A program made the position numbers and the translations under genes. A stretch of DNA of 54,623 bases from a virus. The stretch lies in the IMG/VR virus record IMGVR_UViG_3300042471_000954, positions 1-54,623 of that record. One strand, written 5' to 3'. The notes under the pieces were generated by a model. It searched no databases. It saw nothing but the letters and a program-made list of their open reading frames with translations, and had not been told where the DNA came from. Positions within the stretch are counted from its first letter, which is position 1; each line of letters starts with the position of its first letter. Shown in pieces: positions 1 to 54,623 of this stretch.

Positions 1-260
1 GTTAAGTATTGTGAACCATTAAACGATAATACAGGCAACCCATTTAAACCATTGCGGGTAAGGGTGGGTTGCGTTCCACCCGTTGCTTGACTAACATGTC
101 TTCCATTGCCACTTTTATCTCGCCATTCGCTAATACCTGTGGTGACGCTGATCGTGGACAAATCGGCAGCATCGAGCCACAAGGCGGTGCGCAGTTGGGC
201 CGGCGTCCAGAGTCTCCCCTGCAACCGCGCCTCGTCCAGTGGCGACACTCCGCGTGGCAT
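1..260 (-). CDS. LamG/concanavalin-like tail or fibre protein, N-terminal part (cut by window edge)
   Basis: Open from ATG at 260 to the window edge (86 codons) with no stop seen. The start overlaps the stop of the upstream gene as TAATG, so translation is probably coupled. The protein reads MPRGVSPLDEARL and then LWLDAADLST, SEWRDKSGNGRH and LPVLSFNGSQYL, the usual opening of phage and bacterial LamG-type jelly-roll modules (WLDA..., W.DKSGNG..., L.F.G...). Such modules bind carbohydrate or act as adhesion tips. Last in the fibre gene run, so a receptor-binding or virion-decoration role is likely. The function beyond the fold family is inference. Confidence 0.75.
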   Translation of the reverse strand, partial: MPRGVSPLDEARLQGRLWTPAQLRTALWLDAADLSTISVTTGISEWRDKSGNGRHVSQATGGTQPTLTRNGLNGLPVLSFNGSQYL

Positions 261-691
261 TAGCTGACATCCTCGTTGAACGGGCGGACGTAAAATTCGT
301 GTCCACTTGATGCCGTTGAGACGCCTGCATTGTTTACGACTGTAAAACGCATGTTTGAAAAAGGATATAGCCGAACCATTGGGAATACTGCGACTTTGGC
401 GCCTGTGGTCACTGTCAAAGCAGCCAGGTAACTATCAAACGAACCTCCCCCGATGTCTGGAACGTCTGTGCCGTCACCGCTATAAACGCGCAGCGTGATG
501 GTCCCGTTCGCGGTCGGTGTCAACGAAGCAAGCTTGATGGTGACTGCTGCATAAAGATCCCTGTTGGTGCCGTTGTCGTAAGGGATTGCGTTAGCAGAAG
601 TTGTCTCCGATCCATTCGCTAGGGAATTGATCGCGTTTCCGGCAATGTTGGACCCGCGAGTAGCGGGCGCTGCCCATTTTGCGACGGACAT
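260..691 (-). CDS. Small virion/tail-fibre-region protein, 143 aa
   Basis: Starts at ATG 691, overlapping the stop of the upstream gene (TAATG). The sequence is beta-rich, with Ser/Thr/Asn-rich strands such as YAAVTIKLASL and GTITLRVYSGDG and no signal peptide or membrane segment. The motif pattern (SLANGSETTS, YDNGTNRDLYAAV, RPFNEDVS at the end) resembles small phage proteins that sit beside fibre genes, but I cannot name the family. Position between 691-1149 and the LamG gene suggests a tail-fibre or adhesin accessory. Function is not assigned. Confidence 0.7.
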   Translation of the reverse strand: MSVAKWAAPATRGSNIAGNAINSLANGSETTSANAIPYDNGTNRDLYAAVTIKLASLTPTANGTITLRVYSGDGTDVPDIGGGSFDSYLAALTVTTGAKVAVFPMVRLYPFSNMRFTVVNNAGVSTASSGHEFYVRPFNEDVS

Positions 692-1149
692 TAGAAGTTC
701 CCCCTGGCAATGCCAATATCACGGATCGTGACTACACCCACTCCTTCCATTTCCGCCCAGGATTGGGCTACCTCTGCGAGTGCCATCAGTGCATTGCGGG
801 TTGCATTTGTCAGGATTCCGGCAGAAACTAGGGCGCCAAGCAGGCTGGCCGTTGCGCTGTATATCGCCGGTATGCTGATCCTGATTGTTGATGTTTGGAT
901 AATTGCGTCACGCAGAACAATGCACGCACCGCGCACCTGTTCAGGAACTGCAGTATTCTCGGCAGCTAGAACTACTGCCCCCCATTCACCCGTAGAAAGC
1001 AGGATTTCCCTGGCGTCGTAAGTAGCCACATCACTCCGTTTGGGTGGTAGGTTGCTATCTGGTGCATTGAGCGCGGCGGCAACGTCCGCTTCCGCGACCC
1101 CGGCAAACTGCGCCACTTTCGCCGCGATCTTCTGTTCTCGCGTCGCCAT
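691..1149 (-). CDS. Conserved phage tail-region protein, 152 aa
   Basis: Opens MATREQKIAAKVAQFAGV, followed by a largely alpha-helical protein with an Ala-rich middle (about residues 75-140) and the ending IRDIGIARGNF. There is no catalytic motif or membrane helix of usual hydrophobicity. The gene sits in a tight run with 260-691 and 1187-1624, so it belongs to the fibre/receptor module. A trimerising helical shaft or fibre-attachment role would fit, but that is only positional inference. Confidence 0.65.
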   Translation of the reverse strand: MATREQKIAAKVAQFAGVAEADVAAALNAPDSNLPPKRSDVATYDAREILLSTGEWGAVVLAAENTAVPEQVRGACIVLRDAIIQTSTIRISIPAIYSATASLLGALVSAGILTNATRNALMALAEVAQSWAEMEGVGVVTIRDIGIARGNF

Positions 1150-1186
1150 TTTTCACCCCCCGTAATTGGCACGGTCAGGCATGGGC

Positions 1187-1624
1187 TCAATCCTCAGTGA
1201 TCGCGGTGGCCGTGGTGAGGCGCGGCGTTACCCCCGTAGAAATGGCGATGTTCGGGGTGATTGCCCCCTTGTAAAGCACCACGGTTGCGCCCGAAGATGC
1301 AACCCCGATCGAGAAGTGCGTGGCGGTCGCACTGCCCCCCGTGCAAGCCGGGAAGTCCACGTTTGCCGCAGGTGACACCGAGTTATCCGTCACCGTGAAC
1401 CCGACGACGGAACGCGCAACACCGACGCGGGCATAGCCGGTGTAGACCACCTCGCTAGTGGCCTGGGTGCCCACTTCGCCGGGGTCTGCGCTATGCAAGG
1501 AGAAGAAGAGCTGCCCCGCCGTCGCTGATCCCCGCAATCCGGTCGCATCGCCGATGTTGGCGATGTTGGTATTTTGAAACACCAGCTGCAGCCAGGCGTT
1601 TTCAAAAGCATTTGATTTGGACAT
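1187..1624 (-). CDS. Phage tail fibre-like protein, 145 aa
   Basis: Family signature seen: FSLHSADPGEVGTQATSEV, VYTGYARVGVARS, then FPACTGGSATATHFSIG and ending TPRLTTATAITED. This LHtADPGe..TSE..YTGYARv pattern recurs in short tail-fibre/structural proteins of many siphoviruses and its length is normal for them. It probably forms a beta-structured virion tip domain. The preceding gene (1672-1890) is separated by about 47 bp. Assignment to the family is from recall of the motif; the exact location in the virion is inferred. Confidence 0.75.
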   Translation of the reverse strand: MSKSNAFENAWLQLVFQNTNIANIGDATGLRGSATAGQLFFSLHSADPGEVGTQATSEVVYTGYARVGVARSVVGFTVTDNSVSPAANVDFPACTGGSATATHFSIGVASSGATVVLYKGAITPNIAISTGVTPRLTTATAITED

Positions 1625-1671
1625 TTCGTCTCCTGGGGTGGTGTTTAGCGGCAGACCGCTTGATCACTGCC

Positions 1672-1890
1672 TCAGCTTTCCGACCACGCCTCATTTGCAG
1701 CGGTGGACGGGTCGTCAGCCGCGAACCGCCCGCCCGCTACCCGCGCTCTCTTGCGCTTTAGGGTGGGGCATACCACCGCTTCATTAATGGCCTGCTCAGC
1801 AGTCTCCTGAACGGGCTCCTGGTGCTCGGGCTCAGCCGTTGCCTGCTGCGATTGCTCCAGATTCATGCCGTAGCCAATCGGGAAGTTCAT
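1672..1890 (-). CDS. Small acidic/basic bipartite protein, 72 aa
   Basis: Short protein with a Gln/Glu-rich N-terminal half (QATAEPEHQEPVQETAEQ) and a basic patch LKRKRARVAGGRF near residue 50. It begins just downstream of a terminator hairpin on the same strand, so it may open a separate transcript together with the fibre genes. No family recognised. It could be a minor capsid or fibre accessory, but nothing in the sequence decides. Confidence 0.5.
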   Translation of the reverse strand: MNFPIGYGMNLEQSQQATAEPEHQEPVQETAEQAINEAVVCPTLKRKRARVAGGRFAADDPSTAANEAWSES

Positions 1891-1904
1891 AGGCCTCCAT
1901 AGTG

Positions 1905-1923
1905 AAAAAGGCCCCGAAGGGCC
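1905..1923 (-). terminator. Rho-independent terminator with UUCG loop
   Basis: Read on the minus strand: GGCCC-TTCG-GGGCC followed by five T. The 5-bp GC stem with a UUCG tetraloop and T-run lies 28 bp after the stop of the 1951-2634 gene. It would end the capsid transcript before the fibre genes. Confidence 0.8.
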
Positions 1924-1950
1924 CTAGGTGAACACAAACCGCCTAGCGGC

Positions 1951-2634
1951 TCACTGCGCAGGAACCAGTGCCACCGTGTTGGTGCCAACCGGCACAGCGG
2001 CGCCGTTGGTCACCGTGCCAGTTGCCGATGCGCTGGTGATGTTGGACTGGACGGAGTTGTAGCGGAACGTGTTTGAGGTCACTTCCGTAATGGTGAAGGT
2101 TCCGTTTACCAGCGGGTTAGAGCAACCAACGGTGACAACCTCACCCACCAACATGGTGTGAGCAGCCGACAGGGTGATGGTCGCCACGTTCGTGGTGAGC
2201 GCCACGTTGCTGATTGCCAGGTTGCCAGTGCCAGGGCGAACCCGAACCGCAGCTACTCGCACATCACCGGTCACCGAACCGGCAGCCCTTACGGCATCAC
2301 GGATCTGCTTGCCGCTGATGGCAATCTCGTTGACTGCGCCAGCGGCAGCGGTGACAACACCAATGTTGGTGTAGGCCGAAGCGCTGCTAAGGGCAGAACC
2401 CTCGGCAACGTGGGCAGCCTGCAGGATGTAACCACCAGCAGAGTTGCTGGAGCCACCGGCAGCAATCAGCTTCCAGTCATTCTGTGCAGCCAGGTTGGTG
2501 TTAAGCAACCGGGCGGCGCCAGTGCGGGTTTCAGCTTGGCGGCCACGGGCACCTGCAAGCACGTTTCCGAGAAGGACGGTTGCTGCGTCCAGTTGATAGG
2601 CCCTCCGGGGGGCTAGACCTGTTGCGCGTGCCAT
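1951..2634 (-). CDS. Head decoration/structural protein with inserted beta-domain, 227 aa
   Basis: Directly follows the major capsid gene. Begins MARATGLAPRRAYQLDAATV; residues about 25-140 are Ala/Gly/Ser-rich. Residues about 145-215 form a beta module with the pattern TTNVATITLSAAHTMLVGEV, then NGTFTITEV and TFRYN. The same module pattern (AT-T---AH---VG---V-------NG-F-VT-V-----TY) occurs inside the tail tube protein at 16609-17442. Placement next to capsid suggests a decoration or cement protein, the usual gene at this place; that role is inferred. Confidence 0.65.
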   Translation of the reverse strand: MARATGLAPRRAYQLDAATVLLGNVLAGARGRQAETRTGAARLLNTNLAAQNDWKLIAAGGSSNSAGGYILQAAHVAEGSALSSASAYTNIGVVTAAAGAVNEIAISGKQIRDAVRAAGSVTGDVRVAAVRVRPGTGNLAISNVALTTNVATITLSAAHTMLVGEVVTVGCSNPLVNGTFTITEVTSNTFRYNSVQSNITSASATGTVTNGAAVPVGTNTVALVPAQ

Positions 2635-2679
2635 GGATCAGTACCTCAGGAAATCAGGGAATAGATGAAAAAGCAATGA

Positions 2680-3594
2680 TCAGGCGGTCATTGCAGCATC
2701 GGTGATGCCGTAAGCACGGGCAGCGGATCTGCCGTTCATGATTGCAATACCGACCGACCAATCAATGCGGGTACGATCGACTGGTGCATCAGGGACTTCC
2801 CCGAATGACTTGATGTCAATCCCGTAGCCGCCGGCTGAATCAGGGCCCTGCATACCGGTTACTTGCTGATCGCCATAGGCGACGCAGTAAACACTGGTGG
2901 TGCTACCGGCTTCCGTAAAGCCTTGAATCGGCACGTTCTGAGCATTGGTGTCGGTGACCACAATGCGTGTGTCACCGTAGGAGGTGACCAGCTTGCCGAA
3001 CTCATCCCGCGTGGTGGTCAGGAAGCCACCGATAGTGCTGTTGCGGCTAGCGGCAGTAAGGCGCCGACGCAGTGCTTTACCCATGTGGACAACCTTGTTG
3101 TCGCCATCAACGGCGTCAATAAGTTCATCCAATCGGGAAAGCGAGAATGCACCGCCGACGTTGATAGCTTGAGAGCTGTCAACGTTGATCCGCTTCCTGA
3201 AGCCGTCGAACGCACGGGGATCAACCGACTCATCGCCGTTGATCATGTAGTCTTCAAGGGTCAGCCGCAAAGAGCGAACTTTAGCCTCGATTTGCTGGGC
3301 CCTGGCTTGAGTGCCCTTGTTCTTGATGATGTGCATGTCCACATCAATGTCCCCGCCGAACATCTTGAGTCGTTCGTATTGGGGGTTGATGACACCGTAA
3401 GTGGCATCATAGGTTTCGTTCAAACCACGAAACCCAACACCGGGCAGTTCATCTTCAGTGGCATAGTCCAAGCCGCCTTGCACATTGGCAAACGGCAGAA
3501 GGCGAATCATCTCGCTTTCGGCGAGAGCGCGAATAACGACCACCCGTTGCTGATTGGTATCAGTCTTGGCGGCCTCCAGAAGTGTCAGTCCCAT
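2680..3594 (-). CDS. Major capsid protein (HK97-fold type), 304 aa
   Basis: The pattern LEDYMINGDESVDPRAFDGF, then AINVGGAFSLSRLDELIDAV, LRRRLTAASRNS and DRTRIDWSVGIAIMNGRSAA matches the HK97-fold coat proteins of siphoviruses in which the E-loop is followed by a NGD...P..F.GL segment. Length of 304 aa is normal. There is no N-terminal delta domain; a separate scaffold gene precedes it (3758-4573), which agrees. The 163-bp leader holds three copies of GGCGTGATGCC on the coding strand. Oddity: it lies downstream of the whole tail module instead of next to portal. Confidence 0.85.
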   Translation of the reverse strand: MGLTLLEAAKTDTNQQRVVVIRALAESEMIRLLPFANVQGGLDYATEDELPGVGFRGLNETYDATYGVINPQYERLKMFGGDIDVDMHIIKNKGTQARAQQIEAKVRSLRLTLEDYMINGDESVDPRAFDGFRKRINVDSSQAINVGGAFSLSRLDELIDAVDGDNKVVHMGKALRRRLTAASRNSTIGGFLTTTRDEFGKLVTSYGDTRIVVTDTNAQNVPIQGFTEAGSTTSVYCVAYGDQQVTGMQGPDSAGGYGIDIKSFGEVPDAPVDRTRIDWSVGIAIMNGRSAARAYGITDAAMTA

Positions 3595-3628
3595 TGTGGG
3601 GAATCCAGGTGAAGGTCAAGGGAGGGGT

Positions 3629-3702
3629 GGCATCACGCCAAAAGGACACCGCAAGGCATCACGCCGAGCTGCTTGATTTGGGACCGACTTAGGCATCACG
3701 CC
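3629..3702 (-). repeat. Three 11-bp repeats GGCGTGATGCC in the capsid-gene leader
   Basis: GGCATCACGCC on the plus strand occurs at 3629-3639, 3655-3665 and 3692-3702, and once more at 4582-4592 just upstream of the scaffold start. The arms GGC/GCC make each copy a short dyad. Both gene leaders of the capsid-scaffold pair carry it, so it could be a late operator, a translational control site or a recombination remnant. Confidence 0.7.
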
Positions 3703-3757
3703 ATCAGTCGATCCCTGTTGTCCGATGTTTCCCCGATCCCTAAGCCGTCAGCAGAGA

Positions 3758-4573
3758 TCAACCAAAGGCGTCTGAAAACGCGGCTGGAAGCGGTTGATTC
3801 ATCAGGTCTTTACCTGTGCTGACGCGACCATCACGGCTGCTACGTGCCCCGCCGCCGGTTCCCATCGCGGGCTCAAAGTTGCGCCCCCACACAGGATCGG
3901 ATTGCAGCCGCCGGAGCCACTTGACGGGCTCAAAGCGCTTGCCGGTTTCCGGGTCGATCTCTGGGCTGCCGTTGGCATCAACGACCACAAGTGCGCCGTC
4001 TTCATTGCGGAACTGAGGGCCAAAGCGGCTCCAGACCGAATCAAAGGGGGTGCTGCCGTCGATTTCGGATACCTCGGTGGATCCTTTGGCGCCGATGAAG
4101 GCCTTCTCGGCTAGCTGCCGTACCAGCTCGCGCTGGCGGGCCTCCCGTTCGGCCTGAAGGGCGGTTGTGGATGCTTCCAACTGCTGCGAGTATTTGGCCT
4201 CGATCTGCTGTCGCTCCAGGGCCGCCTGCTGCTCGATCAGCTCCCGTCGTGCTTGCTCCTGCTGAGCTTTGGCCTGTGCCTCGCGTACCGCCTCAGGGTT
4301 GGTGGTGGTCAGTTCCCGCAGTTGAGCTTCCAGGGCCCCGAGGCGGCGATCCTTCTCGCGGTTGGCAGTGCGTTCACGGTCGAGGGTGTGACGCAGCCGA
4401 GTCACATCGTCTCCGTCCCCCTCGCTATCTCCAGTGCCAGCAGCAGGGTCAGTAGCGCCCTGGCTTGCACCGGCTCCAGCAACTGCACCACCACCTGCAC
4501 CAGCACCGCCGCCGCCCTCGCTGCCACCCTCAGGGCTCTGGAGGATGAACTGTTCAAACCATCGCTTGTTCAT
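3758..4573 (-). CDS. Capsid scaffolding protein, 271 aa
   Basis: Three zones are visible: a Gly/Ala/Ser linker (residues about 14-55), a long charged coiled coil (about 57-165, with Glu/Gln/Arg heptads such as ALERQQIEAKYSQQLEAS) and a C-terminal part with PVKWLRRLQSDPVWGRNFE. This build and the position just before the major capsid gene are typical of phage scaffold proteins that guide procapsid assembly. No protease motif is seen, so removal of the scaffold is probably not through a fused protease. Confidence 0.8.
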   Translation of the reverse strand: MNKRWFEQFILQSPEGGSEGGGGAGAGGGAVAGAGASQGATDPAAGTGDSEGDGDDVTRLRHTLDRERTANREKDRRLGALEAQLRELTTTNPEAVREAQAKAQQEQARRELIEQQAALERQQIEAKYSQQLEASTTALQAEREARQRELVRQLAEKAFIGAKGSTEVSEIDGSTPFDSVWSRFGPQFRNEDGALVVVDANGSPEIDPETGKRFEPVKWLRRLQSDPVWGRNFEPAMGTGGGARSSRDGRVSTGKDLMNQPLPAAFSDAFG

Positions 4574-4621
4574 GTGGTCGGGGCATCACGCCCGCGAGCA
4601 ACTACAGCGCAGCTTTCCGGC

Positions 4622-4759
4622 TTAGCGTTTGCCCTGTGGCTTAGGTCGTTGGCGCCGCTCCTGCTCGCGTTCGGCAGCGGCCATGCGGTTAGCCAGCTGC
4701 CGGGTTTGCACCGTCTCTAGGAGGGTTTCGATGGAGTCGGGTTGGGGGGTAGTGGTCAT
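4622..4759 (-). CDS. Small basic protein, 45 aa
   Basis: ATG at 4759 overlaps the stop of the 4756-6096 gene as ATGA. It reads MTTTPQPDSIETLLETVQTR and ends in a basic Gln/Arg-rich tail (REQERRQRPKPQGKR). A short amphipathic helix followed by a nucleic-acid-like basic tail. It sits between tail and scaffold genes and is translationally coupled, which supports it as real. Function unknown. Confidence 0.55.
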   Translation of the reverse strand: MTTTPQPDSIETLLETVQTRQLANRMAAAEREQERRQRPKPQGKR

Positions 4760-6096
4760 ATAGTGATACCAATCTGGCTGAGCCGATCACGGCAATAAGT
4801 GCCGCCGTGGTAGTCATAGGCAACGACCATCCGAACAGGCTCGGGTTGATTTTCTGCGTTCGGTCCCGGCCTCTGGTCAAGTTCGTCATCCAGCCCAGCG
4901 ACAAGCATTTCGCTTGTTATCAGCTCGGTAACGCTTGCGTCAGGAATAATGCCAAAAACCCCTATTTCTGTTGTGGGTGTGCTTGCGACTGATGGGTCAT
5001 CGCGCTTGTAACCCAAGACAGGGATTTCTGGGTTTCCACTGTATTCGGCGAATGATGCCTTCGCTTGCTGTGGTGACTTTACACTAAAGGTTCCATCGGG
5101 GGCAATGCTTTCATAAATCACAGAGGAAACACTGTTGAAGCTTATTCGATAAGGGCTGTCAGGCGGTTGTGGCAAACCCAGCTCTGTAGCAACATAAGGG
5201 TTGGGATGGTTGATCTGATAGGCACCAACAGCCGACTGAGATAAAGCCAACTCCATGCGAACATCAGGATTCAGCGGATTGTAACCAAGCGCAATTCCGC
5301 CCGCTGCGTTTTCGGCCAGTACAGAGTCTATCTTTTTTTGCATAAACGCAGGAAGGGGCTGCGTCAGCTCAACAACATCAGACTCAGTTACCAGGAAACA
5401 GGTGCGCGTTGTGTTTTGTATCGTAAAGTTATTAGGAGAAAAAACAACTGGACCGAACCCCAATCGTTCATACGCATAATTGCGATGATACTGAGCTATA
5501 GAAACGACGAGTATCATATCTGACTGACCAGCGGGGAGCAGGTTCCACCAAAGCCTTGCGCAAAAGTTGTGGGTGCCACTCCCAAATGTCCGTTCTTGCA
5601 CGAGTATTATGGGCAGCAGACCGTTTTCTATCTGGGTCCAAGTTTTTTCAAAGACATCGGTTCCCGTGCCGGTAAATGTCAGGCTATGCCTAAACCGCTT
5701 CCACCTTTCGCCTGATCTGGCCCCGACTGTAACAACAAACTCTAGCGAAGCGCTTGCGGATCCTTCGGTTGTTCTTCTTTCGTAACTAGGGGATGGGTTG
5801 TTCTCGTCCGCGTCAGTTGCATTGGTAATCTCTAACTCATTTGTAATAAGAGTGTAGTTCTTTCCAATGTGCAACCACCCCACTCCCACATCAACTTGGC
5901 CTCCAGGGACAAAACTAGGCTCATCCCTCCTCCTGCTTATCAATGGCGCCGGAGCCAAGGCCATCTCCCGTCTCAGCGTTTCCTTAGACCAGTCCAGCCC
6001 CTTCTTCGCCTTCTTCGCCCGGTTCTTCAGGATCCGGGCCTTCACCAGGTCCAAGATCTTCCAAGGCACCGGGTTGATGTCAACGATCAGGCTCAT
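4756..6096 (-). CDS. Tail-associated protein of unknown function, 446 aa
   Basis: N-terminal 50 residues are basic and helical (KARILKNRAKKAKKGLDW); the rest is beta-rich with repeated aromatic strands (FVVTVGARSGERWKRFRHS, LTFTGTGTDVFEKTWTQIEN). No enzyme motif. The gene overlaps its upstream neighbour by 4 bp and is more AT-rich than the tail genes around it, suggesting later acquisition or fast divergence. By position it is a distal tail or receptor-binding component; no family recognised. Confidence 0.65.
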   Translation of the reverse strand: MSLIVDINPVPWKILDLVKARILKNRAKKAKKGLDWSKETLRREMALAPAPLISRRRDEPSFVPGGQVDVGVGWLHIGKNYTLITNELEITNATDADENNPSPSYERRTTEGSASASLEFVVTVGARSGERWKRFRHSLTFTGTGTDVFEKTWTQIENGLLPIILVQERTFGSGTHNFCARLWWNLLPAGQSDMILVVSIAQYHRNYAYERLGFGPVVFSPNNFTIQNTTRTCFLVTESDVVELTQPLPAFMQKKIDSVLAENAAGGIALGYNPLNPDVRMELALSQSAVGAYQINHPNPYVATELGLPQPPDSPYRISFNSVSSVIYESIAPDGTFSVKSPQQAKASFAEYSGNPEIPVLGYKRDDPSVASTPTTEIGVFGIIPDASVTELITSEMLVAGLDDELDQRPGPNAENQPEPVRMVVAYDYHGGTYCRDRLSQIGITI

Positions 6097-6491
6097 CCTT
6101 GCGCCAGCAGCAGCACGTAGCTCTTGCTTTGCCCTGATTGCAGCGTCTCGGGTGTCGGCAGTAGCACCACCCGGTCGGGATAGGTGCGGTTGTCCACCTG
6201 CAACACGATCGCATCGAACGTGAAGCCACTGCCTGATGCCGTTAGCGACAACGTGAACTGCGGTAGTTCGTAGCGGGCATTGCCGCTGTTGAAGCTGCCG
6301 GTCCCGATGGTGCCGGTCTTCTCTGTGTAGCCGTTACCATTCGCCAGCTTCACCGCATTCCAGGCGCTCATCAGGCTGGACTGGGTGAGCACCGCGCCAT
6401 CGCGGAAGCACAACATAAACTTGTAGCTCTTACCTTCGTAGGTGAGCTGCGCCTGCTTGCCGAGCGCATCCGGTGAGATCAGAACGTCCAT
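6093..6491 (-). CDS. Tail-fibre-like beta protein, 132 aa (paralogue of the next gene)
   Basis: Shares with 6522-6965 the layout W-AV---G-GY...G-I--GSFN----R-E----F-LT-TASGSGFT--A-VL. Here: AWNAVKLANGNGYTEKTG, GTGSFNSGNARYELP, LSLTASGSGFTFDAIVL. Beta-rich, no membrane segment. Two adjacent copies of one fold in a tail tip region suggest fibre or adhesin subunits that form a hetero-oligomer or were duplicated for receptor variation. Function is inferred from position. Confidence 0.65.
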   Translation of the reverse strand: MDVLISPDALGKQAQLTYEGKSYKFMLCFRDGAVLTQSSLMSAWNAVKLANGNGYTEKTGTIGTGSFNSGNARYELPQFTLSLTASGSGFTFDAIVLQVDNRTYPDRVVLLPTPETLQSGQSKSYVLLLAQG

Positions 6492-6521
6492 TGCTGCAAC
6501 CGCTTACAGGAGCTTTCCCGA

Positions 6522-6965
6522 TCAGGCGGTTACCGTGAACCCATCGGTGAATAACTGAACCGCGTAGATGCGGCTCAATCCCGCTGCAAGGCTGATACTG
6601 GGGCTCTCGGTGAGCACAAACGACACACCAGTGCCCCAGGTCACGGTGCTGCCGCTGATCGTGCCGATCACCAGATAGGCAGCGTTCCAGGTAAGCGCTG
6701 AGCCTGAAGCGGTGAACGTGCAGGTGTACGAGCCCGCCTCAAAGCGGTCTGTGGTGGTGTTGAAGCTCCCCGCTGGGATTGTCCATTCGCACCGTGCATA
6801 GCCCGAGCCGCTGCGCTCTACGGCATCCCATGCCGCCGTGTTTGAGCTGAGGTTGGGGGATCCTGATGTGGTTGTCGCTAGGCACAGGCGGGCTTTCCTT
6901 CCGGCATATTCCCCAAGGTACAACCGCTCGGCCTCGTAGAAGGTCTGGAGCATTGCAGCGGGCAT
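6522..6965 (-). CDS. Tail-fibre-like beta protein, 147 aa (paralogue of the downstream gene)
   Basis: Contains AAWDAVERSGSGYARCEW, PAGSFNTTTDRFEAGSY and FTASGSALTWNAAYLVI, matching the fold pattern of 6093-6491. It starts MPAAMLQTFYEAERLYLGEY. Located directly after the 824-aa tail tip protein, so likely part of the receptor-binding complex. No catalytic residues visible. Family name not known to me. Confidence 0.65.
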   Translation of the reverse strand: MPAAMLQTFYEAERLYLGEYAGRKARLCLATTTSGSPNLSSNTAAWDAVERSGSGYARCEWTIPAGSFNTTTDRFEAGSYTCTFTASGSALTWNAAYLVIGTISGSTVTWGTGVSFVLTESPSISLAAGLSRIYAVQLFTDGFTVTA

Positions 6966-7020
6966 GGGCTTTCCGTGTCTGCTTCAGTTTTCCCGGCAAA
7001 AAACAGAGCTTGGCTAGTTG

Positions 7021-9495
7021 TTATCCATTGGGGAACGCAGCGGATGGAGGGATGAACGCCGAGGTGTAGTGAGCCTTGCCATTGGTGACCCGCACCTCGT
7101 CGATCTGACCCTTGAAGTAACGGGGGCTGACACTGGAATCGCCAAACATTAGGAAGTCGCACGTCACCGTGGCTGAACTCGTAATGTCGCCGATGCTCAC
7201 TCCGTCAACATAGGCAGTCACCGTGGAGCCGCTGCGCACCATTGCTACGTGTTGCCAAGTATTTATAGTCAATGCAAAGCCAGTAGCAAACGGGCTCTCG
7301 GAGTCGAAAAAGAACCCAGGATTAGCGCCACCGGGGCGCATCATCAGGGTGCTTTCATTCGCGGCGGACACTAGGGTGTCGAAGCTTCCGTTGCTACCCG
7401 TGCGTCTTGCCCACAGCTCAATAGTAAAATCGCCATTAAATGTAAATACTGAGCTTGTTGGAGTGCGTAGGCGTCCATTGAATTCACCGGATGCCCCGCC
7501 AAACTTACTTTGTGCTGTCGTGATTGTAACAGCGCCATTTTGGATACTCATTGCGTGTTGGTTGCTACTGCTGTCGGTGAATGTCGTGCTGCCGTTACTG
7601 CCATCCATGTGCAGCAATAGCGCATTTGGCACAGGGGTATCCGCAATAACCCCAGACCCGCTGCCTGCAAACAATGCAAGGGTTTCAGCCGACAGGTCCG
7701 CAATAACTCCAGACCCACTGCCCGCAAGTAGCCGCTCTATGAATGCTTCACCCGAGAGATCCGCTATCACCCCAGATCCGCTGCCCGCAAACAACCGCTC
7801 TGGAGTGATCTCTGCAGACAGGTCTGCGATAACCCCAGACCCGCTGCCTGCATACAACTGCTCTGGAGTGATCTCAGCTGACAGGTCTGCAATAACGCCA
7901 GACCCACTGCCTGCAAACAACTCATGCACAACCAAGGCTGTCCCGTAGGACACAGACACGCTCGTAATGCTTTCGGTTGTTGCAGTCAAGCTGTAAGGAG
8001 CTTCCAACACCCAGGTGAGTGAGCGGCTCACGCTTTCCCGCCGCACATTCTCCGCCACCGCCCCCACCACACTGGCCCTAGCCAGATCAGCCGCGTACAC
8101 ATCGCCCTCGACACCAGCCGTCCCGAAGCTGGCCCAGATGCTCCCCGGTGCCATCGGGTCAAACCCACCCGGCGCATTGATCGTGTTCGCCAGGGCTGGG
8201 GTGCTGTTGACCGTGGCGGTAACGGTCGGCAGGTTGGTGGCGGCAACCATCATCGGGAACCAGTCAGCACCGGTAGCACCGGTCACCAGGCCCGCGCCGC
8301 CGTCGAGCATGGCATCACAGCCCACGACCAACCCCTGGGCGTCCCAGGCGAAGGTGGTCCCGTTGGCGCGAAACCTGCCCACGGTGCCGGCCGCCTCCAG
8401 GTAAAGGGTGCCCATCGGTTCGCTGGGGATGTTGCGCAGCTCGGTGGTGATGCTCTTGCCATTGGCCATCCCTGACAGGATGGTGTAGATGCTCTTGCCG
8501 TATTCATAAGCGGCGGCGCTACTGGAGACGTATTCAAACTTTAACCCCGTGCCATTGTCGCCTGCATCCGTAGCAGGTCGCAGGTAGCTATCAGGGGCAA
8601 ACTGCATATCGTATTTATCTGTGCTATTGGTTCCAGCGGAGCCAAACGACATATCTACATACTGGCTTTCATAGGGCTTACCCAATGGGCCAGACTGATT
8701 CCAGCTACCGTTAGTGTTCAGCCTTTCCTGGGCACCTTGAAGCCTTTCGTTCTCCTGGTCTAGCTTGTTCGGCTGGGCCGGGGCCGTGCCTCGCCCGATG
8801 TTGATTGTCTTCTCAACCCCGCGACAGACCAGAGCGCTCATCCGATCAACGAGGGTGTAGGTGCCGCTGATCCGCTCTGCGTCAGCTGATCGCTTTAGCC
8901 CTGCCATAATCGAGGCCGCAACCGTCTTCCCGGCCGAAGTAGCCCCCCAGGCTTCATAAATGACCGTGGTTTGCTTTGTTAGTCCAGCAGCTACATTCCC
9001 TTCCTTTTCTACTATTGTTCTGCGAAGCAGGATGTTGCCGGTTCCAAGGTCAATGTTTTTGTAATTTTCAATCGACAAGCCACCGGCAAAGGCAATGCGT
9101 GGTTCGTATTCATCCGTTGTTACCATTGTTTCTATGGGGCCATCCTCTATAAGTTGGTAGCTATAGTAAGTTTGAGTGATTTTTGTTAATACAGCACCTG
9201 GGAATGCCGGACTTCTCGCTTCAAGCTTCGACTTCCACCGGGTAGGGTTAGCAGCACCGACGCAGGTTGTAGTAGTTGAAATCGTGTTTGCTACTACATC
9301 CTGGACTTGCCTTTTTCCGTCTTTGTCAAGGTATTCAAGCGTCGTATATTCAGTCAGCACTTCCGATGTAGAAGCAAAGCTCACTGAATCAGATCTTGTC
9401 TCAAACGTTACAGGCGGGCCTGGATTCCTAAACCTGTACTGAACCGCAAAAGTTTCGGCAGTGCTGATCGTTTTCTGATAGGTCCAGTTCTGCAT
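7021..9495 (-). CDS. Large tail tip/fibre protein with tandem repeats and C-terminal LamG domain, 824 aa
   Basis: Residues about 1-520 are a mixed beta/helical tail-tip body. Residues about 526-619 hold five tandem units built on AGSGSGVIADLSAE. The last 200 residues form a concanavalin/LamG jelly roll (LLLHMDGSNGSTTFTDSS, then GGASGEFNG, FTIELWARR, WQHVAMVRSGSTVTAYVDG, GQIDEVRVTNG). LamG domains of this type sit on phage tips and bind sugars. The gene overlaps 9495-10283 at its start and follows distal-tail-like genes, so it is probably the central fibre or host-recognition protein. Confidence 0.75.
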   Translation of the reverse strand: MQNWTYQKTISTAETFAVQYRFRNPGPPVTFETRSDSVSFASTSEVLTEYTTLEYLDKDGKRQVQDVVANTISTTTTCVGAANPTRWKSKLEARSPAFPGAVLTKITQTYYSYQLIEDGPIETMVTTDEYEPRIAFAGGLSIENYKNIDLGTGNILLRRTIVEKEGNVAAGLTKQTTVIYEAWGATSAGKTVAASIMAGLKRSADAERISGTYTLVDRMSALVCRGVEKTINIGRGTAPAQPNKLDQENERLQGAQERLNTNGSWNQSGPLGKPYESQYVDMSFGSAGTNSTDKYDMQFAPDSYLRPATDAGDNGTGLKFEYVSSSAAAYEYGKSIYTILSGMANGKSITTELRNIPSEPMGTLYLEAAGTVGRFRANGTTFAWDAQGLVVGCDAMLDGGAGLVTGATGADWFPMMVAATNLPTVTATVNSTPALANTINAPGGFDPMAPGSIWASFGTAGVEGDVYAADLARASVVGAVAENVRRESVSRSLTWVLEAPYSLTATTESITSVSVSYGTALVVHELFAGSGSGVIADLSAEITPEQLYAGSGSGVIADLSAEITPERLFAGSGSGVIADLSGEAFIERLLAGSGSGVIADLSAETLALFAGSGSGVIADTPVPNALLLHMDGSNGSTTFTDSSSNQHAMSIQNGAVTITTAQSKFGGASGEFNGRLRTPTSSVFTFNGDFTIELWARRTGSNGSFDTLVSAANESTLMMRPGGANPGFFFDSESPFATGFALTINTWQHVAMVRSGSTVTAYVDGVSIGDITSSATVTCDFLMFGDSSVSPRYFKGQIDEVRVTNGKAHYTSAFIPPSAAFPNG
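7639..7920 (-). repeat. Five tandem 57-63 bp coding repeats
   Basis: Minus-strand units start at 7920, 7857, 7794, 7731 and 7674; three are 21 codons, one 19, the last is truncated. Core peptide AGSGSGVIADLSAE, with linkers ITPEQL, ITPERL, AFIERL. Near-identical DNA makes this a site where unit number could change by slippage or recombination, altering fibre length. Confidence 0.85.
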
Positions 9496-10283
9496 CAGCC
9501 GGTCCCCGCGTTCCAGGTGTAGGACTCTTGACCCGGTGTCTTCGGTTTGTAGTTAGGGGAGGTTTCCACGGTGGGCCAGATCGAATCCCCGTAGCTGATC
9601 GTGATCTCCTCTGGCGGCGGGGGGTTGCCGATCGCCTCGATGGTGAGCAACTCGTTGATCGTCAGGAACGGCCCCTTGGTGGCAGGAACCAGCACCTTGC
9701 GGAGCCGTAGCTTCTCGGCAGCATCGATGAAGCCGTAGAAGCCCGATTCCGCGATGATCCGGCTGGCAATCTCCAGGTAGCCCCCGGATATATCGATGCT
9801 GGCCACCGCCTTGGCGAACGGGATCGCCGGGTTGCCCGTGGCCTGCGTGATCCCGCACCGGTCAAGCGCAACGGCTACCACGCTGCTCAGGAAGCAGATG
9901 TTTGGTGTCGAGCCTGCTGCCGTATCAACCGGTGTCCAGGCTGGGTAGTCGGCGGCGTAGTAAATCTCAGGCTGCACTAGATCCCACTTCAGGGCCAGTA
10001 GGCACCCGACCGTCAGAGTGGTTTCATTGTTGATCGGGTCGCTATCGGCCTTAATCACCCGCAGGCGCCTGGGGAACCGCGTAAGCCTCCCGCCGGGTGA
10101 GCGCACCCCCAACAGCAGCTCAGACCCCCGAGCAGGCTGGATTAGGCCGCTGATCACCACCTCCCCTTGCGTGCGCAGTAGGCCCACCCCCGGCGCCAGC
10201 GGATCATCCGATAGCTGCCCGCCGATCACAGGGCCCAGGTTGCTGAATACCTGTGCGCGAACATCAACCGGTGCGGCTGTCAT
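9495..10283 (-). CDS. Tail tip/baseplate hub-like protein, 262 aa
   Basis: Single codon overlaps at both ends join it to 10283-11053 and 7021-9495. Sequence is beta-rich (GQLSDDPLAPGVGLLRTQGE, RLRVIKADSDPINNETT). The second half has a small mixed domain (EIASRIIAESGFYGFIDAAE, KLRLRKVL) reminiscent of hub proteins that build the ring beneath the tail tube. Position three genes after the tape measure fits a gpL/hub analogue. Specific assignment is inference from order and composition. Confidence 0.6.
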   Translation of the reverse strand: MTAAPVDVRAQVFSNLGPVIGGQLSDDPLAPGVGLLRTQGEVVISGLIQPARGSELLLGVRSPGGRLTRFPRRLRVIKADSDPINNETTLTVGCLLALKWDLVQPEIYYAADYPAWTPVDTAAGSTPNICFLSSVVAVALDRCGITQATGNPAIPFAKAVASIDISGGYLEIASRIIAESGFYGFIDAAEKLRLRKVLVPATKGPFLTINELLTIEAIGNPPPPEEITISYGDSIWPTVETSPNYKPKTPGQESYTWNAGTG

Positions 10284-11053
10284 CAGGCAGCCCTCCGCTT
10301 GAGCTTCACGGTCACGATGTAGCGCTCCACCACCGCGCCACCGCTGACGATCTGATCACGCTCCAGGCCCAGCTCACCCACCGGCCAGAAGTCGCTAGCG
10401 CCAGGACGGGCCGCGATCGTGGCCGTAAACCATGCCTTTACCGCAGTCCAACCGGCGGAATTGGTGACCCCCCGAACGGTGCGCACCTCAGAGGCCACCA
10501 ACGGCCCCCGTGCCACGAACCCCCCGGTAGAAGTGGGCTCCAGGGTCGGGCCATCCTCAAAGCTCTCGGGCTGATCCAGCAGCGCCAGCGTGGTGGTGCC
10601 CAGGGTGATGGTGCCGTAGGCGGGCAGGAAGGCGTCACCGGCCAGCCTGCCCTTCTCGTTCTGCCGTAGCAGCACCGCCAGCTGCTGCGCTGCATCGATC
10701 AGGGTGAACGACACCTTCACCCATGCCCCGCCTTGCACCGTCTCGCCAACCGGCGCCCCGGTGAACCAACACGCCAGGCTGGTGACACTGCGGCCATGGG
10801 CGGAGCAGGTCAGTGCCACGGTGGCCCCCACCACCCGGCTGGCAATGGTGGGCGCTTCCAGGATCTTGGCTGCCTGCCACGCATCAAAGATTGTGCAGGT
10901 GGTCACCCACTGCGCCGGGGTGGCCAAGCCCGCTACGCTGAACCGCCTTGCCGTCAGCCCCTGCTCCGTCTCCGCCTCGGCATACCCGATCGGCTGCGCC
11001 TGCAGGTAGCGCAGCGTCAGGGTGGAGGCTCCGTAGACGAGCTGGATGCTCAT
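10283..11053 (-). CDS. Distal tail protein-like, 256 aa
   Basis: First gene after the tape measure, the place held by Dit/minor tail proteins in siphoviruses. Beta-rich with YGASTLTLRYLQAQPIGY at the start and the closing ERYIVTVKLKRRAA. The pattern of an N-terminal beta ring (about 1-130) and a second beta domain (about 150-256) would agree with a Dit-like protein. No family motif is strong enough to be sure. Confidence 0.6.
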   Translation of the reverse strand: MSIQLVYGASTLTLRYLQAQPIGYAEAETEQGLTARRFSVAGLATPAQWVTTCTIFDAWQAAKILEAPTIASRVVGATVALTCSAHGRSVTSLACWFTGAPVGETVQGGAWVKVSFTLIDAAQQLAVLLRQNEKGRLAGDAFLPAYGTITLGTTTLALLDQPESFEDGPTLEPTSTGGFVARGPLVASEVRTVRGVTNSAGWTAVKAWFTATIAARPGASDFWPVGELGLERDQIVSGGAVVERYIVTVKLKRRAA

Positions 11054-11063
11054 CAGGGCACCC

Positions 11064-13928
11064 TCAACGCATCCGCGCCATGGTCTGCGCCAGCTTCAAG
11101 CCGGATCCATCCCCGCGCACCCCGACCGACACGTTCCACGCTTTGCGCCTCAGCTCGGCCACTTCCTGGCTCAGGTTTCCAACCGCGAGGGCCAGATGGG
11201 CTACTGCCGGATCGGACCCACCACGCAGCACGCCAGCGCCGCCGCCGAGGGCACCGGATTCCTTCAGGCGGCTGGTGATAGCAGCAGGGATCACCGTGCC
11301 TGGGGAGGGGGCCGTCCACAGGCTGTTGGCGGGCCGATTGATCAGGGACAGGGCGCCAGATGCTGACAGGAACGCCTCCTGGCCCAAGCTCATCCCGCTC
11401 GGGCCGTCGTTGATGCGGTACGTCTGGCCAGCATCCACAGGGCCACCCGTGAAGCGGGCAGGGGGGAGGCCAGAGGCTGCTGCCAGGGAGCGGTAGAACC
11501 TGTCGGCAGCGTTGGCCGCATTACCCATGTTGGTGCTGAGCCCTGCCGCCTGGCCCTTGGCTGCAGCGGTGGCCTTGGATGCCACGCCCATGAAGTCTTT
11601 GATGTCGTACGCGGCAGGCCCCACCCCCTTGCCCAGAGCCTGTCCGATCTCGTAGTACCCCCTGCCGGTGTCCCGCACCCGGAGGCCCACATCCTTGGCC
11701 AACTGGGCAAAGGCTCCCTGCTGGGCAAGTGGCACCTTCAGGCTGTCGCCCACGCTCTTGAACTGGTCGGCGGTGCCCTTGGCAGCCTTGAAGGTGCCAT
11801 CAGCGGCAAGTTGTAGGCCCTTTGCCTCGGCGGCAGCAAGGGCCCTATTGATTGCTTCCTCGTTGGTGGCATCAGCGATCCTGCCCTGTATAGGCTGGAT
11901 TTGCTGAAGGATCCCTAGGTTTTCATTGGCAATCTGCCTGTAAATATCCTTGATTTCTAGGTTTGCCCTTGCCGAGGCTTCCGCTTCTTTGTTGCTTTCG
12001 TTGATTGCCTTTGTTACCTCAAGCTCAGCCTCTTTGTATTCTGCGTTTGCTTTCCTTACCTCGCTGTTTGCCTCTGTAAGAGCCTGCTGCTGCTTCAATG
12101 CAAGCAGATCTCTTTCTAGTCCCTGCTGTGCTACTAATCCCTGAAACTTGGCGCTCATGGCGGCAGCTTCTATCTCTTCACCCCGGCGCTTAATGTCGTC
12201 TAACTCTCGCTCGCTTGCACCGCGCTTTTGTGCCTCCTGTAATTCGTAGTCGTTGCGACTTTTGATGATGCCAAAACGAGAATCTTCTAGGCTGATCAAT
12301 GCCTGGCCTAGATTGATGTTGGCTTGGCCAATTTGCAGCTGAGAGTCAGACTGCGCCTTGGCTAGCTTGCCCTGAGCATCCGCTATTTTCTGATCGTATT
12401 CAAGCCGCTCTAGCTGCTCTTTGTTATATGATTTTGCAAGGTCTAGAAGATCTTGGTTTCCTTGTGCTATTGCCTTGATTTGCTTCTCTTGCGCCTCCGT
12501 TAGCTGTGTTGTCCCAGTAAGTTGTGAGGTTATCCATTTTGCGCCAGATATAATAAGACTATCAAACCCCTCTTTTAGCTCGTAAACTGCCTTTGCTGGT
12601 GGGGTAAAAGTAAAAACGCTTTTAATGGCCCCGGCAGCTTCAACGGCTTTGCCTGTTAATGCTTGAACGAGCGAAATGCCCGTTGCAAGACGGCTTAAGA
12701 ATTCTCCTACCGATCCTCCTCCAGATGCTCCCAATACTGTAACAAGATTACTAGATGCGTTGGTAATTTTCTCAATTCCACCGGCAATGGTTGCCGAAGC
12801 AATTTCAGCGGCTGCCTTGGCCTGGCCGGTTTTCGTGATTTGATTATCCAGGAACTCGTTGTAATTTTTTAATTTATCGTTTGCAATTTGCTGGATGGGA
12901 GCTTGGGCTTCTACACTACCGGTCAAGATTGCAATGCTATCAGCTGACCCTTTGCTTTTTGTAACTACATCGGCTAGGAACCCAGCGAACCCACGCGCTT
13001 TTAGGCCAGTCAAGTTGTACTCTATTCCGAGCCTCTCTGCTTCATCCTTGGCTTGTTCTGAAGGTTTTATGATTGAACTGATGGCTTGCCTAAGTCCTGT
13101 AAATGTTTGCTCAACAGGAACTCCTTTCGCTGTAGCGTCGGCGATTGCAGCACTTAGCTCGCTCAAGGGAATATTTGCTGCAGCCGCAACGGCTGCAATA
13201 TTACCGATCTGCTTTCCAAATTGCGCAACTGTTATCTTGCCGTCATTTTGTGTTTGGATAAAGCTATCTACAATAGACGTAGCGTCTGAAGCTTCAAGCC
13301 CGTAAGAATTGATGACGGATGTTACAGCATCGGCTACAGTGGCAAGATCCGAGAATCCCCCGGTAGCGCCTAGCGCTGAAGCTCGCAGAATATCGACAAT
13401 CTCTGAGGTTTTGGTAAAGCCGCTTGATGCTACATCATAAGATGCTTGCATCAGCTCAACACGACTTACGTTGCCGTCTAGCTCTGTTGATAACTTCAGT
13501 AGTTCTTTGCTAAGTGCTTTTGAGTCAACGCCAAGGGTCCGCACCGCAGCGCTTGCGGTGTCAAGATCCATAATCTGCTTGCCAGCAAACTGAAGCGCTG
13601 CGCCAACCGTAAGAACCGAACCTGTTTGCAGCGCAAAGCTCTTCACACCATCAGTCAAGCTGCCCAGGATGCCATTGCCTTTACCCAATACGGAATTAAC
13701 ATCCCCTTGATTTTTGACGATGGTTTGTTGTGATTCGCCAAAGCTTTTTACTCCGCCTGTCGTCTCCCTAAGCTGTGTAGATAAGCCTGAGAGAGTTTTG
13801 TCGGTCCCGTTAAACCCGTCCTGGAAATTCTGCCCCGCCTGTTTCCCCGCCTGCCCGATCTGCCGCGAGGCATCGAGCACGCCTTTCACATCGGCGGTGA
13901 CCTTAACGACCCACTCATTGCCTGCCAT
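11064..13928 (-). CDS. Tail tape measure protein, 954 aa
   Basis: Residues about 105-345 match the PhageMin_Tail/TP901 tape-measure core: LDTASAAVRTLGVDSKAL, ASYDVASSGFTKTSEIVDIL, ATVADAVTSVINSYGLEASD, QFGKQIGNIAAVAAAANIP, TFTGLRQAISSIIKPSEQ. A long charged coiled coil follows (about 480-680), then an Ala/Gly-rich C-terminal part. The protein sets tail length; 954 residues would span roughly 140 nm at 1.5 angstrom per residue. The middle is AT-richer than its neighbours. Start at ATG 13928 has AGGAAGCTGAG in front of it. Confidence 0.93.
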   Translation of the reverse strand: MAGNEWVVKVTADVKGVLDASRQIGQAGKQAGQNFQDGFNGTDKTLSGLSTQLRETTGGVKSFGESQQTIVKNQGDVNSVLGKGNGILGSLTDGVKSFALQTGSVLTVGAALQFAGKQIMDLDTASAAVRTLGVDSKALSKELLKLSTELDGNVSRVELMQASYDVASSGFTKTSEIVDILRASALGATGGFSDLATVADAVTSVINSYGLEASDATSIVDSFIQTQNDGKITVAQFGKQIGNIAAVAAAANIPLSELSAAIADATAKGVPVEQTFTGLRQAISSIIKPSEQAKDEAERLGIEYNLTGLKARGFAGFLADVVTKSKGSADSIAILTGSVEAQAPIQQIANDKLKNYNEFLDNQITKTGQAKAAAEIASATIAGGIEKITNASSNLVTVLGASGGGSVGEFLSRLATGISLVQALTGKAVEAAGAIKSVFTFTPPAKAVYELKEGFDSLIISGAKWITSQLTGTTQLTEAQEKQIKAIAQGNQDLLDLAKSYNKEQLERLEYDQKIADAQGKLAKAQSDSQLQIGQANINLGQALISLEDSRFGIIKSRNDYELQEAQKRGASERELDDIKRRGEEIEAAAMSAKFQGLVAQQGLERDLLALKQQQALTEANSEVRKANAEYKEAELEVTKAINESNKEAEASARANLEIKDIYRQIANENLGILQQIQPIQGRIADATNEEAINRALAAAEAKGLQLAADGTFKAAKGTADQFKSVGDSLKVPLAQQGAFAQLAKDVGLRVRDTGRGYYEIGQALGKGVGPAAYDIKDFMGVASKATAAAKGQAAGLSTNMGNAANAADRFYRSLAAASGLPPARFTGGPVDAGQTYRINDGPSGMSLGQEAFLSASGALSLINRPANSLWTAPSPGTVIPAAITSRLKESGALGGGAGVLRGGSDPAVAHLALAVGNLSQEVAELRRKAWNVSVGVRGDGSGLKLAQTMARMR

Positions 13929-13929
13929 C

Positions 13930-14376
13930 TCAGCTTCCTGGTGTCACGACGTACTGGGTGGGGTTTGTCCAGCTGATGGCGTACTGATCCAGTACCCCGA
14001 GCCCCTGCCCCGGCGCATCACCACCGATCGGCACCGCACGGCAGCCGGGCAGGAGGCTGATGATCCGCTGGGTCAGCGACTGCAGAGCCGATAGGTCGGT
14101 TGAGGGTGACCACTCGCTCACGTACAGCCGGAACTGTGGATTCAGCCCCGTCTCCCCGGTGAGCATCGCCTCGGGGCTGTAGTCGGGGTTGTTGAGGATC
14201 ACCACCTCCAGGCCAGCCACGGCCACCCCCTCGGGTAGCTGCTCATTGCGGCGCACCACGGCGATGGCAGGGACAGGGCTCTGGCCGCGAGGCGTGTACG
14301 TGCCTAGGGCTGCGCTGACCACCGCATCGCCCGCCAGCAGGTCGTACAGCTCCTGTGCAGTGGCGGGAAGGCTCAT
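13930..14376 (-). CDS. Tail terminator/minor tail-like protein, 148 aa
   Basis: Immediately precedes the tape measure (1-bp gap). Opens MSLPATAQELYDLLAGDAVV, then a mixed alpha/beta core (VPAIAVVRRNEQ, GLEVVILNNPDYSP, NPQFRLYVSEW, LTQRIISLLPG). Size and the pattern of a central sheet with helices resemble gpU-like tail terminators. Start supported by the leader GGGAAAGCTGAGGC directly before ATG, a string also found before 17530. Function inferred from size, order and fold pattern. Confidence 0.6.
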   Translation of the reverse strand: MSLPATAQELYDLLAGDAVVSAALGTYTPRGQSPVPAIAVVRRNEQLPEGVAVAGLEVVILNNPDYSPEAMLTGETGLNPQFRLYVSEWSPSTDLSALQSLTQRIISLLPGCRAVPIGGDAPGQGLGVLDQYAISWTNPTQYVVTPGS

Positions 14377-14485
14377 GCCTCAGCTTTCCCGGCGGGCAAG
14401 CCGATCAGGGAACCGGGAGGCGTTGCCCTTTTCAAACGGCTTACAGATGAGGTAGAATGCGAAAGTCACCACCGCACGACCGACC
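14377..14485 (+). promoter_or_regulatory. Divergent promoter region with AACGGCTTA half-site
   Basis: Plus strand: AAACGGCTTA at 14434-14443, then TAGAAT at 14453-14458, then an SD-less leader with CACCACCG and CGACCGACC before ATG 14486. The same arrangement (AAACGGCTTA, 9 bases, TAGAAT) is present on the minus strand at 46988-46964. In the other direction the region feeds the tape-measure operon. Confidence 0.6.
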
Positions 14486-14890
14486 ATGGGAGAAGCAAGG
14501 CGCCGTAAAAAGGCGCTGGGATTTGCCTACGGCACACCGGAAAACAGTAATCACCCTCTTATTGCTTACCAAGGATTTACTCAAAAGGAACTGGATTCAA
14601 AAGCACTGCAGCACATTCAAGCCGCATTTGCTAAAGGTCAGCACGTTACACTAATTGGCACACAGGCGGCCCGCCCACTGGCAGAGGCTGCAAACCTGCC
14701 GTGGCTACACGAATTACCAAAAGGCAATCCCATACCTGAATCGGTGGCATGGGATGTTGAAATTGCGGCAAATGGTGGGCCAATACTGCATCAGTCCGAT
14801 CGTCCTAATGGAGGCATTGTGATTCTTGGTGCTGGTTCGAGCCAATGGCTTGAAAAGGCGATAGCGGGCCATCAACCATACATTAAGTAA
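14486..14890 (+). CDS. Moron protein with MGEARRRK start, 134 aa
   Basis: Starts MGEARRRKKALGFAYG, an N-terminal motif shared by several small cyanobacterial and phage proteins (MGEAKRRK type). Residues about 50-130 look like a small alpha/beta domain (GQHVTLIGTQAARPLAEA, GGIVILGAGSSQWLEKAI) with Gly-rich loops. First gene of a four-gene plus-strand cassette set against the minus-strand tail operon, with its own promoter. AT-richer than the tail genes. Function not known; transfer as a moron is inferred. Confidence 0.65.
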   Translation: MGEARRRKKALGFAYGTPENSNHPLIAYQGFTQKELDSKALQHIQAAFAKGQHVTLIGTQAARPLAEAANLPWLHELPKGNPIPESVAWDVEIAANGGPILHQSDRPNGGIVILGAGSSQWLEKAIAGHQPYIK

Positions 14891-14948
14891 AGCAAAGTGG
14901 TGTAACACATGACGCCACCTAAACCCCCAACCACACAAACAAACCACC

Positions 14949-15611
14949 GTGACAAAAGAAAGCCTCTCGTCCGTTGACATATGGACGCGCCCAGCAGAAT
15001 CAAAGCTTAGAACTGAGGCGCTAAGACGCAGCGCCAACAAGCCGCTTGACGAACCCTACGCCTTTTGGGAGCGAAGGGGAAAAACAGTATTTGTTAGTGA
15101 AATCAAAGGCATGTCCATTGAGGATCTGGATGTCTTAGCAAGTGACATGCAAGTGAAGTGGAATGAGCTAAACAGCGAAATCTCAACAGAGTACGCCAGG
15201 CTTGCGTCTGTTCCTGAAACGCAGCCATCAGTTGCTGACAAGTTAAGACTGACAATACGAAGAATGGTGCGTAAAAAGACACACGCCAAGACGATATGGT
15301 GGGAAGTGACAAGGCAAAAGAGTTATCTCAATAAAGACAAGCATAGGCCAAAGCCGAAACTTGTTAATAGCCAGCGAGACAAAGATAGCTTAACAGCTTT
15401 GGGTAGCAAAATGAATTACTTTAGAATCAAAGAACTTATGCTTTTGATTCGCGCTGAGATTGGCGATGCGCGGTTTGATGTATTAGAAAGCCAAGCGCGA
15501 GCGCAAGCTGTTCCGTTATTTCAGGCGTGGGTCACTACTACTGATACCCCGCCTGTGTTGATTGAACATGTACTACTGGAAAACCAAAAGCACATGCTCC
15601 CCACGCTCTAG
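14949..15611 (+). CDS. Moron hypothetical protein, 220 aa, GTG start
   Basis: Starts at GTG 14949 after a C/A-rich leader (CCACACAAACAAACCACC) without Shine-Dalgarno. Charged, mostly helical, with a basic zone KLRLTIRRMVRKKTHAKT around residues 98-115. No metal or catalytic motif recognised. Second gene of the plus-strand cassette; composition is AT-rich against the neighbourhood. Could be a DNA- or RNA-binding host-takeover protein from its charge pattern, but that is speculation. Confidence 0.6.
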   Translation: MTKESLSSVDIWTRPAESKLRTEALRRSANKPLDEPYAFWERRGKTVFVSEIKGMSIEDLDVLASDMQVKWNELNSEISTEYARLASVPETQPSVADKLRLTIRRMVRKKTHAKTIWWEVTRQKSYLNKDKHRPKPKLVNSQRDKDSLTALGSKMNYFRIKELMLLIRAEIGDARFDVLESQARAQAVPLFQAWVTTTDTPPVLIEHVLLENQKHMLPTL

Positions 15612-15673
15612 CGCTCGGGATCCCATCCGCCAGGCCCTTTCCACCGATTCACCACCACCAGACCCCCGTTTCC

Positions 15674-15985
15674 ATGACTGCTAATTTTGACTGGAACGAC
15701 GAAAGCGTGCCAGTTGGTAAGCGCAAAGTTGCTTTTGTTAAGTGGTTGACCAAGAAACGGAAAGTTTCGCTCATTCAAGCTAAAGTGATGGCTAACTCAA
15801 AATTTGGACCGTCCCAAGCCTCGCTGCAAAGCGAACGCATCCGCCAAGAGCATAAGAAGCGGCACCGCGATCAGTCCGCCATCCGCCGTTTTGGGCACGT
15901 TGCGCAGTACGAAGAGCCAGCCCCGGCAACGGTTAACCACGACATTGCTGGTCTGCTCAAGCGACTAAGCCTGCCTACGTCCTAA
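15674..15985 (+). CDS. Moron hypothetical protein, 103 aa, basic
   Basis: Leader TTCACCACCACCAGACC precedes ATG 15674. The protein is strongly basic (KRKVAFVKWLTKKRKVSL, RIRQEHKKRHRDQSAIRRF) with a helical middle; likely nucleic-acid binding. Third gene in the cassette. No family recognised. Confidence 0.6.
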   Translation: MTANFDWNDESVPVGKRKVAFVKWLTKKRKVSLIQAKVMANSKFGPSQASLQSERIRQEHKKRHRDQSAIRRFGHVAQYEEPAPATVNHDIAGLLKRLSLPTS

Positions 15986-16029
15986 CGCCCGTTACAGCCG
16001 GAAACCTGCCGCAACACTGCCCGCCCGCC

Positions 16030-16263
16030 ATGGAAGCCCCAGTCATGGAAGCCCGCTCCTGCCCACGCTGCGGCGCCCTCTGGCTAGGCGAGCAGCTTTA
16101 CTGGGCCACCGGCAAGCCCGCCTCAGAGCTTGATCTAGCGGGCCTCGTCTGCAACATGGCCAACGACCCCGCCTGCATCAACCCGTGCAAGGGCCATGAA
16201 GGTGGCGACACCTGGGCCAAGCGCATAGAGCGGGTCAGCCAGCCTTTTAGCGTTGATGCATAA
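16030..16263 (+). CDS. Zinc-ribbon protein of the cyanophage type, 77 aa
   Basis: CPRCGALWLGEQLYWATGKP, then DLAGLVCN, CINPCKG and GGDTWAKR. I recall this CPrCg.lW..gQLYWATGk...LAGLVCn...CiNP.kG..GGDTW.kR pattern from small conserved proteins of T4-like cyanophages. Four Cys (CxxC plus two later) suggest one zinc site. Start is uncertain: ATG 16030 and ATG 16045 follow the same word ATGGAAGCCC; the second gives a protein beginning MEARSCPRC. Last gene of the cassette, facing the terminator at 16277. Confidence 0.75.
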   Translation: MEAPVMEARSCPRCGALWLGEQLYWATGKPASELDLAGLVCNMANDPACINPCKGHEGGDTWAKRIERVSQPFSVDA

Positions 16264-16276
16264 AGGGCAATAAAAA

Positions 16277-16295
16277 GCCCCGGCAGCACCGGGGC
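16277..16295 (-). terminator. Intrinsic terminator for the tail-tube transcript
   Basis: GCCCCGG-TGCTG-CCGGGGC followed by TTTTTATT on the minus strand. It lies after the minus gene ending at 16334 and faces the end of the plus-strand cassette (16263). Confidence 0.85.
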
Positions 16296-16333
16296 CATCA
16301 ACTCAAACACCGGGATTCCCGTTGTTTGCTTGG

Positions 16334-16606
16334 CTACCACTTGACCCTGTTCGCCCAGTAGGCGGCGCTCATCGGACCCTTGGCGATGTTGTCAGCGTGG
16401 CGAGCCTTGAAGCTCGCACGGCGGGCCTTCTGGGCATCGGTGCGAGGGTTCTTCCCGGCACCACTCACCCCCTGCTGACCGAACCGGATCAGCCGGACCT
16501 TCTCACCCTCCTTAGCCAGCACCGCATGGCTCTTGGTGGCGTGCTGGGGGGTCCGCTTGGGCTTGTTGTAACCCTCAAACGTCTCCCCCCGAACAGTGAT
16601 CGCCAT
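16334..16606 (-). CDS. Conserved small cyanophage protein, 90 aa
   Basis: Motif run KSHAVLAKEGEKVRLIRFGQ, then QGVSGAGKNP and SFKARHADNIAKGPMSAAYW ending ANRVKW. This is a highly recognisable small protein conserved in T4-like cyanophages and some other phages; no function is established to my knowledge. Basic, Gly-rich, no membrane helix. It starts 3 bp after the stop of the tail tube gene, so the two are co-translated, which hints at a virion role here. Confidence 0.8.
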   Translation of the reverse strand: MAITVRGETFEGYNKPKRTPQHATKSHAVLAKEGEKVRLIRFGQQGVSGAGKNPRTDAQKARRASFKARHADNIAKGPMSAAYWANRVKW

Positions 16607-16608
16607 GA

Positions 16609-17442
16609 TCAGAGCAGATCGAGGCCAACCTTGCCGTAACCGGCCAGGCTCACCTGGAACTTGATCACCGTGCCAGCAGCCTGCTCAGGCTGGTAGCTCT
16701 CGAAGAAGCCATAGCCGTACTCCACCTGCTTCCCGTTGTTCGGGCCGATGACGGCGTACTCAACCATCAACTTCTCGCTCACGTTGAACTCTTCACAGAT
16801 CCGCATGGCACGCCACGCAGGATCGGCGAAATTCATCGCCCCGCTGATGCTCCAGGTCTTGTCCCTGGCGGTAGGAATCGGGGTGTTGTAGCTGCCCGCC
16901 TCGTCGTCGTAGGTGGTGACCGATTCCTTGGTGGTGCTGTTGCTGGGCTGGATATTGGTTAGACCCAGCAGGCGGAACGGGGGATCGGTGCCGTCGAGCA
17001 GGAGAGAGGGGGCCACCACACCAGCAGATACAGCAGCAGTGGTGATCGCCGAACCGGTCAGGGCATAGGTCAGGGTGTGCGGCGAGGTGGTGGTCACAGC
17101 CGTCACCACGAACGACCCGTTGAGGGTGGCGAAGGGAGCAGGAAGATCCTTGACGACGATCCGCTTGCCCACCGCGATGCCGTGGGCATCAGCAAAGGTC
17201 AGGGTTGCGGTGGTGCTGGTGCTCACGGCATTGGTAACCGCCTTGGTGCCGACACCGAATGCAAAGTTATCGCCGGTTCCAGCCGTGATCACCTTGGCGG
17301 TGGAGCTTTGCAGGGTGGTGTTGTCGATGAACTTGCCGGTGCCAAGCCCGCCGAGATTGACGCGGGCGAGGTCAACCGCCGAAGACTTGAGGGGGGTGAA
17401 GAAGAACCTAAAGCCGTAGGCCTGTTCCCATGCCTGAGTCAT
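16609..17442 (-). CDS. Major tail tube protein with inserted beta domain, 277 aa
   Basis: Reads as a phage tail tube protein: N-terminal FRFFFTPLKSSAVDLARVNL, C-terminal QVEYGYGFFESYQPEQA and VIKFQVSLAGYGKVGLDLL, with KTWSISGAMNFADPAWRAM between. Residues about 65-145 carry an inserted module TTATLTFADAHGIAVGKRIV ... NGSFVVTAV, the same pattern as in 1951-2634; such inserts decorate the outside of tail tubes. AGGA precedes ATG 17442. The order chaperones first, tube second is the reverse of lambda. Confidence 0.8.
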   Translation of the reverse strand: MTQAWEQAYGFRFFFTPLKSSAVDLARVNLGGLGTGKFIDNTTLQSSTAKVITAGTGDNFAFGVGTKAVTNAVSTSTTATLTFADAHGIAVGKRIVVKDLPAPFATLNGSFVVTAVTTTSPHTLTYALTGSAITTAAVSAGVVAPSLLLDGTDPPFRLLGLTNIQPSNSTTKESVTTYDDEAGSYNTPIPTARDKTWSISGAMNFADPAWRAMRICEEFNVSEKLMVEYAVIGPNNGKQVEYGYGFFESYQPEQAAGTVIKFQVSLAGYGKVGLDLL

Positions 17443-17529
17443 GATCCTGCCGGCGCTGCCGGTGCGTTACCTCGCAGGTTCCCGCCATGGCTTAAGCCTT
17501 CTCAGCGGCTTAGGTGGGAAAGCTGAGGC
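17443..17529 (+). promoter_or_regulatory. Leader with GGCTTAAGCC palindrome and CGGCTTA half-site
   Basis: GGCTTAAGCC at 17489-17498 and CAGCGGCTTAGG at 17503-17514 lie between the tail tube start (17442, minus) and the AP2-like gene (17530, plus). GGGAAAGCTGAGGC then runs into ATG 17530. The half-site recurs at other phage promoters. Confidence 0.5.
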
Positions 17530-17793
17530 ATGGCTTCCTACCCTCGCGGCGTTTCCCACTGTCCCCATAACGCACGGCGCCCATATCAGGCTCGCGTGTG
17601 GTGGGCCGGAAGGCGGTGGTCGCTGGGCTACTTCACGTCGATTCAGGCTGCAGCGCAGGCGGTGGAGGATTGCTATCGCCAGATCGAACGATGGGCAGCC
17701 ATGAACCTGCCGCCGCCCATGCTGGCGCTGCAACATCGGGAGCGGGTGGCACCTGCAGGGTCACCAGCCGCTGCGGATCATCCGCCAACCTGA
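17530..17793 (+). CDS. AP2-like DNA-binding protein, 87 aa
   Basis: RPYQARVWWAGRRWSLGYF followed by TSIQAAAQAVEDCYRQI matches the phage/cyanobacterial AP2 fold (three strands plus a helix; YqAri...gk...lGyF.t.eeAA.AyD.A). AP2 domains of this sort occur alone or with HNH nucleases and bind DNA. Residues 66-87 are a Pro/Ala tail that may be poorly conserved. The 3' end overlaps the minus-strand GT reading frame by about 160 bp. Own leader GAAAGCTGAGGC. Confidence 0.7.
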   Translation: MASYPRGVSHCPHNARRPYQARVWWAGRRWSLGYFTSIQAAAQAVEDCYRQIERWAAMNLPPPMLALQHRERVAPAGSPAAADHPPT

Positions 17794-18882
17794 AGACCCG
17801 TTCTTGCCCCGCTGCGGTGTCCTCCGCCAGCAGCAGCCCCCGCCAGCCGTCCTGATGCTCCACCGGGGCGAGCAGAAGGGCATCGTCTGCCAGCAGGGCC
17901 AGCAGTGGTGGCGGTGGCGTCCCCTCCCCGGCGGTGGCCAGGGCGTCGTAGAAGGCCATAGCGAACCCTGGCACCTGCACCGCTTCGCAGAGGGCCAGCA
18001 TCGCCGCGCCAGCTGCAGCAGGCGGCCCCTCGGCTGCGTCCTGATTCTTGGGCGGCAGGAACCAGCAGAACTCCTCCATCGTGAACGGCTCGCGGCGCTT
18101 CTCGGTGTCCCGGTGAGCGCTGGCATACCAGGCGTGGAAATTGGCGATCGGCCGCTCTGCCGCGTGCAGCCGTTCCCTCAGGAGGCGGGTGCCTTGGTCG
18201 AGCGCTTCCCAGATCGTGACTTCGGGGCACCAGGCGAACTGCTCGCTGGTGAAGGCATGGTGACGGGGCCAGAGGTCGCAGAGTTGCCAGAAGATGGCTC
18301 CCCAGTCGGTGGGAGGTTGGGCTTTCCCAGGCTGTCGGCCATCATTTGCAGCGTGGCCGCAGGATCAGCTGGTGCAGCGCCCCCGCGTTGCTCGCGCAGC
18401 ATGAAGGCGTAGACGGCATTGCGGAGCCCCTCGGTCAGGTTGCGGGTGTCGTCGTCGGTCCATTTGGCGCAGTCGGGATCCACCTTGCCCAGCCGGTAAA
18501 TGATCGCGGCGGTGACGAGACGAGTGACCTGCGCCTCGTTCTGAGCTGACAGGCGGTTGTCAATATCGCGGATCAGGCGGTGCTCACGCTGGCGGATGCA
18601 GTCCTCCTTGGGCTCCAGCACTACCGGGATCCCGATGTGCTTGGCCATCAGGCGAGCGGCCACTAGGTTGGCGTCAACCTCGGGTAGGTCGTCCATCTCT
18701 TGGATGATGCGGGCCAGCCGGTGGGTCTGCTCGTTCACTGTGGACTGGTAGTCGATCTCGTCGAGCATCATCCGCTCCCCAGCCAGCAGGCTGTTGAAGA
18801 CGGGGAACTCCAGGATGCCGGTGGTCTCGTCCCCCACCTGCTCGACCTTGACTTCCGGGGCGGTGACAAAGGGAAGCGGCAC
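17633..18882 (-). CDS. Tail assembly chaperone fusion (GT-type), made by -1 frameshift
   Basis: From GTG 18882 the upstream frame is read to the GGGAAAG site at 18328-18322; a -1 slip then continues GKAQPPTDWGAIFWQLCDLW, HHAFTSEQFAWCPEVTIWEA, ANFHAWYASAHRDTEKRREP and FTMEEFCWFLPP down to 17633. The downstream frame has no plausible start of its own before 18079 yet is coherent for over 80 codons upstream of that ATG. This is the gpG/gpGT plan of lambda: the G part coats the tape measure and the T part recruits tail tube subunits. The tail overlaps the plus-strand 17530 gene. Confidence 0.82.
18178..18882 (-). CDS. Tail assembly chaperone (G-type), 234 aa
   Basis: GTG at 18882 is chosen because everything upstream in the frame is the duplicated promoter leader also seen at 22857. 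The body is helical and charged (ARIIQEMDDLPEVDANLVAA, LVTAAIIYRLGKVDP, NLTEGLRNAVYAFMLREQ), then a Ser/Pro-rich tail after the slip site that exists only in the unshifted product. It should be more abundant than the fusion. Located between neck proteins and the tail tube gene. Confidence 0.8.
   Translation of the reverse strand: MPLPFVTAPEVKVEQVGDETTGILEFPVFNSLLAGERMMLDEIDYQSTVNEQTHRLARIIQEMDDLPEVDANLVAARLMAKHIGIPVVLEPKEDCIRQREHRLIRDIDNRLSAQNEAQVTRLVTAAIIYRLGKVDPDCAKWTDDDTRNLTEGLRNAVYAFMLREQRGGAAPADPAATLQMMADSLGKPNLPPTGEPSSGNSATSGPVTMPSPASSSPGAPKSRSGKRSTKAPAS
18322..18328 (-). other. Programmed -1 ribosomal frameshift site GGGAAAG
   Basis: Zero-frame codons are CTG GGA AAG, so the heptamer is G GGA AAG, the same slippery heptamer used for lambda gpG-T. 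Slippage gives GGG AAA GCC. The base pairs available 8-40 bases downstream are GC-rich and could stall the ribosome. Confidence 0.8.
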
Positions 18883-19035
18883 GGTGCTGTTGTGTTTTCT
18901 CAGCTTGCCGTTGTGGCTTAGGGAAGCGCAATGGCTTATGATGTGGGGGCTGGGGGGGTTGCGCTGGCGTGGGCGAGCGTCTGACACTACGACCGCTGCC
19001 CTTGCTCCGGCACCCATTCACCACCACCACCGACC
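18883..19035 (+). promoter_or_regulatory. Divergent promoter region, copy 1
   Basis: Plus strand: TTGCCGTTGTGGCTTAGG, then GCGCAATGGCTTATGATG with TATGAT at 18937-18942, then a G-rich start, a CTCCGGCACC element and CACCACCACCACCGACC before ATG 19036. The whole block is closely similar to 22857-22989. The minus gene starts GTG 18882 on the other side. Confidence 0.7.
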
Positions 19036-19587
19036 ATGACCGACTTCCGCGCCTTGTGTGCTGAGCTGATAGACGGCATTGATGAATTTGCAACCGTCTG
19101 CGATACCGGTGAGCCCTTCTACCAGTTGATCACCCGCGTCCGCGCCGCCCTGGGCGAGCCGGAGCCGGAGGGGCCAACAGACGATGATTTAAGGGCGCAA
19201 ATAATGCTATGGCTGGGTTGCACGGATCTCCCTTCCGATGACCAAGAATGGCCAGAACCTTTGCGCATTCCTGAGATCCTGGGCTTGCTTCGCGCTGTCC
19301 TCGCCCGTTGGGGCCGCCCGGCAGCGCCAGCCGTGGAGCCCATCCCGGTGAGCGAGCGGCTGCCGGAGGATGACGATTGCCTGGTTATCCCGCCACTCGG
19401 GGCAAGCACCTTCCCTCTCCGCTACTGCTGGCAGGCCAGGGAGATCATGCACTGTGGCCAAGCGCGTTTGATCTGGGATTGGAAGCTGGTGCCGCACACG
19501 ACAGAGGAGCAATGGCCTTTTACGTACTGGCTGCCGGCGACAACTCGATTCCTGCCGACGACGGTAGATCCTGCCCAACCGACCTAA
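19036..19587 (+). CDS. Moron protein with DUF551-like C-terminal half, 183 aa
   Basis: N-terminus MTDFRALCAELIDGIDEF recurs in 31758-32240. The C-terminal half runs PIPVSERLPEDDDCLVIPP ... WDWKLVPH ... FTYWLPA, the W-x-SVSERLPe...thWmPLP plan of DUF551 proteins, small phage/prophage proteins of unknown role. SD-less CACCACC leader. Sits alone between neck and chaperone genes on the opposite strand, so is read from its own promoter at 18937. Confidence 0.65.
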   Translation: MTDFRALCAELIDGIDEFATVCDTGEPFYQLITRVRAALGEPEPEGPTDDDLRAQIMLWLGCTDLPSDDQEWPEPLRIPEILGLLRAVLARWGRPAAPAVEPIPVSERLPEDDDCLVIPPLGASTFPLRYCWQAREIMHCGQARLIWDWKLVPHTTEEQWPFTYWLPATTRFLPTTVDPAQPT

Positions 19588-20066
19588 GACCCAGTCACCG
19601 CCCTCTGGATGCGCCGCTGCAGCTTCCGGCCAAGCGGGAACACCGGGATCCCCGATACCTGCACCGTGCCCCTGACCGCATCAGTCCAGGGCGTTGCTGG
19701 GAGGATGGTGCCATTGCGTAGGCGAGCGCCTTCATGCTTGGCGGTGGCGTAGTCAACGCTCCAGGTGGCTTCTAGGACAAAAGGATTGGGGGAGGAATAA
19801 GAGAACGATTGGCTAAGCGTGCCGCGATCCTTGAGGTTACGCGGGCTGCCAACCACTACAAAGGTGCGCCTGACTTTCCCCGAAGGATCCTTTTTCCTTC
19901 CCTTGTAACGCTTGGTTTCCCGTGGCCATTGCCAAGCCGGTGGATTGAACGATGCCTGATACTTGTTGATCAGCTCAGCAAACGTGTCCTGCACGATTCC
20001 CGCCAGCATCTGATTCAGCTCCCCAGGGCCGGGGCCGGTGACCGTGGTCTCTACTCGAATGCTCAT
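19584..20066 (-). CDS. Neck/tail-completion protein (HK97 gp10-like), 160 aa
   Basis: Features of gp10-type tail completion proteins: short amphipathic N-terminal helix (LAGIVQDTFAELINKYQ), a basic strand region (WPRETKRYKGRKKDPSGKV), and late in the chain SVDYATAKHEGARLRNG with TPWTDAV, recalling the YA..qE.G.....pRPW pattern. Position after two connector-like genes supports a head-tail joining role. Family call is moderate. Confidence 0.6.
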   Translation of the reverse strand: MSIRVETTVTGPGPGELNQMLAGIVQDTFAELINKYQASFNPPAWQWPRETKRYKGRKKDPSGKVRRTFVVVGSPRNLKDRGTLSQSFSYSSPNPFVLEATWSVDYATAKHEGARLRNGTILPATPWTDAVRGTVQVSGIPVFPLGRKLQRRIQRAVTGS

Positions 20067-20069
20067 GGT

Positions 20070-20537
20070 TCAGATCGCAGTGAACAGGGCCGCCTTGAAC
20101 TTGTCCCCCAGGGCCTCACGTAGCTCGCTGCCGATCCCGCCGACTCCAAAGGGAAGCTCCAGGATGCGCAGCTGCCCCTGTTCGGCACCATCGGCCAGTG
20201 TGGGCAACACGGTGAGATCAGTGAGCACAGCCTGCCCGGTGGCTCCTGGCAGCATCCCAGCGGGCCTGTAGCCCGTCTCATCCCACGTGAGGGAAGTACC
20301 GGCAACCAGCCAGTTTGCGGAGCCCAGCAGCGCCCAGCGGGTGATAAAGCCTTCGAGCATCAGCGACCCAGCCTTCACCCCCGGTAGATCCTGCTCGCTG
20401 CGGCCCTGGGGCTTGGCGAACGCCTCGACCACCACCGCAGGGCCAGCAGCAGGCACCCCCGCACGGAAGTTCGTGATCGTCCCCGGCGGTGCCCACACCA
20501 TCCGCAGGTTGGCGTATTCGGCGAAGTCGGTGGCCAT
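20070..20537 (-). CDS. Head-tail connector-like protein, 155 aa
   Basis: Starts at ATG 20537, sharing a base with the end of the upstream gene. Contains ANLRMVWAPPGTITNFRAG and later LEGFITRWALLGSANWLVAG, a beta-barrel-like pattern as in stopper/connector proteins. No other motif. Order (connector, stopper, completion) supports the call; sequence alone would not. Confidence 0.55.
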   Translation of the reverse strand: MATDFAEYANLRMVWAPPGTITNFRAGVPAAGPAVVVEAFAKPQGRSEQDLPGVKAGSLMLEGFITRWALLGSANWLVAGTSLTWDETGYRPAGMLPGATGQAVLTDLTVLPTLADGAEQGQLRILELPFGVGGIGSELREALGDKFKAALFTAI

Positions 20538-21031
20538 CAGCTACGAACAAGCATCGTCATTCCGCTGCCGCTGCCGCTGACCGGTTGGATTCCCAGCGTC
20601 TGGAAGATCCGCCCTTTTAAGTCGGCCAAACGTCCGCCGAGCACGGCGCCGGCCGTCCCACCAGCGCCGCCGCTCTCGTACTTCACCCTTAGCAGGCTGG
20701 TATCCCACTCCAGTACGTCGGCCTTGCTCTTCAGGTCGTCGCGGCTGAGGGTCTCTCCAGGGGTTGGGCCTTCGTAGCTCGCTGCATTGCCGAGGTGCGC
20801 CGTCCCGATCTCCACCTTCTCCGCGTAGTCCGCTTCCAGGTTCTCGATCTCGTCGATCCATCGTTGCACCTGGGTTACGGCAGCAGTGGAGGTGATCGCC
20901 ACCCGGTTGAGGATCGTCGTTAGTTCGGTCAGGTTGGTCACCGACAGGGGCCAGCCCGCATATCCCCGGATCAGCTCACGGTCATCCCTTGGGGTGATCC
21001 GCCACAGGCTGTTCAGGACGGGGATGGTCAT
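20537..21031 (-). CDS. Head-tail adaptor-like helical protein, 164 aa
   Basis: Helical N-terminal part (TNLTELTTILNRVAITSTAA, VQRWIDEIENLEADYAEKVE), a Gly-rich linker, and C-terminal RLADLKGRIFQTLGIQP. Helical adaptor proteins open the neck module in siphoviruses. Its ATG (21031-21029) overlaps the ATG of the plus-strand gene 21030-21206 in the palindrome CATG, so the two genes diverge from overlapping start codons. Confidence 0.55.
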   Translation of the reverse strand: MTIPVLNSLWRITPRDDRELIRGYAGWPLSVTNLTELTTILNRVAITSTAAVTQVQRWIDEIENLEADYAEKVEIGTAHLGNAASYEGPTPGETLSRDDLKSKADVLEWDTSLLRVKYESGGAGGTAGAVLGGRLADLKGRIFQTLGIQPVSGSGSGMTMLVRS

Positions 21032-21206
21032 GGCGTCGCACGATCTAGCCCAGGTTTCCAGGAAACCTCAGGCAGTGACCGGTGATCCCGTGTACAACGA
21101 CAAAGCAGGCAAAGGCATGGCAATGGGCAAGGCTGGCAAGGGCAAGAAGCAGGCCATGCCGAAGAAGCCGAAGCCGTCCAAAGGCGGGGGCATGAAGGCG
21201 AAGTGA
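21030..21206 (+). CDS. Lys/Gly-rich small basic protein, 58 aa
   Basis: ATG 21030. The last 35 residues are almost only Lys, Gly, Ala, Met and Pro (KAGKGMAMGKAGKGKKQAMP ...). Similar Lys/Gly/Met-rich small proteins are common beside phage head genes and may bind DNA. Lys codons are mainly AAG, which argues for coding use. Against it: no clear leader, start overlaps the divergent gene. Real but not certain. Confidence 0.5.
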   Translation: MASHDLAQVSRKPQAVTGDPVYNDKAGKGMAMGKAGKGKKQAMPKKPKPSKGGGMKAK

Positions 21207-21515
21207 TCAATCAGGGGCCAGCCAGCTCCTGATCCTTTCCTCCCTCGCGGCAGTGTGGAACGGCTGCGCGTGATACCAGGCCCACACATCACAGTGGTTT
21301 TTGCTGACGTTGCAGCCAGCACATGCCGGCACAAGGTTCGATCGCACCGTCATGCCCCCCTTCACCTTGGGGATCACGTGGTCAAGCGTGATCTTCTCTG
21401 GCTCGCACCCGCAGTAGGCGCAGGCACCATCCCATGAATCGATGATCTCCCGTCTGAAGCTGTTTTTTGTGACACGTTTGGAAACAAGCTGAGATCCTTC
21501 AATCCGATAGGACAC
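21207..21515 (-). CDS. HNH endonuclease, 102 aa
   Basis: CAYCGCEPEKITLDHVIPKV then GGMTVRSNLVPACAGCN shows the complete HNH core: two CxxC zinc pairs (CAYC, CAGC), the catalytic LDHVIP histidine and the N-x3-C helix. It nicks or cuts DNA; next to terminase modules, HNH proteins often assist packaging, while others are homing enzymes. It lies between the metallophosphoesterase and neck genes, not beside terminase, so either role is open. Confidence 0.9.
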   Translation of the reverse strand: MSYRIEGSQLVSKRVTKNSFRREIIDSWDGACAYCGCEPEKITLDHVIPKVKGGMTVRSNLVPACAGCNVSKNHCDVWAWYHAQPFHTAAREERIRSWLAPD

Positions 21516-21518
21516 GTG

Positions 21519-22664
21519 TTACTCGGTGAAGACCGGGAATGAACCAACGAACCCCAGGCGGCTGTGCAGGAACCTCATCCCCTGCTGCGGTCGCTCGGGC
21601 CTGTAACCTTGGCGGTGGCCATAGGGAGCGCAACCAGGAAGGCTGCCGTTACCGGTGGCCCTGCCGAAGCCCAACGTATGAAAATGGCCGTGGAATGTGT
21701 TATCAGCCGGGATACTTTGATCCAGGTTCTTTACGTGCTTGTCCACGTTCCACAGTGGGCCAGCAGCACCGCCGTTGTACTTCACCGAATCGCCATGGAA
21801 GAACCTGATCCGCTTGTCGTAAACATCTAGGTAAAGGCAGTCGGCATCAGCGATCTGCCACACCAGACGCGGTTGATCTCTGTAGTGCCTCCTGAGGTTG
21901 TGATACATCAAATGAGCAAAGCTGTTCTCAGTGGCGTTGCTCTGCTGCTTCTTGGTGGTCCGGTCATGGTTGCCCACGTTGCAGGGCACCATGATCCGCT
22001 CCAGGTCGGAATGGGCCAGCAGGTAGTCAAACCCCCGCACTAGGGCCAACTGGCACCGCACAATCTGCTGGGTGGTAGTGAGGGTTTGATTCTGCACTGC
22101 GTCGTTGTGCAGCTCCCCTTCAATCATGTCCCCACCTAGCCAGACCACACCCTCGCGGATGGTCATGGTGTTGCGCTGGCCGTCGATGATCTTGAGGGCA
22201 TTGCGGAACACCGCATCGAGCCGGTCGTCAAAGATGTCCGGGTTAAACTCGTTAAGATCATTCACCGCTGATGGCTTGACCACCATTCCGCAGTGAATGT
22301 CGCTGATCATCAGAATCGGTGCCGCCTCCTCCCTCTCGGGATCTCCCGGTGGCTCGATGGTCCCCTGATCGAAAATGTCCCTGATCTCCAGGGCCGTGGT
22401 CAGGGCATCCTGAACCCTTTCCAGCTTGGCTAGGGCTCGCTCTGACGAAGCCTTGGCATCCCTCGCCTCAGCCCTGAGCCTGCGGGCATCAAGCTGGAGG
22501 GCTAGCAGCTCGTCGCTGGTGTCCGATCGCTTGCCGTTCGGGCACATGCCCGGCTTGCAAAATGGGCGGCGGGTTCCGGCCTCGTCGTGCCATTCGATGG
22601 CGCTCTCTTCAATCCATTCCCGGCAGGAGCTGTTGCGGCGGCATTGGAATGTGCGCTCAGCCAT
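21519..22664 (-). CDS. Calcineurin-like metallophosphoesterase with N-terminal Cys-rich region, 381 aa
   Basis: All metal-site motifs are visible: ISDIHCG (about 119), WLGGDMIEGE (about 175), NVGNHDR (about 230), FHGDSVKYN and FHGHFHTLGFG (about 290-330). N-terminal residues 1-45 carry six Cys (FQCRRNSSCREW, FCKPGMCPNG), perhaps a zinc finger, followed by a coiled coil (residues 52-90). Substrate unknown; phage members are nucleases or phosphatases acting on DNA ends or nucleotides. Located in the head gene run, between MuF and neck genes. Confidence 0.88.
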   Translation of the reverse strand: MAERTFQCRRNSSCREWIEESAIEWHDEAGTRRPFCKPGMCPNGKRSDTSDELLALQLDARRLRAEARDAKASSERALAKLERVQDALTTALEIRDIFDQGTIEPPGDPEREEAAPILMISDIHCGMVVKPSAVNDLNEFNPDIFDDRLDAVFRNALKIIDGQRNTMTIREGVVWLGGDMIEGELHNDAVQNQTLTTTQQIVRCQLALVRGFDYLLAHSDLERIMVPCNVGNHDRTTKKQQSNATENSFAHLMYHNLRRHYRDQPRLVWQIADADCLYLDVYDKRIRFFHGDSVKYNGGAAGPLWNVDKHVKNLDQSIPADNTFHGHFHTLGFGRATGNGSLPGCAPYGHRQGYRPERPQQGMRFLHSRLGFVGSFPVFTE

Positions 22665-22667
22665 GAC

Positions 22668-22856
22668 TCAAGCCAGCCTCTTCAGCCAGACCCGAGCACC
22701 AACCCCAATGGACCGTTCCAGCATCGAGACCACCTTGTGGGCGGTGCGTTGGGGCAGGTTCAGGGCCACATCACGCAGCACCTGCCGGGTGGCCTCCTCA
22801 TCCCTGGCGCCAACGGTGGCGTGGAGGGTCAGGAACGCACGTAGATCAGGAGGCAT
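22668..22856 (-). CDS. Small helical protein, 62 aa
   Basis: MPPDLRAFLTLHATVGARDE then RQVLRDVALNLPQRTAHKVV. Start at ATG 22856 is preferred because the upstream part of the frame translates promoter sequence duplicated at 18883. It ends 3 bp before the metallophosphoesterase start, so both are co-transcribed. No family recognised. Confidence 0.6.
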   Translation of the reverse strand: MPPDLRAFLTLHATVGARDEEATRQVLRDVALNLPQRTAHKVVSMLERSIGVGARVWLKRLA

Positions 22857-22989
22857 GGGGCCGTTGCGTTTCCTTAGCTTGCCGTAATGGCTTAGGAAAC
22901 CGCAATGGCTTATGATGGGCGGGCCGGAGGGTTTCCTGTTCTGCGCAGGGACCGTTGTACCTCCGGCACCCCCTTCACCACCACCGACC
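22857..22989 (+). promoter_or_regulatory. Divergent promoter region, copy 2
   Basis: Direct repeats GTAATGGCTTAGG (22884-22896) and GCAATGGCTTATG (22902-22914); TATGAT at 22911-22916; G-rich start; CTCCGGCACC; TTCACCACCACCGACC before ATG 22990. The homologous block at 18883-19035 has the same order. No -35 hexamer close to TTGACA at the right distance. Confidence 0.72.
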
Positions 22990-23163
22990 ATGCCTGAACC
23001 CGACTTTCGCGCCGCCCTGCAGCAGCTAGCCGATGCTATTGACGGGAGTGAGATCAGGTTTCCAAAGTACGACTGGCATGGGCAAGAAGGCACGTGGTTT
23101 CCCGAGCCAACCCACTGGCACCCCCTCCCCAGCCCACCGACCACCCCCAACCCCCATGCTTGA
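22990..23163 (+). CDS. Moron protein ending in a DUF551-type tail, 57 aa
   Basis: Starts MPEPDFRAALQQLADAIDG after an SD-less CACCACCACC leader and ends PTHWHPLPSPP..., the THW-PLP-PP close of DUF551 proteins. It thus looks like a shortened member keeping an N-terminal helix and the terminal motif only. First gene of a three-gene cassette; the stop overlaps the next start by 8 bp. Confidence 0.6.
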   Translation: MPEPDFRAALQQLADAIDGSEIRFPKYDWHGQEGTWFPEPTHWHPLPSPPTTPNPHA

Positions 23164-23503
23164 CGCCAACACCCCCGCCTTCCGCCAGCAGTACCCCAAC
23201 GGCGCCAACGTCTACGACCGGCTGGGGCGCCAGTTGCGCGGCGTGGTGGCCTGTGACCCAGAGACGGGAGAGGTGATCACCTGCGACATGGGGTGGATCG
23301 CCAAGGCTTGGCTGAGGGTGCTGTGGGCCAAGGATCCATTCAGTCATGCTTACCGTTGGCGCCTGGGCCGGCTGCGGTTTCCATCAAGACTGCCCCGCTA
23401 CGAGGTAGTAAGTGGCGAGATCCTGCGCCGCCACGGCTTCCACCCCGCTCCGCTGACGGTCAAGCCCTGTCAGTGGCTTCACATCGGGATTGACAACCAC
23501 TGA
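23156..23503 (+). CDS. Moron hypothetical protein, 115 aa
   Basis: MLDANTPAFRQQYPNGANVY, then a small beta module RQLRGVVACDPETGEVITCD (strand-turn-strand) and a Trp/Arg-rich helix (WIAKAWLRVLWAKD). Overlaps 22990-23163 by 8 bp. No known family; the sequence is evenly coding in composition. Confidence 0.6.
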   Translation: MLDANTPAFRQQYPNGANVYDRLGRQLRGVVACDPETGEVITCDMGWIAKAWLRVLWAKDPFSHAYRWRLGRLRFPSRLPRYEVVSGEILRRHGFHPAPLTVKPCQWLHIGIDNH

Positions 23504-23538
23504 GCCCCGCTTTGTCAACCACATTGTTAACCACCACC

Positions 23539-23769
23539 ATGGACACCCCGGCACTCCCTACCGCTACTGAACTTGTATTGCTTGGCGGTCCGTTTGACGG
23601 TGAAACGGTAAGCATCTACGGTCGTCCCTACGAGTTTTGGATGCCGATTGATCTTCCATTATCATTTGAAATCGACCCCTTGTATGAACGCAAGCCTCGG
23701 TGGGTGGCAATCTACACAAGGGTAACGGACAAAAATCAGTATCAATACCTGGAAACACGCCGAGATTGA
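23539..23769 (+). CDS. Small protein with GGPFDGE motif, 76 aa
   Basis: ATG 23539 follows TTAACCACCACC. ELVLLGGPFDGETVSIYGRP is the LLGGP.DG..v.i motif of small phage/actinobacterial proteins of unknown function; the rest is beta-rich and ends at 23769, 12 bp from the convergent MuF gene end. Confidence 0.65.
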   Translation: MDTPALPTATELVLLGGPFDGETVSIYGRPYEFWMPIDLPLSFEIDPLYERKPRWVAIYTRVTDKNQYQYLETRRD

Positions 23770-23781
23770 TCCCGCTTCAGA

Positions 23782-24915
23782 TCACCCCCTAGCCGCCGCC
23801 CTCCTAGCGGCTAGCTCCCCTATCGCCTCGCTGAACGTCCGCCCATCCAAATCCAACGGCGCCGAGGGCGGGATACTGCGCTTGCGATCGGGGAACAGAT
23901 ACCGCTCGCTGGCAGTTGGTGTCGTCAGCGCCCGCTGCAGCAGCCCCCGCGCTCGTTCCTCGCTGATCCCCTCAGCCTTGGCCAGGGCTCTCACGCCTGC
24001 CGCCTGCTCCTCCCGCCAGAACTCACCATCGAGCAGGGTGTCACGAATCACCGCATCCTCTTCCAGCACCTCATTAGCAGGCACCGGAACCGGGGTGCAG
24101 CGGCATTGCGGGTGAGCAGGGATCACCACCTGATCGGCCGGGAAGATCTGCCCATGGCGGCTGAGGCAATACCGACAGGCCCGCTCATCGGTGGCAGCGA
24201 CCCACCGGATGAAGGCGTAGCCCTCCCTTAGGTTGTGTTCAAGGGCGCCCTTCACATAGGCATTGGCCAGCTCACTGCGAGCGATCACCTCAGCCCGCTG
24301 CCGCAGCCCCATGCGGGCCGTCTTGCCCGTGGGGTCGGTTGTGCCCTCCAGCGCCCCGAGGATCTGCCGTTCCAGCCGCCTGGGGCCCCAGCCACGGGCT
24401 ACTCCTTCGCTCACGATCTGGGCGATCTGATCACGGAACCGGGCAGTTTCGCCCTGCATGAAGGCGGTTGCGGCCTGTGTGGCAGCACGGACCGCCAGCG
24501 GGTTGGCACCGGCATAGGTGGCAGTGGCACCGGTCACGATGGCCTGCAGGGCGGCAGCCGCCTCACCACCAACGGATAGGGCCTCGACTAGATCGGTGGT
24601 GAACCGCCGCTGCCAAGCTGCGATCTCCTCGGGCGGCAGGAACTGCTGAGCATCCCGCAGGATCGCCTGGTATTTCGCTGTCGCCTCGCCGGAGCTATAG
24701 GCGCCGGGGGCTCTGATTGGGTTCCCCTCGGGGTCCAGTGCCTCGGGGCCCACGGCATTCAGGTAGGCGCTGTAATGCCGCTTCAGGTCGCCTAGGACGC
24801 GATCCAGGGCGGTGCGGAGCATGGCGGTGGTGTTGGCCACCATCCGCCCCTCCAGCTCATCGAGGATGGCGGCGTAGCTATCAACGCTGCGGATTATGCG
24901 GTCGCCCTGGGCCAT
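23782..24915 (-). CDS. Head morphogenesis protein, SPP1 gp7/MuF family, 377 aa
   Basis: The C-terminal MuF signature is complete: IARSELANAYVKGALEHNL, then RWVAATDERACRYCLSRHGQ and IPAHPQCRCTPVPV. The N-terminal 200 residues are helical. MuF proteins are minor head proteins made next to portal and carried into the head. Length is normal and no toxin domain is attached. It follows portal with two tiny genes between. Confidence 0.92.
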   Translation of the reverse strand: MAQGDRIIRSVDSYAAILDELEGRMVANTTAMLRTALDRVLGDLKRHYSAYLNAVGPEALDPEGNPIRAPGAYSSGEATAKYQAILRDAQQFLPPEEIAAWQRRFTTDLVEALSVGGEAAAALQAIVTGATATYAGANPLAVRAATQAATAFMQGETARFRDQIAQIVSEGVARGWGPRRLERQILGALEGTTDPTGKTARMGLRQRAEVIARSELANAYVKGALEHNLREGYAFIRWVAATDERACRYCLSRHGQIFPADQVVIPAHPQCRCTPVPVPANEVLEEDAVIRDTLLDGEFWREEQAAGVRALAKAEGISEERARGLLQRALTTPTASERYLFPDRKRSIPPSAPLDLDGRTFSEAIGELAARRAAARG

Positions 24916-24918
24916 GGG

Positions 24919-25059
24919 TTACGACCGTGGGAAGTACAGCAGAAGGGCGATACCGGCCACAATCATTCCACCCGATAAAGCAAAATCAAACCGGGTTCCG
25001 TTAGCAAGGAACAGTCCCCAGCAGCCGCCAACGACAAGGCTGATAAATGAGTATTTCAC
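24919..25059 (-). CDS. Small membrane protein, 46 aa, GTG start
   Basis: GTG 25059 overlaps the stop of the preceding gene as GTGA. Two hydrophobic segments: SFISLVVGGCWGLFLAN (about 4-20) and MIVAGIALLLYFP (about 32-44). It could be a holin-like or membrane-anchoring protein, but 46 residues and the head-gene setting make this only one option. Confidence 0.6.
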   Translation of the reverse strand: MKYSFISLVVGGCWGLFLANGTRFDFALSGGMIVAGIALLLYFPRS

Positions 25060-25226
25060 TCGCCCACCACCCCGTCGCTTTCCTCCTCATCGTCGGAATC
25101 GTCGTCAAAGCTGGCGAGCACCAGTTCCTGTTTGGCTAGCTCCAGCACACCGATCGCCTCAAACAAACTGCACAAGGATTCGGAAATAGCGGTGCTGATC
25201 TGTTCGTAAAGCTGTTCCGCACCCAT
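25056..25226 (-). CDS. Small acidic protein, 56 aa
   Basis: Strong Shine-Dalgarno CAGGAGG seven bases before ATG 25226, rare in this genome. N-terminal helix MGAEQLYEQISTAISESLCS, then an acidic stretch DDDSDDEEES near residues 41-50. Between portal and MuF; acidic small proteins here can be scaffold-like or DNA mimics, but no evidence decides. Confidence 0.65.
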   Translation of the reverse strand: MGAEQLYEQISTAISESLCSLFEAIGVLELAKQELVLASFDDDSDDEEESDGVVGE

Positions 25227-25257
25227 GGGGCCTCCTGGTTACGGCTTAGCTTTCCGC

Positions 25258-26769
25258 TCATGCCGCCACCGTCGGCTCTACCTCATCCAGCGGTGTGCTC
25301 ATATCCAGCGGCGTGGTCGTGTCGTTCCGCCCTGGTGTTGGCGCCCCCAGCGTCGGCCGCTCCTTGCGAATCCGCTCCATCTCGTCTTCCACGCTGCTCG
25401 TTGCCCGGTTGAACCCACCGCGCTGCAGCTCCTCCACGGCGCTTTCCTGGCTGATCAGCGGCTCACCACCGGTTAGATCCATCAGTGCCTTGGCGCCCTG
25501 TGCATCGAGCGGCGGGACAAAGGCGTTCTCGTCCATCGTGAGGCCAGCCCCGACAGGTAGCTCCTCCCCGGTATAGAGGCACCAGATCGCCAGGATGGAC
25601 TGCATCGCGGACTTCTTACGCTCGCCCAGGGACTTAATGCTCACCTGAGTCCTGCCGCCTTCCAGTTGCGCCTGCGTGGCCGTCTTGGTGATCTTGCTGT
25701 CACCGCTGAGGAAGCCCAGTAACTGCTGGTTGATCAACTCCTCCACCTCTTTCACCTGCTCCCGCTGCTCGGCTAGGGAAGTTGCACTGGGCTCGCGGAA
25801 GAAGAAGTCTCCGTCCTTATCAACATCGACAGCCGTGTTAGGGCCAATCACCAGCGGTGTGACTGCTTTGCCAGGCATCGGCGGAGGGGCGCCCTTCCTC
25901 ACTGGCACCGGCATGGCGCACTTGCGAGTTTTCTCCTTCAGGTCGGAGCGCATCTGGAAATGCTCGATGCAGTGCTCCACCACCTGGCGAAGCGGCTGCC
26001 CACCCCTGCCGAACCCGGCCTTCTCGGCTGGATACCAAACTACCGGGCAGATCGGCAGCGGCTTCTGCTTGGCGTCCAGGTATTGGCCATTGCTCACCTC
26101 GTCAATAGTTAGCCTGCCGTCTGCCTGCTTGGTCAACTTGTACAGCGTCCACTTCCCCGCCTCGATCACCCGGTAGCGCTCCTCATAGATCACCCCAAAG
26201 TCACCATCGGGGGAATCAACCTCAGCCCATTCCAGGAACGTGCAGCGGGTCACCACCTCCACCGAATTGACAATGGCGGTCCGCCAATTCAGGCAGGTTG
26301 AACGGGTGCGGCTGACCAGATACGGGCGCCGCTTCAGTGCAGCCTCGCTGGCCCCATCGGTAGGCTTGCCATCGGGCATCTCCACCAGGACCGGCACCCC
26401 ACCATCTCGAAGGCATAGGGCATCCACGGTGAGCCACCATGCCTCAAGGCTATTGCCCTCTAGGTCAATGTTGTCCTTCGCCCTCTCAAAGGTCGGCGGC
26501 GGGTTCACTAGGTCGCTGCGCGATAGCACCCCTGCGAAGGCTTCGATACCAGCCCTGAAAAAGTCGGCAAACACCGCACGGCCCAGCCTGCCCTGATAGG
26601 CATTGGGCGGTTCCGCTGGTTCGGCCGGCAGATACTTTTGCTTGGTCGCCTCACCCTTCAGGCAATACCAGGCGTCGTAGGCTCGCTCCAGATCCTCGGC
26701 GTGCTCCCGCAGGATCGGATGCCGGAACGATGGCAACTGCGGGTCGGTTCCAGGATGTTCAGATTGCAC
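25258..26769 (-). CDS. Portal protein, DUF4055 type, 503 aa
   Basis: Fits the DUF4055 portal family: YDAWYCLKGEATKQKYLPAE near residue 31, NAYQGRLGRAVFADFFRAGI, a wing region, SDLKEKTRKCAMPVPV and a C-terminal helix zone with LINQQLLGFLSGDSKITKTA and TATQAQLEGGRTQVSIKSLG. The dodecameric portal is the DNA entry channel and docks terminase. Length typical. Position between TerL/sigma genes and MuF agrees. Confidence 0.88.
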   Translation of the reverse strand: MQSEHPGTDPQLPSFRHPILREHAEDLERAYDAWYCLKGEATKQKYLPAEPAEPPNAYQGRLGRAVFADFFRAGIEAFAGVLSRSDLVNPPPTFERAKDNIDLEGNSLEAWWLTVDALCLRDGGVPVLVEMPDGKPTDGASEAALKRRPYLVSRTRSTCLNWRTAIVNSVEVVTRCTFLEWAEVDSPDGDFGVIYEERYRVIEAGKWTLYKLTKQADGRLTIDEVSNGQYLDAKQKPLPICPVVWYPAEKAGFGRGGQPLRQVVEHCIEHFQMRSDLKEKTRKCAMPVPVRKGAPPPMPGKAVTPLVIGPNTAVDVDKDGDFFFREPSATSLAEQREQVKEVEELINQQLLGFLSGDSKITKTATQAQLEGGRTQVSIKSLGERKKSAMQSILAIWCLYTGEELPVGAGLTMDENAFVPPLDAQGAKALMDLTGGEPLISQESAVEELQRGGFNRATSSVEDEMERIRKERPTLGAPTPGRNDTTTPLDMSTPLDEVEPTVAA

Positions 26770-26808
26770 CGCCGCCCGTACTCTTTGCCTGCTAGTGGAG
26801 CTTTCCGC

Positions 26809-27723
26809 TTAGAGCTTCACCGCCTTGGGATGGGGCTTGCGGCGTTGGAAAAGGGACGGCTGCACCACCTCGACCGGTGCGGGCCTTGGCTGGCGGGGGC
26901 GCCGCTCACGGGGCACGGGGGCAATGGTGGCAACTTCGAGCCCTAGGAGCCCCTGGCGGAACTGCTCCAGCGTGCGTCCACGCAGCTGCGCCTTCAGGCG
27001 GTTGTGGAACTGAATCATCGGCCCCGAGGGGTAGGCCCGTTTGAATGGATCAGCCCCCCACCGCTCCAGGAGGCCACGATCAGCGGGGCGCAGGTTGGCG
27101 AACGCTGCATCGGTGAGGGCATAGAGCGCGGGGGCAAGGGCTGCCTCTGTTGCCATCGGCTGATGCTGGCTGAACAGGGTCAGCTCGTCTTCCAGCTCCA
27201 CCGTGCCGACCATGCCGCCGACCATCTCGGTGATCTCCTCCTCCGTGAAGCAGGGCAGGGCCTCGACAACCTGAGCTAGCGTCTGTCCCTCGGCCAGCAT
27301 CCGGCGAACACGGGGGTAGTGCTCACGCCACTTCGATGGCATCTTCACGTCGTAGCCGTGGTCCCTGATGTGGTGTTTAATAGCTCCCTCGATGAACATG
27401 CACACGCAGGTTGAGAGCGCATAGGGGCGATCTGTGGCGGGGTTAATCCTGTGCGGGTCGTAGCGGCGGCACCCGTTGATCAGCCCCTCCAGGGCGGGGC
27501 CGATGAAGTCTTCAAAGGGCCGGCTGCAGCGGCGGGACCACTTAGCAGCGGCTGCCTCAGCTAGCCCCTGGTTCTCAATAATCAGCCGCTCGGAGAGCTC
27601 AGTGCGCGGTGGTGCCCCAGGCTTGGCCGGTTGCTCCAGCGGCGCACCCTTACGCTCCCGGCGCCTGCGCTTGGGGGGCTCCGGGAGGGTATCGGTGGGC
27701 TGTGGCGTGAGGGTGGTGGTCAT
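26809..27723 (-). CDS. Sigma-70-like protein (region 2 intact), 304 aa
   Basis: Residues about 42-132 line up with sigma-70 region 2: SERLIIENQGLAEAAAA (2.1, ENx-L), RPFEDFIGPALEGLINGCRR (EDLIQEG-IGLI-A), YDP, then ALSTCVCMFIEGAIKHHIRD (FSTYA--WIR-AI---IRD) and GYDVKMPSKWREHYP (2.4/3.0, V-x-P). Residues 134-170 resemble region 3. A C-terminal LRPADRGLLERWG may be a worn region 4 without a clear HTH. The gene overlaps TerL as ATGA, inside the packaging operon. Likely a phage sigma or sigma-like appropriator; promoter choice is untested. Confidence 0.8.
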   Translation of the reverse strand: MTTTLTPQPTDTLPEPPKRRRRERKGAPLEQPAKPGAPPRTELSERLIIENQGLAEAAAAKWSRRCSRPFEDFIGPALEGLINGCRRYDPHRINPATDRPYALSTCVCMFIEGAIKHHIRDHGYDVKMPSKWREHYPRVRRMLAEGQTLAQVVEALPCFTEEEITEMVGGMVGTVELEDELTLFSQHQPMATEAALAPALYALTDAAFANLRPADRGLLERWGADPFKRAYPSGPMIQFHNRLKAQLRGRTLEQFRQGLLGLEVATIAPVPRERRPRQPRPAPVEVVQPSLFQRRKPHPKAVKL

Positions 27724-29174
27724 CGGAAACCGGGGATAGCGGACCGTCGCCGGGGTGGTGGGGTCTCCGGCTGCTGCAGCAGTGCGGTGGAGCCGTGGCC
27801 ATAGGTGGCGGTGGTGATCCGCATGGGGCCGCCGGGGCCGTAGCCCAGCTCTGCGGCAAAGATGCGGTGCAGCGGGTAGCCCACGGCATCATTCGGGTGG
27901 TCGTAGCCGGTCTTCTTGTCCGGTTCGCCTTGCTCGTTGTAGGGCTGGCGCTCCAGGGCCTCGATCAGCCGTGGGCACTCTGGGCTGATCCAGAATCGCG
28001 TTTCCCCCTTGGCGTTCAACAGCAGGGCCTGCACCACGTTCACCCGATCGCGTACCGGGGGATTGGCATCAGGGGCGTAGTTGGCAAAGCCGTAGGACTT
28101 CAGGATCCCGATGTCGGAGAGGCTGGCATTGGTGCTGCGGTTAGCGCCGCTGGCATCGGGATAGGCCCAGATTGAACGGTCCGGGAATCGCTCGCGCACC
28201 TTGCGGCATAGGTCATCGGTGTCATGGGCGCCCATGATCTCGGCGAAGGCGTGGGCGATGCCTTTCCGCACCACTAGCAGGACGCCGGACATATTCCCAA
28301 CGTTGAAGTCAATGCCGATCAGGATCTGATCAGTGAGCTGTAGGCCATCGGGTAGCGGCTTAACGTGATAATCACGGTTGAAGCGGTCGTAAACCTGACC
28401 ACTCTTCAGGTTGATATAGATGCCCTCCATGTAGGCCTTGAGCATGTTGCTGGTGTATCGGGTGCGCAGGTTGTCCAGGTAAGCCTCGGGCAGGTGTGGG
28501 TTGTCCTGGGTGCGCATCCTGATCAGCCGCTTGCCAGGATCGGCCTGGGCTTCAACGGTGCCGAAGGTCTTGTAATGCCAGACGAATCCTTCTGGGGTGG
28601 AGAGGAAGACAAGCTGGCTGATATTGCCAACTCGAATGCGGCCGAGGATCTTCTCGTAGCCCCGTGCGGCGATCTGCTCCTGAACGGTGTCCACCTCGTC
28701 AACAAGGGCCCATGCCCAGTCAGGGCCAACAATGCGTTTGAAGTTCTCGAAGCTGCGGGCTAGTACGGGTGTATCACCATCTGGTAGGTGCAGGATGTGC
28801 TCGGGCAGTGGCGATGCGCGGAAGGTGTAGGGGATGCCGTAGTGATCAAGGAAGGCATCAAACTTCCTGATCCAGATGTCCCGCAGCATGGGCCCAGTGG
28901 GCTCCAGCACGCAGCCGATGAAGCCCTGGTTCAGCACCGCAAGCTGAAAGGCTTTGGCACAGGCGCCGAGGGTCTTGCCTGCCCCGTAGCCAGCGGCCAC
29001 GCCGATCTCACGGGTGGTGGTGTCATCAAATAGCTCAACCTGCCCGCCGTGGAGGTCGTCGCGGATGCGAGCGAGGGTGGCGGGGATGTCAAGCCGCATG
29101 TGCGCCGCTGCGGTGCTTTCCAGCTCCAGCACGGCGAGGCGCGAAGAGGGGTCAGGGGCGCGGATGGGGGTCAT
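27720..29174 (-). CDS. terL: Terminase large subunit, 484 aa
   Basis: ATG 29174 is chosen because it overlaps the upstream stop as ATGA. ATPase: Walker A GYGAGKT (residues 62-68), Walker B LVDEVD (157-162), coupling motif FLSTPEG. Nuclease: IGIDFN (286-291), YPDASGANR (D340) and YDHPNDAVGY (D429), the three acidic positions of the RNase H-like fold. It packages DNA into the prohead through the portal. All motifs are intact and length is normal. Confidence 0.95.
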   Translation of the reverse strand: MTPIRAPDPSSRLAVLELESTAAAHMRLDIPATLARIRDDLHGGQVELFDDTTTREIGVAAGYGAGKTLGACAKAFQLAVLNQGFIGCVLEPTGPMLRDIWIRKFDAFLDHYGIPYTFRASPLPEHILHLPDGDTPVLARSFENFKRIVGPDWAWALVDEVDTVQEQIAARGYEKILGRIRVGNISQLVFLSTPEGFVWHYKTFGTVEAQADPGKRLIRMRTQDNPHLPEAYLDNLRTRYTSNMLKAYMEGIYINLKSGQVYDRFNRDYHVKPLPDGLQLTDQILIGIDFNVGNMSGVLLVVRKGIAHAFAEIMGAHDTDDLCRKVRERFPDRSIWAYPDASGANRSTNASLSDIGILKSYGFANYAPDANPPVRDRVNVVQALLLNAKGETRFWISPECPRLIEALERQPYNEQGEPDKKTGYDHPNDAVGYPLHRIFAAELGYGPGGPMRITTATYGHGSTALLQQPETPPPRRRSAIPGFR

Positions 29175-29449
29175 CCCACCGGCCCCACGCGATACACCGC
29201 CCAATAGGCGCCGGGCCCTGGGTGGTCCGTAACGTCAATCAGCTGATGCTCACGTAATGCCGCAATCCGCCTACTCACGGTGGACTGCGAACACTGCCAC
29301 CGGGTCATCATCTCGGCGGTGGTGATCTCCGGGACAAAGCCTGCCGCAATGCGCAAGCCAAGCCATTCGGCAAGCTCCAGGCAATCCAGCAGGGTGCTTT
29401 CACTCACAAAGGGCCGTCGTGCCAGCAGGGTGCGAACGAGATCGGTCAC
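29171..29449 (-). CDS. Winged-helix protein between terminase subunits, 92 aa
   Basis: EITTAEMMTRWQCSQSTVSR then RIAALREHQLIDVTDHPG forms a helix-turn-helix with a wing (EL.--W.CSQSTVSRRI..L...GLI.). ATGA overlaps join it to both terminase genes. It may help terminase recognise DNA or regulate the packaging operon. Not a usual member of a terminase operon. Confidence 0.75.
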   Translation of the reverse strand: MTDLVRTLLARRPFVSESTLLDCLELAEWLGLRIAAGFVPEITTAEMMTRWQCSQSTVSRRIAALREHQLIDVTDHPGPGAYWAVYRVGPVG

Positions 29450-29967
29450 GGTTCCCCCTCATCAGCAGGAGGCGTCCCGAGACCACGGGCCTGGATCTGC
29501 AGCAGCACTCGCCGTTCATCGTCTGGGGTAAGCCCAGCAGAGGCAAGGGCATCCATCACGGTGGCAACGGTCTTGCGCTCTACGCGGCGATCGGCGGCAG
29601 CATCGGAGAAGTGATCACGCAGCCTGGGGTGATGCGTCAGGAGCCAAGATGCAGCCCAAGCGTTTGGCGGGTTGTCTTTCGAGCCCGATGCTGCTGTGCG
29701 AAGCCCGCCTAAAAGGTTTTTGCACTCTTCCGCATCAGCTAGAAAGATGGCAGCCCGAAACTTGTATTCAAGGCTGTCTTCACCTTTGCTATCAGCGTTC
29801 CTGATCCAGGTGTGTGCGGTTGTTCGGCCAATGCCAAGCCGATCCGCGATCAGGGCGACAGGGAGGCCGTGAGCCGCTTCGATGCGCGCCGCTTTCACCA
29901 GTTCACTGGTGAGCTTGGTGGGACGTCCGCCAGCAGGCACAGGCGTGGTTGCGTTGCGGTCGCCCAT
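29446..29967 (-). CDS. terS: Terminase small subunit, 173 aa
   Basis: Opens with GRPTKLTSELVKAARIEAAH and an HTH (LPVALIADRLGIGRTTAHTW) typical of DNA-recognising small terminases, then DAEECKNLLGGLR, NAWAASWLLTHHPRLRDHF and a C-terminal helix. It binds the pac/cos site and recruits TerL. First gene of the packaging operon with a dyad element at 29982-30001 upstream. Confidence 0.8.
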   Translation of the reverse strand: MGDRNATTPVPAGGRPTKLTSELVKAARIEAAHGLPVALIADRLGIGRTTAHTWIRNADSKGEDSLEYKFRAAIFLADAEECKNLLGGLRTAASGSKDNPPNAWAASWLLTHHPRLRDHFSDAAADRRVERKTVATVMDALASAGLTPDDERRVLLQIQARGLGTPPADEGEP

Positions 29968-30004
29968 AGTCTAAGCCATAATTGCCGTTTGGGAACGGCA
30001 ACGG
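29968..30004 (-). promoter_or_regulatory. Operator-like perfect dyad before the packaging operon
   Basis: TTGCCGTT-TGGG-AACGGCAA at 29982-30001 is an exact 8-bp inverted repeat. The plus strand continues CGGTTAT, close to the 46981-47006 element (GCCGTTTGGGAACCGCAACG). TAAGCC on the plus strand at 29972-29977 gives a further GGCTTA half-site next to ATG 29967. Confidence 0.7.
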
Positions 30005-30520
30005 TTATCCACGCGACGCAGTGACGGTAGTGTCGGCGTTGTAGCGCCCAACCTCGGCATAGGACGCAAGGGGGGTGGAGTCCATGCGTAGGAACTTCAT
30101 TTGCCCGATCTTGAGGCCTGGGTAGATGCCAACCCAGTGGAGCTGGCGGACGTTTTTCAGCTCTAGGGTGAGGCGTGAGCCGTTCCAGCCGGGGTCGCAC
30201 CATCCGGCTAGCAGGTGCTGCAGACCTTCGCGGGCGCGGGACGACTTGAGCACGAACTGTGCGGCGATGCACTTGGGCAGGTTGAAGATTGGCTCACCTT
30301 CTGCGAGCAGGAACTGCCCAGGCACCATGCGGTAGGGGTCGTCTGCGGTGTGGTGAGCCATGCAGTAGGGCACAAGGCCGGGCCCCTCGCTGGACTCGAT
30401 CAGGATGTTGGAGCCCAGGCGAAGGTCCAGGCTTGCAGGGTTGAGGAGGGCGGGGTCAAAGGGGGTGACCATGCCGGCTTCGCATAGGGCACGGATCTGG
30501 AAGTCAGCGAGAACGGTCAT
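30005..30520 (-). CDS. dcd: dCTP deaminase, 171 aa
   Basis: Active-site block KSSRAREGLQHLLAGWCDPG then WNGSRLTLELKN is the Dcd/DUT-superfamily signature; FDPALLNPASLDLRLGSNI near the N-terminus also fits. Converts dCTP to dUTP (or dUMP if bifunctional) and shifts nucleotide pools for phage DNA synthesis. ATG 30520 overlaps the upstream stop (ATGA). Length is slightly short but normal for phage members. Confidence 0.9.
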   Translation of the reverse strand: MTVLADFQIRALCEAGMVTPFDPALLNPASLDLRLGSNILIESSEGPGLVPYCMAHHTADDPYRMVPGQFLLAEGEPIFNLPKCIAAQFVLKSSRAREGLQHLLAGWCDPGWNGSRLTLELKNVRQLHWVGIYPGLKIGQMKFLRMDSTPLASYAEVGRYNADTTVTASRG

Positions 30521-30690
30521 TTGGTGATGGGTTCGTAGATGGTGCGGGCTTGGTGCTGGGCGATCGGGCGGAGGTCCGTCCAGAACGGTGCTTCGTGGTC
30601 TGGGGGGAGGATCAGTGCCTCGGGTGTGCCGTTGGTGGAGCGGACCTGGAGGATGCGGAGGCCCCAGCCGGGGGTCTTGGGGGTGGACAT
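30517..30690 (-). CDS. Hypothetical protein, 57 aa
   Basis: MSTPKTPGWGLRILQVRSTN, then LILPPDHEAPFWTDLRPIAQ. Start at ATG 30690 gives a 2-bp gap to the upstream stop. Stop overlaps the dcd start. No family known; coupled translation supports it. Confidence 0.55.
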   Translation of the reverse strand: MSTPKTPGWGLRILQVRSTNGTPEALILPPDHEAPFWTDLRPIAQHQARTIYEPITK

Positions 30691-30692
30691 GG

Positions 30693-30932
30693 CTAGCGGT
30701 CTGGCTCGGCAACAACTTCCCACCCATGGGAGCGAACGCCTGGCGGGTGGTTCTTGCGTGATCGCCCATGCCAGCGGATCCGCCCAGATTTGCGCATGGC
30801 TTGCATCCGTGCGTCAACGGTCCGCCACTTGCCGCCAGCCAGATCAATCAGTGTTTGGTTGTTGGTTGCATGGCCGGAGGAGGACCGCACAAAAGCGCAG
30901 ATGGCGTCGTCAAGGATGTTGTGGTCAATCAT
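30693..30932 (-). CDS. Small winged-helix-like protein, 79 aa
   Basis: MIDHNILDDAICAFVRSSSG, then IDLAGGKWRTVDARMQAMRK and SGRIRWHGRSRKNH look like a winged helix (helix, helix-turn-helix, wing). DNA-binding role probable. Overlaps 30925-31176 by 8 bp. Confidence 0.6.
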   Translation of the reverse strand: MIDHNILDDAICAFVRSSSGHATNNQTLIDLAGGKWRTVDARMQAMRKSGRIRWHGRSRKNHPPGVRSHGWEVVAEPDR

Positions 30933-31176
30933 GGGCCACCTCCTGCACGGTTTGCCCTGCCCCCGGCGTGTGGCACCCCACCCCGTCAAGCCAATCGGCC
31001 ACCTGGGAGGAGCCCCCGTGACGCTCCCTGAGCATGATGGCCAGTTCGTGGGCGACGGCGGCGGAGTCGCGGCGGCAGTCGCTGCAGATCGCCCCGACCG
31101 GGCATGGGCCGCCGGTTGGGCAGGCGCCACGGCACACCGCCAGGGCCAGGCGATCGGCGGGGGTGGGGTCAGGCAT
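30925..31176 (-). CDS. Cys-rich small protein, 83 aa
   Basis: CRGACPTGGPCPVGAICSDC places five Cys in 20 residues, enough for a zinc or Fe-S site. The end WLDGVGCHTPGAGQTVQEV shares the tail GVGCHTPG--QTVQE with 31758-32240 because about 50 bp of DNA are duplicated at 30939-30990 and 31771-31818. No known family. Confidence 0.6.
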   Translation of the reverse strand: MPDPTPADRLALAVCRGACPTGGPCPVGAICSDCRRDSAAVAHELAIMLRERHGGSSQVADWLDGVGCHTPGAGQTVQEVAHD

Positions 31177-31423
31177 TGGCCCTCTCCAGCTCGGCGGCGA
31201 TGGCGAGGATTCGGGCGCGCGTCTCTTGCCGTTGCGTTCTGCGGAGGTACTCACATAGCGAGTCGTCCTCAGAGCAGTAAGGCTCATCCGGCACCACGTG
31301 ATCCGCAGCGGCACGGAGGGCGGCGGCGGCAATGATTCGGCGCCGCTCAAAGCCTGGGAGGCTGGCAACTTTTAGGATGGCGGCTTCAACCGCCTGCGCG
31401 GCGGGGGAGAGGGGGTGGGTCAT
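31169..31423 (-). CDS. Small helical phage protein (SPAAQAV--A type), 84 aa
   Basis: MTHPLSPAAQAVEAAILKVA, then RRRIIAAAALRAAADHVVPD and RARILAIAAELERAN. The words LSPAAQAV..A and IAAALRAAAD are common in small phage proteins of unknown function; 32233-32559 has the same pattern. ATG 31423 overlaps a TGA in the -1 frame. The same frame also continues upstream without stop into a truncated DUF5664-like segment. Confidence 0.6.
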   Translation of the reverse strand: MTHPLSPAAQAVEAAILKVASLPGFERRRIIAAAALRAAADHVVPDEPYCSEDDSLCEYLRRTQRQETRARILAIAAELERANA

Positions 31424-31765
31424 CGGATTGGCGACTCCATGTTTAGCTGTGTTCGGCCGTACATCCCAAGTCGCTCTGCAATCCTTGTCATTTGGTTGGG
31501 AGTGTTGCGTTTTTCCTGATAAATAAGCGCCCCTGCGCAATGGACACTTTTCTTTGTCGAGGTAAAACTTCCGTAGAGCGGCGTAGTACCTGCCCCAGCG
31601 GGCGCCTCGGCACCAGTTGTTGGCGCCGTACTTGCTGGCCCCGAAGGTCAGCACCTCCGCAATGGCTTCCATTGCTGGTGGCGGCAGCAGGTCAAGGCGG
31701 GGCTTGCTCGCGCTTTCGGCGGATTTACGAGCTTCGCCTTGGGGCTCGTCAAAATGCTCAACCAT
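31424..31765 (-). pseudogene. Truncated dATP/dGTP diphosphohydrolase-like (DUF5664) segment
   Basis: MVEHFDEPQGEARKS, then KPRLDLLPPPAMEAIAEVLT and FGASKYGANNW, RWGRYYAALRKF match the first half of DUF5664 proteins. The expected continuation (a second helix with H-W-GE-D and HL-HA) is missing; after ALRKF the frame reads unrelated KTQHSQPNDKDCRATW and runs on into 31423. In another frame a coherent stretch ends NMESPIR at TGA 31420. I read this as a recombination joint or decayed gene. A functional fusion of 198 aa cannot be excluded. Confidence 0.5.
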
Positions 31766-32240
31766 GACTTTCCTCCTGCACGGTTTGCACGGTTCCCGGC
31801 GTGTGGCACCCCACCCCCCCGGCCTGGGGCACCGGGTCTGGCTTGCCTTTGCCTAGCTCAGACTGGGCATAAGTACTAAAACCAGCCAGTTCCCAATCTT
31901 CAGGATTCACGTTAGCTGCGTAATTCAAAGCATAGTCAGTTCCAACCGATCTAACAATTTCCTTCCAAACAACACCGTCGCCATGGTCTTTTACCACGGC
32001 TAACGCTGCGCAGATGCCGCCCATAAAGCCATTATCCCATGTACTCACCGCCACCGGCACCACCGCCGGGGCGGGCGCGGGCTGGGCCAGAGCGGACTTG
32101 AGCCGTTGCCTAATGTCCTGCCAAGCATCAAAAGCAGCATTATCCCGGTCATAAGGGTTTAAGCCAGAAAAGTTATAGCGACCTTCCCCATGGTGGAATG
32201 CCAAAACTTCGGCACACAGCTCACGAAAAGTGTCAGTCAT
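31758..32240 (-). CDS. Hypothetical protein, 160 aa
   Basis: N-terminus MTDTFRELCAEVLAFHHGEG is a relative of the moron protein 19036-19587 (MTDFRALCAEL). Then FDAWQDIRQRLKSALAQPAP and a C-terminal half rich in Asp/Trp. Ends with the duplicated GVGCHTPGTVQTVQEE tail. A mosaic built from pieces shared with other genes in this window. Confidence 0.6.
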   Translation of the reverse strand: MTDTFRELCAEVLAFHHGEGRYNFSGLNPYDRDNAAFDAWQDIRQRLKSALAQPAPAPAVVPVAVSTWDNGFMGGICAALAVVKDHGDGVVWKEIVRSVGTDYALNYAANVNPEDWELAGFSTYAQSELGKGKPDPVPQAGGVGCHTPGTVQTVQEESHG

Positions 32241-32559
32241 TTTTCAAATCCTCGGTTGTGATAGCGGAGAACTGCTGGAGTAGGACGGCGGCGCGGAGGG
32301 CGGCGGCAATGGCTGAGCGGTCGCCAGGCTGCTTCCAGAAGGCATCCAGCACCTTCTGCGTGGCGGGGGAAGGGGGGGTAGGATCCGCAGCGACGGAGGC
32401 CGGCTCCCTGCTCTGCACAGCCGGTCCATCTGTCGCCCAGGGCAGGCCCGATTGCGGCGCCGGGATCGGTCGCCAGGGGCCGTTCTGGTGGTCGGCGCCC
32501 TGCCATTCATCACCGCGCTGGCGGACGTAACGGGGGAGGTCGGGAAGACATTCGCTCAT
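32233..32559 (-). CDS. Hypothetical protein, 108 aa
   Basis: MSECLPDLPRYVRQRGDEWQ, a Pro-rich middle, then TPPSPATQKVLDAFWKQPGD and IAAALRAAVLLQQF. The C-terminal words match the SPA-Q-V-DA...IAAALRAA family also at 31169. Overlaps both neighbours by 4-8 bp. Confidence 0.6.
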   Translation of the reverse strand: MSECLPDLPRYVRQRGDEWQGADHQNGPWRPIPAPQSGLPWATDGPAVQSREPASVAADPTPPSPATQKVLDAFWKQPGDRSAIAAALRAAVLLQQFSAITTEDLKND

Positions 32560-32771
32560 TGTTTTTGTCGCCAGTAAGGGCAGTGGTCGTTCAGTTCCTC
32601 GCGGCGATTTATATAACCACCACAAAGGTAAGGTTGCGAAGACCAGTAAAATGCCTTCGGTAATTGTGGTAATTCAATCTTTTTGCCGCACCTGCCTTCG
32701 CCGCTTGGATGAAGGCTGCCGGACTTCGTGCGTTGCCAGTTGGCATGAGCGCATTCGGTGCAGTTTTTCAT
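32556..32771 (-). CDS. Cys-rich phage protein (HPSGEGRC family), 71 aa
   Basis: MKNCTECAHANWQRTKSGSL, then HPSGEGRCGKKIELP and YINRREELNDHCPYW. This CT.C.hAdW.rT..G.lHPSG.GRC pattern is common in small phage proteins and probably binds zinc through five Cys. Function unknown. ATG 32771 overlaps the upstream stop. Confidence 0.7.
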   Translation of the reverse strand: MKNCTECAHANWQRTKSGSLHPSGEGRCGKKIELPQLPKAFYWSSQPYLCGGYINRREELNDHCPYWRQKQ

Positions 32772-33292
32772 GCCTCCCCCTCCCCGGCATGGGGCAGCGG
32801 AATGGCGCGGGCGGGCTGGGCGTCTGGGGGGTATCCCGATGTGCGGATCCCGTGTTGCTGCATCACCGGGCGGATAATCGCCAGGGCCTCGGCGCATCGC
32901 TGCTCTGCCCACTTGAATGTGTTCGGGGCTGCGTTGGTTTCTTCCCCCTCGGCAATGTCTGATAGGGCAGATTCCGCACTGATCAGCGCATCACTCAGCG
33001 CGGCCGGCGGGGCGGCGCCGTGCTGGCGGCCGAGGTCGTAGACAGCGCGGAGAGCAGGCCCAAAGCCGTGCCCTGGAGGGTTGTTGTAGGCGTTGCACAG
33101 CTCTTGGTCTGTGGCCACCGGGGCGGCCTCGGGGGTGGAGGGAACCAGCTCAACTGCACCGGGGATCGGCCGTGCCTCCAGCGCCTCCACCCGCTCCAGC
33201 AGGTGCAGGAGTAACCGGTCATAGGTGTTGCCATCATCAGCAGCGCACTGGCGCAGCCAGGCGAGGTCTTCAGGCTGTAGTGAGTTGCTCAT
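32768..33292 (-). CDS. Hypothetical protein, 174 aa
   Basis: Helical: MSNSLQPEDLAWLRQCAADD, LLLHLLERVEALEARPIPG, and LCNAYNNPPGHGFGPALRAV, the last recalling the YN.P.......R.vyd words of phage early proteins. Ends at LPHAGEGEA. ATGA overlap with 33289-33456. Role unknown. Confidence 0.6.
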   Translation of the reverse strand: MSNSLQPEDLAWLRQCAADDGNTYDRLLLHLLERVEALEARPIPGAVELVPSTPEAAPVATDQELCNAYNNPPGHGFGPALRAVYDLGRQHGAAPPAALSDALISAESALSDIAEGEETNAAPNTFKWAEQRCAEALAIIRPVMQQHGIRTSGYPPDAQPARAIPLPHAGEGEA

Positions 33293-33456
33293 CCCTTCAC
33301 CTCCAAGGGCAGGATTCGCACTTCCATTCCCTCGGCCAACAGTGCTTCGGTGCGCGTTGACGCTTCGGTGAACAGTTCAAAGCGCTCTGTGCCGACGAGT
33401 GCGCGGCGGCCTGGGCCGGGCGTGCGTTTGATGTACCAGCTGATCTGGAAGGTCAT
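33289..33456 (-). CDS. Small protein, 55 aa
   Basis: MTFQISWYIKRTPGPGRRAL, VGTERFELFTEASTRTEALL, ending AEGMEVRILPLEVKG: a beta-alpha-beta pattern. Both ends overlap neighbours as ATGA, strong support for a real gene. Family unknown; similar small proteins at 34026 and 35203 share the MTF--SY/MAQPKRFEIRL strand start. Confidence 0.65.
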   Translation of the reverse strand: MTFQISWYIKRTPGPGRRALVGTERFELFTEASTRTEALLAEGMEVRILPLEVKG

Positions 33457-33794
33457 CGAAGGGGATCCTCAAAGGGGGTGTCGTAGGTGATCACTGACGG
33501 GTCGGCAGGCTTTGCCGGTTGGTCGTCGGTGGGCAGCACCGGGATCCCGGCAGGCAGGGGCATTGCGATTGCGCCTGCATTGCGTGCCAGGAACTCGGCG
33601 AAAAGTTCGTCATCGCTGAGAGGCTGAGCCCATTCGCCGCACCAGTCGTGAGGCATCACCAGTGGCCACTGAGCCCAGGCCGTGTCTTGCGCTGGCCTGG
33701 GGGCGTAGCGATTGCAGGTGTCAGGCTCATCATCTTTCCCGACGTAGAACCGGCAGTTAGCGCAGCAGGGCGCTAGGCCATTCGCTTCGCTCAT
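33453..33794 (-). CDS. Cys-rich phage protein (CRFY...WCGEW), 113 aa
   Basis: CCANCRFYVGKDDEPDTCNR, then WPLVMPHDWCGEWAQP. This C--C-fy......C-ry.P.......WP.V..-dWCGEw pattern is a common zinc-type phage/prophage protein. C-terminal half is Pro-rich. No known activity. ATGA overlaps at both ends. Confidence 0.7.
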   Translation of the reverse strand: MSEANGLAPCCANCRFYVGKDDEPDTCNRYAPRPAQDTAWAQWPLVMPHDWCGEWAQPLSDDELFAEFLARNAGAIAMPLPAGIPVLPTDDQPAKPADPSVITYDTPFEDPLR

Positions 33795-33964
33795 CGGGCC
33801 CTCGGTGCTACGTGGCGTTCGTGCAGCAACTGCTGATGTGCGTCCCGCAGGGCTAGAGCCTGACCAAGGATGACGGCTCCCAGTAACAGCAGGATGACCA
33901 GGATGATTGGCCCTACTCGGCGATCGGAGGCTTCACTGCGGCGGCGGCGCTCGGCCTGGAGCAC
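33791..33964 (-). CDS. Small membrane protein, 57 aa, GTG start
   Basis: GTG 33964 is preceded by AGAGGAG. Basic N-terminus (LQAERRRRSEASDRR), one strong membrane segment VGPIILVILLLLGAVILGQA, then a polar tail. The frame stays open upstream but lacks another good start. It overlaps the 33913-34029 gene in a different frame. Confidence 0.5.
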   Translation of the reverse strand: MLQAERRRRSEASDRRVGPIILVILLLLGAVILGQALALRDAHQQLLHERHVAPRAR

Positions 33965-34029
33965 CTCCTCTGCGCGATCAGCAGCACTAGCAGTGCGGCG
34001 ATTAGGAACCGTGGGAAGGGACGGCTCAA
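33913..34029 (-). CDS. Possible nested small membrane protein, 38 aa, TTG start
   Basis: TTG 34029 overlaps the stop of 34026-34229 (TTGA). Reads MSRPFPRFLIAALLVLLIAQ then RRCSRPSAAAAVKPP: one membrane helix, a Cys, and a Pro/Ala tail. Nested with 33791-33964 in another frame. An Rz1-like reading is tempting but there is no proper lipobox, so confidence is low. Confidence 0.3.
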   Translation of the reverse strand: MSRPFPRFLIAALLVLLIAQRRCSRPSAAAAVKPPIAE

Positions 34030-34229
34030 ACGAGCACCTCGCAGGGGATGGGGTCACAACGAAGGACAACGGTGCCGGGGTGCTGGGCCTCAAAAGCTTG
34101 TTTGGCGTCGCGGGCGCTCCAGCCGTGAGGCGTGACCCATTCGATGTGCTGGGTGTCGCCGGACTGGAAGATGCTGGGGAGGATGGTATTTGCACGGGTC
34201 GAGCGGTGGTAGGTGATCGAGAAGGTCAT
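34026..34229 (-). CDS. Small protein, 67 aa
   Basis: MTFSITYHRSTRANTILPSI, FQSGDTQHIEWVTPHGWSAR, DAKQAFEAQHPGTVVLRC. Beta strands plus one helix, similar in outline to 33289-33456. Start ATG 34229. No known family. Confidence 0.55.
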   Translation of the reverse strand: MTFSITYHRSTRANTILPSIFQSGDTQHIEWVTPHGWSARDAKQAFEAQHPGTVVLRCDPIPCEVLV

Positions 34230-34435
34230 GGATGGTGATAAAAGGGTTCGGGGTCTAACAGGCGCTGCGCTTGCTGCCGTTCTCTTTGGGCATGAAGACC
34301 CTGGAATCAACGGCAGACCTCGACTGGTCCCGATACAGGCGAGAGGCCATGTGTTCCACCGCTTAACCCGAGCAGTGGATGGCATCACCAGGGAGCGCAG
34401 GTACTCCGGCAACTCACCGGGCCATGCCCCGAGGA
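34230..34435. other. 206 bp without a confident gene
   Basis: Frames are open on both strands but without conserved motif or good start. One minus-strand candidate reads MASRLYRDQSRSAVDSRV (31 aa) and is left unassigned. Confidence 0.4.
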
Positions 34436-34699
34436 TCAGAGCAGTTCCTTACCGGTGAAGGAGGGGAAGGCCGGCAGGTAGCACGCGGGGGGCAGCGGTG
34501 GAGTTGATGCGTTTGTGAGGAGATAGCTGATGCTGTGGAGTCGCCTGCGCCAATTCGTGACGGCCAGGGCGTCTACCGGTTGACCGTCTTCGCGGGAATT
34601 GTCCTCTAAAGAGCGGGCAGCCGATTCAGCATCGGCCAGCAGCTGATCCAGGGCGGTAGCTGCCGGCTGCTGGCGGGGGGTGTGGGTGATCGTGGGCAT
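34436..34699 (-). CDS. Hypothetical protein, 87 aa
   Basis: MPTITHTPRQQPAATALDQL, then LADAESAARSLEDNSREDGQ and WRRRLHSISYLLTNAS: helical, Ala/Asp-rich. Directly downstream of the 34717-34740 motif. Unknown role. Confidence 0.5.
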   Translation of the reverse strand: MPTITHTPRQQPAATALDQLLADAESAARSLEDNSREDGQPVDALAVTNWRRRLHSISYLLTNASTPPLPPACYLPAFPSFTGKELL

Positions 34700-34716
34700 C
34701 GGGAACGAAGCGGTGT

Positions 34717-34740
34717 GGTTTGGGAAGCGCAGCGGTTAGG
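34717..34740. promoter_or_regulatory. Operator-like motif copy
   Basis: GGTTTGGGAAGCGCAGCGGT with TAGG following; compare 46985-47006 (TTTGGGAACCGCAACGGCTA) and 40402-40421 (TGAAACCGCAACGGCTTAGG). It lies between the minus genes 34436-34699 and 34736-35032. Confidence 0.6.
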
Positions 34741-35032
34741 CGTACGCGAAAGCCAGGCTGTTGCGCTCGTTGATGGTGGGCGACTGCCAGCCTTCAGGCT
34801 CAGCGTCGTAGTCCTCGGCTGGCAGGGGCAGGAGAACGGTGAGGCTGTAGGGGGTGCCGATCTGGTCGTAGGTGGCCAGGGTGGTGGCTAGTTCTTCGGC
34901 GCTGGTGTAGTCGTCGTTGTGGCCGTTCTGGAAATAGAACCAGAGGGCCACATCATCCGACTTCTCAACCTCAACGGTGCAGAGGGGGTGGTCCCCGATG
35001 ATGAGCAGGGCATCGGCAAGGGCTTCAGACAT
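34736..35032 (-). CDS. Hypothetical acidic protein, 98 aa
   Basis: MSEALADALLIIGDHPLCTV, then DDVALWFYFQNGHNDDYTSA and ELATTLATYDQIG. Small alpha/beta protein, acidic. ATG 35032 follows CACCACCACCAACC, an SD-less leader, with a -10 box at 35080-35085. Family not known. Confidence 0.6.
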   Translation of the reverse strand: MSEALADALLIIGDHPLCTVEVEKSDDVALWFYFQNGHNDDYTSAEELATTLATYDQIGTPYSLTVLLPLPAEDYDAEPEGWQSPTINERNSLAFAYA

Positions 35033-35079
35033 GGGCGGTCGGGTTGGTGGTGGTGCCGGGTCTTTGCCCCGGTCCACAA

Positions 35080-35110
35080 ATCATAAGCCGTAAAGCCCGC
35101 TTTCGTAAAG
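35080..35110 (-). promoter_or_regulatory. Promoter with TATGAT and CGGCTTA half-site
   Basis: Minus strand reads GGGCTTTACGGCTTATGATT; TATGAT is 35085 to 35080. A second GGGCTTTACG lies 16 bp upstream, giving the direct-repeat layout of 22884-22914. A CCGGGGCAAAGACCCGG hairpin (35070-35054) and a CACCACCACC leader follow toward ATG 35032. Confidence 0.65.
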
Positions 35111-35202
35111 CCCTGCCGTCGTTGCGTTTCAGAAACCGTAACAACTGCGCCAAGAGGAAAGCCCCGGCGGTTGCCAGGGCCAGAGATCAGGGCAAGCTGC
35201 AG

Positions 35203-35394
35203 CTAAACCGGCGAAACGGTGAAGTCCCACGATGCTTTGTCGTCTGTGCAGCAGCGGAAGCCCTGGTCGAGCATGGGGGCCACTCGACTGCGCAGATACT
35301 CGGCGGTTTGCACGGCAACGTCGTCTGTGCATAAAGCCTGATCCCCCTCAAGGAAGATGGTGAGCCTGATCTCGAAGCGTTTGGGTTGGGCCAT
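35203..35394 (-). CDS. Small protein, 63 aa
   Basis: MAQPKRFEIRLTIFLEGDQA, then LCTDDVAVQTAEYLRSRVAP. Beta strand, helix, strand pattern. ATG 35394 chosen after the hairpin element at 35425-35460. No known family. Confidence 0.6.
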   Translation of the reverse strand: MAQPKRFEIRLTIFLEGDQALCTDDVAVQTAEYLRSRVAPMLDQGFRCCTDDKASWDFTVSPV

Positions 35395-35424
35395 GAATGG
35401 TAAGGAGCGTGGTTTGATGCGGAA

Positions 35425-35460
35425 GTGCCGGGATAGGCTCCCGGCGGGCCAGGGATCAGG
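35425..35460 (-). repeat. Conserved intergenic hairpin, copy 1
   Basis: Minus strand GGCCCGCCGGGAGCCTATCC then CGGCAC: stem GCCGGGA/TCCCGGC with loop GCCTA. It starts within a few bases of the stop of 35456-36076 and lies in the leader of 35203-35394. Three relatives occur at 43009, 44084 and 45643. Confidence 0.7.
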
Positions 35461-36076
35461 CGGAGAGGGCCACTTCATATCGGGGGCTGGCCCCGAGCCT
35501 GAGGGTGCGTGAGCGGTGGCGCGTCAGGCCAGCCATCAGGGTGGCGGCTACGGCCTGCTCCCAGCACGCGAGGGCTTCCTCGTCTGATGCGGCGTGGATC
35601 ACGATGCGGGGGGAGGTGTCAAGGAATCCTTGACGGTTGGCGACGGGCCGGCGGTGGTTGGTGGTGAGCGGTGAAGCGGGTGGAGCTGGCTGGAACTGCT
35701 CCAGGAACCAGCCATCCATCCAAACGGCAAAGGAGGGTGAGATCCACCTGGCGAGGTCCACCGCCATGCGGGGATGGATCCAGGTGCCCCGCAGGTGGTT
35801 GGGGCCGTTGCCGATGGAGACCTTCAATAGGTCCGTCGGAATTCCGACTGACCCCGAGAGGGCCTGCAGGTACTCGCTTGTGCGGCCATTGGCCAGGTAG
35901 TGAGGCAGGTGCTTGCCATTGGCCTTGCACATCGCCGTGGCGTTCACGTACCCGTCCACCTGGCGGCGTTGGATAGCGTGGCCGTTCCACTCGCGGGCCT
36001 CGATCTGGGTCGGTGCCTGTTGCGCGGGCAGGAGGGCGAGAGGCTCGCCACAGCATTCGCAGGTTGCGCGTTGCAT
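35456..36076 (-). CDS. KilA-N domain protein, 206 aa
   Basis: QRRQVDGYVNATAMCKANGK, HLPHYLANGRTSEYLQALSG, then GTWIHPRMAVDLARWISPSF, AVWMDGWFLEQF match the KilA-N DNA-binding domain (dGYvNaT.mcka.gK....y..n..T.eyl..ls......gtWvHP.lA..lArWiSp.Fav.v..w). A CxxC pair (CECCGEPL) opens the protein. KilA-N proteins are phage DNA-binding regulators. The C-terminal 60 residues are unclassified. Confidence 0.88.
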   Translation of the reverse strand: MQRATCECCGEPLALLPAQQAPTQIEAREWNGHAIQRRQVDGYVNATAMCKANGKHLPHYLANGRTSEYLQALSGSVGIPTDLLKVSIGNGPNHLRGTWIHPRMAVDLARWISPSFAVWMDGWFLEQFQPAPPASPLTTNHRRPVANRQGFLDTSPRIVIHAASDEEALACWEQAVAATLMAGLTRHRSRTLRLGASPRYEVALSA

Positions 36077-36079
36077 GGC

Positions 36080-36268
36080 TCAGGCCTCCACAAAGTTGAA
36101 GGTGAGGGCAGCAAACTCGGGGGAGGTGCTGCGCAGCTCTGCGACGGCGGCGCGGGCCTCGGCCTCAGTCTCAAAGTCGTTGGGGTAGCCCAGCTCCCAC
36201 AACGCACGGTCAACAGCTGACGCGAAAGGAGACCCGCCAGGGAAGGCGGGCATAGCCAGGGTTTTCAT
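36080..36268 (-). CDS. Small protein, 62 aa
   Basis: MKTLAMPAFPGGSPFASAVD, RALWELGYPNDFETEAEARA. ATG 36268 lies about 50 bp after a TATGAT box (36315-36320). No family. Followed closely by the KilA-N gene, likely one transcript. Confidence 0.55.
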   Translation of the reverse strand: MKTLAMPAFPGGSPFASAVDRALWELGYPNDFETEAEARAAVAELRSTSPEFAALTFNFVEA

Positions 36269-36314
36269 GGATAGCTTGACTAGGGGGCACTCGACACTGC
36301 TGCCGAGCACTTAG

Positions 36315-36320
36315 ATCATA
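36315..36320 (-). promoter_or_regulatory. -10 box TATGAT
   Basis: Minus strand CATTGGGCTATGATCTAAGT. Upstream are two hairpins (36329-36360 and 36364-36390) that would end the previous transcript. No clear -35. Confidence 0.5.
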
Positions 36321-36328
36321 GCCCAATG

Positions 36329-36360
36329 GGAGAGGGCCAGCCACAGGGCCAGCCCTCTCC
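36329..36360 (-). terminator. Hairpin, possible terminator
   Basis: GGAGAGGGC (36329-36337) pairs with GCCCTCTCC (36352-36360), 9 bp, loop 14. A second stem TGAAACCG/CGGTTTCA spans 36364-36390. No T-run follows either, so termination efficiency is uncertain. Confidence 0.45.
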
Positions 36361-36472
36361 GGTTGAAACCGGGCCTCCAGTACGGTTTCAGAGCAGGCCC
36401 CTAGAAACCCGCTCACCGCGTCCGCCCTTACAGGTAGGACCGACCCGGCAGCGTCAGGCTACCGGTGCTCGC

Positions 36473-36964
36473 TCATGCGCTGGCCTCCCGTGGCAGCTCC
36501 AGCCCCAGCCGCTCCAGGGCCTCCACCACATCAGCCAGCGAGGTCACACCGAACCGCTTGATCCGCAGCAGATCCGCAGGGGTCAGGTTCAACAGGTGGT
36601 CTACCGTGCTCACCCCTGCCCGCTTGAGGGTGTTGTAGGCGCGGACGGTGCGGAGGTCTAACCGCTCGATCGGCACCGATGCCACGGTGGGCTCCGGGGC
36701 TGGCTGGGTGCTTTCCTGCACCTTGGCGGCAATCAATGCCTCCAACCGAGCCTCAACCTGATCTAGCCGGGCAGCCGTGCTAAGCGGTGCTGGTTCTGCA
36801 GCCACAAGGGATAGGTGTTCGCCCGTCCAGACTTTTTCCTGGGTGGTGAACCGGAACCCGCAGGCTTTGCAGACGCAGCGGCGCCGCTTGGCCTGTGCCT
36901 TGGGTTGATAGCGGGACTCAATGACCCGGTGGCCAATGGCTCCGCATTCGGGACAGGGGATCAT
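36473..36964 (-). CDS. NrdR-type zinc ribbon fused to RNA polymerase alpha-CTD-like domain, 163 aa
   Basis: Residues 1-44: CPECG, RVIESR, RRRCVCKACGFRFTTQE, the NrdR zinc ribbon (C4, C7, C32, C35; compare VIDSR and RRR.C..C..RFTT.E), but no ATP-cone follows. Residues 98-158: PIERLDLRTVRAYNTLKRAG, STVDHLLNLTPADLLRIKRF and GVTSLADVVEALERLGLELP, aligning with RpoA C-terminal domains (LdL-VRayN-LKraGI-tv-dLL--t--DLL-ikNfG-kSl-ev---L---GL-L). R108, N111, G139 and S142 sit where E. coli R265, N268, G296 and S299 contact DNA. Middle is a Pro/Ala linker. Likely a transcription modifier working with host RNA polymerase. Confidence 0.82.
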   Translation of the reverse strand: MIPCPECGAIGHRVIESRYQPKAQAKRRRCVCKACGFRFTTQEKVWTGEHLSLVAAEPAPLSTAARLDQVEARLEALIAAKVQESTQPAPEPTVASVPIERLDLRTVRAYNTLKRAGVSTVDHLLNLTPADLLRIKRFGVTSLADVVEALERLGLELPREASA

Positions 36965-37842
36965 GCCGCCACCCCTGAATCAAACAACGAAGCAGACTGG
37001 CCCTCCGCCTGCTCCAGGAATCGGGCAGCCTGGCGGGCGTACTCGGGCTTCAGTTCAACACCGATATAGCGCCGTCCCATCTTCACGGCCTGATAGCCGG
37101 TGCTGCCGATCCCGTTGAACGGATCCATCACCAAATCGCCAGGGTTGCTGTAGAGGGTCAGGCAGCGTTCAATCACATCCAACTGCAACGGGCAGATGTG
37201 TCGTTCATCTTCCTGTCCCTTGGCCATGCGACCGTTTAGCACCTTGGTCTGATTAACCTGCATCCAAACAGGCGAGGCCAGCTCCTGCCACATGCCCACA
37301 GGCAAATCTTCTGGATCGTGGGTGACTGGATCGGGGTTCTCCTGGTCCTTTCGGAAGAACAGCATGTAGTCAGGCATTCCCACTCGACTACGTGTGCTGT
37401 CTTTCTTTAGTTGCTTGTAAAGCAGGCCTAAGGCTTTGGTCCGCTGCATCTCAATCACAGGATCTTTCCAGATTGTGCAGCGAGCGTGGTAGACCCATCC
37501 GGCGTCCTGGTGAGCACGAACAAGGTCGCCTCCAAAGTCATGCAAACCGATGAATCCATCTTTGCTCTTGCGAGCTGGCAGGTCTGAACAATGCACGCAG
37601 GCAACGCGGCCAGGCTTAAGCACTCGATACAGAGCTTCCGTAAAATAGGCGTAATGCTCCATGAACTCTTCATGGCTGCCGCAGTTACCCATGTCCCGCT
37701 CAGAATCTGAGTAAACAAACAAATCAGAGAATGGCGGCGAGAAGATAGCAAGATCAATGATGCCGTCTGGCATTCCGTTCATTACTTCAATGCAGTCGGC
37801 CAGATAAACTGCCCAGCTGTGGCCTTGATAGTCAGGTTTCAT
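36961..37842 (-). CDS. DNA N6-adenine/N4-cytosine methyltransferase, 293 aa
   Basis: ATG 37842 overlaps the helicase stop. Motif IV IFSPPFSDLF (about residue 32) comes first and motif I DPFNGIGSTGYQAVKMGRRY near residue 240, the beta-class order. ADCIEVMNGMPDG precedes. It methylates phage DNA, often to avoid restriction. Paired with an SNF2 helicase as in many phages. The reading frame is also open for 59 codons upstream, inside the helicase gene, but the overlap start is favoured. Confidence 0.9.
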   Translation of the reverse strand: MKPDYQGHSWAVYLADCIEVMNGMPDGIIDLAIFSPPFSDLFVYSDSERDMGNCGSHEEFMEHYAYFTEALYRVLKPGRVACVHCSDLPARKSKDGFIGLHDFGGDLVRAHQDAGWVYHARCTIWKDPVIEMQRTKALGLLYKQLKKDSTRSRVGMPDYMLFFRKDQENPDPVTHDPEDLPVGMWQELASPVWMQVNQTKVLNGRMAKGQEDERHICPLQLDVIERCLTLYSNPGDLVMDPFNGIGSTGYQAVKMGRRYIGVELKPEYARQAARFLEQAEGQSASLFDSGVAA

Positions 37843-39215
37843 TTGAGAAAATCGGGAAGGGTGACTTGACTTGTGCGTGCGTATGCCTTTTTGAACGCCG
37901 CTGATTGATGGCCATTCATCGCTTCGGCCATAGCTCGCTTCATGCGCTGATGATCCTGAGCTTTGCGCTGCACGTTGTTCCAGATTGATGTCTCCGTGTC
38001 GCTGATCACGACGTGACAAGTAACTGGATTGGTCTGCCCATACCGCCAGGCGCGTCGCACGGCTTGGTAGTGCTGCTCATAGCTGTGGCTGACACTGGCG
38101 AAGATCACCGTGTTGGCGTGCTGCCAGTTGAGGCCTAGGCCAGCCAGCTTAGGCTTGGAAACGATCACCCGCCGCCGGCCAAAAGTGAAGTCGTCCAGGG
38201 CGGCGATCTTTTCCTCTGGGTCCATGGAGCCATGCACCTCGATAGCGTCGGGGATGGACTGAGCGAGGGCCGATGATTCGCCGTTGGTTTCACACCAAAC
38301 GATCACAGCGCCGTCGGCGGCATTGGCGATCTCGGCGGCCTTAGCCACTCGATCATCCAATGTGAGCCGCTTCTCCTTGTGGATCGTAGTGGCGCTGCCA
38401 TCGGGGATCCTGAACAGCATCCCGTCGGGCACGTCCACGGTGATGTCAGCCGAGACAGTGTGCAGCTCATAGCTGAGCGGCGGCAGCACAAATCCTGAAT
38501 CGTCACCACCTAAATCGGATGGCAACGTGGCGGCCCTGGCCCAGCTGGCTACCCAGCCCCAGAAGTCAGCCTGAGCGTGCCCTTTCAGTCGCCAGTCTTG
38601 GCTGGCGGTGCTGGTGTCGTTGACGAACCACCGGCACAGCATCTCCATGCTCCCGAGATGGCCCAAGAACTCCGAGTGATTGCCCAGCTCCATGTGATCG
38701 TTTGGTGCTGGTGTAGCCGTGGCTGCCAGCCGGTACGGGGTCGATGTAAAGGCATCGCAAAGCAGGCGCTTGGTCGGGCCGGAAAACGCCTTAAGAATGG
38801 AGCTTTCATCCAACACGACGCCGCCGTAGACGCTGGGGTCCAGCTTCGGGAGTCGTTCGTAATTGGCGATGTTCACACCTGACCCGGCCTCTGATTGCTC
38901 GCGGATCACGCGGGCATCGACGCCGATTGCGGCGCACTCGCGCTGCATCTGCCTGGCCACTGCCAGCGGGGTCAGGATCAGCGCTGGACGGCCGGACTGC
39001 TGGGCAAACTCAGCAGCAGCAGCGGCCTCGACCCTGGATTTGCCCAGGCCAGTGTCCAGGAAGGCGGCAGCCCTGCCTTTCTCGCAAACAAACTGCAAGG
39101 TGGCCATCTGATGCGGGAAAAGGCTTGGCCACTGATTGGCAGGGGTAAATCCGTTCGAGGTTGCTGCGGTGCCCTTGCAAGCAATGAACTCCCGATAACT
39201 GGTGAGTGTTTTCAT
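37839..39215 (-). CDS. SNF2/DEAD-like helicase, 458 aa
   Basis: Motif I LDTGLGKSRVEAAA (about 53), Ia LILTPLAVARQMQREC, motif II VVLDESSILK, motif III ATATPAPNDHMELG, then a C-terminal RecA-like lobe with VIVSKPKLAGLGLNWQHANT and motif VI QHYQAVRRAWRYGQ. ATP-dependent translocase on DNA, here immediately upstream of a methyltransferase, a pair found in many phages. No nuclease domain. Role in recombination or anti-restriction is inferred. Confidence 0.9.
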   Translation of the reverse strand: MKTLTSYREFIACKGTAATSNGFTPANQWPSLFPHQMATLQFVCEKGRAAAFLDTGLGKSRVEAAAAAEFAQQSGRPALILTPLAVARQMQRECAAIGVDARVIREQSEAGSGVNIANYERLPKLDPSVYGGVVLDESSILKAFSGPTKRLLCDAFTSTPYRLAATATPAPNDHMELGNHSEFLGHLGSMEMLCRWFVNDTSTASQDWRLKGHAQADFWGWVASWARAATLPSDLGGDDSGFVLPPLSYELHTVSADITVDVPDGMLFRIPDGSATTIHKEKRLTLDDRVAKAAEIANAADGAVIVWCETNGESSALAQSIPDAIEVHGSMDPEEKIAALDDFTFGRRRVIVSKPKLAGLGLNWQHANTVIFASVSHSYEQHYQAVRRAWRYGQTNPVTCHVVISDTETSIWNNVQRKAQDHQRMKRAMAEAMNGHQSAAFKKAYARTSQVTLPDFLK

Positions 39216-39218
39216 CGC

Positions 39219-40358
39219 TCAAACCTCAGCCCAGTCAACCCGAACCGCCGGGTGCAGCGTCCCCTCAGCGATGGCGCGGGCGGCGGCGGCGGGATCCATG
39301 GTGGTGAGGGTTGCGGTAAGGGCAGCAACAAAGTCATCCCGGCGCTGCTGCTTGGCCTCCTCAGCCCTGGCAGCCGCCTCCCGCAGTTCCGCCTCCATCT
39401 CGGCCTGCTGCTTGACGCGAGCCTCTTCCCGAGCGGCTGCCTCCTCAGCCCGGCGCTCCGCCTCTTCCTGCGCAAGGCGAGCCGCCTCCACCTGAGCCAG
39501 TGCATGAGCTTCGCGGGCGGCGATTGCTTCCCGTTCCTTGCGTGCCTGCTCTTCGGCTTCCGCAGCACGCTTCTCTGCTTCCAGTTCACGGGCCAGGCGA
39601 TCGGCCTCCACGGCCTCCTGCTGCAACCGCGCAATGCGGTCGGCCTCCTCACGGGCTGCCTTCTCGGCGCGTAAAGCCTCCAGCTCCATGCGCTCAGCTT
39701 CCTGGGCAGCCAGGGTGTCGTGCAGGGTCTGCAGCCGCTCCAGGGCCTCAGCGCAGCGGTTGGCGCCAGCTTCGCTGAACTCCTCCAGCGTGGTGGGGTC
39801 GATCGTGCCTAGCTCTTTTATGCGGTCGTAAGCGTCTGAGACGGTTTCAACCCCTTCGGTGAGCGCAGCAATGCGATCCAGGACGGCCCGGTGCGCTTCG
39901 ATGCGGGCCTCTTCCTTGGCTTCAATCGCCTTAATGGCCGTTTCGTGGGGCTCGATCAGCCCTTGAACGGCTGCTTCTAGGAGCTTGGCGCTTTCATCTA
40001 CGGCTTTGCCGCGCTCTATGTGAACCGCCTTGGCGTCCTTCCTGGCTCGCTCAATCTTGCCCTTAAGGCCACGCAAGCCGTGGACGTAGGAGCGGGCTTG
40101 TCTGTTGTCCCACTTGTCGTCGTAGTCAAAGACCTTGCCGGGGGCCTCTCCTTCGGCAATGGCGATGTCGCAGGCGATTGCTTCCCATCGGGTGATCGCC
40201 TGCGCTTCGGCTGCCGGAACGATGGCGGCCTGGGGGGCGGCGGGGGCTTCCGTGGCGGCTGGGGCCTCGGTGGGCAGCACCTCTGCGGTAACGGCTGGGG
40301 GTGCTGCGGTGGCGGCCTTAGCGGTTTTGGCTCTGGTCTTGGTGGTGGTGGCGGTCAT
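39219..40358 (-). CDS. Coiled-coil phage recombination-associated protein, 379 aa
   Basis: ATG 40358 follows GATCACCACCAC. Ala/Pro/Thr-rich N-terminus (residues 1-60), then ARSYVHGLRGLKGKIERARK and DESAKLLEAAVQGLIEPHE, then a very long charged coiled coil (about 190-340) of Glu/Ala/Arg heptads. Resembles the TolA-like coiled-coil proteins that lie beside phage annealing proteins. No enzyme motif. Divergent from 40451 across a shared promoter region. Confidence 0.65.
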   Translation of the reverse strand: MTATTTKTRAKTAKAATAAPPAVTAEVLPTEAPAATEAPAAPQAAIVPAAEAQAITRWEAIACDIAIAEGEAPGKVFDYDDKWDNRQARSYVHGLRGLKGKIERARKDAKAVHIERGKAVDESAKLLEAAVQGLIEPHETAIKAIEAKEEARIEAHRAVLDRIAALTEGVETVSDAYDRIKELGTIDPTTLEEFSEAGANRCAEALERLQTLHDTLAAQEAERMELEALRAEKAAREEADRIARLQQEAVEADRLARELEAEKRAAEAEEQARKEREAIAAREAHALAQVEAARLAQEEAERRAEEAAAREEARVKQQAEMEAELREAAARAEEAKQQRRDDFVAALTATLTTMDPAAAARAIAEGTLHPAVRVDWAEV

Positions 40359-40450
40359 GTGGTGGTGATCGTTTCGGAACGACCTAAGTACGATACCATT
40401 TTGAAACCGCAACGGCTTAGGCCAGCGGCAATTCATCACGAAACACCACC
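40359..40450. promoter_or_regulatory. Divergent promoter region with operator motif
   Basis: GCAACGGCTTAGG at 40409-40421 preceded by TTTTGAAACC; a second half-site-like CCTAAG at 40383-40388 points the other way. CACCAC leaders precede both ATG 40358 (minus) and ATG 40451 (plus). Confidence 0.6.
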
Positions 40451-41098
40451 ATGGCAACCGCTACCAAGACCAAAACCCAGGCCCCTGAGGAGGCCATCAG
40501 CATCAAGGCGCCGGATTTCCGGTTCCTGGAGATCAACATCCGGGGCACGGCCCCCCTCGTCGTGAACCGCTTCTCAGCGAAGGCGATCGAGATGATGCGG
40601 GCCACGCAGGAGGCAGGCAGCGCCGCAAAGTCCAAGAAGGTGCGGGAGCCGAAGGACTTTGATGCCCTGTTTGAGAACGCCAAGCATGTTTCAAACGAGG
40701 GCTGGGAAGGCATCCACGCTGCCGCTTTCCGCAATGGCGCCATCAGTGCCTGCCGGGCTGTGGGCTACAAAATGACCCATGCCAAGCTCGCGTTCAGCGT
40801 GCTGCAGGATGGCTTTGATCGGGTAGACGGCGCCCCGCTGGTGCGCCTTTCCGAGGGAGTGGCTGAGCAGTGGGTGGCTCCAACCCGGAACGCTACGGGC
40901 GTGGTTGATCTGCGCTGCCGCCCGATGTACCGGGAATGGGCTGCCGTGTTGCGCATCCGGTATGACGCGGGGATGCTCAGCTCTAGTGATGTCGTGAACC
41001 TGATCAGCCGGGTAGGTCTTCAGGTGGGCATCGGCGAAGGGCGCCCCGATAGCAAGGCCAGCGCAGGCCTAGGCTTTGGCCTCTTTGAACTTATCTAA
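40451..41098 (+). CDS. Conserved phage protein, 215 aa
   Basis: Key words: EINIRGTAPLVVNRFSAKAI, NEGWEGIHAAAFRNGAISAC, WAAVLRIRYDAGMLSSSDVV, NLISRVGLQVGIGEGRPDSK. I recognise the vGiGegRP...G.G.F close as a conserved phage family with no established function that I can name. Beta-rich ends and a helical middle. Sits across from the coiled-coil protein in the recombination/replication area and is followed by the G-rich repeat tract; probably read together with 42078-42635. Confidence 0.65.
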   Translation: MATATKTKTQAPEEAISIKAPDFRFLEINIRGTAPLVVNRFSAKAIEMMRATQEAGSAAKSKKVREPKDFDALFENAKHVSNEGWEGIHAAAFRNGAISACRAVGYKMTHAKLAFSVLQDGFDRVDGAPLVRLSEGVAEQWVAPTRNATGVVDLRCRPMYREWAAVLRIRYDAGMLSSSDVVNLISRVGLQVGIGEGRPDSKASAGLGFGLFELI

Positions 41099-42077
41099 CA
41101 ATCGGATTACGTGGGCCATGGTTGCGTCTGCTGCCATGGCCTTGCAGGCATGGTGCGGAAGGCGTGTCCGGGGCTCGCAAGGGTTGACGCGGCAGGCATG
41201 GCCCGGTCAGGTCGGAACGGCCAAGCCGGGAGGGCGTGGCAGGCACGGTGTGGCAGGGGAGGCCAACCATGGTCGGGCCGGGAACGGCAGGCATGGCTTC
41301 GAGGGGCTTGGCGAGATCTGGACTGGACGGGCACGGCAGGCATGGCTTCGGAAGGCACGGCCAGGCCAGTTCTGGCAGGCAAGGCGTGGTCAAGCGTGGA
41401 AGGTCTGGCACGGCTGGCTAGGTGTGGTCGGGCTAGGGCAAGGCACGGCTGGCAAGGTCTGGTGGGCACCTCTGGCGGGGCATGGCAGGCGAAGCAACAA
41501 GGGCATGGCTGGGTCTGGTGTGGCAGGGTGCTGCAGGCATGACTAGGCGCGGAAGGACAGGTTCGGCAGGCAAGGCAGTGGTGGCAGGGCCAGGACCGGA
41601 CTGGCAGGCGTGGCACGACGTGGCGTTGAACGGCGGGGTTGGCAGGCACGGAGTGGCGAGGTCAGGAGCGATCGAGGCACGGCATCGGACGGCAGGCATG
41701 GTCAGGAAGGCAGGGATCGGCAGGCAAGGAAAGGCGTGGCCTGGACAGGCGTGGCTGGCAAGGCGAGATCTGGCGCGGAACGTCTGGCGCGGCACGGCAG
41801 GCATGGCACGGTCTGGATGGGTAGGGCACGGCAGGACTGGCTAGGAAGGCCTGGCGGTGTACGCCGTCGCAGGCTCGGCGTGGCTCGGCAAGGCGCGGCA
41901 TGGAAGGGCATGGCAGGCAAGGCAAGGAACGATCGAGGATCGACCGGGCGTGGCGCTGCTGGCCTCGCTTGTTGGCGCAAGGCACCGCACGATGCGGCTC
42001 AGCTTGCGTGTTGCGATTGCCAAATGGCAGCAGAATGGGGGCTTGAATGGGCCCCCTCATTCCTATCCCCTGAACCC
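41099..42077 (+). repeat. G-rich degenerate pentanucleotide repeat tract, about 1 kb
   Basis: No convincing gene. The plus strand is built on GGCAN words. GGCAGGCATGG occurs exactly at 41191, 41286, 41335, 41691 and 41796, and GGCAGGCAAGG at 41374, 41565, 41719 and 41912. Early copies are about 46-49 bp apart. GCGAGATCTGG recurs at 41311 and 41763. In 41281-41340, G is 28 of 60 and C 13. Long frames on both strands (Gly/Arg/His-rich plus, Pro/Cys/Leu-rich minus) follow from the 5-bp period and are not taken as genes. Confidence 0.75.
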
Positions 42078-42635
42078 ATGGATTTCATCAAAGCTGAACC
42101 TGAATACGTCTTCCGAATTGAGGATGGCGAGGAAGCGATGGGCGTCGATGCTCAGACCGCTGGCAGCGAGCTAGACCGCATCCGGCGGCGTGATGGCACG
42201 ATCCGCCCTGCTGTGGTGGTTGACGAGGCCAGACCGGAGCAGGCACCGCTGCATCCGGCGTTCGAGTGGCGCGACCCGGTGGCTGCTGAGCAGTGGCGCG
42301 AGCATCAGGCCAGCACGCTGATCAAGGTGGTGCGGGTGGTGCCTGCTGCTCCTGTGGAGCCCCGCGTGGCCTCGGTGCGGCCTGTCACCCAGCCGGTGGC
42401 CCCGTTGGTGGAGCGCTACGACCCGATGGCTAAGGAGGTGCTGGAGGCCGTGGGCTTGGTGGTAGAGGCCCGCCGCAGGGTTGAGGAGCTGAAACTACGC
42501 ACCCAGCGCATGGGTGATCGCAAGTCGATGGCTGTCCTAGGAGTGGCGTTTGGGATGCTCGATGAAGCCCATGAAGCGCTGACCAACTGTCAGCTCAGTA
42601 GCACATGGGAGCGAGAACTACAGCAGGCCCGGTGA
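42078..42635 (+). CDS. Conserved phage protein, 185 aa
   Basis: MDFIKAEPEYVFRIEDGEEA, then HPAFEWRDPVAAEQWREHQA and STLIKVVRVV, the words of a conserved phage family (HPAFeWdd..AAe.~R..QA..lI..v.vv) of unknown function; C-terminal helix pair ends in QLSSTWERELQQA. ATG 42078 is the first start after the repeat tract although the frame is open far upstream. Ends just before a strong terminator. Confidence 0.7.
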   Translation: MDFIKAEPEYVFRIEDGEEAMGVDAQTAGSELDRIRRRDGTIRPAVVVDEARPEQAPLHPAFEWRDPVAAEQWREHQASTLIKVVRVVPAAPVEPRVASVRPVTQPVAPLVERYDPMAKEVLEAVGLVVEARRRVEELKLRTQRMGDRKSMAVLGVAFGMLDEAHEALTNCQLSSTWERELQQAR

Positions 42636-42654
42636 GACTGGAACAGAGATCGAG

Positions 42655-42678
42655 GGGGCCGTGGTTGGCCCCTTTTTT
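42655..42678 (+). terminator. Rho-independent terminator
   Basis: GGGGCC-GTGGTT-GGCCCC followed by six T on the plus strand, 20 bp after the stop of 42078-42635. Confidence 0.92.
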
Positions 42679-42704
42679 ATGAGCGGCTCAACGGTGACCG
42701 GGGG

Positions 42705-42980
42705 TCAGAGGTGATCGCTGGCCCGCTCCATCCACGCCTCGGCGTAAGCCTGCACCTCGGCCAGCTTGCGGAACATTTCCGCCCGCTCGTCTCGGGCCTG
42801 CTGCCAGGCAGCATCGCCCTGAGGGTAGAAGTCGCGGGCGTTGCAGGTGGCGGCCTGGAGGGCATCACTGGCCCTGTCGATGGCCCGGTAGACGGCGTGG
42901 TACTCATCGGCCAGGGACTTGGCCCCGGTGCCGTTGAGGTGGATCGTGGGGAGGGCGTAGGCGGTGCTGGTGGCGGGCAT
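42705..42980 (-). CDS. Conserved small phage protein, 91 aa
   Basis: TIHLNGTGAKSLADEYHAVY, RAIDRASDALQAATCNARDF, YPQGDAAWQQARDERAEMF, EVQAYAEAWMERASDHL. The iHlNGT....L...Y..A..A...A......NaRDYyp.G..aw..A..eR pattern is a known small phage protein family, function unknown. Preceded by the hairpin element and a CACCACC leader. Confidence 0.75.
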   Translation of the reverse strand: MPATSTAYALPTIHLNGTGAKSLADEYHAVYRAIDRASDALQAATCNARDFYPQGDAAWQQARDERAEMFRKLAEVQAYAEAWMERASDHL

Positions 42981-43008
42981 CGGTCGGAGGCGGTGGGTTG
43001 GTGGTGTG

Positions 43009-43050
43009 GTTGCCGGATAGGCTCCGGCGGGCCGTGGGGGTCAGGCGGCC
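43009..43050 (-). repeat. Conserved intergenic hairpin, copy 2
   Basis: Minus strand CGGCCCGCCGGAGCCTATCC then GGCAACC: stem GCCGG/CCGGC, loop AGCCTAT. Begins at the stop codon of 43041-43256 and leads into the leader of 42705-42980. Confidence 0.75.
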
Positions 43051-43256
43051 CAGGCGTAACAGGCCTCCAGGGCGGCAAGCGTATAAGTAAGCGTGCTTTC
43101 CTGGTACGGCATAAAGTAAAGATCTGAACCATCGATGCACTGAGAAATGCCAGCGGGTTCGGCGTTGCAGATTTGATCAATAGTTGGTGCTGTCCAGCTG
43201 TAGGTCACTCCGCTGAAGATGTGGTGAGAAGTGCGGGTTTTTGTGGCGGCGGTCAT
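43041..43256 (-). CDS. Small protein, 71 aa
   Basis: MTAATKTRTSHHIFSGVTYS, WTAPTIDQICNAEPAGISQC. ATG 43256 follows CCACCACCCACCACCAGCC. The beta-rich sequence has two Cys. The leader carries a -10 box (43296-43320). No family. Confidence 0.6.
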   Translation of the reverse strand: MTAATKTRTSHHIFSGVTYSWTAPTIDQICNAEPAGISQCIDGSDLYFMPYQESTLTYTLAALEACYAWAA

Positions 43257-43295
43257 GGCTGGTGGTGGGTGGTGGGTGGATCTCTCCCCCTGTCT

Positions 43296-43320
43296 CCATA
43301 CTGTAACCCATCCGTTACGG
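43296..43320 (-). promoter_or_regulatory. Promoter element CCGTAACGG...TTACAGTATG
   Basis: Minus strand CCGTAACGGATGGGTTACAG then TATGG. Nearly identical to 44325-44348 (CCGTCACGCATGGGTTACAG then TATG). Followed by a G5 run and AGAGATCC, then CAC repeats before ATG. Confidence 0.65.
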
Positions 43321-43345
43321 CACGGAAGGAGCAGCGCTGGCCGGT

Positions 43346-43588
43346 TCACAAATTGTCATCCGCTTGCCGCTGCCGCTTTCTCGCCCTGCTCCGCCGCACT
43401 CGCTCCGCCACATCGGCCCGGCCCTCGGGGGTGAGCCTGAGCCAGCAGCGCTGGCACCACGGGTCGTACTTGCCGGTGTGGAGAGTGCCGCAGGCTTGGC
43501 AGGGCACACGCACCGCTGGGGGCAGCCGCTCGGCTTGCCGCTCTCGCCAGCGGCGTTGGCGGTCGGCGGCGGTGGGGTCAGTAGGCAT
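43346..43588 (-). CDS. Zinc-ribbon phage protein, 80 aa
   Basis: Basic N-terminus (ADRQRRWRERQAERLPP), then VPCQACGTLHTGKYDPWCQR and CWLRLTPEGRADVAERVRRS: two CxxC pairs around HTGKY.PWC. A small DNA/RNA-binding zinc protein by pattern. Overlaps the stop of 43578-43859 by 11 bp. Confidence 0.65.
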   Translation of the reverse strand: MPTDPTAADRQRRWRERQAERLPPAVRVPCQACGTLHTGKYDPWCQRCWLRLTPEGRADVAERVRRSRARKRQRQADDNL

Positions 43589-43859
43589 GGGCAGGCGCAG
43601 GCATTAATGGAACCACGCGAGCGAGGGTATGTGAGTCGCTCCAATCCGTTTTCCATTGAGGGCAATGCAGCCACGGGCATTTGCCGAAGTTGCTGGCAAC
43701 GTGCTCCCACGATCCGTTTGCCCAGCGTCCTTCATGGTTGAGGTACTGAACTGCGCCCTCGTGGTCGCCGTCTTCCGCTGTAGGGGGCCTGTCGCAGATT
43801 GGCTCTGGCCAATGATGTGGATACACCTTGATCGCTGTTGCGGCGGTGGGGTCAGGCAT
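43578..43859 (-). CDS. Hypothetical protein, 93 aa
   Basis: MPDPTAATAIKVYPHHWPEP, HEGAVQYLNHEGRWANGSWE, ASNFGKCPWLHCPQWKTDWS. Trp/His/Cys-rich, with CPWLHC as a possible metal pair. ATG 43859 overlaps the stop of the preceding interrupted frame by 8 bp. No known family. Confidence 0.6.
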   Translation of the reverse strand: MPDPTAATAIKVYPHHWPEPICDRPPTAEDGDHEGAVQYLNHEGRWANGSWEHVASNFGKCPWLHCPQWKTDWSDSHTLARVVPLMPAPAHAY

Positions 43860-44058
43860 GGGATCGCTTTAGTTTTGGGTACAAGCCATTGCCAGTGGTT
43901 TTAACTAGCCATCCAGTTGCTACGAGGTCTTCCACGGCGTAAAGGACTATTGCAACGTGAAAATACCCGACTAGATCAACGGTATCGACCAATGTGTTTG
44001 GGCGATTGATAAAATACTGCTTCAGAGCTTCGCGGATTCATTCGGGCGATTGATACAT
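43852..44058 (-). pseudogene. Winged-helix-like small gene interrupted by in-frame TGA at codon 7
   Basis: From ATG 44058, after the usual hairpin and C/A-rich leader, the frame reads MYQSPE, TGA, then IREALKQYFINRPNTLVDTV, DLVGYFHVAIVLYAVEDLVA, TGWLVKTTGNGLYPKL to a stop that overlaps the next start. The part after the TGA looks like an intact winged helix. Either a nonsense change (for example CGA to TGA), read-through, or a start at a non-AUG codon after it. Confidence 0.55.
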
Positions 44059-44083
44059 GGCGGGTTGGTTGGCGGTGGAATGG

Positions 44084-44124
44084 GTTGCCGGGTAGGCCCC
44101 GGCGGGCCGTGGGGGTCAGGCGGC
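44084..44124 (-). repeat. Conserved intergenic hairpin, copy 3
   Basis: Minus strand CGGCCCGCCGGGGCCTACCC then GGCAACC: stem GCCGGG/CCCGGC, loop GCCTA. Starts at the stop of 44116-44277 and leads into the 44058 start. Confidence 0.75.
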
Positions 44125-44277
44125 TTTGACGTGGAGGCCTTGAGCGATCTCTTTAAGCTCGGATTCAGTGCGGAAGACCAGCATGAACCAGAAATCTCCG
44201 GTGACTTCACAATTGTTGGCTTTGATGACGTTCATGATGTCGTGGCGGAGGGCTTGCTTGCGCTGAGTGGTGGTCAT
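44116..44277 (-). CDS. Small protein, 53 aa
   Basis: MTTTQRKQALRHDIMNVIKA, NNCEVTGDFWFMLVFRTESE. ATG 44277 lies behind a CACCAC leader and a promoter like that of 43256. Short helix-strand protein; family unknown. Confidence 0.6.
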   Translation of the reverse strand: MTTTQRKQALRHDIMNVIKANNCEVTGDFWFMLVFRTESELKEIAQGLHVKAA

Positions 44278-44308
44278 GGCTGGCTGGTGATGGGTGGTGG
44301 CGGGATCT

Positions 44309-44348
44309 CCCCCCCCCCGATGCACATACTGTAACCCATGCGTGACGG
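44309..44348 (-). promoter_or_regulatory. Promoter TTACAGTATG followed by a G10 tract
   Basis: 44325-44348 is the -10 element; the C10 run at 44309-44318 becomes G10 about 7 bp downstream on the transcribed strand, then AGATCC. The sister promoter at 43296 has G5 in the same place. Confidence 0.65.
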
Positions 44349-44389
44349 TCTGCCCTGCCCATCGGTGGCCAGTTCACATAACGTCGCAA

Positions 44390-44578
44390 TCAGGCCAGCA
44401 GCTTGGCCACCCGATGGCGAGAGCACCCCAGCCGGCGGGCGATTTCCCGCTGACTGACACCAGAGCGCCTCCAGCGGCGGGCCCGGTCGCGTTTGGTTTC
44501 AAGCGCCCAGGCAATAGCAACCAGGACGATCAGCAGAGGCGTGAGCACCCACAGCAGGGCGCAGGAAATGGTGGTCAT
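44390..44578 (-). CDS. Membrane-anchored helix-turn-helix protein, 62 aa
   Basis: Residues about 4-24 are a membrane segment (LLWVLTPLLIVLVAIAWAL), followed by RDRARRWRRSGVSQREIARR and LGCSRHRVAKLLA, a resolvase-type HTH that ends the protein. ATG 44578 follows CTACCACCACCGAACCG. A DNA-binding domain tethered to membrane in 62 residues is uncommon; it may be a spanning anchor for phage DNA or a membrane regulator. Confidence 0.65.
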   Translation of the reverse strand: MTTISCALLWVLTPLLIVLVAIAWALETKRDRARRWRRSGVSQREIARRLGCSRHRVAKLLA

Positions 44579-44663
44579 CGGTTCGGTGGTGGTAGAACCA
44601 ACCGGGGCGCTCAGGCCTCGCCGGTCAGTTGGAAATGGTGTGCCGGATCTCTCCGACTCGCAC

Positions 44664-44701
44664 ATCATAACCCCTGTGGCAGCGATCAAGGCTGGTATGA
44701 T
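44664..44701. promoter_or_regulatory. Divergent pair of TATGAT boxes
   Basis: Minus strand GGGGTTATGATGTG (TATGAT 44669 to 44664) serves 44390-44578. Plus strand GGCTGGTATGATGCAGGGG (TATGAT 44696-44701) faces the other way toward the terminator at 44757-44791. Confidence 0.6.
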
Positions 44702-44707
44702 GCAGGG

Positions 44708-44791
44708 GCAGCGGGGTGGTTCCTGCTGTTCAGGCCGGTCGGCCTGGTGGTGAGCGAAGCCCTTGGCGTGATCGTCAAGGGCTTTGCTTTT
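44708..44791 (+). ncRNA. Candidate small structured RNA, about 85 nt
   Basis: A TATGAT box (44696-44701) is followed by a stretch without gene. Hairpin 1 is CAGGCC-GGTC-GGCCTG at 44731-44746. Hairpin 2 is AAGCCCTTG (44757-44765) with CAAGGGCTT (44776-44784), then TGCTTTT. A complete short transcription unit with promoter and intrinsic terminator. Its 3' hairpin covers the last codons and stop of RusA on the other strand, so it may act as antisense or simply block read-through. Confidence 0.5.
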
Positions 44792-45245
44792 GGTTGCTAA
44801 GGGGGATCAAGGTGATCAATGCCCCCGGCCTTTCGTCACCAACGCACCAGCGCTTCTCGCACACGCAACCGGTAAGGCGTGCGTCATCTTCATAGGCCAG
44901 TTTCGACAAGGAATCTTCGGTTGATCGTTGCAATTTGCTGGCGTCTGGCTTGACGCAGTGGTGTGTCGGAGCTTCCTTGCTGGTTGCACTGCTCAGTGCA
45001 GGGTTAAGCGGCTTGAGGGTGCCGTCCTTGCGGTAATGCCCAGCGGGCCGCTGAAACAGGAAGACAGCAGACATTCGCACAGGTCCCCGCAACAAAGGAA
45101 CCTTGGCTGCAATGGCAGCATGGGCCACCATCGCCCGCCAAGGCTTGACAGTCTTACAGGATTCAATCATTACACCTTTCCCTATATGAGTTTTGCTGCC
45201 CTGAGGCGCGGCTTGCATACCCTCAACTAGAAAGGTGTAGGCCAC
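44775..45245 (-). CDS. rusA: RusA-like Holliday junction resolvase, 156 aa
   Basis: GTG 45245 overlaps the SSB stop (TAGTG). PQGSKTHIGKGVMIESCK, KPWRAMV, FLFQRPAGHYRKDGTLKP, then VKPDASKLQRSTEDSLSKLA and YEDDARLTGCVCEKRW carry the RusA pattern with KPD..KL and the catalytic DD. Resolves recombination intermediates of replicating phage DNA. Normal length. Together with SSB and the annealing protein it forms a recombination operon. Confidence 0.9.
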   Translation of the reverse strand: MAYTFLVEGMQAAPQGSKTHIGKGVMIESCKTVKPWRAMVAHAAIAAKVPLLRGPVRMSAVFLFQRPAGHYRKDGTLKPLNPALSSATSKEAPTHHCVKPDASKLQRSTEDSLSKLAYEDDARLTGCVCEKRWCVGDERPGALITLIPLSNQKQSP

Positions 45246-45622
45246 TAGAACGGCACCTCCTCGTCAGATGGGGAACCACCCCAGCCGCCTTGATCGTCGC
45301 TGTCTTTCTTGCTGCCCAGGAGGGTGAGTTCCTTGACGTTGAGCACCACCTTGCTGCGCTTCTCACCTGTGGCCTTATCGGTCCAGCTTTCGTTCTCTAG
45401 TTGCCCGCTGACGGCGATCTGGGAGCCCTTGCGCACGTAGTCGGCGGCAACCTGGGCGGTCTTGCCCCAGATCTTCAAGGTGAGCCACAAAGGCTCGGCA
45501 TCGCGTTTCCAAACGTCCACCGCAAGGGTGAGGTTGGCGACAGCGTTGCCATTATCGAGATAGCGCACTTCGGGATCACGACCAGCGCGACCGGTGAAGC
45601 TGCAGACGTTGAGAGATGCCAT
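45245..45622 (-). CDS. ssb: Single-stranded DNA-binding protein, 125 aa
   Basis: Full OB-fold: FTGRAGRDPEVRYLDNGNAV, ANLTLAVDVWKRD, WLTLKIWGKTAQVAADYVRK, GSQIAVSGQLENESWTDKAT. It closes with a Gly-rich linker and acidic tip SDEEVPF, the SSB interaction tail. Binds ssDNA at forks and recruits partners. Leader carries the hairpin element at 45643-45680. Confidence 0.95.
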   Translation of the reverse strand: MASLNVCSFTGRAGRDPEVRYLDNGNAVANLTLAVDVWKRDAEPLWLTLKIWGKTAQVAADYVRKGSQIAVSGQLENESWTDKATGEKRSKVVLNVKELTLLGSKKDSDDQGGWGGSPSDEEVPF

Positions 45623-45642
45623 GGGATGTTGGGTTAGTGGAG

Positions 45643-45680
45643 GTTGCCGGGTTGGCCCCGGCGGGCCGGTGATCAGGTGG
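45643..45680 (-). repeat. Conserved intergenic hairpin, copy 4
   Basis: Minus strand GGCCCGCCGGGGCCAACCCG then GCAACC: stem GCCGGG/CCCGGC, loop GCCAA. Lies between the stop of 45673-46056 and the SSB start. Confidence 0.72.
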
Positions 45681-46056
45681 TTTCGGTGCTGCCTGTGTCC
45701 AGCGCAGCGGCAATCATTCGGTCGATCTTCAGCAGATCAGCCGCTGCCTTTAGCTCAATTTCGTGCCGCATCGCAGCCAGCGCCAGCGCTTCGGTTGAGT
45801 AATAGCGTCGGGGCTGCTGGCTTGCGTTCCTGTGTTTTCCTGCTTTAGGTGCGCGGCCAGGTCCGTGTAAAAAACTACTGCTCCAACCAATAAACACCGT
45901 CTTAGTCCAGGCGTTGTAGTCCCAGCCTTCGCTGTAGCCATCCTTAGGCACGCCTACATCCCGCTGGACTGGGTTTGTCCACCGCAAAGCGGCAAGAGTT
46001 TCGGCGCGGTCAATCGCAGCCTGCATTGCTGCTTGCTCTTTTTTGGTCATTGCCAT
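45673..46056 (-). CDS. Hypothetical protein, 127 aa
   Basis: MAMTKKEQAAMQAAIDRAET, LAALRWTNPVQRDVGVPKD, EGWDYNAWTKTVFIGWSSSF, YYSTEALALAAMRHEIEL. A small phage early-protein pattern (KKEQAA...A...LRWT.pV..DV) of unknown role. ATG 46056 or 46050 both possible. Between annealing protein and SSB. Confidence 0.65.
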   Translation of the reverse strand: MAMTKKEQAAMQAAIDRAETLAALRWTNPVQRDVGVPKDGYSEGWDYNAWTKTVFIGWSSSFLHGPGRAPKAGKHRNASQQPRRYYSTEALALAAMRHEIELKAAADLLKIDRMIAAALDTGSTETT

Positions 46057-46091
46057 GTCGTTTAGAGGAGAAGTGTGCGGGAAAGGATTGA

Positions 46092-46904
46092 TCAAGCGGC
46101 AGCCGGAGCATCCCAGGTGGCCGGCAGATCGGGGTCGTCGTCGGACTCGGCGGCATCGTTGCTGGCTGCAGCAGCACCGGCAGCGTTCCACTTGGCTACC
46201 GAGGCATCGCTCACGCCAGCGGTGGCCAACTTGCGCTGAATGTCGGCAGGAAGGCCAGCAATGGCGGCTGAGGCGCCTTTGCTCAGTTCATGAGCCATGG
46301 CGGCAATTCCGGCTTCGGTTAGCCCAGCCTCGCGACAGCGCTTGATGGCGGTCGCCAGGGTGATACGGGCATCGTTGGCGGCGTTCTGAGCTGGTGTGGG
46401 CTTGGCGGCGTGTGCTGAAGTCTTTGGTGCTGCGCTGCGAGCCGCAGTCTTGGCAGACAAAGGATCAGATTCGCGGTGGGGATTCTCTACGGGTTCCTTA
46501 GCCCAGAGTTGCCAGGCCAGGCCAAACGAGGCGGCGGCGGCGGTGCATAGGCAGCGGCGGTGGGTGTCGGTCAGGTCGCGGGCGTCAATCTTGGCGAGGG
46601 GAACCGCTGCGTTGCGGTTGTCCATCACCGCCTGGGGGAAGTCAGGGGTGACAGAAGCACCGGGGCCCTCGAAGTAGCCGACCACATATCCGGTGCCGTT
46701 AGGGGCCTCCCATACGTGCCGCCCTTCGGTGGTAGGGCGAAGGTGGAACTGCCAGCCGGGAGCGTGCTCACGCAGGAGCTGAGCAGCGCGGGCCCAGTTG
46801 ATGTAGTCAGCCGCGTAGGTGCCAGTGCCTTTGGTGTCAATGTCGGCGGCGCTGATCACGCTGCCCAGGTTTGGCGGGGCCAAGGGGCCCGAGGCTTCGG
46901 TCAT
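46092..46904 (-). CDS. Single-strand-annealing-like protein (DUF1071-type), 270 aa
   Basis: ATG 46904 follows CACCACCACCGACC. YAADYINWARAAQLLREHAP, GWQFHLRPT, VWEAPNGTGYVVGYFEGPG, PDFPQAVMDNRNAAVPLAKI and TDTHRRCLCTAAAASFGLAW follow the DUF1071/Sak3 plan (WA.aW..lk...P.a........G..V.v.v.......lPvMD.rN..i.....I...mRclvKaiA.hGLg). C-terminal 110 residues are an Ala-rich linker and a helical DNA-binding-like tail. Likely the phage annealase, with SSB and RusA downstream. Confidence 0.72.
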   Translation of the reverse strand: MTEASGPLAPPNLGSVISAADIDTKGTGTYAADYINWARAAQLLREHAPGWQFHLRPTTEGRHVWEAPNGTGYVVGYFEGPGASVTPDFPQAVMDNRNAAVPLAKIDARDLTDTHRRCLCTAAAASFGLAWQLWAKEPVENPHRESDPLSAKTAARSAAPKTSAHAAKPTPAQNAANDARITLATAIKRCREAGLTEAGIAAMAHELSKGASAAIAGLPADIQRKLATAGVSDASVAKWNAAGAAAASNDAAESDDDPDLPATWDAPAAA

Positions 46905-46963
46905 GGGAAGGTCGGTGGTGGTGTTGCCAGAGCCTGGCCGTAGGGCTGTCCCCTGGCTTTGCA

Positions 46964-47004
46964 ATTCTACCCCATGCCTAAGCCGTTTGGGAACCGCAAC
47001 GGCT
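46964..47004. promoter_or_regulatory. Operator/promoter dyad upstream of the annealing gene
   Basis: AGCCGTT (46981-46987) and AACGGCT (46998-47004) form a perfect inverted repeat. Minus strand: AAACGGCTTAGG, then TAGAAT (46969 to 46964), as at 14434-14458. Plus strand: GCAACGGCTATGCTG. Confidence 0.68.
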
Positions 47005-47152
47005 ATGCTGCCCACGTCAGCCGCTTCGCCTACCCCTATCGCGTTATGCACTTCCTGCATATTCGTTAGGCTTTCGCAACATACTTGCGAGATTAAAGGG
47101 CCTTAACTGCATCCCCGTAGCAATTCTGCTGCAGCCCGAGGCATATGCTTGC

Positions 47153-47168
47153 GGGGGGGGGGGGGGGG
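47153..47168 (+). repeat. G16 homopolymer upstream of a plus-strand gene
   Basis: Sixteen G, 33 bp before ATG 47202. Long enough for slippage; may change leader length, promoter spacing or reading frame. Assembly length error is possible at such a tract. Confidence 0.85.
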
Positions 47169-47201
47169 CTGGAGTGTACTTCCACCACGCCGTTTCGCAG
47201 A

Positions 47202-47420
47202 ATGTCAACCCCCCCGATCCGCATCCACGCAGCAAATCAGGAGCAGGCCGATACCGTTTGGCGTGCCCTGTGCGAGCAGACCGCCATCACCGAGGCTGAG
47301 GTCTGGCTAAATGGCGCCTACCTGTTCCACGTGGTCAGGCACGGCGGCGGGATGCTGACAACTCAGCGTGAAGCTCAGCCGGTCCATACTCCCCTTCCGG
47401 TAACCCTCTTAGCTGCCTGA
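47202..47420 (+). CDS. Small hypothetical protein, 72 aa
   Basis: MSTPPIRIHAANQEQADTVW, RALCEQTAITEAEVWLNGAY, LFHVVRHGGG. A strand-helix-strand pattern. The last 86 bp overlap the end of the minus-strand regulator 47335-48183, so only the first 45 residues may be conserved. An in-frame upstream ATG (47145) would read through the G16 tract. Confidence 0.5.
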   Translation: MSTPPIRIHAANQEQADTVWRALCEQTAITEAEVWLNGAYLFHVVRHGGGMLTTQREAQPVHTPLPVTLLAA

Positions 47421-48183
47421 CGGTTTCAGCCAACAAAAACAACTCCTTCTCCAGCTCAGCCTTGGTGTAGTCGGCAGTGCCGATGATCACGTTGCGCAGC
47501 TGCTCGCGGCGATCAGGCGAAGCTGAGGAGGGGTAGGCAGACAGCACGGCATCGAGTGCCTCGCGCATGGATCGCCCTTCACCCATGCGCTCCTGAGCCA
47601 GCCGGTCAAACAAATCGGCCAGGGCCTGGCTGAGACTCCGGGCTTCGCTTGGCGACAGGTTCACGTCACCCAGATAGGGAAGCACCAGATAGCCCGCCTG
47701 CAGGTCGCAGAAATCCGCGTAGTTGAGGGCTTCATCCGTGTGGTGCGGATGGTGAAGCCAGATTGCGTTGTTCAACCACTGCTCCTCGATCCGGTAGGCG
47801 CTGTGGGGGCCGTAGCGCCTCATGCACACCTCGGGGCCTCGTTTTTGCCATAGCCAGATCGCCTCGTTGGCACCGCCGAGGGCATCAAGGTTCCGGTGTG
47901 ATGGCTTGACGACCGATCCGTTGCGCAAGTGGCTCAGCTGCGGCGACGACAGCCAGCCCTTCTCGCTCAGGGCCCAGTCGGCAATGGAGCCCAGTTGCTC
48001 ATGGGAGAGGCCGGTACGGGCCAGCCAAAAATTCAGCACGGCCGAAAGGTGCTGCCGGCCCATCAGGTGACGGCGGGATGAAAGCTGGCGGCCTGGGGGG
48101 AGGGAATCGGGCACGGTCGGGGATGGTGGTGGTGGTAGGTCGGGCCAGTCGAGCGCCTGGCGAAGGTCCGTAATGACTTTCAT
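47335..48183 (-). CDS. Putative phage regulator with HTH-like region, 282 aa
   Basis: LRQALDWPDLPPPPSPTVPD start, then LSAVLNFWLARTGLSHEQLG, SIADWALSEKGWLSSPQLSH, LRNGSVVKPSHRNLDALGGA, IWLWQ. The L-h--LA-----WLSS-Q-S-LRNG----P-----LDALG pattern resembles Cro/XRE-type binding (recognition helix followed by RNG) and occurs in cyanobacterial and cyanophage proteins. Position divergent from the replication operon, over an operator half-site, suggests a repressor-like switch. No peptidase domain. Confidence 0.6.
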   Translation of the reverse strand: MKVITDLRQALDWPDLPPPPSPTVPDSLPPGRQLSSRRHLMGRQHLSAVLNFWLARTGLSHEQLGSIADWALSEKGWLSSPQLSHLRNGSVVKPSHRNLDALGGANEAIWLWQKRGPEVCMRRYGPHSAYRIEEQWLNNAIWLHHPHHTDEALNYADFCDLQAGYLVLPYLGDVNLSPSEARSLSQALADLFDRLAQERMGEGRSMREALDAVLSAYPSSASPDRREQLRNVIIGTADYTKAELEKELFLLAETVRQLRGLPEGEYGPAELHAELSASRRRA

Positions 48184-48432
48184 AACTGAACCGTAGCCCC
48201 CAACGGCTTAGAGAACGTGCAACCCGGATCCAGTGCTTACAGCACCATGCGGCAAGAGGGGCCGTGGCAGTTCCGAAACCGGAGCGCCGTGCTGTAGTTG
48301 GCGTAAGATTGGGGGCAGTGATGGTCAGGGCTTGTCCTGCCAGGCACAAAAAAGCCCCCCGTGCGGTTCAGGCGCGGGAGGCTTTTGGATCAAAACCTAC
48401 GGAACGATTGACATTCCACGGAGACATTTTAC
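48184..48432 (+). promoter_or_regulatory. Switch region between regulator and replication operon
   Basis: CAACGGCTTAGAG at 48201-48213 beside the regulator start; a -10-like TAAGAT at 48304-48309 followed by a G5 run; an intrinsic terminator at 48350-48386; then TTGACA at 48408-48413 and a GGAG ribosome site 10 bases before ATG 48433. The operon start therefore lies behind a terminator, as in an attenuator or antitermination site. Confidence 0.6.
48350..48386 (+). terminator. Leader terminator/attenuator candidate
   Basis: AAAAGCCCCCC (48350-48360) pairs with GGGAGGCTTTT (48376-48386), 11 bp with one mismatch, loop 15, T4 at the end. It can fold on either strand. Confidence 0.75.
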
Positions 48433-49014
48433 ATGACCGGACAACTTGACGGACACCGTGGCATCACGGCGTTCCCGACTTGGCTTCTAGGCCAGGCCAG
48501 CCCGATTGAGCTGGCGATCTTGCTGGCGATCCAGGAAGCACCCGAAAACCGCATCAGCCTCAGCAACATGGCGTGCCAGGCGGGTGTGTGCCGACGAACC
48601 GTCAGCACCACACTGCGCAAACTGGAGGCGCGTGGCTGGCTGACCACGCAGACTGTGATTGAGCACGATGGGGCCAATGGGCCGAACCGCTATGTCCTTA
48701 AAGACTGGGAACCAATCAAACCACTAGAGCAACGGCAGCCGATACCGTTTCGGACGAAAGTCGGGAATGTGCCGGTAGAGCTGCTGAACACCTGCGTCCG
48801 GCGGAAAGGTGTTCTGTTCGTCTACGTGATCTTGCAGACCTTTGAGGCGCCATCAATCTGCACGCTGGCGGTGATGTGCGGCATGTCTCCTGAGGATGTA
48901 CGTCGCTCGCTTCGATGGTTAGAGGAGGAGGGGTGGATCCAGCAGATTCAAAGGCCAGGCTCCACCAGCCAGTTTCGGGTTTTCTTTAAGCGCATCGGCG
49001 CCTATGCGGGTTGA
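48433..49014 (+). CDS. Replication-initiation-type winged-helix protein 1, 193 aa
   Basis: ITAFPTWLLGQASPIELAIL, LAIQEAPENRISLSNMACQA, GVCRRTVSTTLRKLEARGWL is a winged helix; a second one follows (SICTLAVMCGMSPEDVRRSL, RWLEEEGWI). The first is a paralogue of 49025-50068 (LPNWLFGQAT--EL-LLLALQ). Good GGAG upstream. First gene of the replication operon; may be an initiator partner or regulator. Confidence 0.72.
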   Translation: MTGQLDGHRGITAFPTWLLGQASPIELAILLAIQEAPENRISLSNMACQAGVCRRTVSTTLRKLEARGWLTTQTVIEHDGANGPNRYVLKDWEPIKPLEQRQPIPFRTKVGNVPVELLNTCVRRKGVLFVYVILQTFEAPSICTLAVMCGMSPEDVRRSLRWLEEEGWIQQIQRPGSTSQFRVFFKRIGAYAG

Positions 49015-49024
49015 GGCGGAATCG

Positions 49025-50068
49025 ATGCAAAGCTCAGCAAATGGAAGAGAGGGCGGGTTTACATGCTTGCCGAACTGGCTCTTTGGTCAGGCCACGGCGC
49101 AGGAGCTGGTGTTGCTGCTAGCGCTGCAGCATCACGCCCCGAAGATTCACCCGAGCCTGGCCACGTTGGCGCGGGAATCAGGCCTTGGCAGGAGCACAGT
49201 CTGCCGTCTAATCACCGTGCTTGAGGAGCGCGGCTGGCTTCGTACGGAACGGCGGTTTGCGGACAACGGAGGGAACAACTCGACCGTCTACCACTTGCTG
49301 ATTTGGCCTGTCAGATCGGCAGAATTGGAGCCCACTGAACCCATGACCCTTGTCCCACAGCGGGACTACCCCTTATCCCACAGCGGGACCACCCTTATCC
49401 CAGAGCGGGACCACCCTTGTCCCACAGCGGGACACAAACAATATGAATCTAAGAATAAAAATGAAAACAACAGCCTTAGACCCCCCTTACCCCCCAGCGG
49501 GGGGAACGCGGGCGAGGGGCAGGGCGAGCTGATCACGGTCGAAGCCTTGCCCGTTGTCGTGCCCGTTGATGCTGCGCTTTCCAAAAGCCCGGAATCGGCT
49601 AAGGTTCCAGAACCACCACCACAGACCATGGCCCTGACCAAGCCAGCGCGGAAGCCGCGCTTCCAGCCCTCACACGACCTGATCCCTGCCGAGCTACTGC
49701 CCGTCCATCCCGAGATCCTGGGTTTCTGGGCCGTGAAAGCCGGAGCCCGCACCCAGCAAGCCTGGAACGGCCTGATGACCCAGCTAGCCCTGATCCAACA
49801 GGATCCCCTGGGAGGCACCGAAGCGCTCCGCAGCCAGCTCCAGGAGGGCATCGATCGGGCACCGATCAAGCCGTGGATGTCGGTCACTCACTCGCTGTGG
49901 CGCACCTACGGCATGAAGGGCGCTCGCCCTGGCCTGGGCGGCAACCGCCGCAAGACACCGGAGGAGCACGCAGCCGATTCGATCGCATTCATTGAAGCCC
50001 GCGATGCCCGCAGAGCAGCCGCCGCGTCAGCTCCCGGTCAAACCGTGCCGTGCGAGGTGCTCGCGTGA
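49025..50068 (+). CDS. Lambda O-like replication initiator with internal iterons, 347 aa
   Basis: ATG 49025 aligns with the start of the paralogue (an upstream ATG 49004 is also in frame). Residues about 10-75 form a winged helix: FTCLPNWLFGQATAQELVLL, LALQHHAPKIHPSLATLARE, SGLGRSTVCRLITVLEERGW. Residues about 110-137 are encoded by four iterons (VPQRDYPLSHSGTTLIPERD). The second half, WAVKAGARTQQAWNGLMTQL ... KPWMSVTHSLWRTYGM, is probably the partner-binding domain. Same plan as lambda O: initiator gene containing its own origin. Confidence 0.8.
   Translation: MQSSANGREGGFTCLPNWLFGQATAQELVLLLALQHHAPKIHPSLATLARESGLGRSTVCRLITVLEERGWLRTERRFADNGGNNSTVYHLLIWPVRSAELEPTEPMTLVPQRDYPLSHSGTTLIPERDHPCPTAGHKQYESKNKNENNSLRPPLPPSGGNAGEGQGELITVEALPVVVPVDAALSKSPESAKVPEPPPQTMALTKPARKPRFQPSHDLIPAELLPVHPEILGFWAVKAGARTQQAWNGLMTQLALIQQDPLGGTEALRSQLQEGIDRAPIKPWMSVTHSLWRTYGMKGARPGLGGNRRKTPEEHAADSIAFIEARDARRAAAASAPGQTVPCEVLA
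49350..49480 (+). repeat. Candidate replication origin: four iterons plus A-rich segment
   Basis: TTGTCCCACAGCGGGAC 49350-49366, TTATCCCACAGCGGGAC 49373-49389, TTATCCCAGAGCGGGAC 49395-49411, TTGTCCCACAGCGGGAC 49417-49433. Spacing is 22-23 bp, two helical turns; each has GTCCC/GGGAC or ATCCC/GGGAC arms. They are followed by an A-rich unwinding-type segment at 49434-49480 (ACAAACAATATGAATCTAAG, AATAAAAATGAAAACAAC). Confidence 0.85.
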
Positions 50069-50820
50069 TCAACATCAAGCAGTTTCACGCAGCCGTCACC
50101 TCGCTGATGCAGCTCCTGCCGATGAGCAAGCAGCTCACCGGATCGGCCTTGACGATGGCCTGGGACACCTTCCCCGAGCGGGCGAAGATCGAACTCACTG
50201 ACGAAATCCTGCTCTACGCGGTTCAGCAGCGGGTGCTCGACTCAGAGCCACAGAGGGACATTGCGCCTCACATAGCGCTCCTTCGCTACGTTTATCCGGT
50301 TAAGCGAACAACAAAAGAACAGCGTGGATTAGAGACTTTTACCGATCAGCCCTTGTTGGACAGAGGGCTGCGACCTGATTTAGCTCAACGCATGGCCCGC
50401 CGTGATTGTTTCCACGAAACTGCACCGGTCCGGGATGAAGTGAGGCTGGATACGACCCCGCGCCTTCCCGAGGGAGCCGGTGGCAACGGCCCACCGTGGC
50501 TGCAGCAAACGGACGAGCAGCGGCGGGCTCACCTGCGGGAGGTGATCAAGGCTGTGGAGGATCTGCGAGCTGCTGGCGTTGACACGGGCACCTGGACGCC
50601 TCTGCAGCTGAACATTGGTCGCTCTTTTTTCAAGCAGGTGCTGATGGGCGCCCCGTTCCTGACGGAAACCAAAATCGAAACCGTTGCCGCCTGGGTCTTG
50701 CGCAATGGCCAGACCGTGGACCGGATGCTGCAGGAAGCCCTAGAGGGCGAGGCTACGAAGCCTTCCGCCGAGGGGTTGATGGCTGACTTACTGGAGCCTG
50801 TTACCAGGGGGCTCCGGTGA
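50065..50820 (+). CDS. Possible helicase loader/replication protein, 251 aa, GTG start
   Basis: GTG 50065 overlaps the initiator stop (GTGA). INIKQFHAAVTSLMQLLPMS, ALTMAWDTFPERAKIELTDE, ILLYAVQQRVLDSEPQRDIA, then a less ordered middle and a helical C-terminus. Lambda P and similar loaders follow O; the position is the main evidence. No Walker motif, so an ATP-dependent DnaC-type loader is unlikely. Confidence 0.5.
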   Translation: MINIKQFHAAVTSLMQLLPMSKQLTGSALTMAWDTFPERAKIELTDEILLYAVQQRVLDSEPQRDIAPHIALLRYVYPVKRTTKEQRGLETFTDQPLLDRGLRPDLAQRMARRDCFHETAPVRDEVRLDTTPRLPEGAGGNGPPWLQQTDEQRRAHLREVIKAVEDLRAAGVDTGTWTPLQLNIGRSFFKQVLMGAPFLTETKIETVAAWVLRNGQTVDRMLQEALEGEATKPSAEGLMADLLEPVTRGLR

Positions 50821-51905
50821 TGGCAGTCCTCCGCATGATCGACACCTTCAGCGGGATCGGCGGCTTCAGCCTTGCCGCCCGCTGGCTGGGTGGAATTGAA
50901 ACCGTGCACTTCGTGGAGCGCGAGCCGTTCTGCCAGCGCATCCTTTCCAAACACTGGCCCACCGTTCCCATTCACGATGACATCTGCACCTTCCAACCCC
51001 CCCCCAATTCAGCCGACATTGTTTGCGGTGGATTCCCCTGTCAGGACATCAGCCAAGCGGGAAAGGGTGCCGGCCTGGCTGGCGGCCGATCGGGCCTGTT
51101 CTACGAACTGCTCAGAATCGTTCGCCTGGTGGGACCGCGCTACATCGTCTTGGAGAACGTCGCAGCGATCACTTACCGAGGGATGGACGACGTTCTCGGA
51201 GCGCTGGCCGAGGCAGGGTATGACGCTGAATGGGCGTGCATACCGGCAACGGCTGTGGGTGCCTGCCATCAGCGAGACCGCTGGTGGTGCGTTGCCTACG
51301 CCAGTGGCGCAGACCGGAGCAGGCGGCCCGAAGGGGTTGGACGGGGGCAGTGGGGCCCGGCAGATGCTGACGGATGCAGGCTTCCCAAGGGCGGCAGGGG
51401 CGCCGAGCAGCCTGCCTACGCCGCGCACATGCTCAGCAATGGCGGCCCAGGTCAACAGCAGGGGCAACCTGGACGGCGATCGGTTTACGAATTTGGAGAC
51501 GGTCATCGGGCGGATGCTTCCGACCCCATCAGCCTGCCTGGCAAACGACGGAGAACGAACGGAGACGTGGCTGGCCAGGCGGGAGCGGGTCAAAGCCAAA
51601 AGGATCAACGGCAACGGGATGGGAATGCCGCTGGCAATTGCGGCGCAACTCCTGACCCCATGCGCCAGCGACTGGAAGGGCCGGACGAACTGGGAGGCAG
51701 CGGAGCGGCATGGCCCGCAGCGATTGCCCGATTGTCTCCCGACTGGCGCAGCTATCTATCTGAACCCGTCCTTCGTCGAGGAGATGATGGGCTATCCGGT
51801 CGGGTGGACCGCCTGAAGGCGCTGGGCAATGCCGTGGTGCCTCAGGTGGCGATGGTGCCGCTGGCGCGGGTGCTGCAGCTGGCCGGTTCCATGGGGGGCC
51901 GGTGA
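50820..51905 (+). CDS. C5 cytosine DNA methyltransferase, 361 aa
   Basis: Motif I IDTFSGIGGFSLAARWLGG, motif IV IVCGGFPCQDISQAGKGAGL with the catalytic Cys, motif VI YIVLENVAAIT, motif VIII ACHQRDRWWCVAYAS, and RVDRLKALGNAVVPQVA near the C-terminus (IX/X). The target recognition part (about residues 165-320) is Gly/Arg-rich. Start overlaps the previous stop. Modifies phage DNA against restriction or for packaging marks. A second, coherent frame lies over the same DNA (see 50872-51816). Confidence 0.88.
   Translation: MAVLRMIDTFSGIGGFSLAARWLGGIETVHFVEREPFCQRILSKHWPTVPIHDDICTFQPPPNSADIVCGGFPCQDISQAGKGAGLAGGRSGLFYELLRIVRLVGPRYIVLENVAAITYRGMDDVLGALAEAGYDAEWACIPATAVGACHQRDRWWCVAYASGADRSRRPEGVGRGQWGPADADGCRLPKGGRGAEQPAYAAHMLSNGGPGQQQGQPGRRSVYEFGDGHRADASDPISLPGKRRRTNGDVAGQAGAGQSQKDQRQRDGNAAGNCGATPDPMRQRLEGPDELGGSGAAWPAAIARLSPDWRSYLSEPVLRRGDDGLSGRVDRLKALGNAVVPQVAMVPLARVLQLAGSMGGR
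50872..51816 (+). other. Overlapping frame encoding a recognisable C5-methyltransferase target domain
   Basis: In another frame than the methyltransferase, residues about 122-314 read RWPRQGMTLNGRAYRQRLWV, GALPTPVAQ, MLPTPSACLAND, LLTPCASDWKGRTNWEAAER and LNPSFVEEMMGYPVGWTA. This wPrsGm..nG.aY......LPTP...LNP.fVEwmMGyP.GWT order is the C-terminal half of another branch of C5 methyltransferases. Either an evolutionary fossil of a frame switch or a used overprinted frame. Confidence 0.5.
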
Positions 51906-52174
51906 TGTTCACCCCAGTTCGCGCCTACTCATGCCGCCCCGCTGGCGAGGAGTGGCACATGGTTGTGTTTGCTGCCACTGGCAAGCGTGCCCGCTTACTG
52001 GCCTATCGCGCCGGTCCGAGCGGTGAAGATGACAATTACATCGACTGGCGCTCTCGCCGCTTCCCTGAGGCTGATGGGCTTCATGCCAGTGAAGCGGTCT
52101 GGACCCATGCTCCTGACGCGCCGGAATCGGTGCGCACTGAGGCTGCGGGGCTGTGGCAGGAGGCGGACTGGTGA
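51905..52174 (+). CDS. Hypothetical protein, 89 aa
   Basis: ATG 51905 overlaps the methyltransferase stop (GGTGATGTTCACC; the same word opens the next gene). MFTPVRAYSCRPAGEEWHMV, VFAATGKRARLLAYRAGPSG, DNYIDWRSRRFPEADG: a compact beta-sheet pattern. Family unknown. Confidence 0.65.
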   Translation: MFTPVRAYSCRPAGEEWHMVVFAATGKRARLLAYRAGPSGEDDNYIDWRSRRFPEADGLHASEAVWTHAPDAPESVRTEAAGLWQEADW

Positions 52175-52812
52175 TGTTCACCCCCACCTGCAAGCCGACC
52201 CCGATCCCCGGTATCTACGAACATCAGAGCGGCGCCATGATCCGCCGCACGGTGGCCGAGGTGGTAGCCAGCCTCTACCCCGAGCAGCGCATCAGCCAGC
52301 CCAACGGAACGATCCGCCGCGCTTTCGCTCGCATAGCCCGCCAGAGGGCCTCAGGAGAGCCTGTGGAGCGTTTCAGCGGGGGCAACGATCCGATCAGCCG
52401 GACAACCGCGCACCTGGCCTCCTGGGGCCTATGGGACGAGGCGCAGATCATTGCAGCGCCGATCCACTTAGCCGACCACCGCCTCCGTGTAGCCACCACC
52501 GCAGACCTACTACTGAGGTTCCCTGATGGCGCCCTGGGCATTGCCCTGTTGGTCACCGAGGCCCAGCCCCCAGCCATCCCCGAGCCCTGGCTTGCTGCCC
52601 TTGGCGGGGCTCTAGTGATGTGCTCCGATCAACTCCGCACCGTGATTGATCGGCCTTTCCTGATCTGGGCCAGTCCCCTTGGCGTCACCACCACCGAGCA
52701 CGACCCGGACGACTGCACCGTGCCCTGGGTCACCGGACTGGAAACGGTCGTCTGGCTCGATGCGTTACGAAACCGCAGCACTGGCTTTGCAAAAGCGGAA
52801 GCAATGGCTTAG
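52174..52812 (+). CDS. Hypothetical protein with nuclease-like core, 212 aa
   Basis: MFTPTCKPTPIPGIYEHQSG, MIRRTVAEVVASLYPEQRIS, NGTIRRAFARIARQRASGE (helical first half), then RLRVATTADLLLRFPDGALG, IALLVTEAQPPAIPEPWLAA. The T-aDlLL-f-dG----v-TEaQ segment recalls PD-(D/E)XK nucleases but the lysine is missing, so this is weak. Overlaps the upstream stop. Confidence 0.6.
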   Translation: MFTPTCKPTPIPGIYEHQSGAMIRRTVAEVVASLYPEQRISQPNGTIRRAFARIARQRASGEPVERFSGGNDPISRTTAHLASWGLWDEAQIIAAPIHLADHRLRVATTADLLLRFPDGALGIALLVTEAQPPAIPEPWLAALGGALVMCSDQLRTVIDRPFLIWASPLGVTTTEHDPDDCTVPWVTGLETVVWLDALRNRSTGFAKAEAMA

Positions 52813-52860
52813 AGTTGCGGAACGGCAACAGCCGCACCACCACCAACGACCCGCAACACC
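52801..52860 (+). promoter_or_regulatory. Half-site GCAATGGCTTAGAG and CAC leader
   Basis: The motif at 52801-52814 overlaps the stop of 52174-52812; TTGCGGAACGGCAAC follows at 52815-52829, then CACCACCACCAACGACC before ATG 52861. Confidence 0.55.
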
Positions 52861-53088
52861 ATGGACCTTGCGCGACACCTCTCGCTAGAGCCTCACGACG
52901 ACGAGCCCGACGCGAGCCCAGCCGAGCGCCAAGCTCGCGCACTGCTCCGCATCGAGTACGACGTTTGGCGCCGCGACAATCCGTTCTCTGACGTTCTGGA
53001 TTGGAGCCTGCACCTTTGCAGCATGAGGTCGGTGACTCATGCCATCTGGCGCTCAAAAGTTAATCGTGTTGAAGAGGTCGCAGCGTGA
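52861..53088 (+). CDS. Hypothetical acidic protein, 75 aa
   Basis: MDLARHLSLEPHDDEPDASP, AERQARALLRIEYDVWRRDN, DVLDWSLHLCSMRSVTHAIW. Helical. SD-less CAC leader. Stop overlaps the next GTG (GTGA). Family unknown. Confidence 0.6.
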   Translation: MDLARHLSLEPHDDEPDASPAERQARALLRIEYDVWRRDNPFSDVLDWSLHLCSMRSVTHAIWRSKVNRVEEVAA

Positions 53089-53429
53089 GCAACCACGAAG
53101 AGTTCCCGCAGCTGACGCCGGAGGCAAAAGCAGCATGGAATGCCGCTTGTATCGCCGGGAATGTGAGCTGGTGCTTCTATAGCCACATCAGTACGCGTCG
53201 TTTCTTTGCCGCCTTCCTGCGCGAAGCGATGAAGCAGGCATATGACCATTACGGCTTTGATGACCAGATTGTTGGGTTGGAGGCCATCGCCAATAACCTC
53301 CACAGCCCGCCACTCCCGCCGCCCCCGCCAACCCTGGCTCAGGCGCGGGGGGCTGACTTGGACACGCCAGAGGGCAAGGCCGTGGTTCGTGACTTCCTGG
53401 CGGCGCTGGGGGAGGGTGGGCAGCCATGA
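53085..53429 (+). CDS. Hypothetical protein, 114 aa, GTG start
   Basis: MSNHEEFPQLTPEAKAAWNA, FYSHISTRRFFAAFLREAMK, QAYDHYGFDDQIVGLEAIAN, then a Pro-rich linker PPLPPPPPTLAQARG and a short helix. The helix-linker-helix build with LrEa..qa...Y occurs in other small phage proteins here. Role unknown. Confidence 0.6.
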   Translation: MSNHEEFPQLTPEAKAAWNAACIAGNVSWCFYSHISTRRFFAAFLREAMKQAYDHYGFDDQIVGLEAIANNLHSPPLPPPPPTLAQARGADLDTPEGKAVVRDFLAALGEGGQP

Positions 53430-53686
53430 CCTCACCCCTTTGGATTGTCTGGAACCCCGATGGCGGAGACGAGGGGCCCGACGACGGCACAAAGTTTCGG
53501 GCAAGCGACGCTCAAGACGCAGCCCAGCAGTGGGCCCATCGCGCTGAAAGCGAATGCTGGGAATACACACTTGAGGAAACACCTGAAACCGTAACGGTCT
53601 GCCCTGCTGACGACACTCGCAATCAGCGCAAGTTTCGTGTACGTGCTCAAACATCCCGCGATTACTTTGCCGACGAACTGCCATGA
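53426..53686 (+). CDS. Hypothetical acidic protein, 86 aa
   Basis: MTSPLWIVWNPDGGDEGPDD, GTKFRASDAQDAAQQWAHRA, ESECWEYTLEET, TVTVCPADDTRNQRKFRVRA. A beta-alpha-beta pattern with acidic charge; the W.v....g......f.A.da.dAA..wA words resemble small phage proteins of unknown role. ATGA overlaps at both ends. Confidence 0.65.
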   Translation: MTSPLWIVWNPDGGDEGPDDGTKFRASDAQDAAQQWAHRAESECWEYTLEETPETVTVCPADDTRNQRKFRVRAQTSRDYFADELP

Positions 53687-54051
53687 GCATCCCCACAACC
53701 CTCCTCTCCGACAAGCCAACCCACGTCTGGGTTTTTGATATCAACCGCCGCGTCTACCCCGTGAAGGCGCCAGGGGAAATCTCAAGATCTCCCATCTACC
53801 GCGAGCACTGGGCTAAGCGCGAGATCATCGGCGAGACAACCCGCTCCTGGTTGATTGGCTCTACGCGGTGGCCCGTGAAGGTCCCAAAGCGTGGTGCAGA
53901 CCATCGCCGCTTTCTGTTCAACGAGAAAGATGTAGACGACGACGTTTGGGCCAACGATCACCGCTACCGAATTGAGAGGCTAATTCAAACCCTTTCACCC
54001 GAGAAGCTCCGGCAGGTTGCGGAGTTGATCGGATACGAGGCGGCCACGTGA
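53683..54051 (+). CDS. Hypothetical protein, 122 aa
   Basis: MSIPTTLLSDKPTHVWVFDI, NRRVYPVKAPGEISRSPIYR, EHWAKREIIGETTRSWLIGS. N-terminal beta module; the C-terminal helix pair ends SPEKLRQVAELIGYEAAT. HVWVFD.NrRVY...........yrehw....I.geT.rSWl.g is a conserved small phage protein pattern. Function unknown. Confidence 0.7.
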   Translation: MSIPTTLLSDKPTHVWVFDINRRVYPVKAPGEISRSPIYREHWAKREIIGETTRSWLIGSTRWPVKVPKRGADHRRFLFNEKDVDDDVWANDHRYRIERLIQTLSPEKLRQVAELIGYEAAT

Positions 54052-54623
54052 ACAACCCTATCCTCCCAGTCCTTAGCCAAGGCGTGTCAAAGCGACTAGG
54101 CCCAGCGGTAAACATCATCACTCAATTCAACGTGTTTCGGCCAAGCGCATATTTTTCAATGTGCGACAAAGGGCCCTTTTGGTTCCACCACGATAAGCCT
54201 TTATCAATAGGCTATTGCCATACCAGCGCAAACATTGCATGGGGGCAATCTATAAGCAGGAAAATGGGTCTTCAACTTCTTTTCGGTGATCTACTAGAAC
54301 TAGAATCAACATTAAATCGTAAACTGCCTTGGTTTCACCAATGGCATTACTTGGTACGTGCCGCTGTAATCTCAAGGGCCTTCCATGAAGGGCACTATTT
54401 TTTTCACAGCAAAATGGGGATTGAAATGGGAAACAGCACTCGTGGCACTCTGAACGGCTCGCATCGCCCTAGTATTTGTTTAGAAGAATGTCTTTTCGCG
54501 CAGTGGGAGCGCCTTGATGACAAACAAAAGAAACTGCGCATTGCTGAGCTTGATTTAGTGTATTTAAGAGACACGCTTGTGAGGTTGAAAGAAAAAGAAA
54601 GGCTTGACGCTTCCAGGCGCTCC
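54048..54623 (+). CDS. Hypothetical protein, N-terminal 192 codons (cut by window edge)
   Basis: GTG 54048 overlaps the upstream stop as GTGA; no stop before the window edge. It reads MNNPILPVLSQGVSKRLGPA, FNVFRPSAYFSMCDKGPFWF, WFHQWHYLVRAAVISRAFHE, ending in a charged helix LRDTLVRLKEKERLDASRRS. Visibly AT-richer than the operon before it, which suggests recent acquisition. His/Trp-rich but no known motif. Confidence 0.6.
   Translation, partial: MNNPILPVLSQGVSKRLGPAVNIITQFNVFRPSAYFSMCDKGPFWFHHDKPLSIGYCHTSANIAWGQSISRKMGLQLLFGDLLELESTLNRKLPWFHQWHYLVRAAVISRAFHEGHYFFHSKMGIEMGNSTRGTLNGSHRPSICLEECLFAQWERLDDKQKKLRIAELDLVYLRDTLVRLKEKERLDASRRS

Follow-up and report, generated by a model that had tools for sequence, protein, structure and literature searches.

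The window, a 54,623-nucleotide stretch of DNA from a cyanobacterial virus (IMG/VR record IMGVR_UViG_3300042471_000954), carries a sigma-70-like gene inside a packaging cluster (Table 1). A preliminary description of this DNA had placed such a gene between the terminase and portal genes. The placement was confirmed by PHROG and NCBIfam sigma matches of the product and by the two neighbors. The TerL neighbor matches phrog_2 (E 3e-31) and phrog_10250 (E 4e-34), and the portal neighbor matches phrog_145 (E 6e-70). The overlap with terL as ATGA, also described earlier, lies at 27720-27723, where the sigma start and the terL stop share these bases. The sigma ORF ends 39 bases before the portal gene. 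Relatives with 70-100% identity to the window sigma occur at about 70 loci in viral contigs, and one further relative was found in a contig from a Cyanobium genome bin. The pN/pS of the gene is well below 1, indicating purifying selection. The sigma ORF is a real, conserved gene.

The sigma-portal block is retained in these relatives, with zero to two small ORFs between terL and sigma. The body of TerL shows 25-28% identity among them or is alignable solely in the last 31-36 residues. Among close relatives, terL is swapped (window 27720-29204, L069-L113) and its last ~30 residues, ...RRRSAIPGFR, are largely kept.

Table 1. Position and basis of the features assigned at the sigma locus
Feature	Coordinates	Strand	Residues, basis or remark
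Terminase large subunit (terL)	27720..29204	(-)	stop overlapped by sigma start as ATGA
Sigma-70-like factor gene	26809..27723	(-)	304 aa, ATG start; ORF, sigma families, homologous loci, pN/pS
Sigma region 2	27334..27606	(-)	residues about 40-130; PHROG and NCBIfam alignments, AlphaFold helices
Region-3-like helices	27208..27333	(-)	residues about 131-172; aligned with marine phage lineage and host SigF-type sigmas
Worn region-4-like helical domain	26938..27141	(-)	residues about 195-262; hhalign to host SigF-type sigmas
Proline/arginine-rich linker	26866..26937	(-)	residues 263-286; pN/pS 0.46, low pLDDT
QPSLF, predicted beta-clamp-binding motif	26848..26862	(-)	residues 288-292; family conservation, host DnaE match, pN/pS
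Basic C-terminal end xRRKPHPKAVKL	26812..26847	(-)	residues 293-304; almost invariant in family alignment
Portal	25258..26769	(-)	next gene downstream of sigma in every relative with enough sequence

Sigma core and region 4

The window protein matched phrog_36098 (E 2.9e-14), phrog_351 (E about 1e-12), the NCBIfam SigF model PRK07408 (E 1.3e-13) and the SigBFG model (E 2.6e-10). The SigF model also matched 15 of 15 relatives (best 4e-17). All PHROG and NCBIfam alignments were confined to residues 39-186. A bacterial sigma in the PDB, 8x6g chain H, was matched by the family profile (E 1.4e-5). The AlphaFold model, of moderate confidence only (pLDDT 61), contained the expected helices, at residues 42-50, 52-66, 71-86, and 107-122 in region 2 and at residues 130-144, 149-155, and 161-171 in the region-3-like part. 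Foldseek grouped the model with sigma factors (best PDB match E 1.1e-4). The best viral match (E 4.5e-6) was a 206-residue phage protein, which has the same length as the annotated S-CBS2 gp077. The low pN/pS of region 2 (0.21) indicates strong purifying selection. The earlier claim of a recognizable region 2 is upheld by these matches, and by homology the protein is a sigma-70 factor of the group-3/SigF type. At the motif quoted as FSTYA--I-AI---IRD, the sequence is YALSTCVCMFIEGAIKHHIRD.

A Sigma70_r2 profile search had been proposed as a check and as a means of refutation. The Pfam model gave no significant match to the window protein alone and weak matches in 8 of 15 relatives (best 0.009). 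Given the other sigma matches, Pfam Sigma70_r2 under-calls this family. As a refutation test it would mislead, because Pfam misses the protein while PHROG, NCBIfam and profile comparison agree.

Pfam Sigma70_r4 matched neither the window protein nor any of the 15 relatives. When the window family was aligned with host SigF-type sigmas using hhalign, the alignment reached residue 260; a 4.1-like stretch (LRPADRGLLERW) is kept and the 4.2 helix-turn-helix is broken. The C-terminal domain modelled alone had no PDB fold match, which ruled out region 4 as a cryptic fold. Of the two terms used before, "worn or absent", the former fits. Region 4 is decayed; therefore, -35 recognition has probably been lost.

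C-terminal motif in two sigma lineages

The strongest constraint in the protein falls on the tail. Over its final 18 residues, pN/pS in the window family is 0.13, lower than in any other part, compared with 0.46 for the linker next to it. In all complete copies of this family, Q[PS][ST]L[FL] follows a proline-rich linker and lies about 12-15 residues before the end; the codons of the motif differ silently, and conservation within each sigma lineage is partly due to relatedness. In the window sigma, the motif is QPSLF and sits in a low-pLDDT tail of the AlphaFold model. The preliminary description overlooked this clamp-type motif, which offers a way for a sigma to act when its region 4 is not functional.

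A second lineage comprises more than 50 marine-type loci, whose sigmas show about 30% identity to the window sigma over the sigma core and are homologous to it in regions 2-3 (hhalign P 97.7, E 2e-12). A sigma singular to the window was ruled out by these loci and about 70 freshwater-type loci. An exact terminal Q-x-x-L-F was found in 41 of 46 marine-type loci; one other locus ends in QGNVF, three are without the motif, and S-CBS2 has the motif in a neighboring frame. The tail variants are QGSLF, QASLF, QPSLF, QPNLF, QGNLF, QGALF and others. In the motif-bearing marine-type sequences, column conservation is 100% for Q, 97% for L and 100% for F, against a mean of ~60% in the preceding ~90 columns. 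Terminal QGSLF is present in S-CRES1, S-CRES3 and, in the alternative frame, S-CBS2. The annotated S-CBS2 sigma frame (L063 7010-7742, L157) ends early after VPQGRC, and the next frame continues to ...LQGSLF and a stop, which suggests a frameshift or sequencing error in the GenBank record.

The motif is not universal in terL-adjacent sigmas, because it is missing in PSS2 and in contigs L166, L167 and L169, all poor in region 4. The sigma of S-CBWM1, poor in region 4 as well, is also without it. The setting after terL, in a packaging operon formerly regarded as an unusual home for a sigma factor, is not singular. The SigF-type sigmas of S-CBS2, S-CRES1/2/3 and PSS2 share homologous regions 2-3 and the same place after terL with the window sigma; the order terS-terL-sigma, with sigma directly next to terL, is annotated in S-CBS2, S-CRES1 and S-CRES3, and the PSS2 sigma follows an unnamed ORF of terL size. 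The lineages differ in the tail, where the motif is internal in the window family but forms the exact end in the marine sigmas. Because it is internal in the window family, a degradation tag or other end-signal was ruled out. Its different position in the two lineages points to a linear motif rather than a folded contact.

Motif assignment, replication genes and promoters

The bacterial beta-sliding-clamp motif is Q-phi-x-[L/M]-[F/L], in which position 2 is tolerant, position 3 is free and F or L comes last; C-terminal tails are a frequent site of such motifs (PMC11139829). QPSLF of the sigma fits this pattern in a low-pLDDT tail, and DnaN binding is predicted. DnaE of the Cyanobium host has QGNLF or QGSLL at the positions that align to the E. 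coli polymerase III alpha clamp site, where the 5fku sequence is QLDLF. The native E. coli motif is QADMF, and the clamp-bound structure had strengthened motifs (PMC11139829). The QGNLF of Cyanobium DnaE is also found among the phage sigma tails. The DnaE motif resembles these tails, but is internal and serves DNA synthesis. Position 2 of the sigma motif is P or G rather than the preferred aliphatic Leu; hence, the affinity for the clamp could be modest.

The motif is absent from ten phage sigmas whose region 4 is intact, from host SigF-type sigmas, and from S-CRES1 gp7, a second sigma beside the motif-bearing one in the same genome. Bacterial SigF, SigB and SigG, the group-3 sigmas, resemble the window sigma in region 2 and the following helices. 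They keep the region-4 helix-turn-helix and are without the clamp motif, whereas the window sigma is the reverse. Near the C-terminus of other ORFs in the sigma loci, the motif is rare and occurs mostly in DNA methyltransferases (QPDLF), which ruled out a chance motif.

Searches of the window, its relatives and the marine phages detected no DnaN-type clamp, family A polymerase (PolA) or polymerase III alpha (PolC). A search for a T4-type (gp45) clamp gave no match, but its control was silent. As no phage clamp was detected, the clamp for the sigma tail would be host DnaN. The window encodes O-like replication initiators and SSB, and replication of the phages seems to rely on the host replisome. 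Two adjacent ORFs at 48433-50068 both match O-like replication initiators and are possibly one split or duplicated initiator.

TATGAT promoters without a -35 element had been proposed as targets of the sigma, a proposal that promoter counts do not favor. The window has 11 TATGAT boxes against 7.6 expected by shuffling, and 12 of 100 shuffles were as high; the boxes are not enriched. Nothing recognizable as a consensus sigma-70 promoter was found, and aligned late intergenic stretches among relatives gave no recognizable late promoter motif.

Proposed role and alternatives

In T4, gp55 is a region-2-only sigma that grips the phage clamp gp45 with a C-terminal motif, preceded by a variable linker; through this tether, late promoters fire on replicating DNA (PMC2988020, PMC7892883). 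Function is retained when gp55 and gp33 are fused and the clamp motif is internal (PMC2988020). The reading preferred here, with a probability of roughly 0.6, is that the window protein would be a phage late sigma of gp55-like action, tethered to the host clamp, with late transcription coupled to replication. We infer its DnaN binding, promoter type, late timing and replication coupling. Region 2, of SigF/group-3 descent, would bind the beta-prime clamp helices of host RNA polymerase and read a -10-type element. QPSLF on its flexible linker, in place of region 4, would tether the holoenzyme to host DnaN that is loaded on phage DNA under replication. The late genes, for packaging and structural proteins, would then be switched on at replicating templates, perhaps solely on DNA being copied. 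Several observations count against the clamp tether, among them the residue at position 2 of the motif, the lack of the motif in PSS2 and contigs L166, L167 and L169, the conservation of the 12 residues that follow QPSLF, and the failure to find a late promoter motif in the window.

Alternatively, the protein could be an ordinary SigF-type phage sigma on free RNA polymerase, with a QxxLF tail that contacts polymerase (e.g., the beta flap), a coactivator or another phage protein. This is unlikely, although the sigma homology is firm, the worn region 4 may retain flap binding, and the clamp motif is assigned only by resemblance. The tolerated changes (Q and L unchanged, positions 2 and 3 variable, and either F or L at the end) follow the clamp-motif pattern (PMC11139829), and the tail matches host DnaE at the clamp site. 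The occurrence of the same motif on DNA methyltransferases, and its shift from a terminal place in one lineage to one about 12-15 residues short of the C-terminus in the other, also argue against a free-polymerase sigma. It is improbable that a decayed, inactive sigma is retained as a structural or packaging protein. Such a role would explain the terL-portal position, and the operon position, the conserved portal neighbor and the worn region 4 agree with it; however, constraint is highest in region 2 and the tail. Moreover, the marine lineage has the sigma beside a dissimilar TerL (no BLASTP similarity of the window TerL to that of S-CRES1 or PSS2) and before a DNA primase, not a portal. There is slightly less chance still of a role in shutting down host replication, in which the tail would draw the sigma to the clamp or obstruct the clamp and transcription would be secondary. 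Clamp-motif proteins such as SocB block replication via the clamp (PMC9690074), but a block of this kind would hurt phages that seem to rely on the host replisome, and region 2 is strongly constrained.

Read as a clamp-tethered late sigma, the window protein resembles T4 gp55 in its diverged region 2, its lack of a working region 4, its flexible linker and a short, hydrophobic motif towards the C-terminus that is predicted to bind a clamp (PMC2988020, PMC7892883). By sequence it groups with SigF, not with gp55. No gp55 chain was among the PDB sequence matches to E 1, and the best Gp55 fold match had E 0.17. T4 gp55 uses an LDFL-type motif to bind gp45, which the phage encodes, whereas the window sigma has the bacterial Q-x-x-L-F and no phage clamp was found. 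Moreover, gp55 works with gp33, whose arm carries more weight than that of gp55; the window sigma keeps a worn region 4 in cis, and a separate gp33 counterpart was not identified here. A wider proposal, tentative and a little short of even odds, is that cyanosiphoviruses have a T4-independent form of replication-coupled late transcription via the host beta clamp. In this proposal, a single chain would combine a gp55-like region 2, a flap-binding region 4 remnant in the role of gp33, and a host-type clamp motif.

A search confined to the open-access literature did not reveal any published case of a sigma tethered to a host clamp; a 2022 review names T4 gp45 as the sole clamp for such a role (PMC9690074). 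According to work cited in PMC10452541, an S-CBS2 sigma, perhaps not the same one, altered growth and metabolism when expressed in Synechococcus elongatus. If the tether is true, a second, unrelated origin via the host clamp would make the coupling of late genes to replication a more general phage solution. It would also explain late-gene timing in a phage without its own clamp, and the coupling would be testable with ordinary bacterial clamp reagents.

Clamp-type ends were also seen in other phage proteins. The DNA methyltransferases (L078 4789-5868, window 36961-38019) end in QPDLFAGVAA or similar, the window's own being QSASLFDSGVAA, and this end is likely another clamp motif. In the marine-type loci (L115-L171), three related ORFs (NKVLWVDDRVSIIPE...) have a QEPLF end, and a 557-aa ORF of primase size has a QQALF end; these ORFs are candidates for further clamp clients.

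What the first reader, a model, noticed from the sequence alone, without database searches (positions are those of the whole stretch)
41099..42077. One-kilobase G-rich degenerate pentanucleotide repeat tract inside the early region
About 980 bp without a supported gene, built on GGCAN with recurrent GGCAGGCATGG/GGCAGGCAAGG, strong G over C bias on the plus strand, and placed between two co-oriented genes followed by a strong terminator. In a densely packed phage this much non-coding DNA is unlikely to be idle. Options: R-loop or G-quadruplex forming secondary origin, recombination hot spot, long structured or sponge RNA, DNA-bending site for packaging. None is proven.
Basis: partly seen in the sequence, partly recalled or inferred. 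Interest (0 to 1): 0.72.

Follow-up and report, generated by a model that had tools for sequence, protein, structure and literature searches.

The report
Phage VIPR guide-RNA array
The G-rich kilobase next to a CRISPR-like gene in this cyanobacterial virus is most likely a stack of guide RNAs of the newly described VIPR type, which phages appear to use to silence rival phages; it is an unreported member of a system first posted in 2026.

Summary
41099-42077 is a non-coding, strand-biased tract of degenerate GGYNN pentanucleotides broken by 4-nt GGCA joints. Most likely it is the vrRNA (guide RNA) array of a VIPR system, described in a 2026 preprint (PMC13142463). The gene before it (40451-41098) is the RAMP protein Vipr: its family profile matches the only solved Vipr (36pp, E 3e-12) and its model matches Cas7/Csm3 proteins. 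The gene after it is a conserved accessory gene. Searching 2.9 million viral contigs for the repeat pattern alone gave 120 stretches; 97 encode this Vipr family and most others are cut off at an end. All 199 tracts near a vipr gene lie on its strand. Joint-to-joint distance is 5n+4 in 1177 of 1352 cases. Guides from related systems match rival phage genes under the published one-base-skip rule with the skipped base at codon position 3, including a mycobacteriophage Quico guide (19/20) in the tape-measure gene of Che8. No credible target was found for the window's own guides, and there are no RNA data. The window's copy is a relaxed version; jointed, tail-less arrays differ from the type II arrays characterised in the preprint.

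The parts
40451..41098 (+). vipr gene: RAMP (Cas7/Csm3-fold) protein of 215 aa, PHROG 4652
   Evidence: Profile of 88 relatives matches PDB 36pp_D 'SUSP1 Vipr protein', E 3.3e-12; AlphaFold2 pLDDT 93.8; Foldseek top hits Csm/Cmr/type VII Cas7-type chains; VIA-align Z 11.9, 3.6 A over 148 residues; invariant residues include G189, G193, R198 and G210 of the C-terminal glycine-rich loop.
41113..41142 (+). strong hairpin between the vipr stop codon and the first repeat, possible 5' border of the vrRNA precursor
   Evidence: RNA fold -21.4 kcal/mol for 41096-41150; hairpins of different sequence stand at the same place in L012 and L020 (read).
41099..42077 (+). vrRNA array: degenerate GGYNN repeats with GGCA joints; best-scoring chain 41233-41923; GGCAGGC joints at about 41191, 41238, 41286, 41335, 41374, 41484, 41603, 41641, 41719, 41796 and 41912
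   Evidence: Chain score 32.5 against a shuffle maximum of 4.5; module parsing; linkage of such tracts to vipr.
42037..42056 (+). hairpin GGGGGCTT-GAAT-GGGCCCCC after the last repeat and before the next gene, possible 3' border or terminator of the precursor (no long T run)
   Evidence: RNA fold; sequence kept in relatives L012 and L014.
42078..42635 (+). accessory gene (vap-like), 185 aa, PHROG 15946; no known fold found, C-terminal helical hairpin
   Evidence: Homologue in 168 of 188 vipr loci and 36 of 43 contigs; pLDDT 88.5; no PDB match at E <= 0.001; not detectably related to SUSP1 vap1.
42654..42678 (+). G+C-rich hairpin with T6, terminator-like, after the accessory gene
   Evidence: Sequence and RNA fold; the consensus scan did not list it.

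Best explanation
The tract is the vrRNA array of a VIPR (Viral Interference Programmable Repeat) system in a phage of freshwater Synechococcaceae. It would be transcribed with or after vipr into RNA whose GGY triplets are gripped by successive Vipr subunits, a RAMP filament like Cas7 on crRNA. The NN pairs between them read double-stranded DNA with one target base skipped per pair, and the complex represses rival phage or prophage genes. Each module (GGCA joint plus about 6-12 GGYNN units) most likely specifies one target, and the joint marks the border. Shown here: the RAMP fold, the Vipr match, the repeat grammar, the one-strand linkage and the accessory gene. Supported in relatives: the skip rule and rival-phage targets. 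Inferred: transcription, guide boundaries and repression in this phage.
For: Vipr identity. Repeat grammar over about 200 loci: third base C 87% or T 8%, two free bases, 1331 of 1561 four-base units are GGCA, joint spacing 5n+4 in 1177 of 1352. Pattern-only search of viral contigs: 96 of 120 tract loci encode Vipr, 97 with L111; 20 of the 24 first scored as lacking it have the tract within 1.2 kb of an end; 199 tracts on the vipr strand, 0 opposite. Targets: with one base skipped, 639 guides against 3.3 Mb give three independent matches at E < 1e-3 (not counting two found by their own pattern), none in two shuffles and none for 0, 2 or 3 skipped bases. These three and the vipr-gene matches L198 to L201 (20/22) and L069 to L165 (14/14) all put the skipped base at codon position 3. 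Quico guide: 19/20 in the tape-measure gene of Che8, Squirty and Minnie, with one skipped base differing among them. In the window's own clade the second G and the Y vary in 26-30% of columns but the NN bases in 12-16%. Mechanism and rule: PMC13142463.
Against: The window's array is relaxed: many units lack a full GGY and several modules are not 5n+4, so it could be decaying. No target for window-clade guides in 1 Mb of related phages; the one exact 18-base hit in viral contigs (L308) is about what chance gives. No RNA, binding or infection data. Arrays here lack the 3' tail of SUSP1 vrRNAs. No sigma-70-like promoter found. Individual target matches are modest after counting all guides tried.
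Confidence: 0.93

Rival explanations
1. A VIPR array in decay: vipr is intact but the window's repeats have lost register and no longer form working guides.
For: Units such as CGAGG, GATCT and GCCAA and module lengths of 5n+3 or 5n in the window against clean 5n+4 arrays in L020, L024 and L043.
Against: Among orthologous modules of the window clade the NN bases are kept better than the G2/Y positions, the opposite of free decay; modules are gained and lost while the rest stays over 90% identical in several relatives; vipr and accessory frames are intact.
Confidence: 0.15
2. A DNA-level element: G-quadruplex or R-loop forming origin, recombination hot spot or packaging site.
For: Strong G over C bias.
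Against: No canonical G4 motif, G4Hunter mean 0.57; a DNA element does not explain the fixed C/T third base, the 5n+4 register, the linkage to one RAMP family on one strand, or in-frame gapped matches to rival genes.
Confidence: 0.03
3. A coding tract: repeat protein fused in frame to the downstream gene (ORF 41610-42635).
For: An open frame runs from 41610 into the accessory gene.
Against: Indels of 1, 2, 4, 10, 31, 34, 43, 48 and similar bases between relatives; no PHROG match; 5n+4 modules shift the frame at most joints.
Confidence: 0.01

Closest known systems
VIPR systems (Vipr protein plus vrRNA), PMC13142463; type II reference Escherichia phage SUSP1, PDB 36pp
   Same: RAMP-fold Vipr, small accessory gene, adjacent same-strand GGY/NN pentanucleotide RNA genes, phage-encoded, one-base-skip matches in rival phages with the skipped base at the wobble position.
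   Different: Arrays here are continuous, GGC-based, with 4-nt GGCA joints and no repeated 3' tail; SUSP1 has separate GGT-based vrRNAs with a structured tail; the accessory protein is not detectably related to SUSP1 vap1. May correspond to the staggered arrays the preprint mentions (its fig. S18), which could not be read here.
Class 1 CRISPR-Cas RAMPs (Csm3, Cmr, Cas7 of type VII)
   Same: Same fold of the RNA-binding subunit (Z up to 11.9).
   Different: No array of identical repeats with unique spacers here; target information lies in the NN pairs inside each repeat.
TRAP and its (G/U)AG repeats in the trp leader RNA
   Same: Triplets spaced by a few free bases bound by repeated protein subunits (from general knowledge).
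   Different: No sequence or fold relation was indicated; the TRAP spacer bases carry no target information. An analogy only.

Membership tests
VIPR system | Vipr: RAMP-fold protein of about 20 kD with glycine-rich loop | tested here: met
   Profile to 36pp_D E 3.3e-12; the same profile finds SUSP1 vipr, E 1.1e-14; RAMP fold.
VIPR system | Adjacent RNA gene of alternating GGY/NN units | tested here: met
   met in relaxed form in the window, strictly in relatives.
VIPR system | Minimal locus with an accessory (vap) gene | tested here: met
   Accessory gene homologue in 168 of 188 loci; its vap type was not assigned.
VIPR system | One-base-skip target matches in rival mobile elements | tested here: inconclusive
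   Supported in relatives; not found for the window's own guides.
VIPR system | vrRNA expressed and co-purifying with Vipr | not testable with these tools
   Needs small-RNA sequencing and pull-down.
VIPR type II (SUSP1-like) | Separate vrRNAs each ending in a conserved structured 3' tail | tested here: not met
   Modules follow one another with only a 4-nt joint; SUSP1 control shows the tail.
VIPR type II (SUSP1-like) | vap1 accessory protein | tested here: inconclusive
   Accessory-gene profiles score SUSP1 vap1 at only 5.4 and 1.2 bits.
VIPR with hammerhead-interspersed arrays | Hammerhead ribozymes between guides | tested here: not met
   No Rfam match above gathering score on either strand of the window.
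CRISPR-Cas | Array of near-identical direct repeats with unique spacers | tested here: not met
   No such array in the tract.

The most novel reading that the evidence does not exclude
Jointed, tail-less arrays are a distinct VIPR architecture in which a phase-shifting 4-nt GGCA unit is the only border between guides, so that one RNA carries many guides; guides may even read a few units across a joint, as the Quico guide's match in Che8 hints (5 of 6 further bases match at zero offset).
Probability: 0.35. Interest if true: 0.72.

Novelty: new member of a known kind. Interest (0 to 1): 0.62.

Why it matters
It turns an unexplained phage non-coding kilobase into a readable guide array and shows the system in cyanophages and in well-studied Mycobacterium and Gordonia phages, hosts that the main text of the preprint does not mention (Mycobacterium and cyanobacteria checked). 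The Quico/Che8 pair gives a directly testable guide and target in a standard laboratory host. The 5n+4 joint grammar lets such arrays be found from DNA pattern alone and bears on how one precursor could yield many guides.

Tried and rejected
Rfam scan of the window: nothing. BLAST of the tract in plasmids: nothing. Pfam and PADLOC for Vipr: no family. Self-targeting by guides: no excess over shuffles. Targets of window-clade guides in 1 Mb of relatives: none beyond chance. An exact scan of viral contigs with a conserved Cheoctovirus guide gave only non-mycobacterial, probably chance hits. Reading across joints, tested on 420 joints: no signal. Hairpin at the array end as a universal feature: clear in the cyanophage group, weak elsewhere. 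Low-complexity match of a mis-registered Donkeykong guide in Tweety discarded. The chain score misses SUSP1's short GGT arrays, so tract counts are lower bounds. Several mycobacteriophage accessions recalled from memory are not in the collection.

Full report
WHAT IS THERE. The region 41099-42077 follows a stop codon directly and ends at the ATG of the next gene on the same strand. It has the strongest GC skew of the window (+0.28) and 189 GG against 33 CC. A chain score for GG starts spaced by five or four bases gives 32.5 over 41233-41923, against at most 4.5 in shuffled windows and 4.3 in shuffles of the tract itself. Tandem Repeats Finder sees only fragments. The tract is not a gene: relatives differ by indels of many lengths that are not multiples of three.

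THE GRAMMAR. In related loci the repeat is strict. Units are GGYNN (third base C 87%, T 8%; the last two bases free) and runs of units are separated by a 4-nt unit, almost always GGCA (1331 of 1561). The distance from one joint to the next is 5n+4 in 1177 of 1352 cases, most often 39-59 nt, i.e. 7-11 units. The window's copy is relaxed: some units have lost a G and some modules are out of register.

LINKAGE TO ONE PROTEIN. The first BLAST hits were GGC-repeat tracts in Cheoctovirus mycobacteriophages and Cyanophage Cy-LDV1, each next to a relative of the gene at 40451-41098. That protein family was then found in 33 phage records and in 119 viral contigs, 80 of them kept. Of the 24 first scored as lacking it, 20 have the tract within 1.2 kb of an end of the stretch. 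Of 199 tracts within 4 kb of the gene, all lie on its strand. The gene at 42078-42635 has a homologue in 168 of 188 loci. Tracts stand most often between the two genes or after the second. In Gordonia phages ODay and Ecliptus the set sits between tail genes. Three Cheoctoviruses tested (Che8, Tweety, Fruitloop) lack both protein and tract. This is an optional cassette.

IDENTITY. The 88-sequence profile matches one solved protein, 36pp_D 'SUSP1 Vipr protein', E 3.3e-12. The AlphaFold2 model (pLDDT 93.8) is a RAMP: the best Foldseek hits are Cas7-type subunits of Csm, Cmr and type VII complexes, Z up to 11.9. The preprint PMC13142463 describes VIPR: Vipr is a phage RAMP that binds vrRNAs of alternating GGY/NN motifs; the NN pairs read double-stranded DNA with one base skipped per pair; the complex represses rival phages. 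As a control, our profile finds vipr in SUSP1 (E 1.1e-14), where the neighbouring non-coding DNA shows 9-12 GGY units and a structured tail. The tract is therefore most likely a vrRNA array.

INDEPENDENT SUPPORT FOR THE CODE. I decoded modules as guides and searched the fetched DNA. With 639 guides against 3.3 Mb, the one-base-skip rule gave five matches at E < 1e-3. Two of these (L302, L308) were fetched by their own pattern and do not count. The other three are L054 to L160, L187 to L217 and Quico to Che8. Two shuffled sets gave none, and rules with 0, 2 or 3 skipped bases gave none. Two more guides match vipr genes of other phages: L198 to L201 with 20/22 and L069 to L165 with 14/14. In all five the skipped base is codon position 3 of a long reading frame. 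The best documented case is mycobacteriophage Quico: a 10-unit module matches 19 of 20 bases in the tape-measure gene of Che8. The same 19/20 holds in Squirty and Minnie, where the skipped base of one codon differs (GGC against GGT), and falls to 15/20 in the more distant Saroj. Each match is modest after counting all guides tried; their common codon phase and rival-phage setting make the set persuasive. No self-targeting was seen. In the window's own clade, orthologous modules vary more at the second G and the Y (26-30% of columns) than at NN (12-16%), as expected if NN carries the information.

WHAT IS NOT SHOWN. The window's own guides have no credible target: none in 1 Mb of relatives, and the single exact 18-base hit in viral contigs (L308, in codon phase) is about what chance gives. 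No RNA data exist here. No sigma-70-like promoter was found. Hairpins flank the array in the window (41113-41142, 42037-42056), but a 3' hairpin is not universal. The accessory protein has no known fold and no detectable relation to SUSP1 vap1. Whether guides can read across a joint is open: one suggestive case, no general signal.

HOST. A protein 95% identical lies in a Synechococcaceae metagenome bin, so the phage most likely infects freshwater picocyanobacteria; this is inference.

NOVELTY. VIPR was posted in April 2026. This is a new member. The jointed, tail-less array differs from the type II systems characterised in the main text but may be the staggered kind mentioned there, whose figure could not be read.

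Noticed in passing
L103, L131, L202: Clean GGCNN tracts away from the contig end with no detectable Vipr of this family; they may belong to other VIPR types or orphan arrays.
   Followed up: partly
L088 (Mycobacterium phage Gorge) 3842-5059: The vipr and accessory genes are annotated as one open frame and the Vipr match is split between two frames, suggesting a frameshift or fusion.
   Followed up: no
L085 and L091 (Gordonia phages ODay, Ecliptus) about 2700-5660: The vipr-array-accessory set with two small DNA-binding genes sits between tail chaperone and tape-measure genes, like a mobile cassette.
   Followed up: no
window 36961-39215 (- strand): Overlapping DNA methylase and helicase genes near the cassette; homologues lie near vipr in 16-18 of 188 loci.
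   Followed up: partly
window 7640-7922 and 49346-49433: Tandem repeats of 63-bp (4.6 copies, inside an 824-aa minus-strand ORF) and 22-bp (4 copies, inside a plus-strand ORF) units.
   Followed up: no
window 47153-47168: Run of 16 G.
   Followed up: no
NZ_LR026982.1 25432-26055 (Rhodoplanes serenus plasmid); L310 (Bacterium HR16), L311 (Planctomycetaceae bin): Vipr of the same family, 51-53% identical, in a plasmid record and in bacterial assemblies, showing spread beyond phage records.
   Followed up: no
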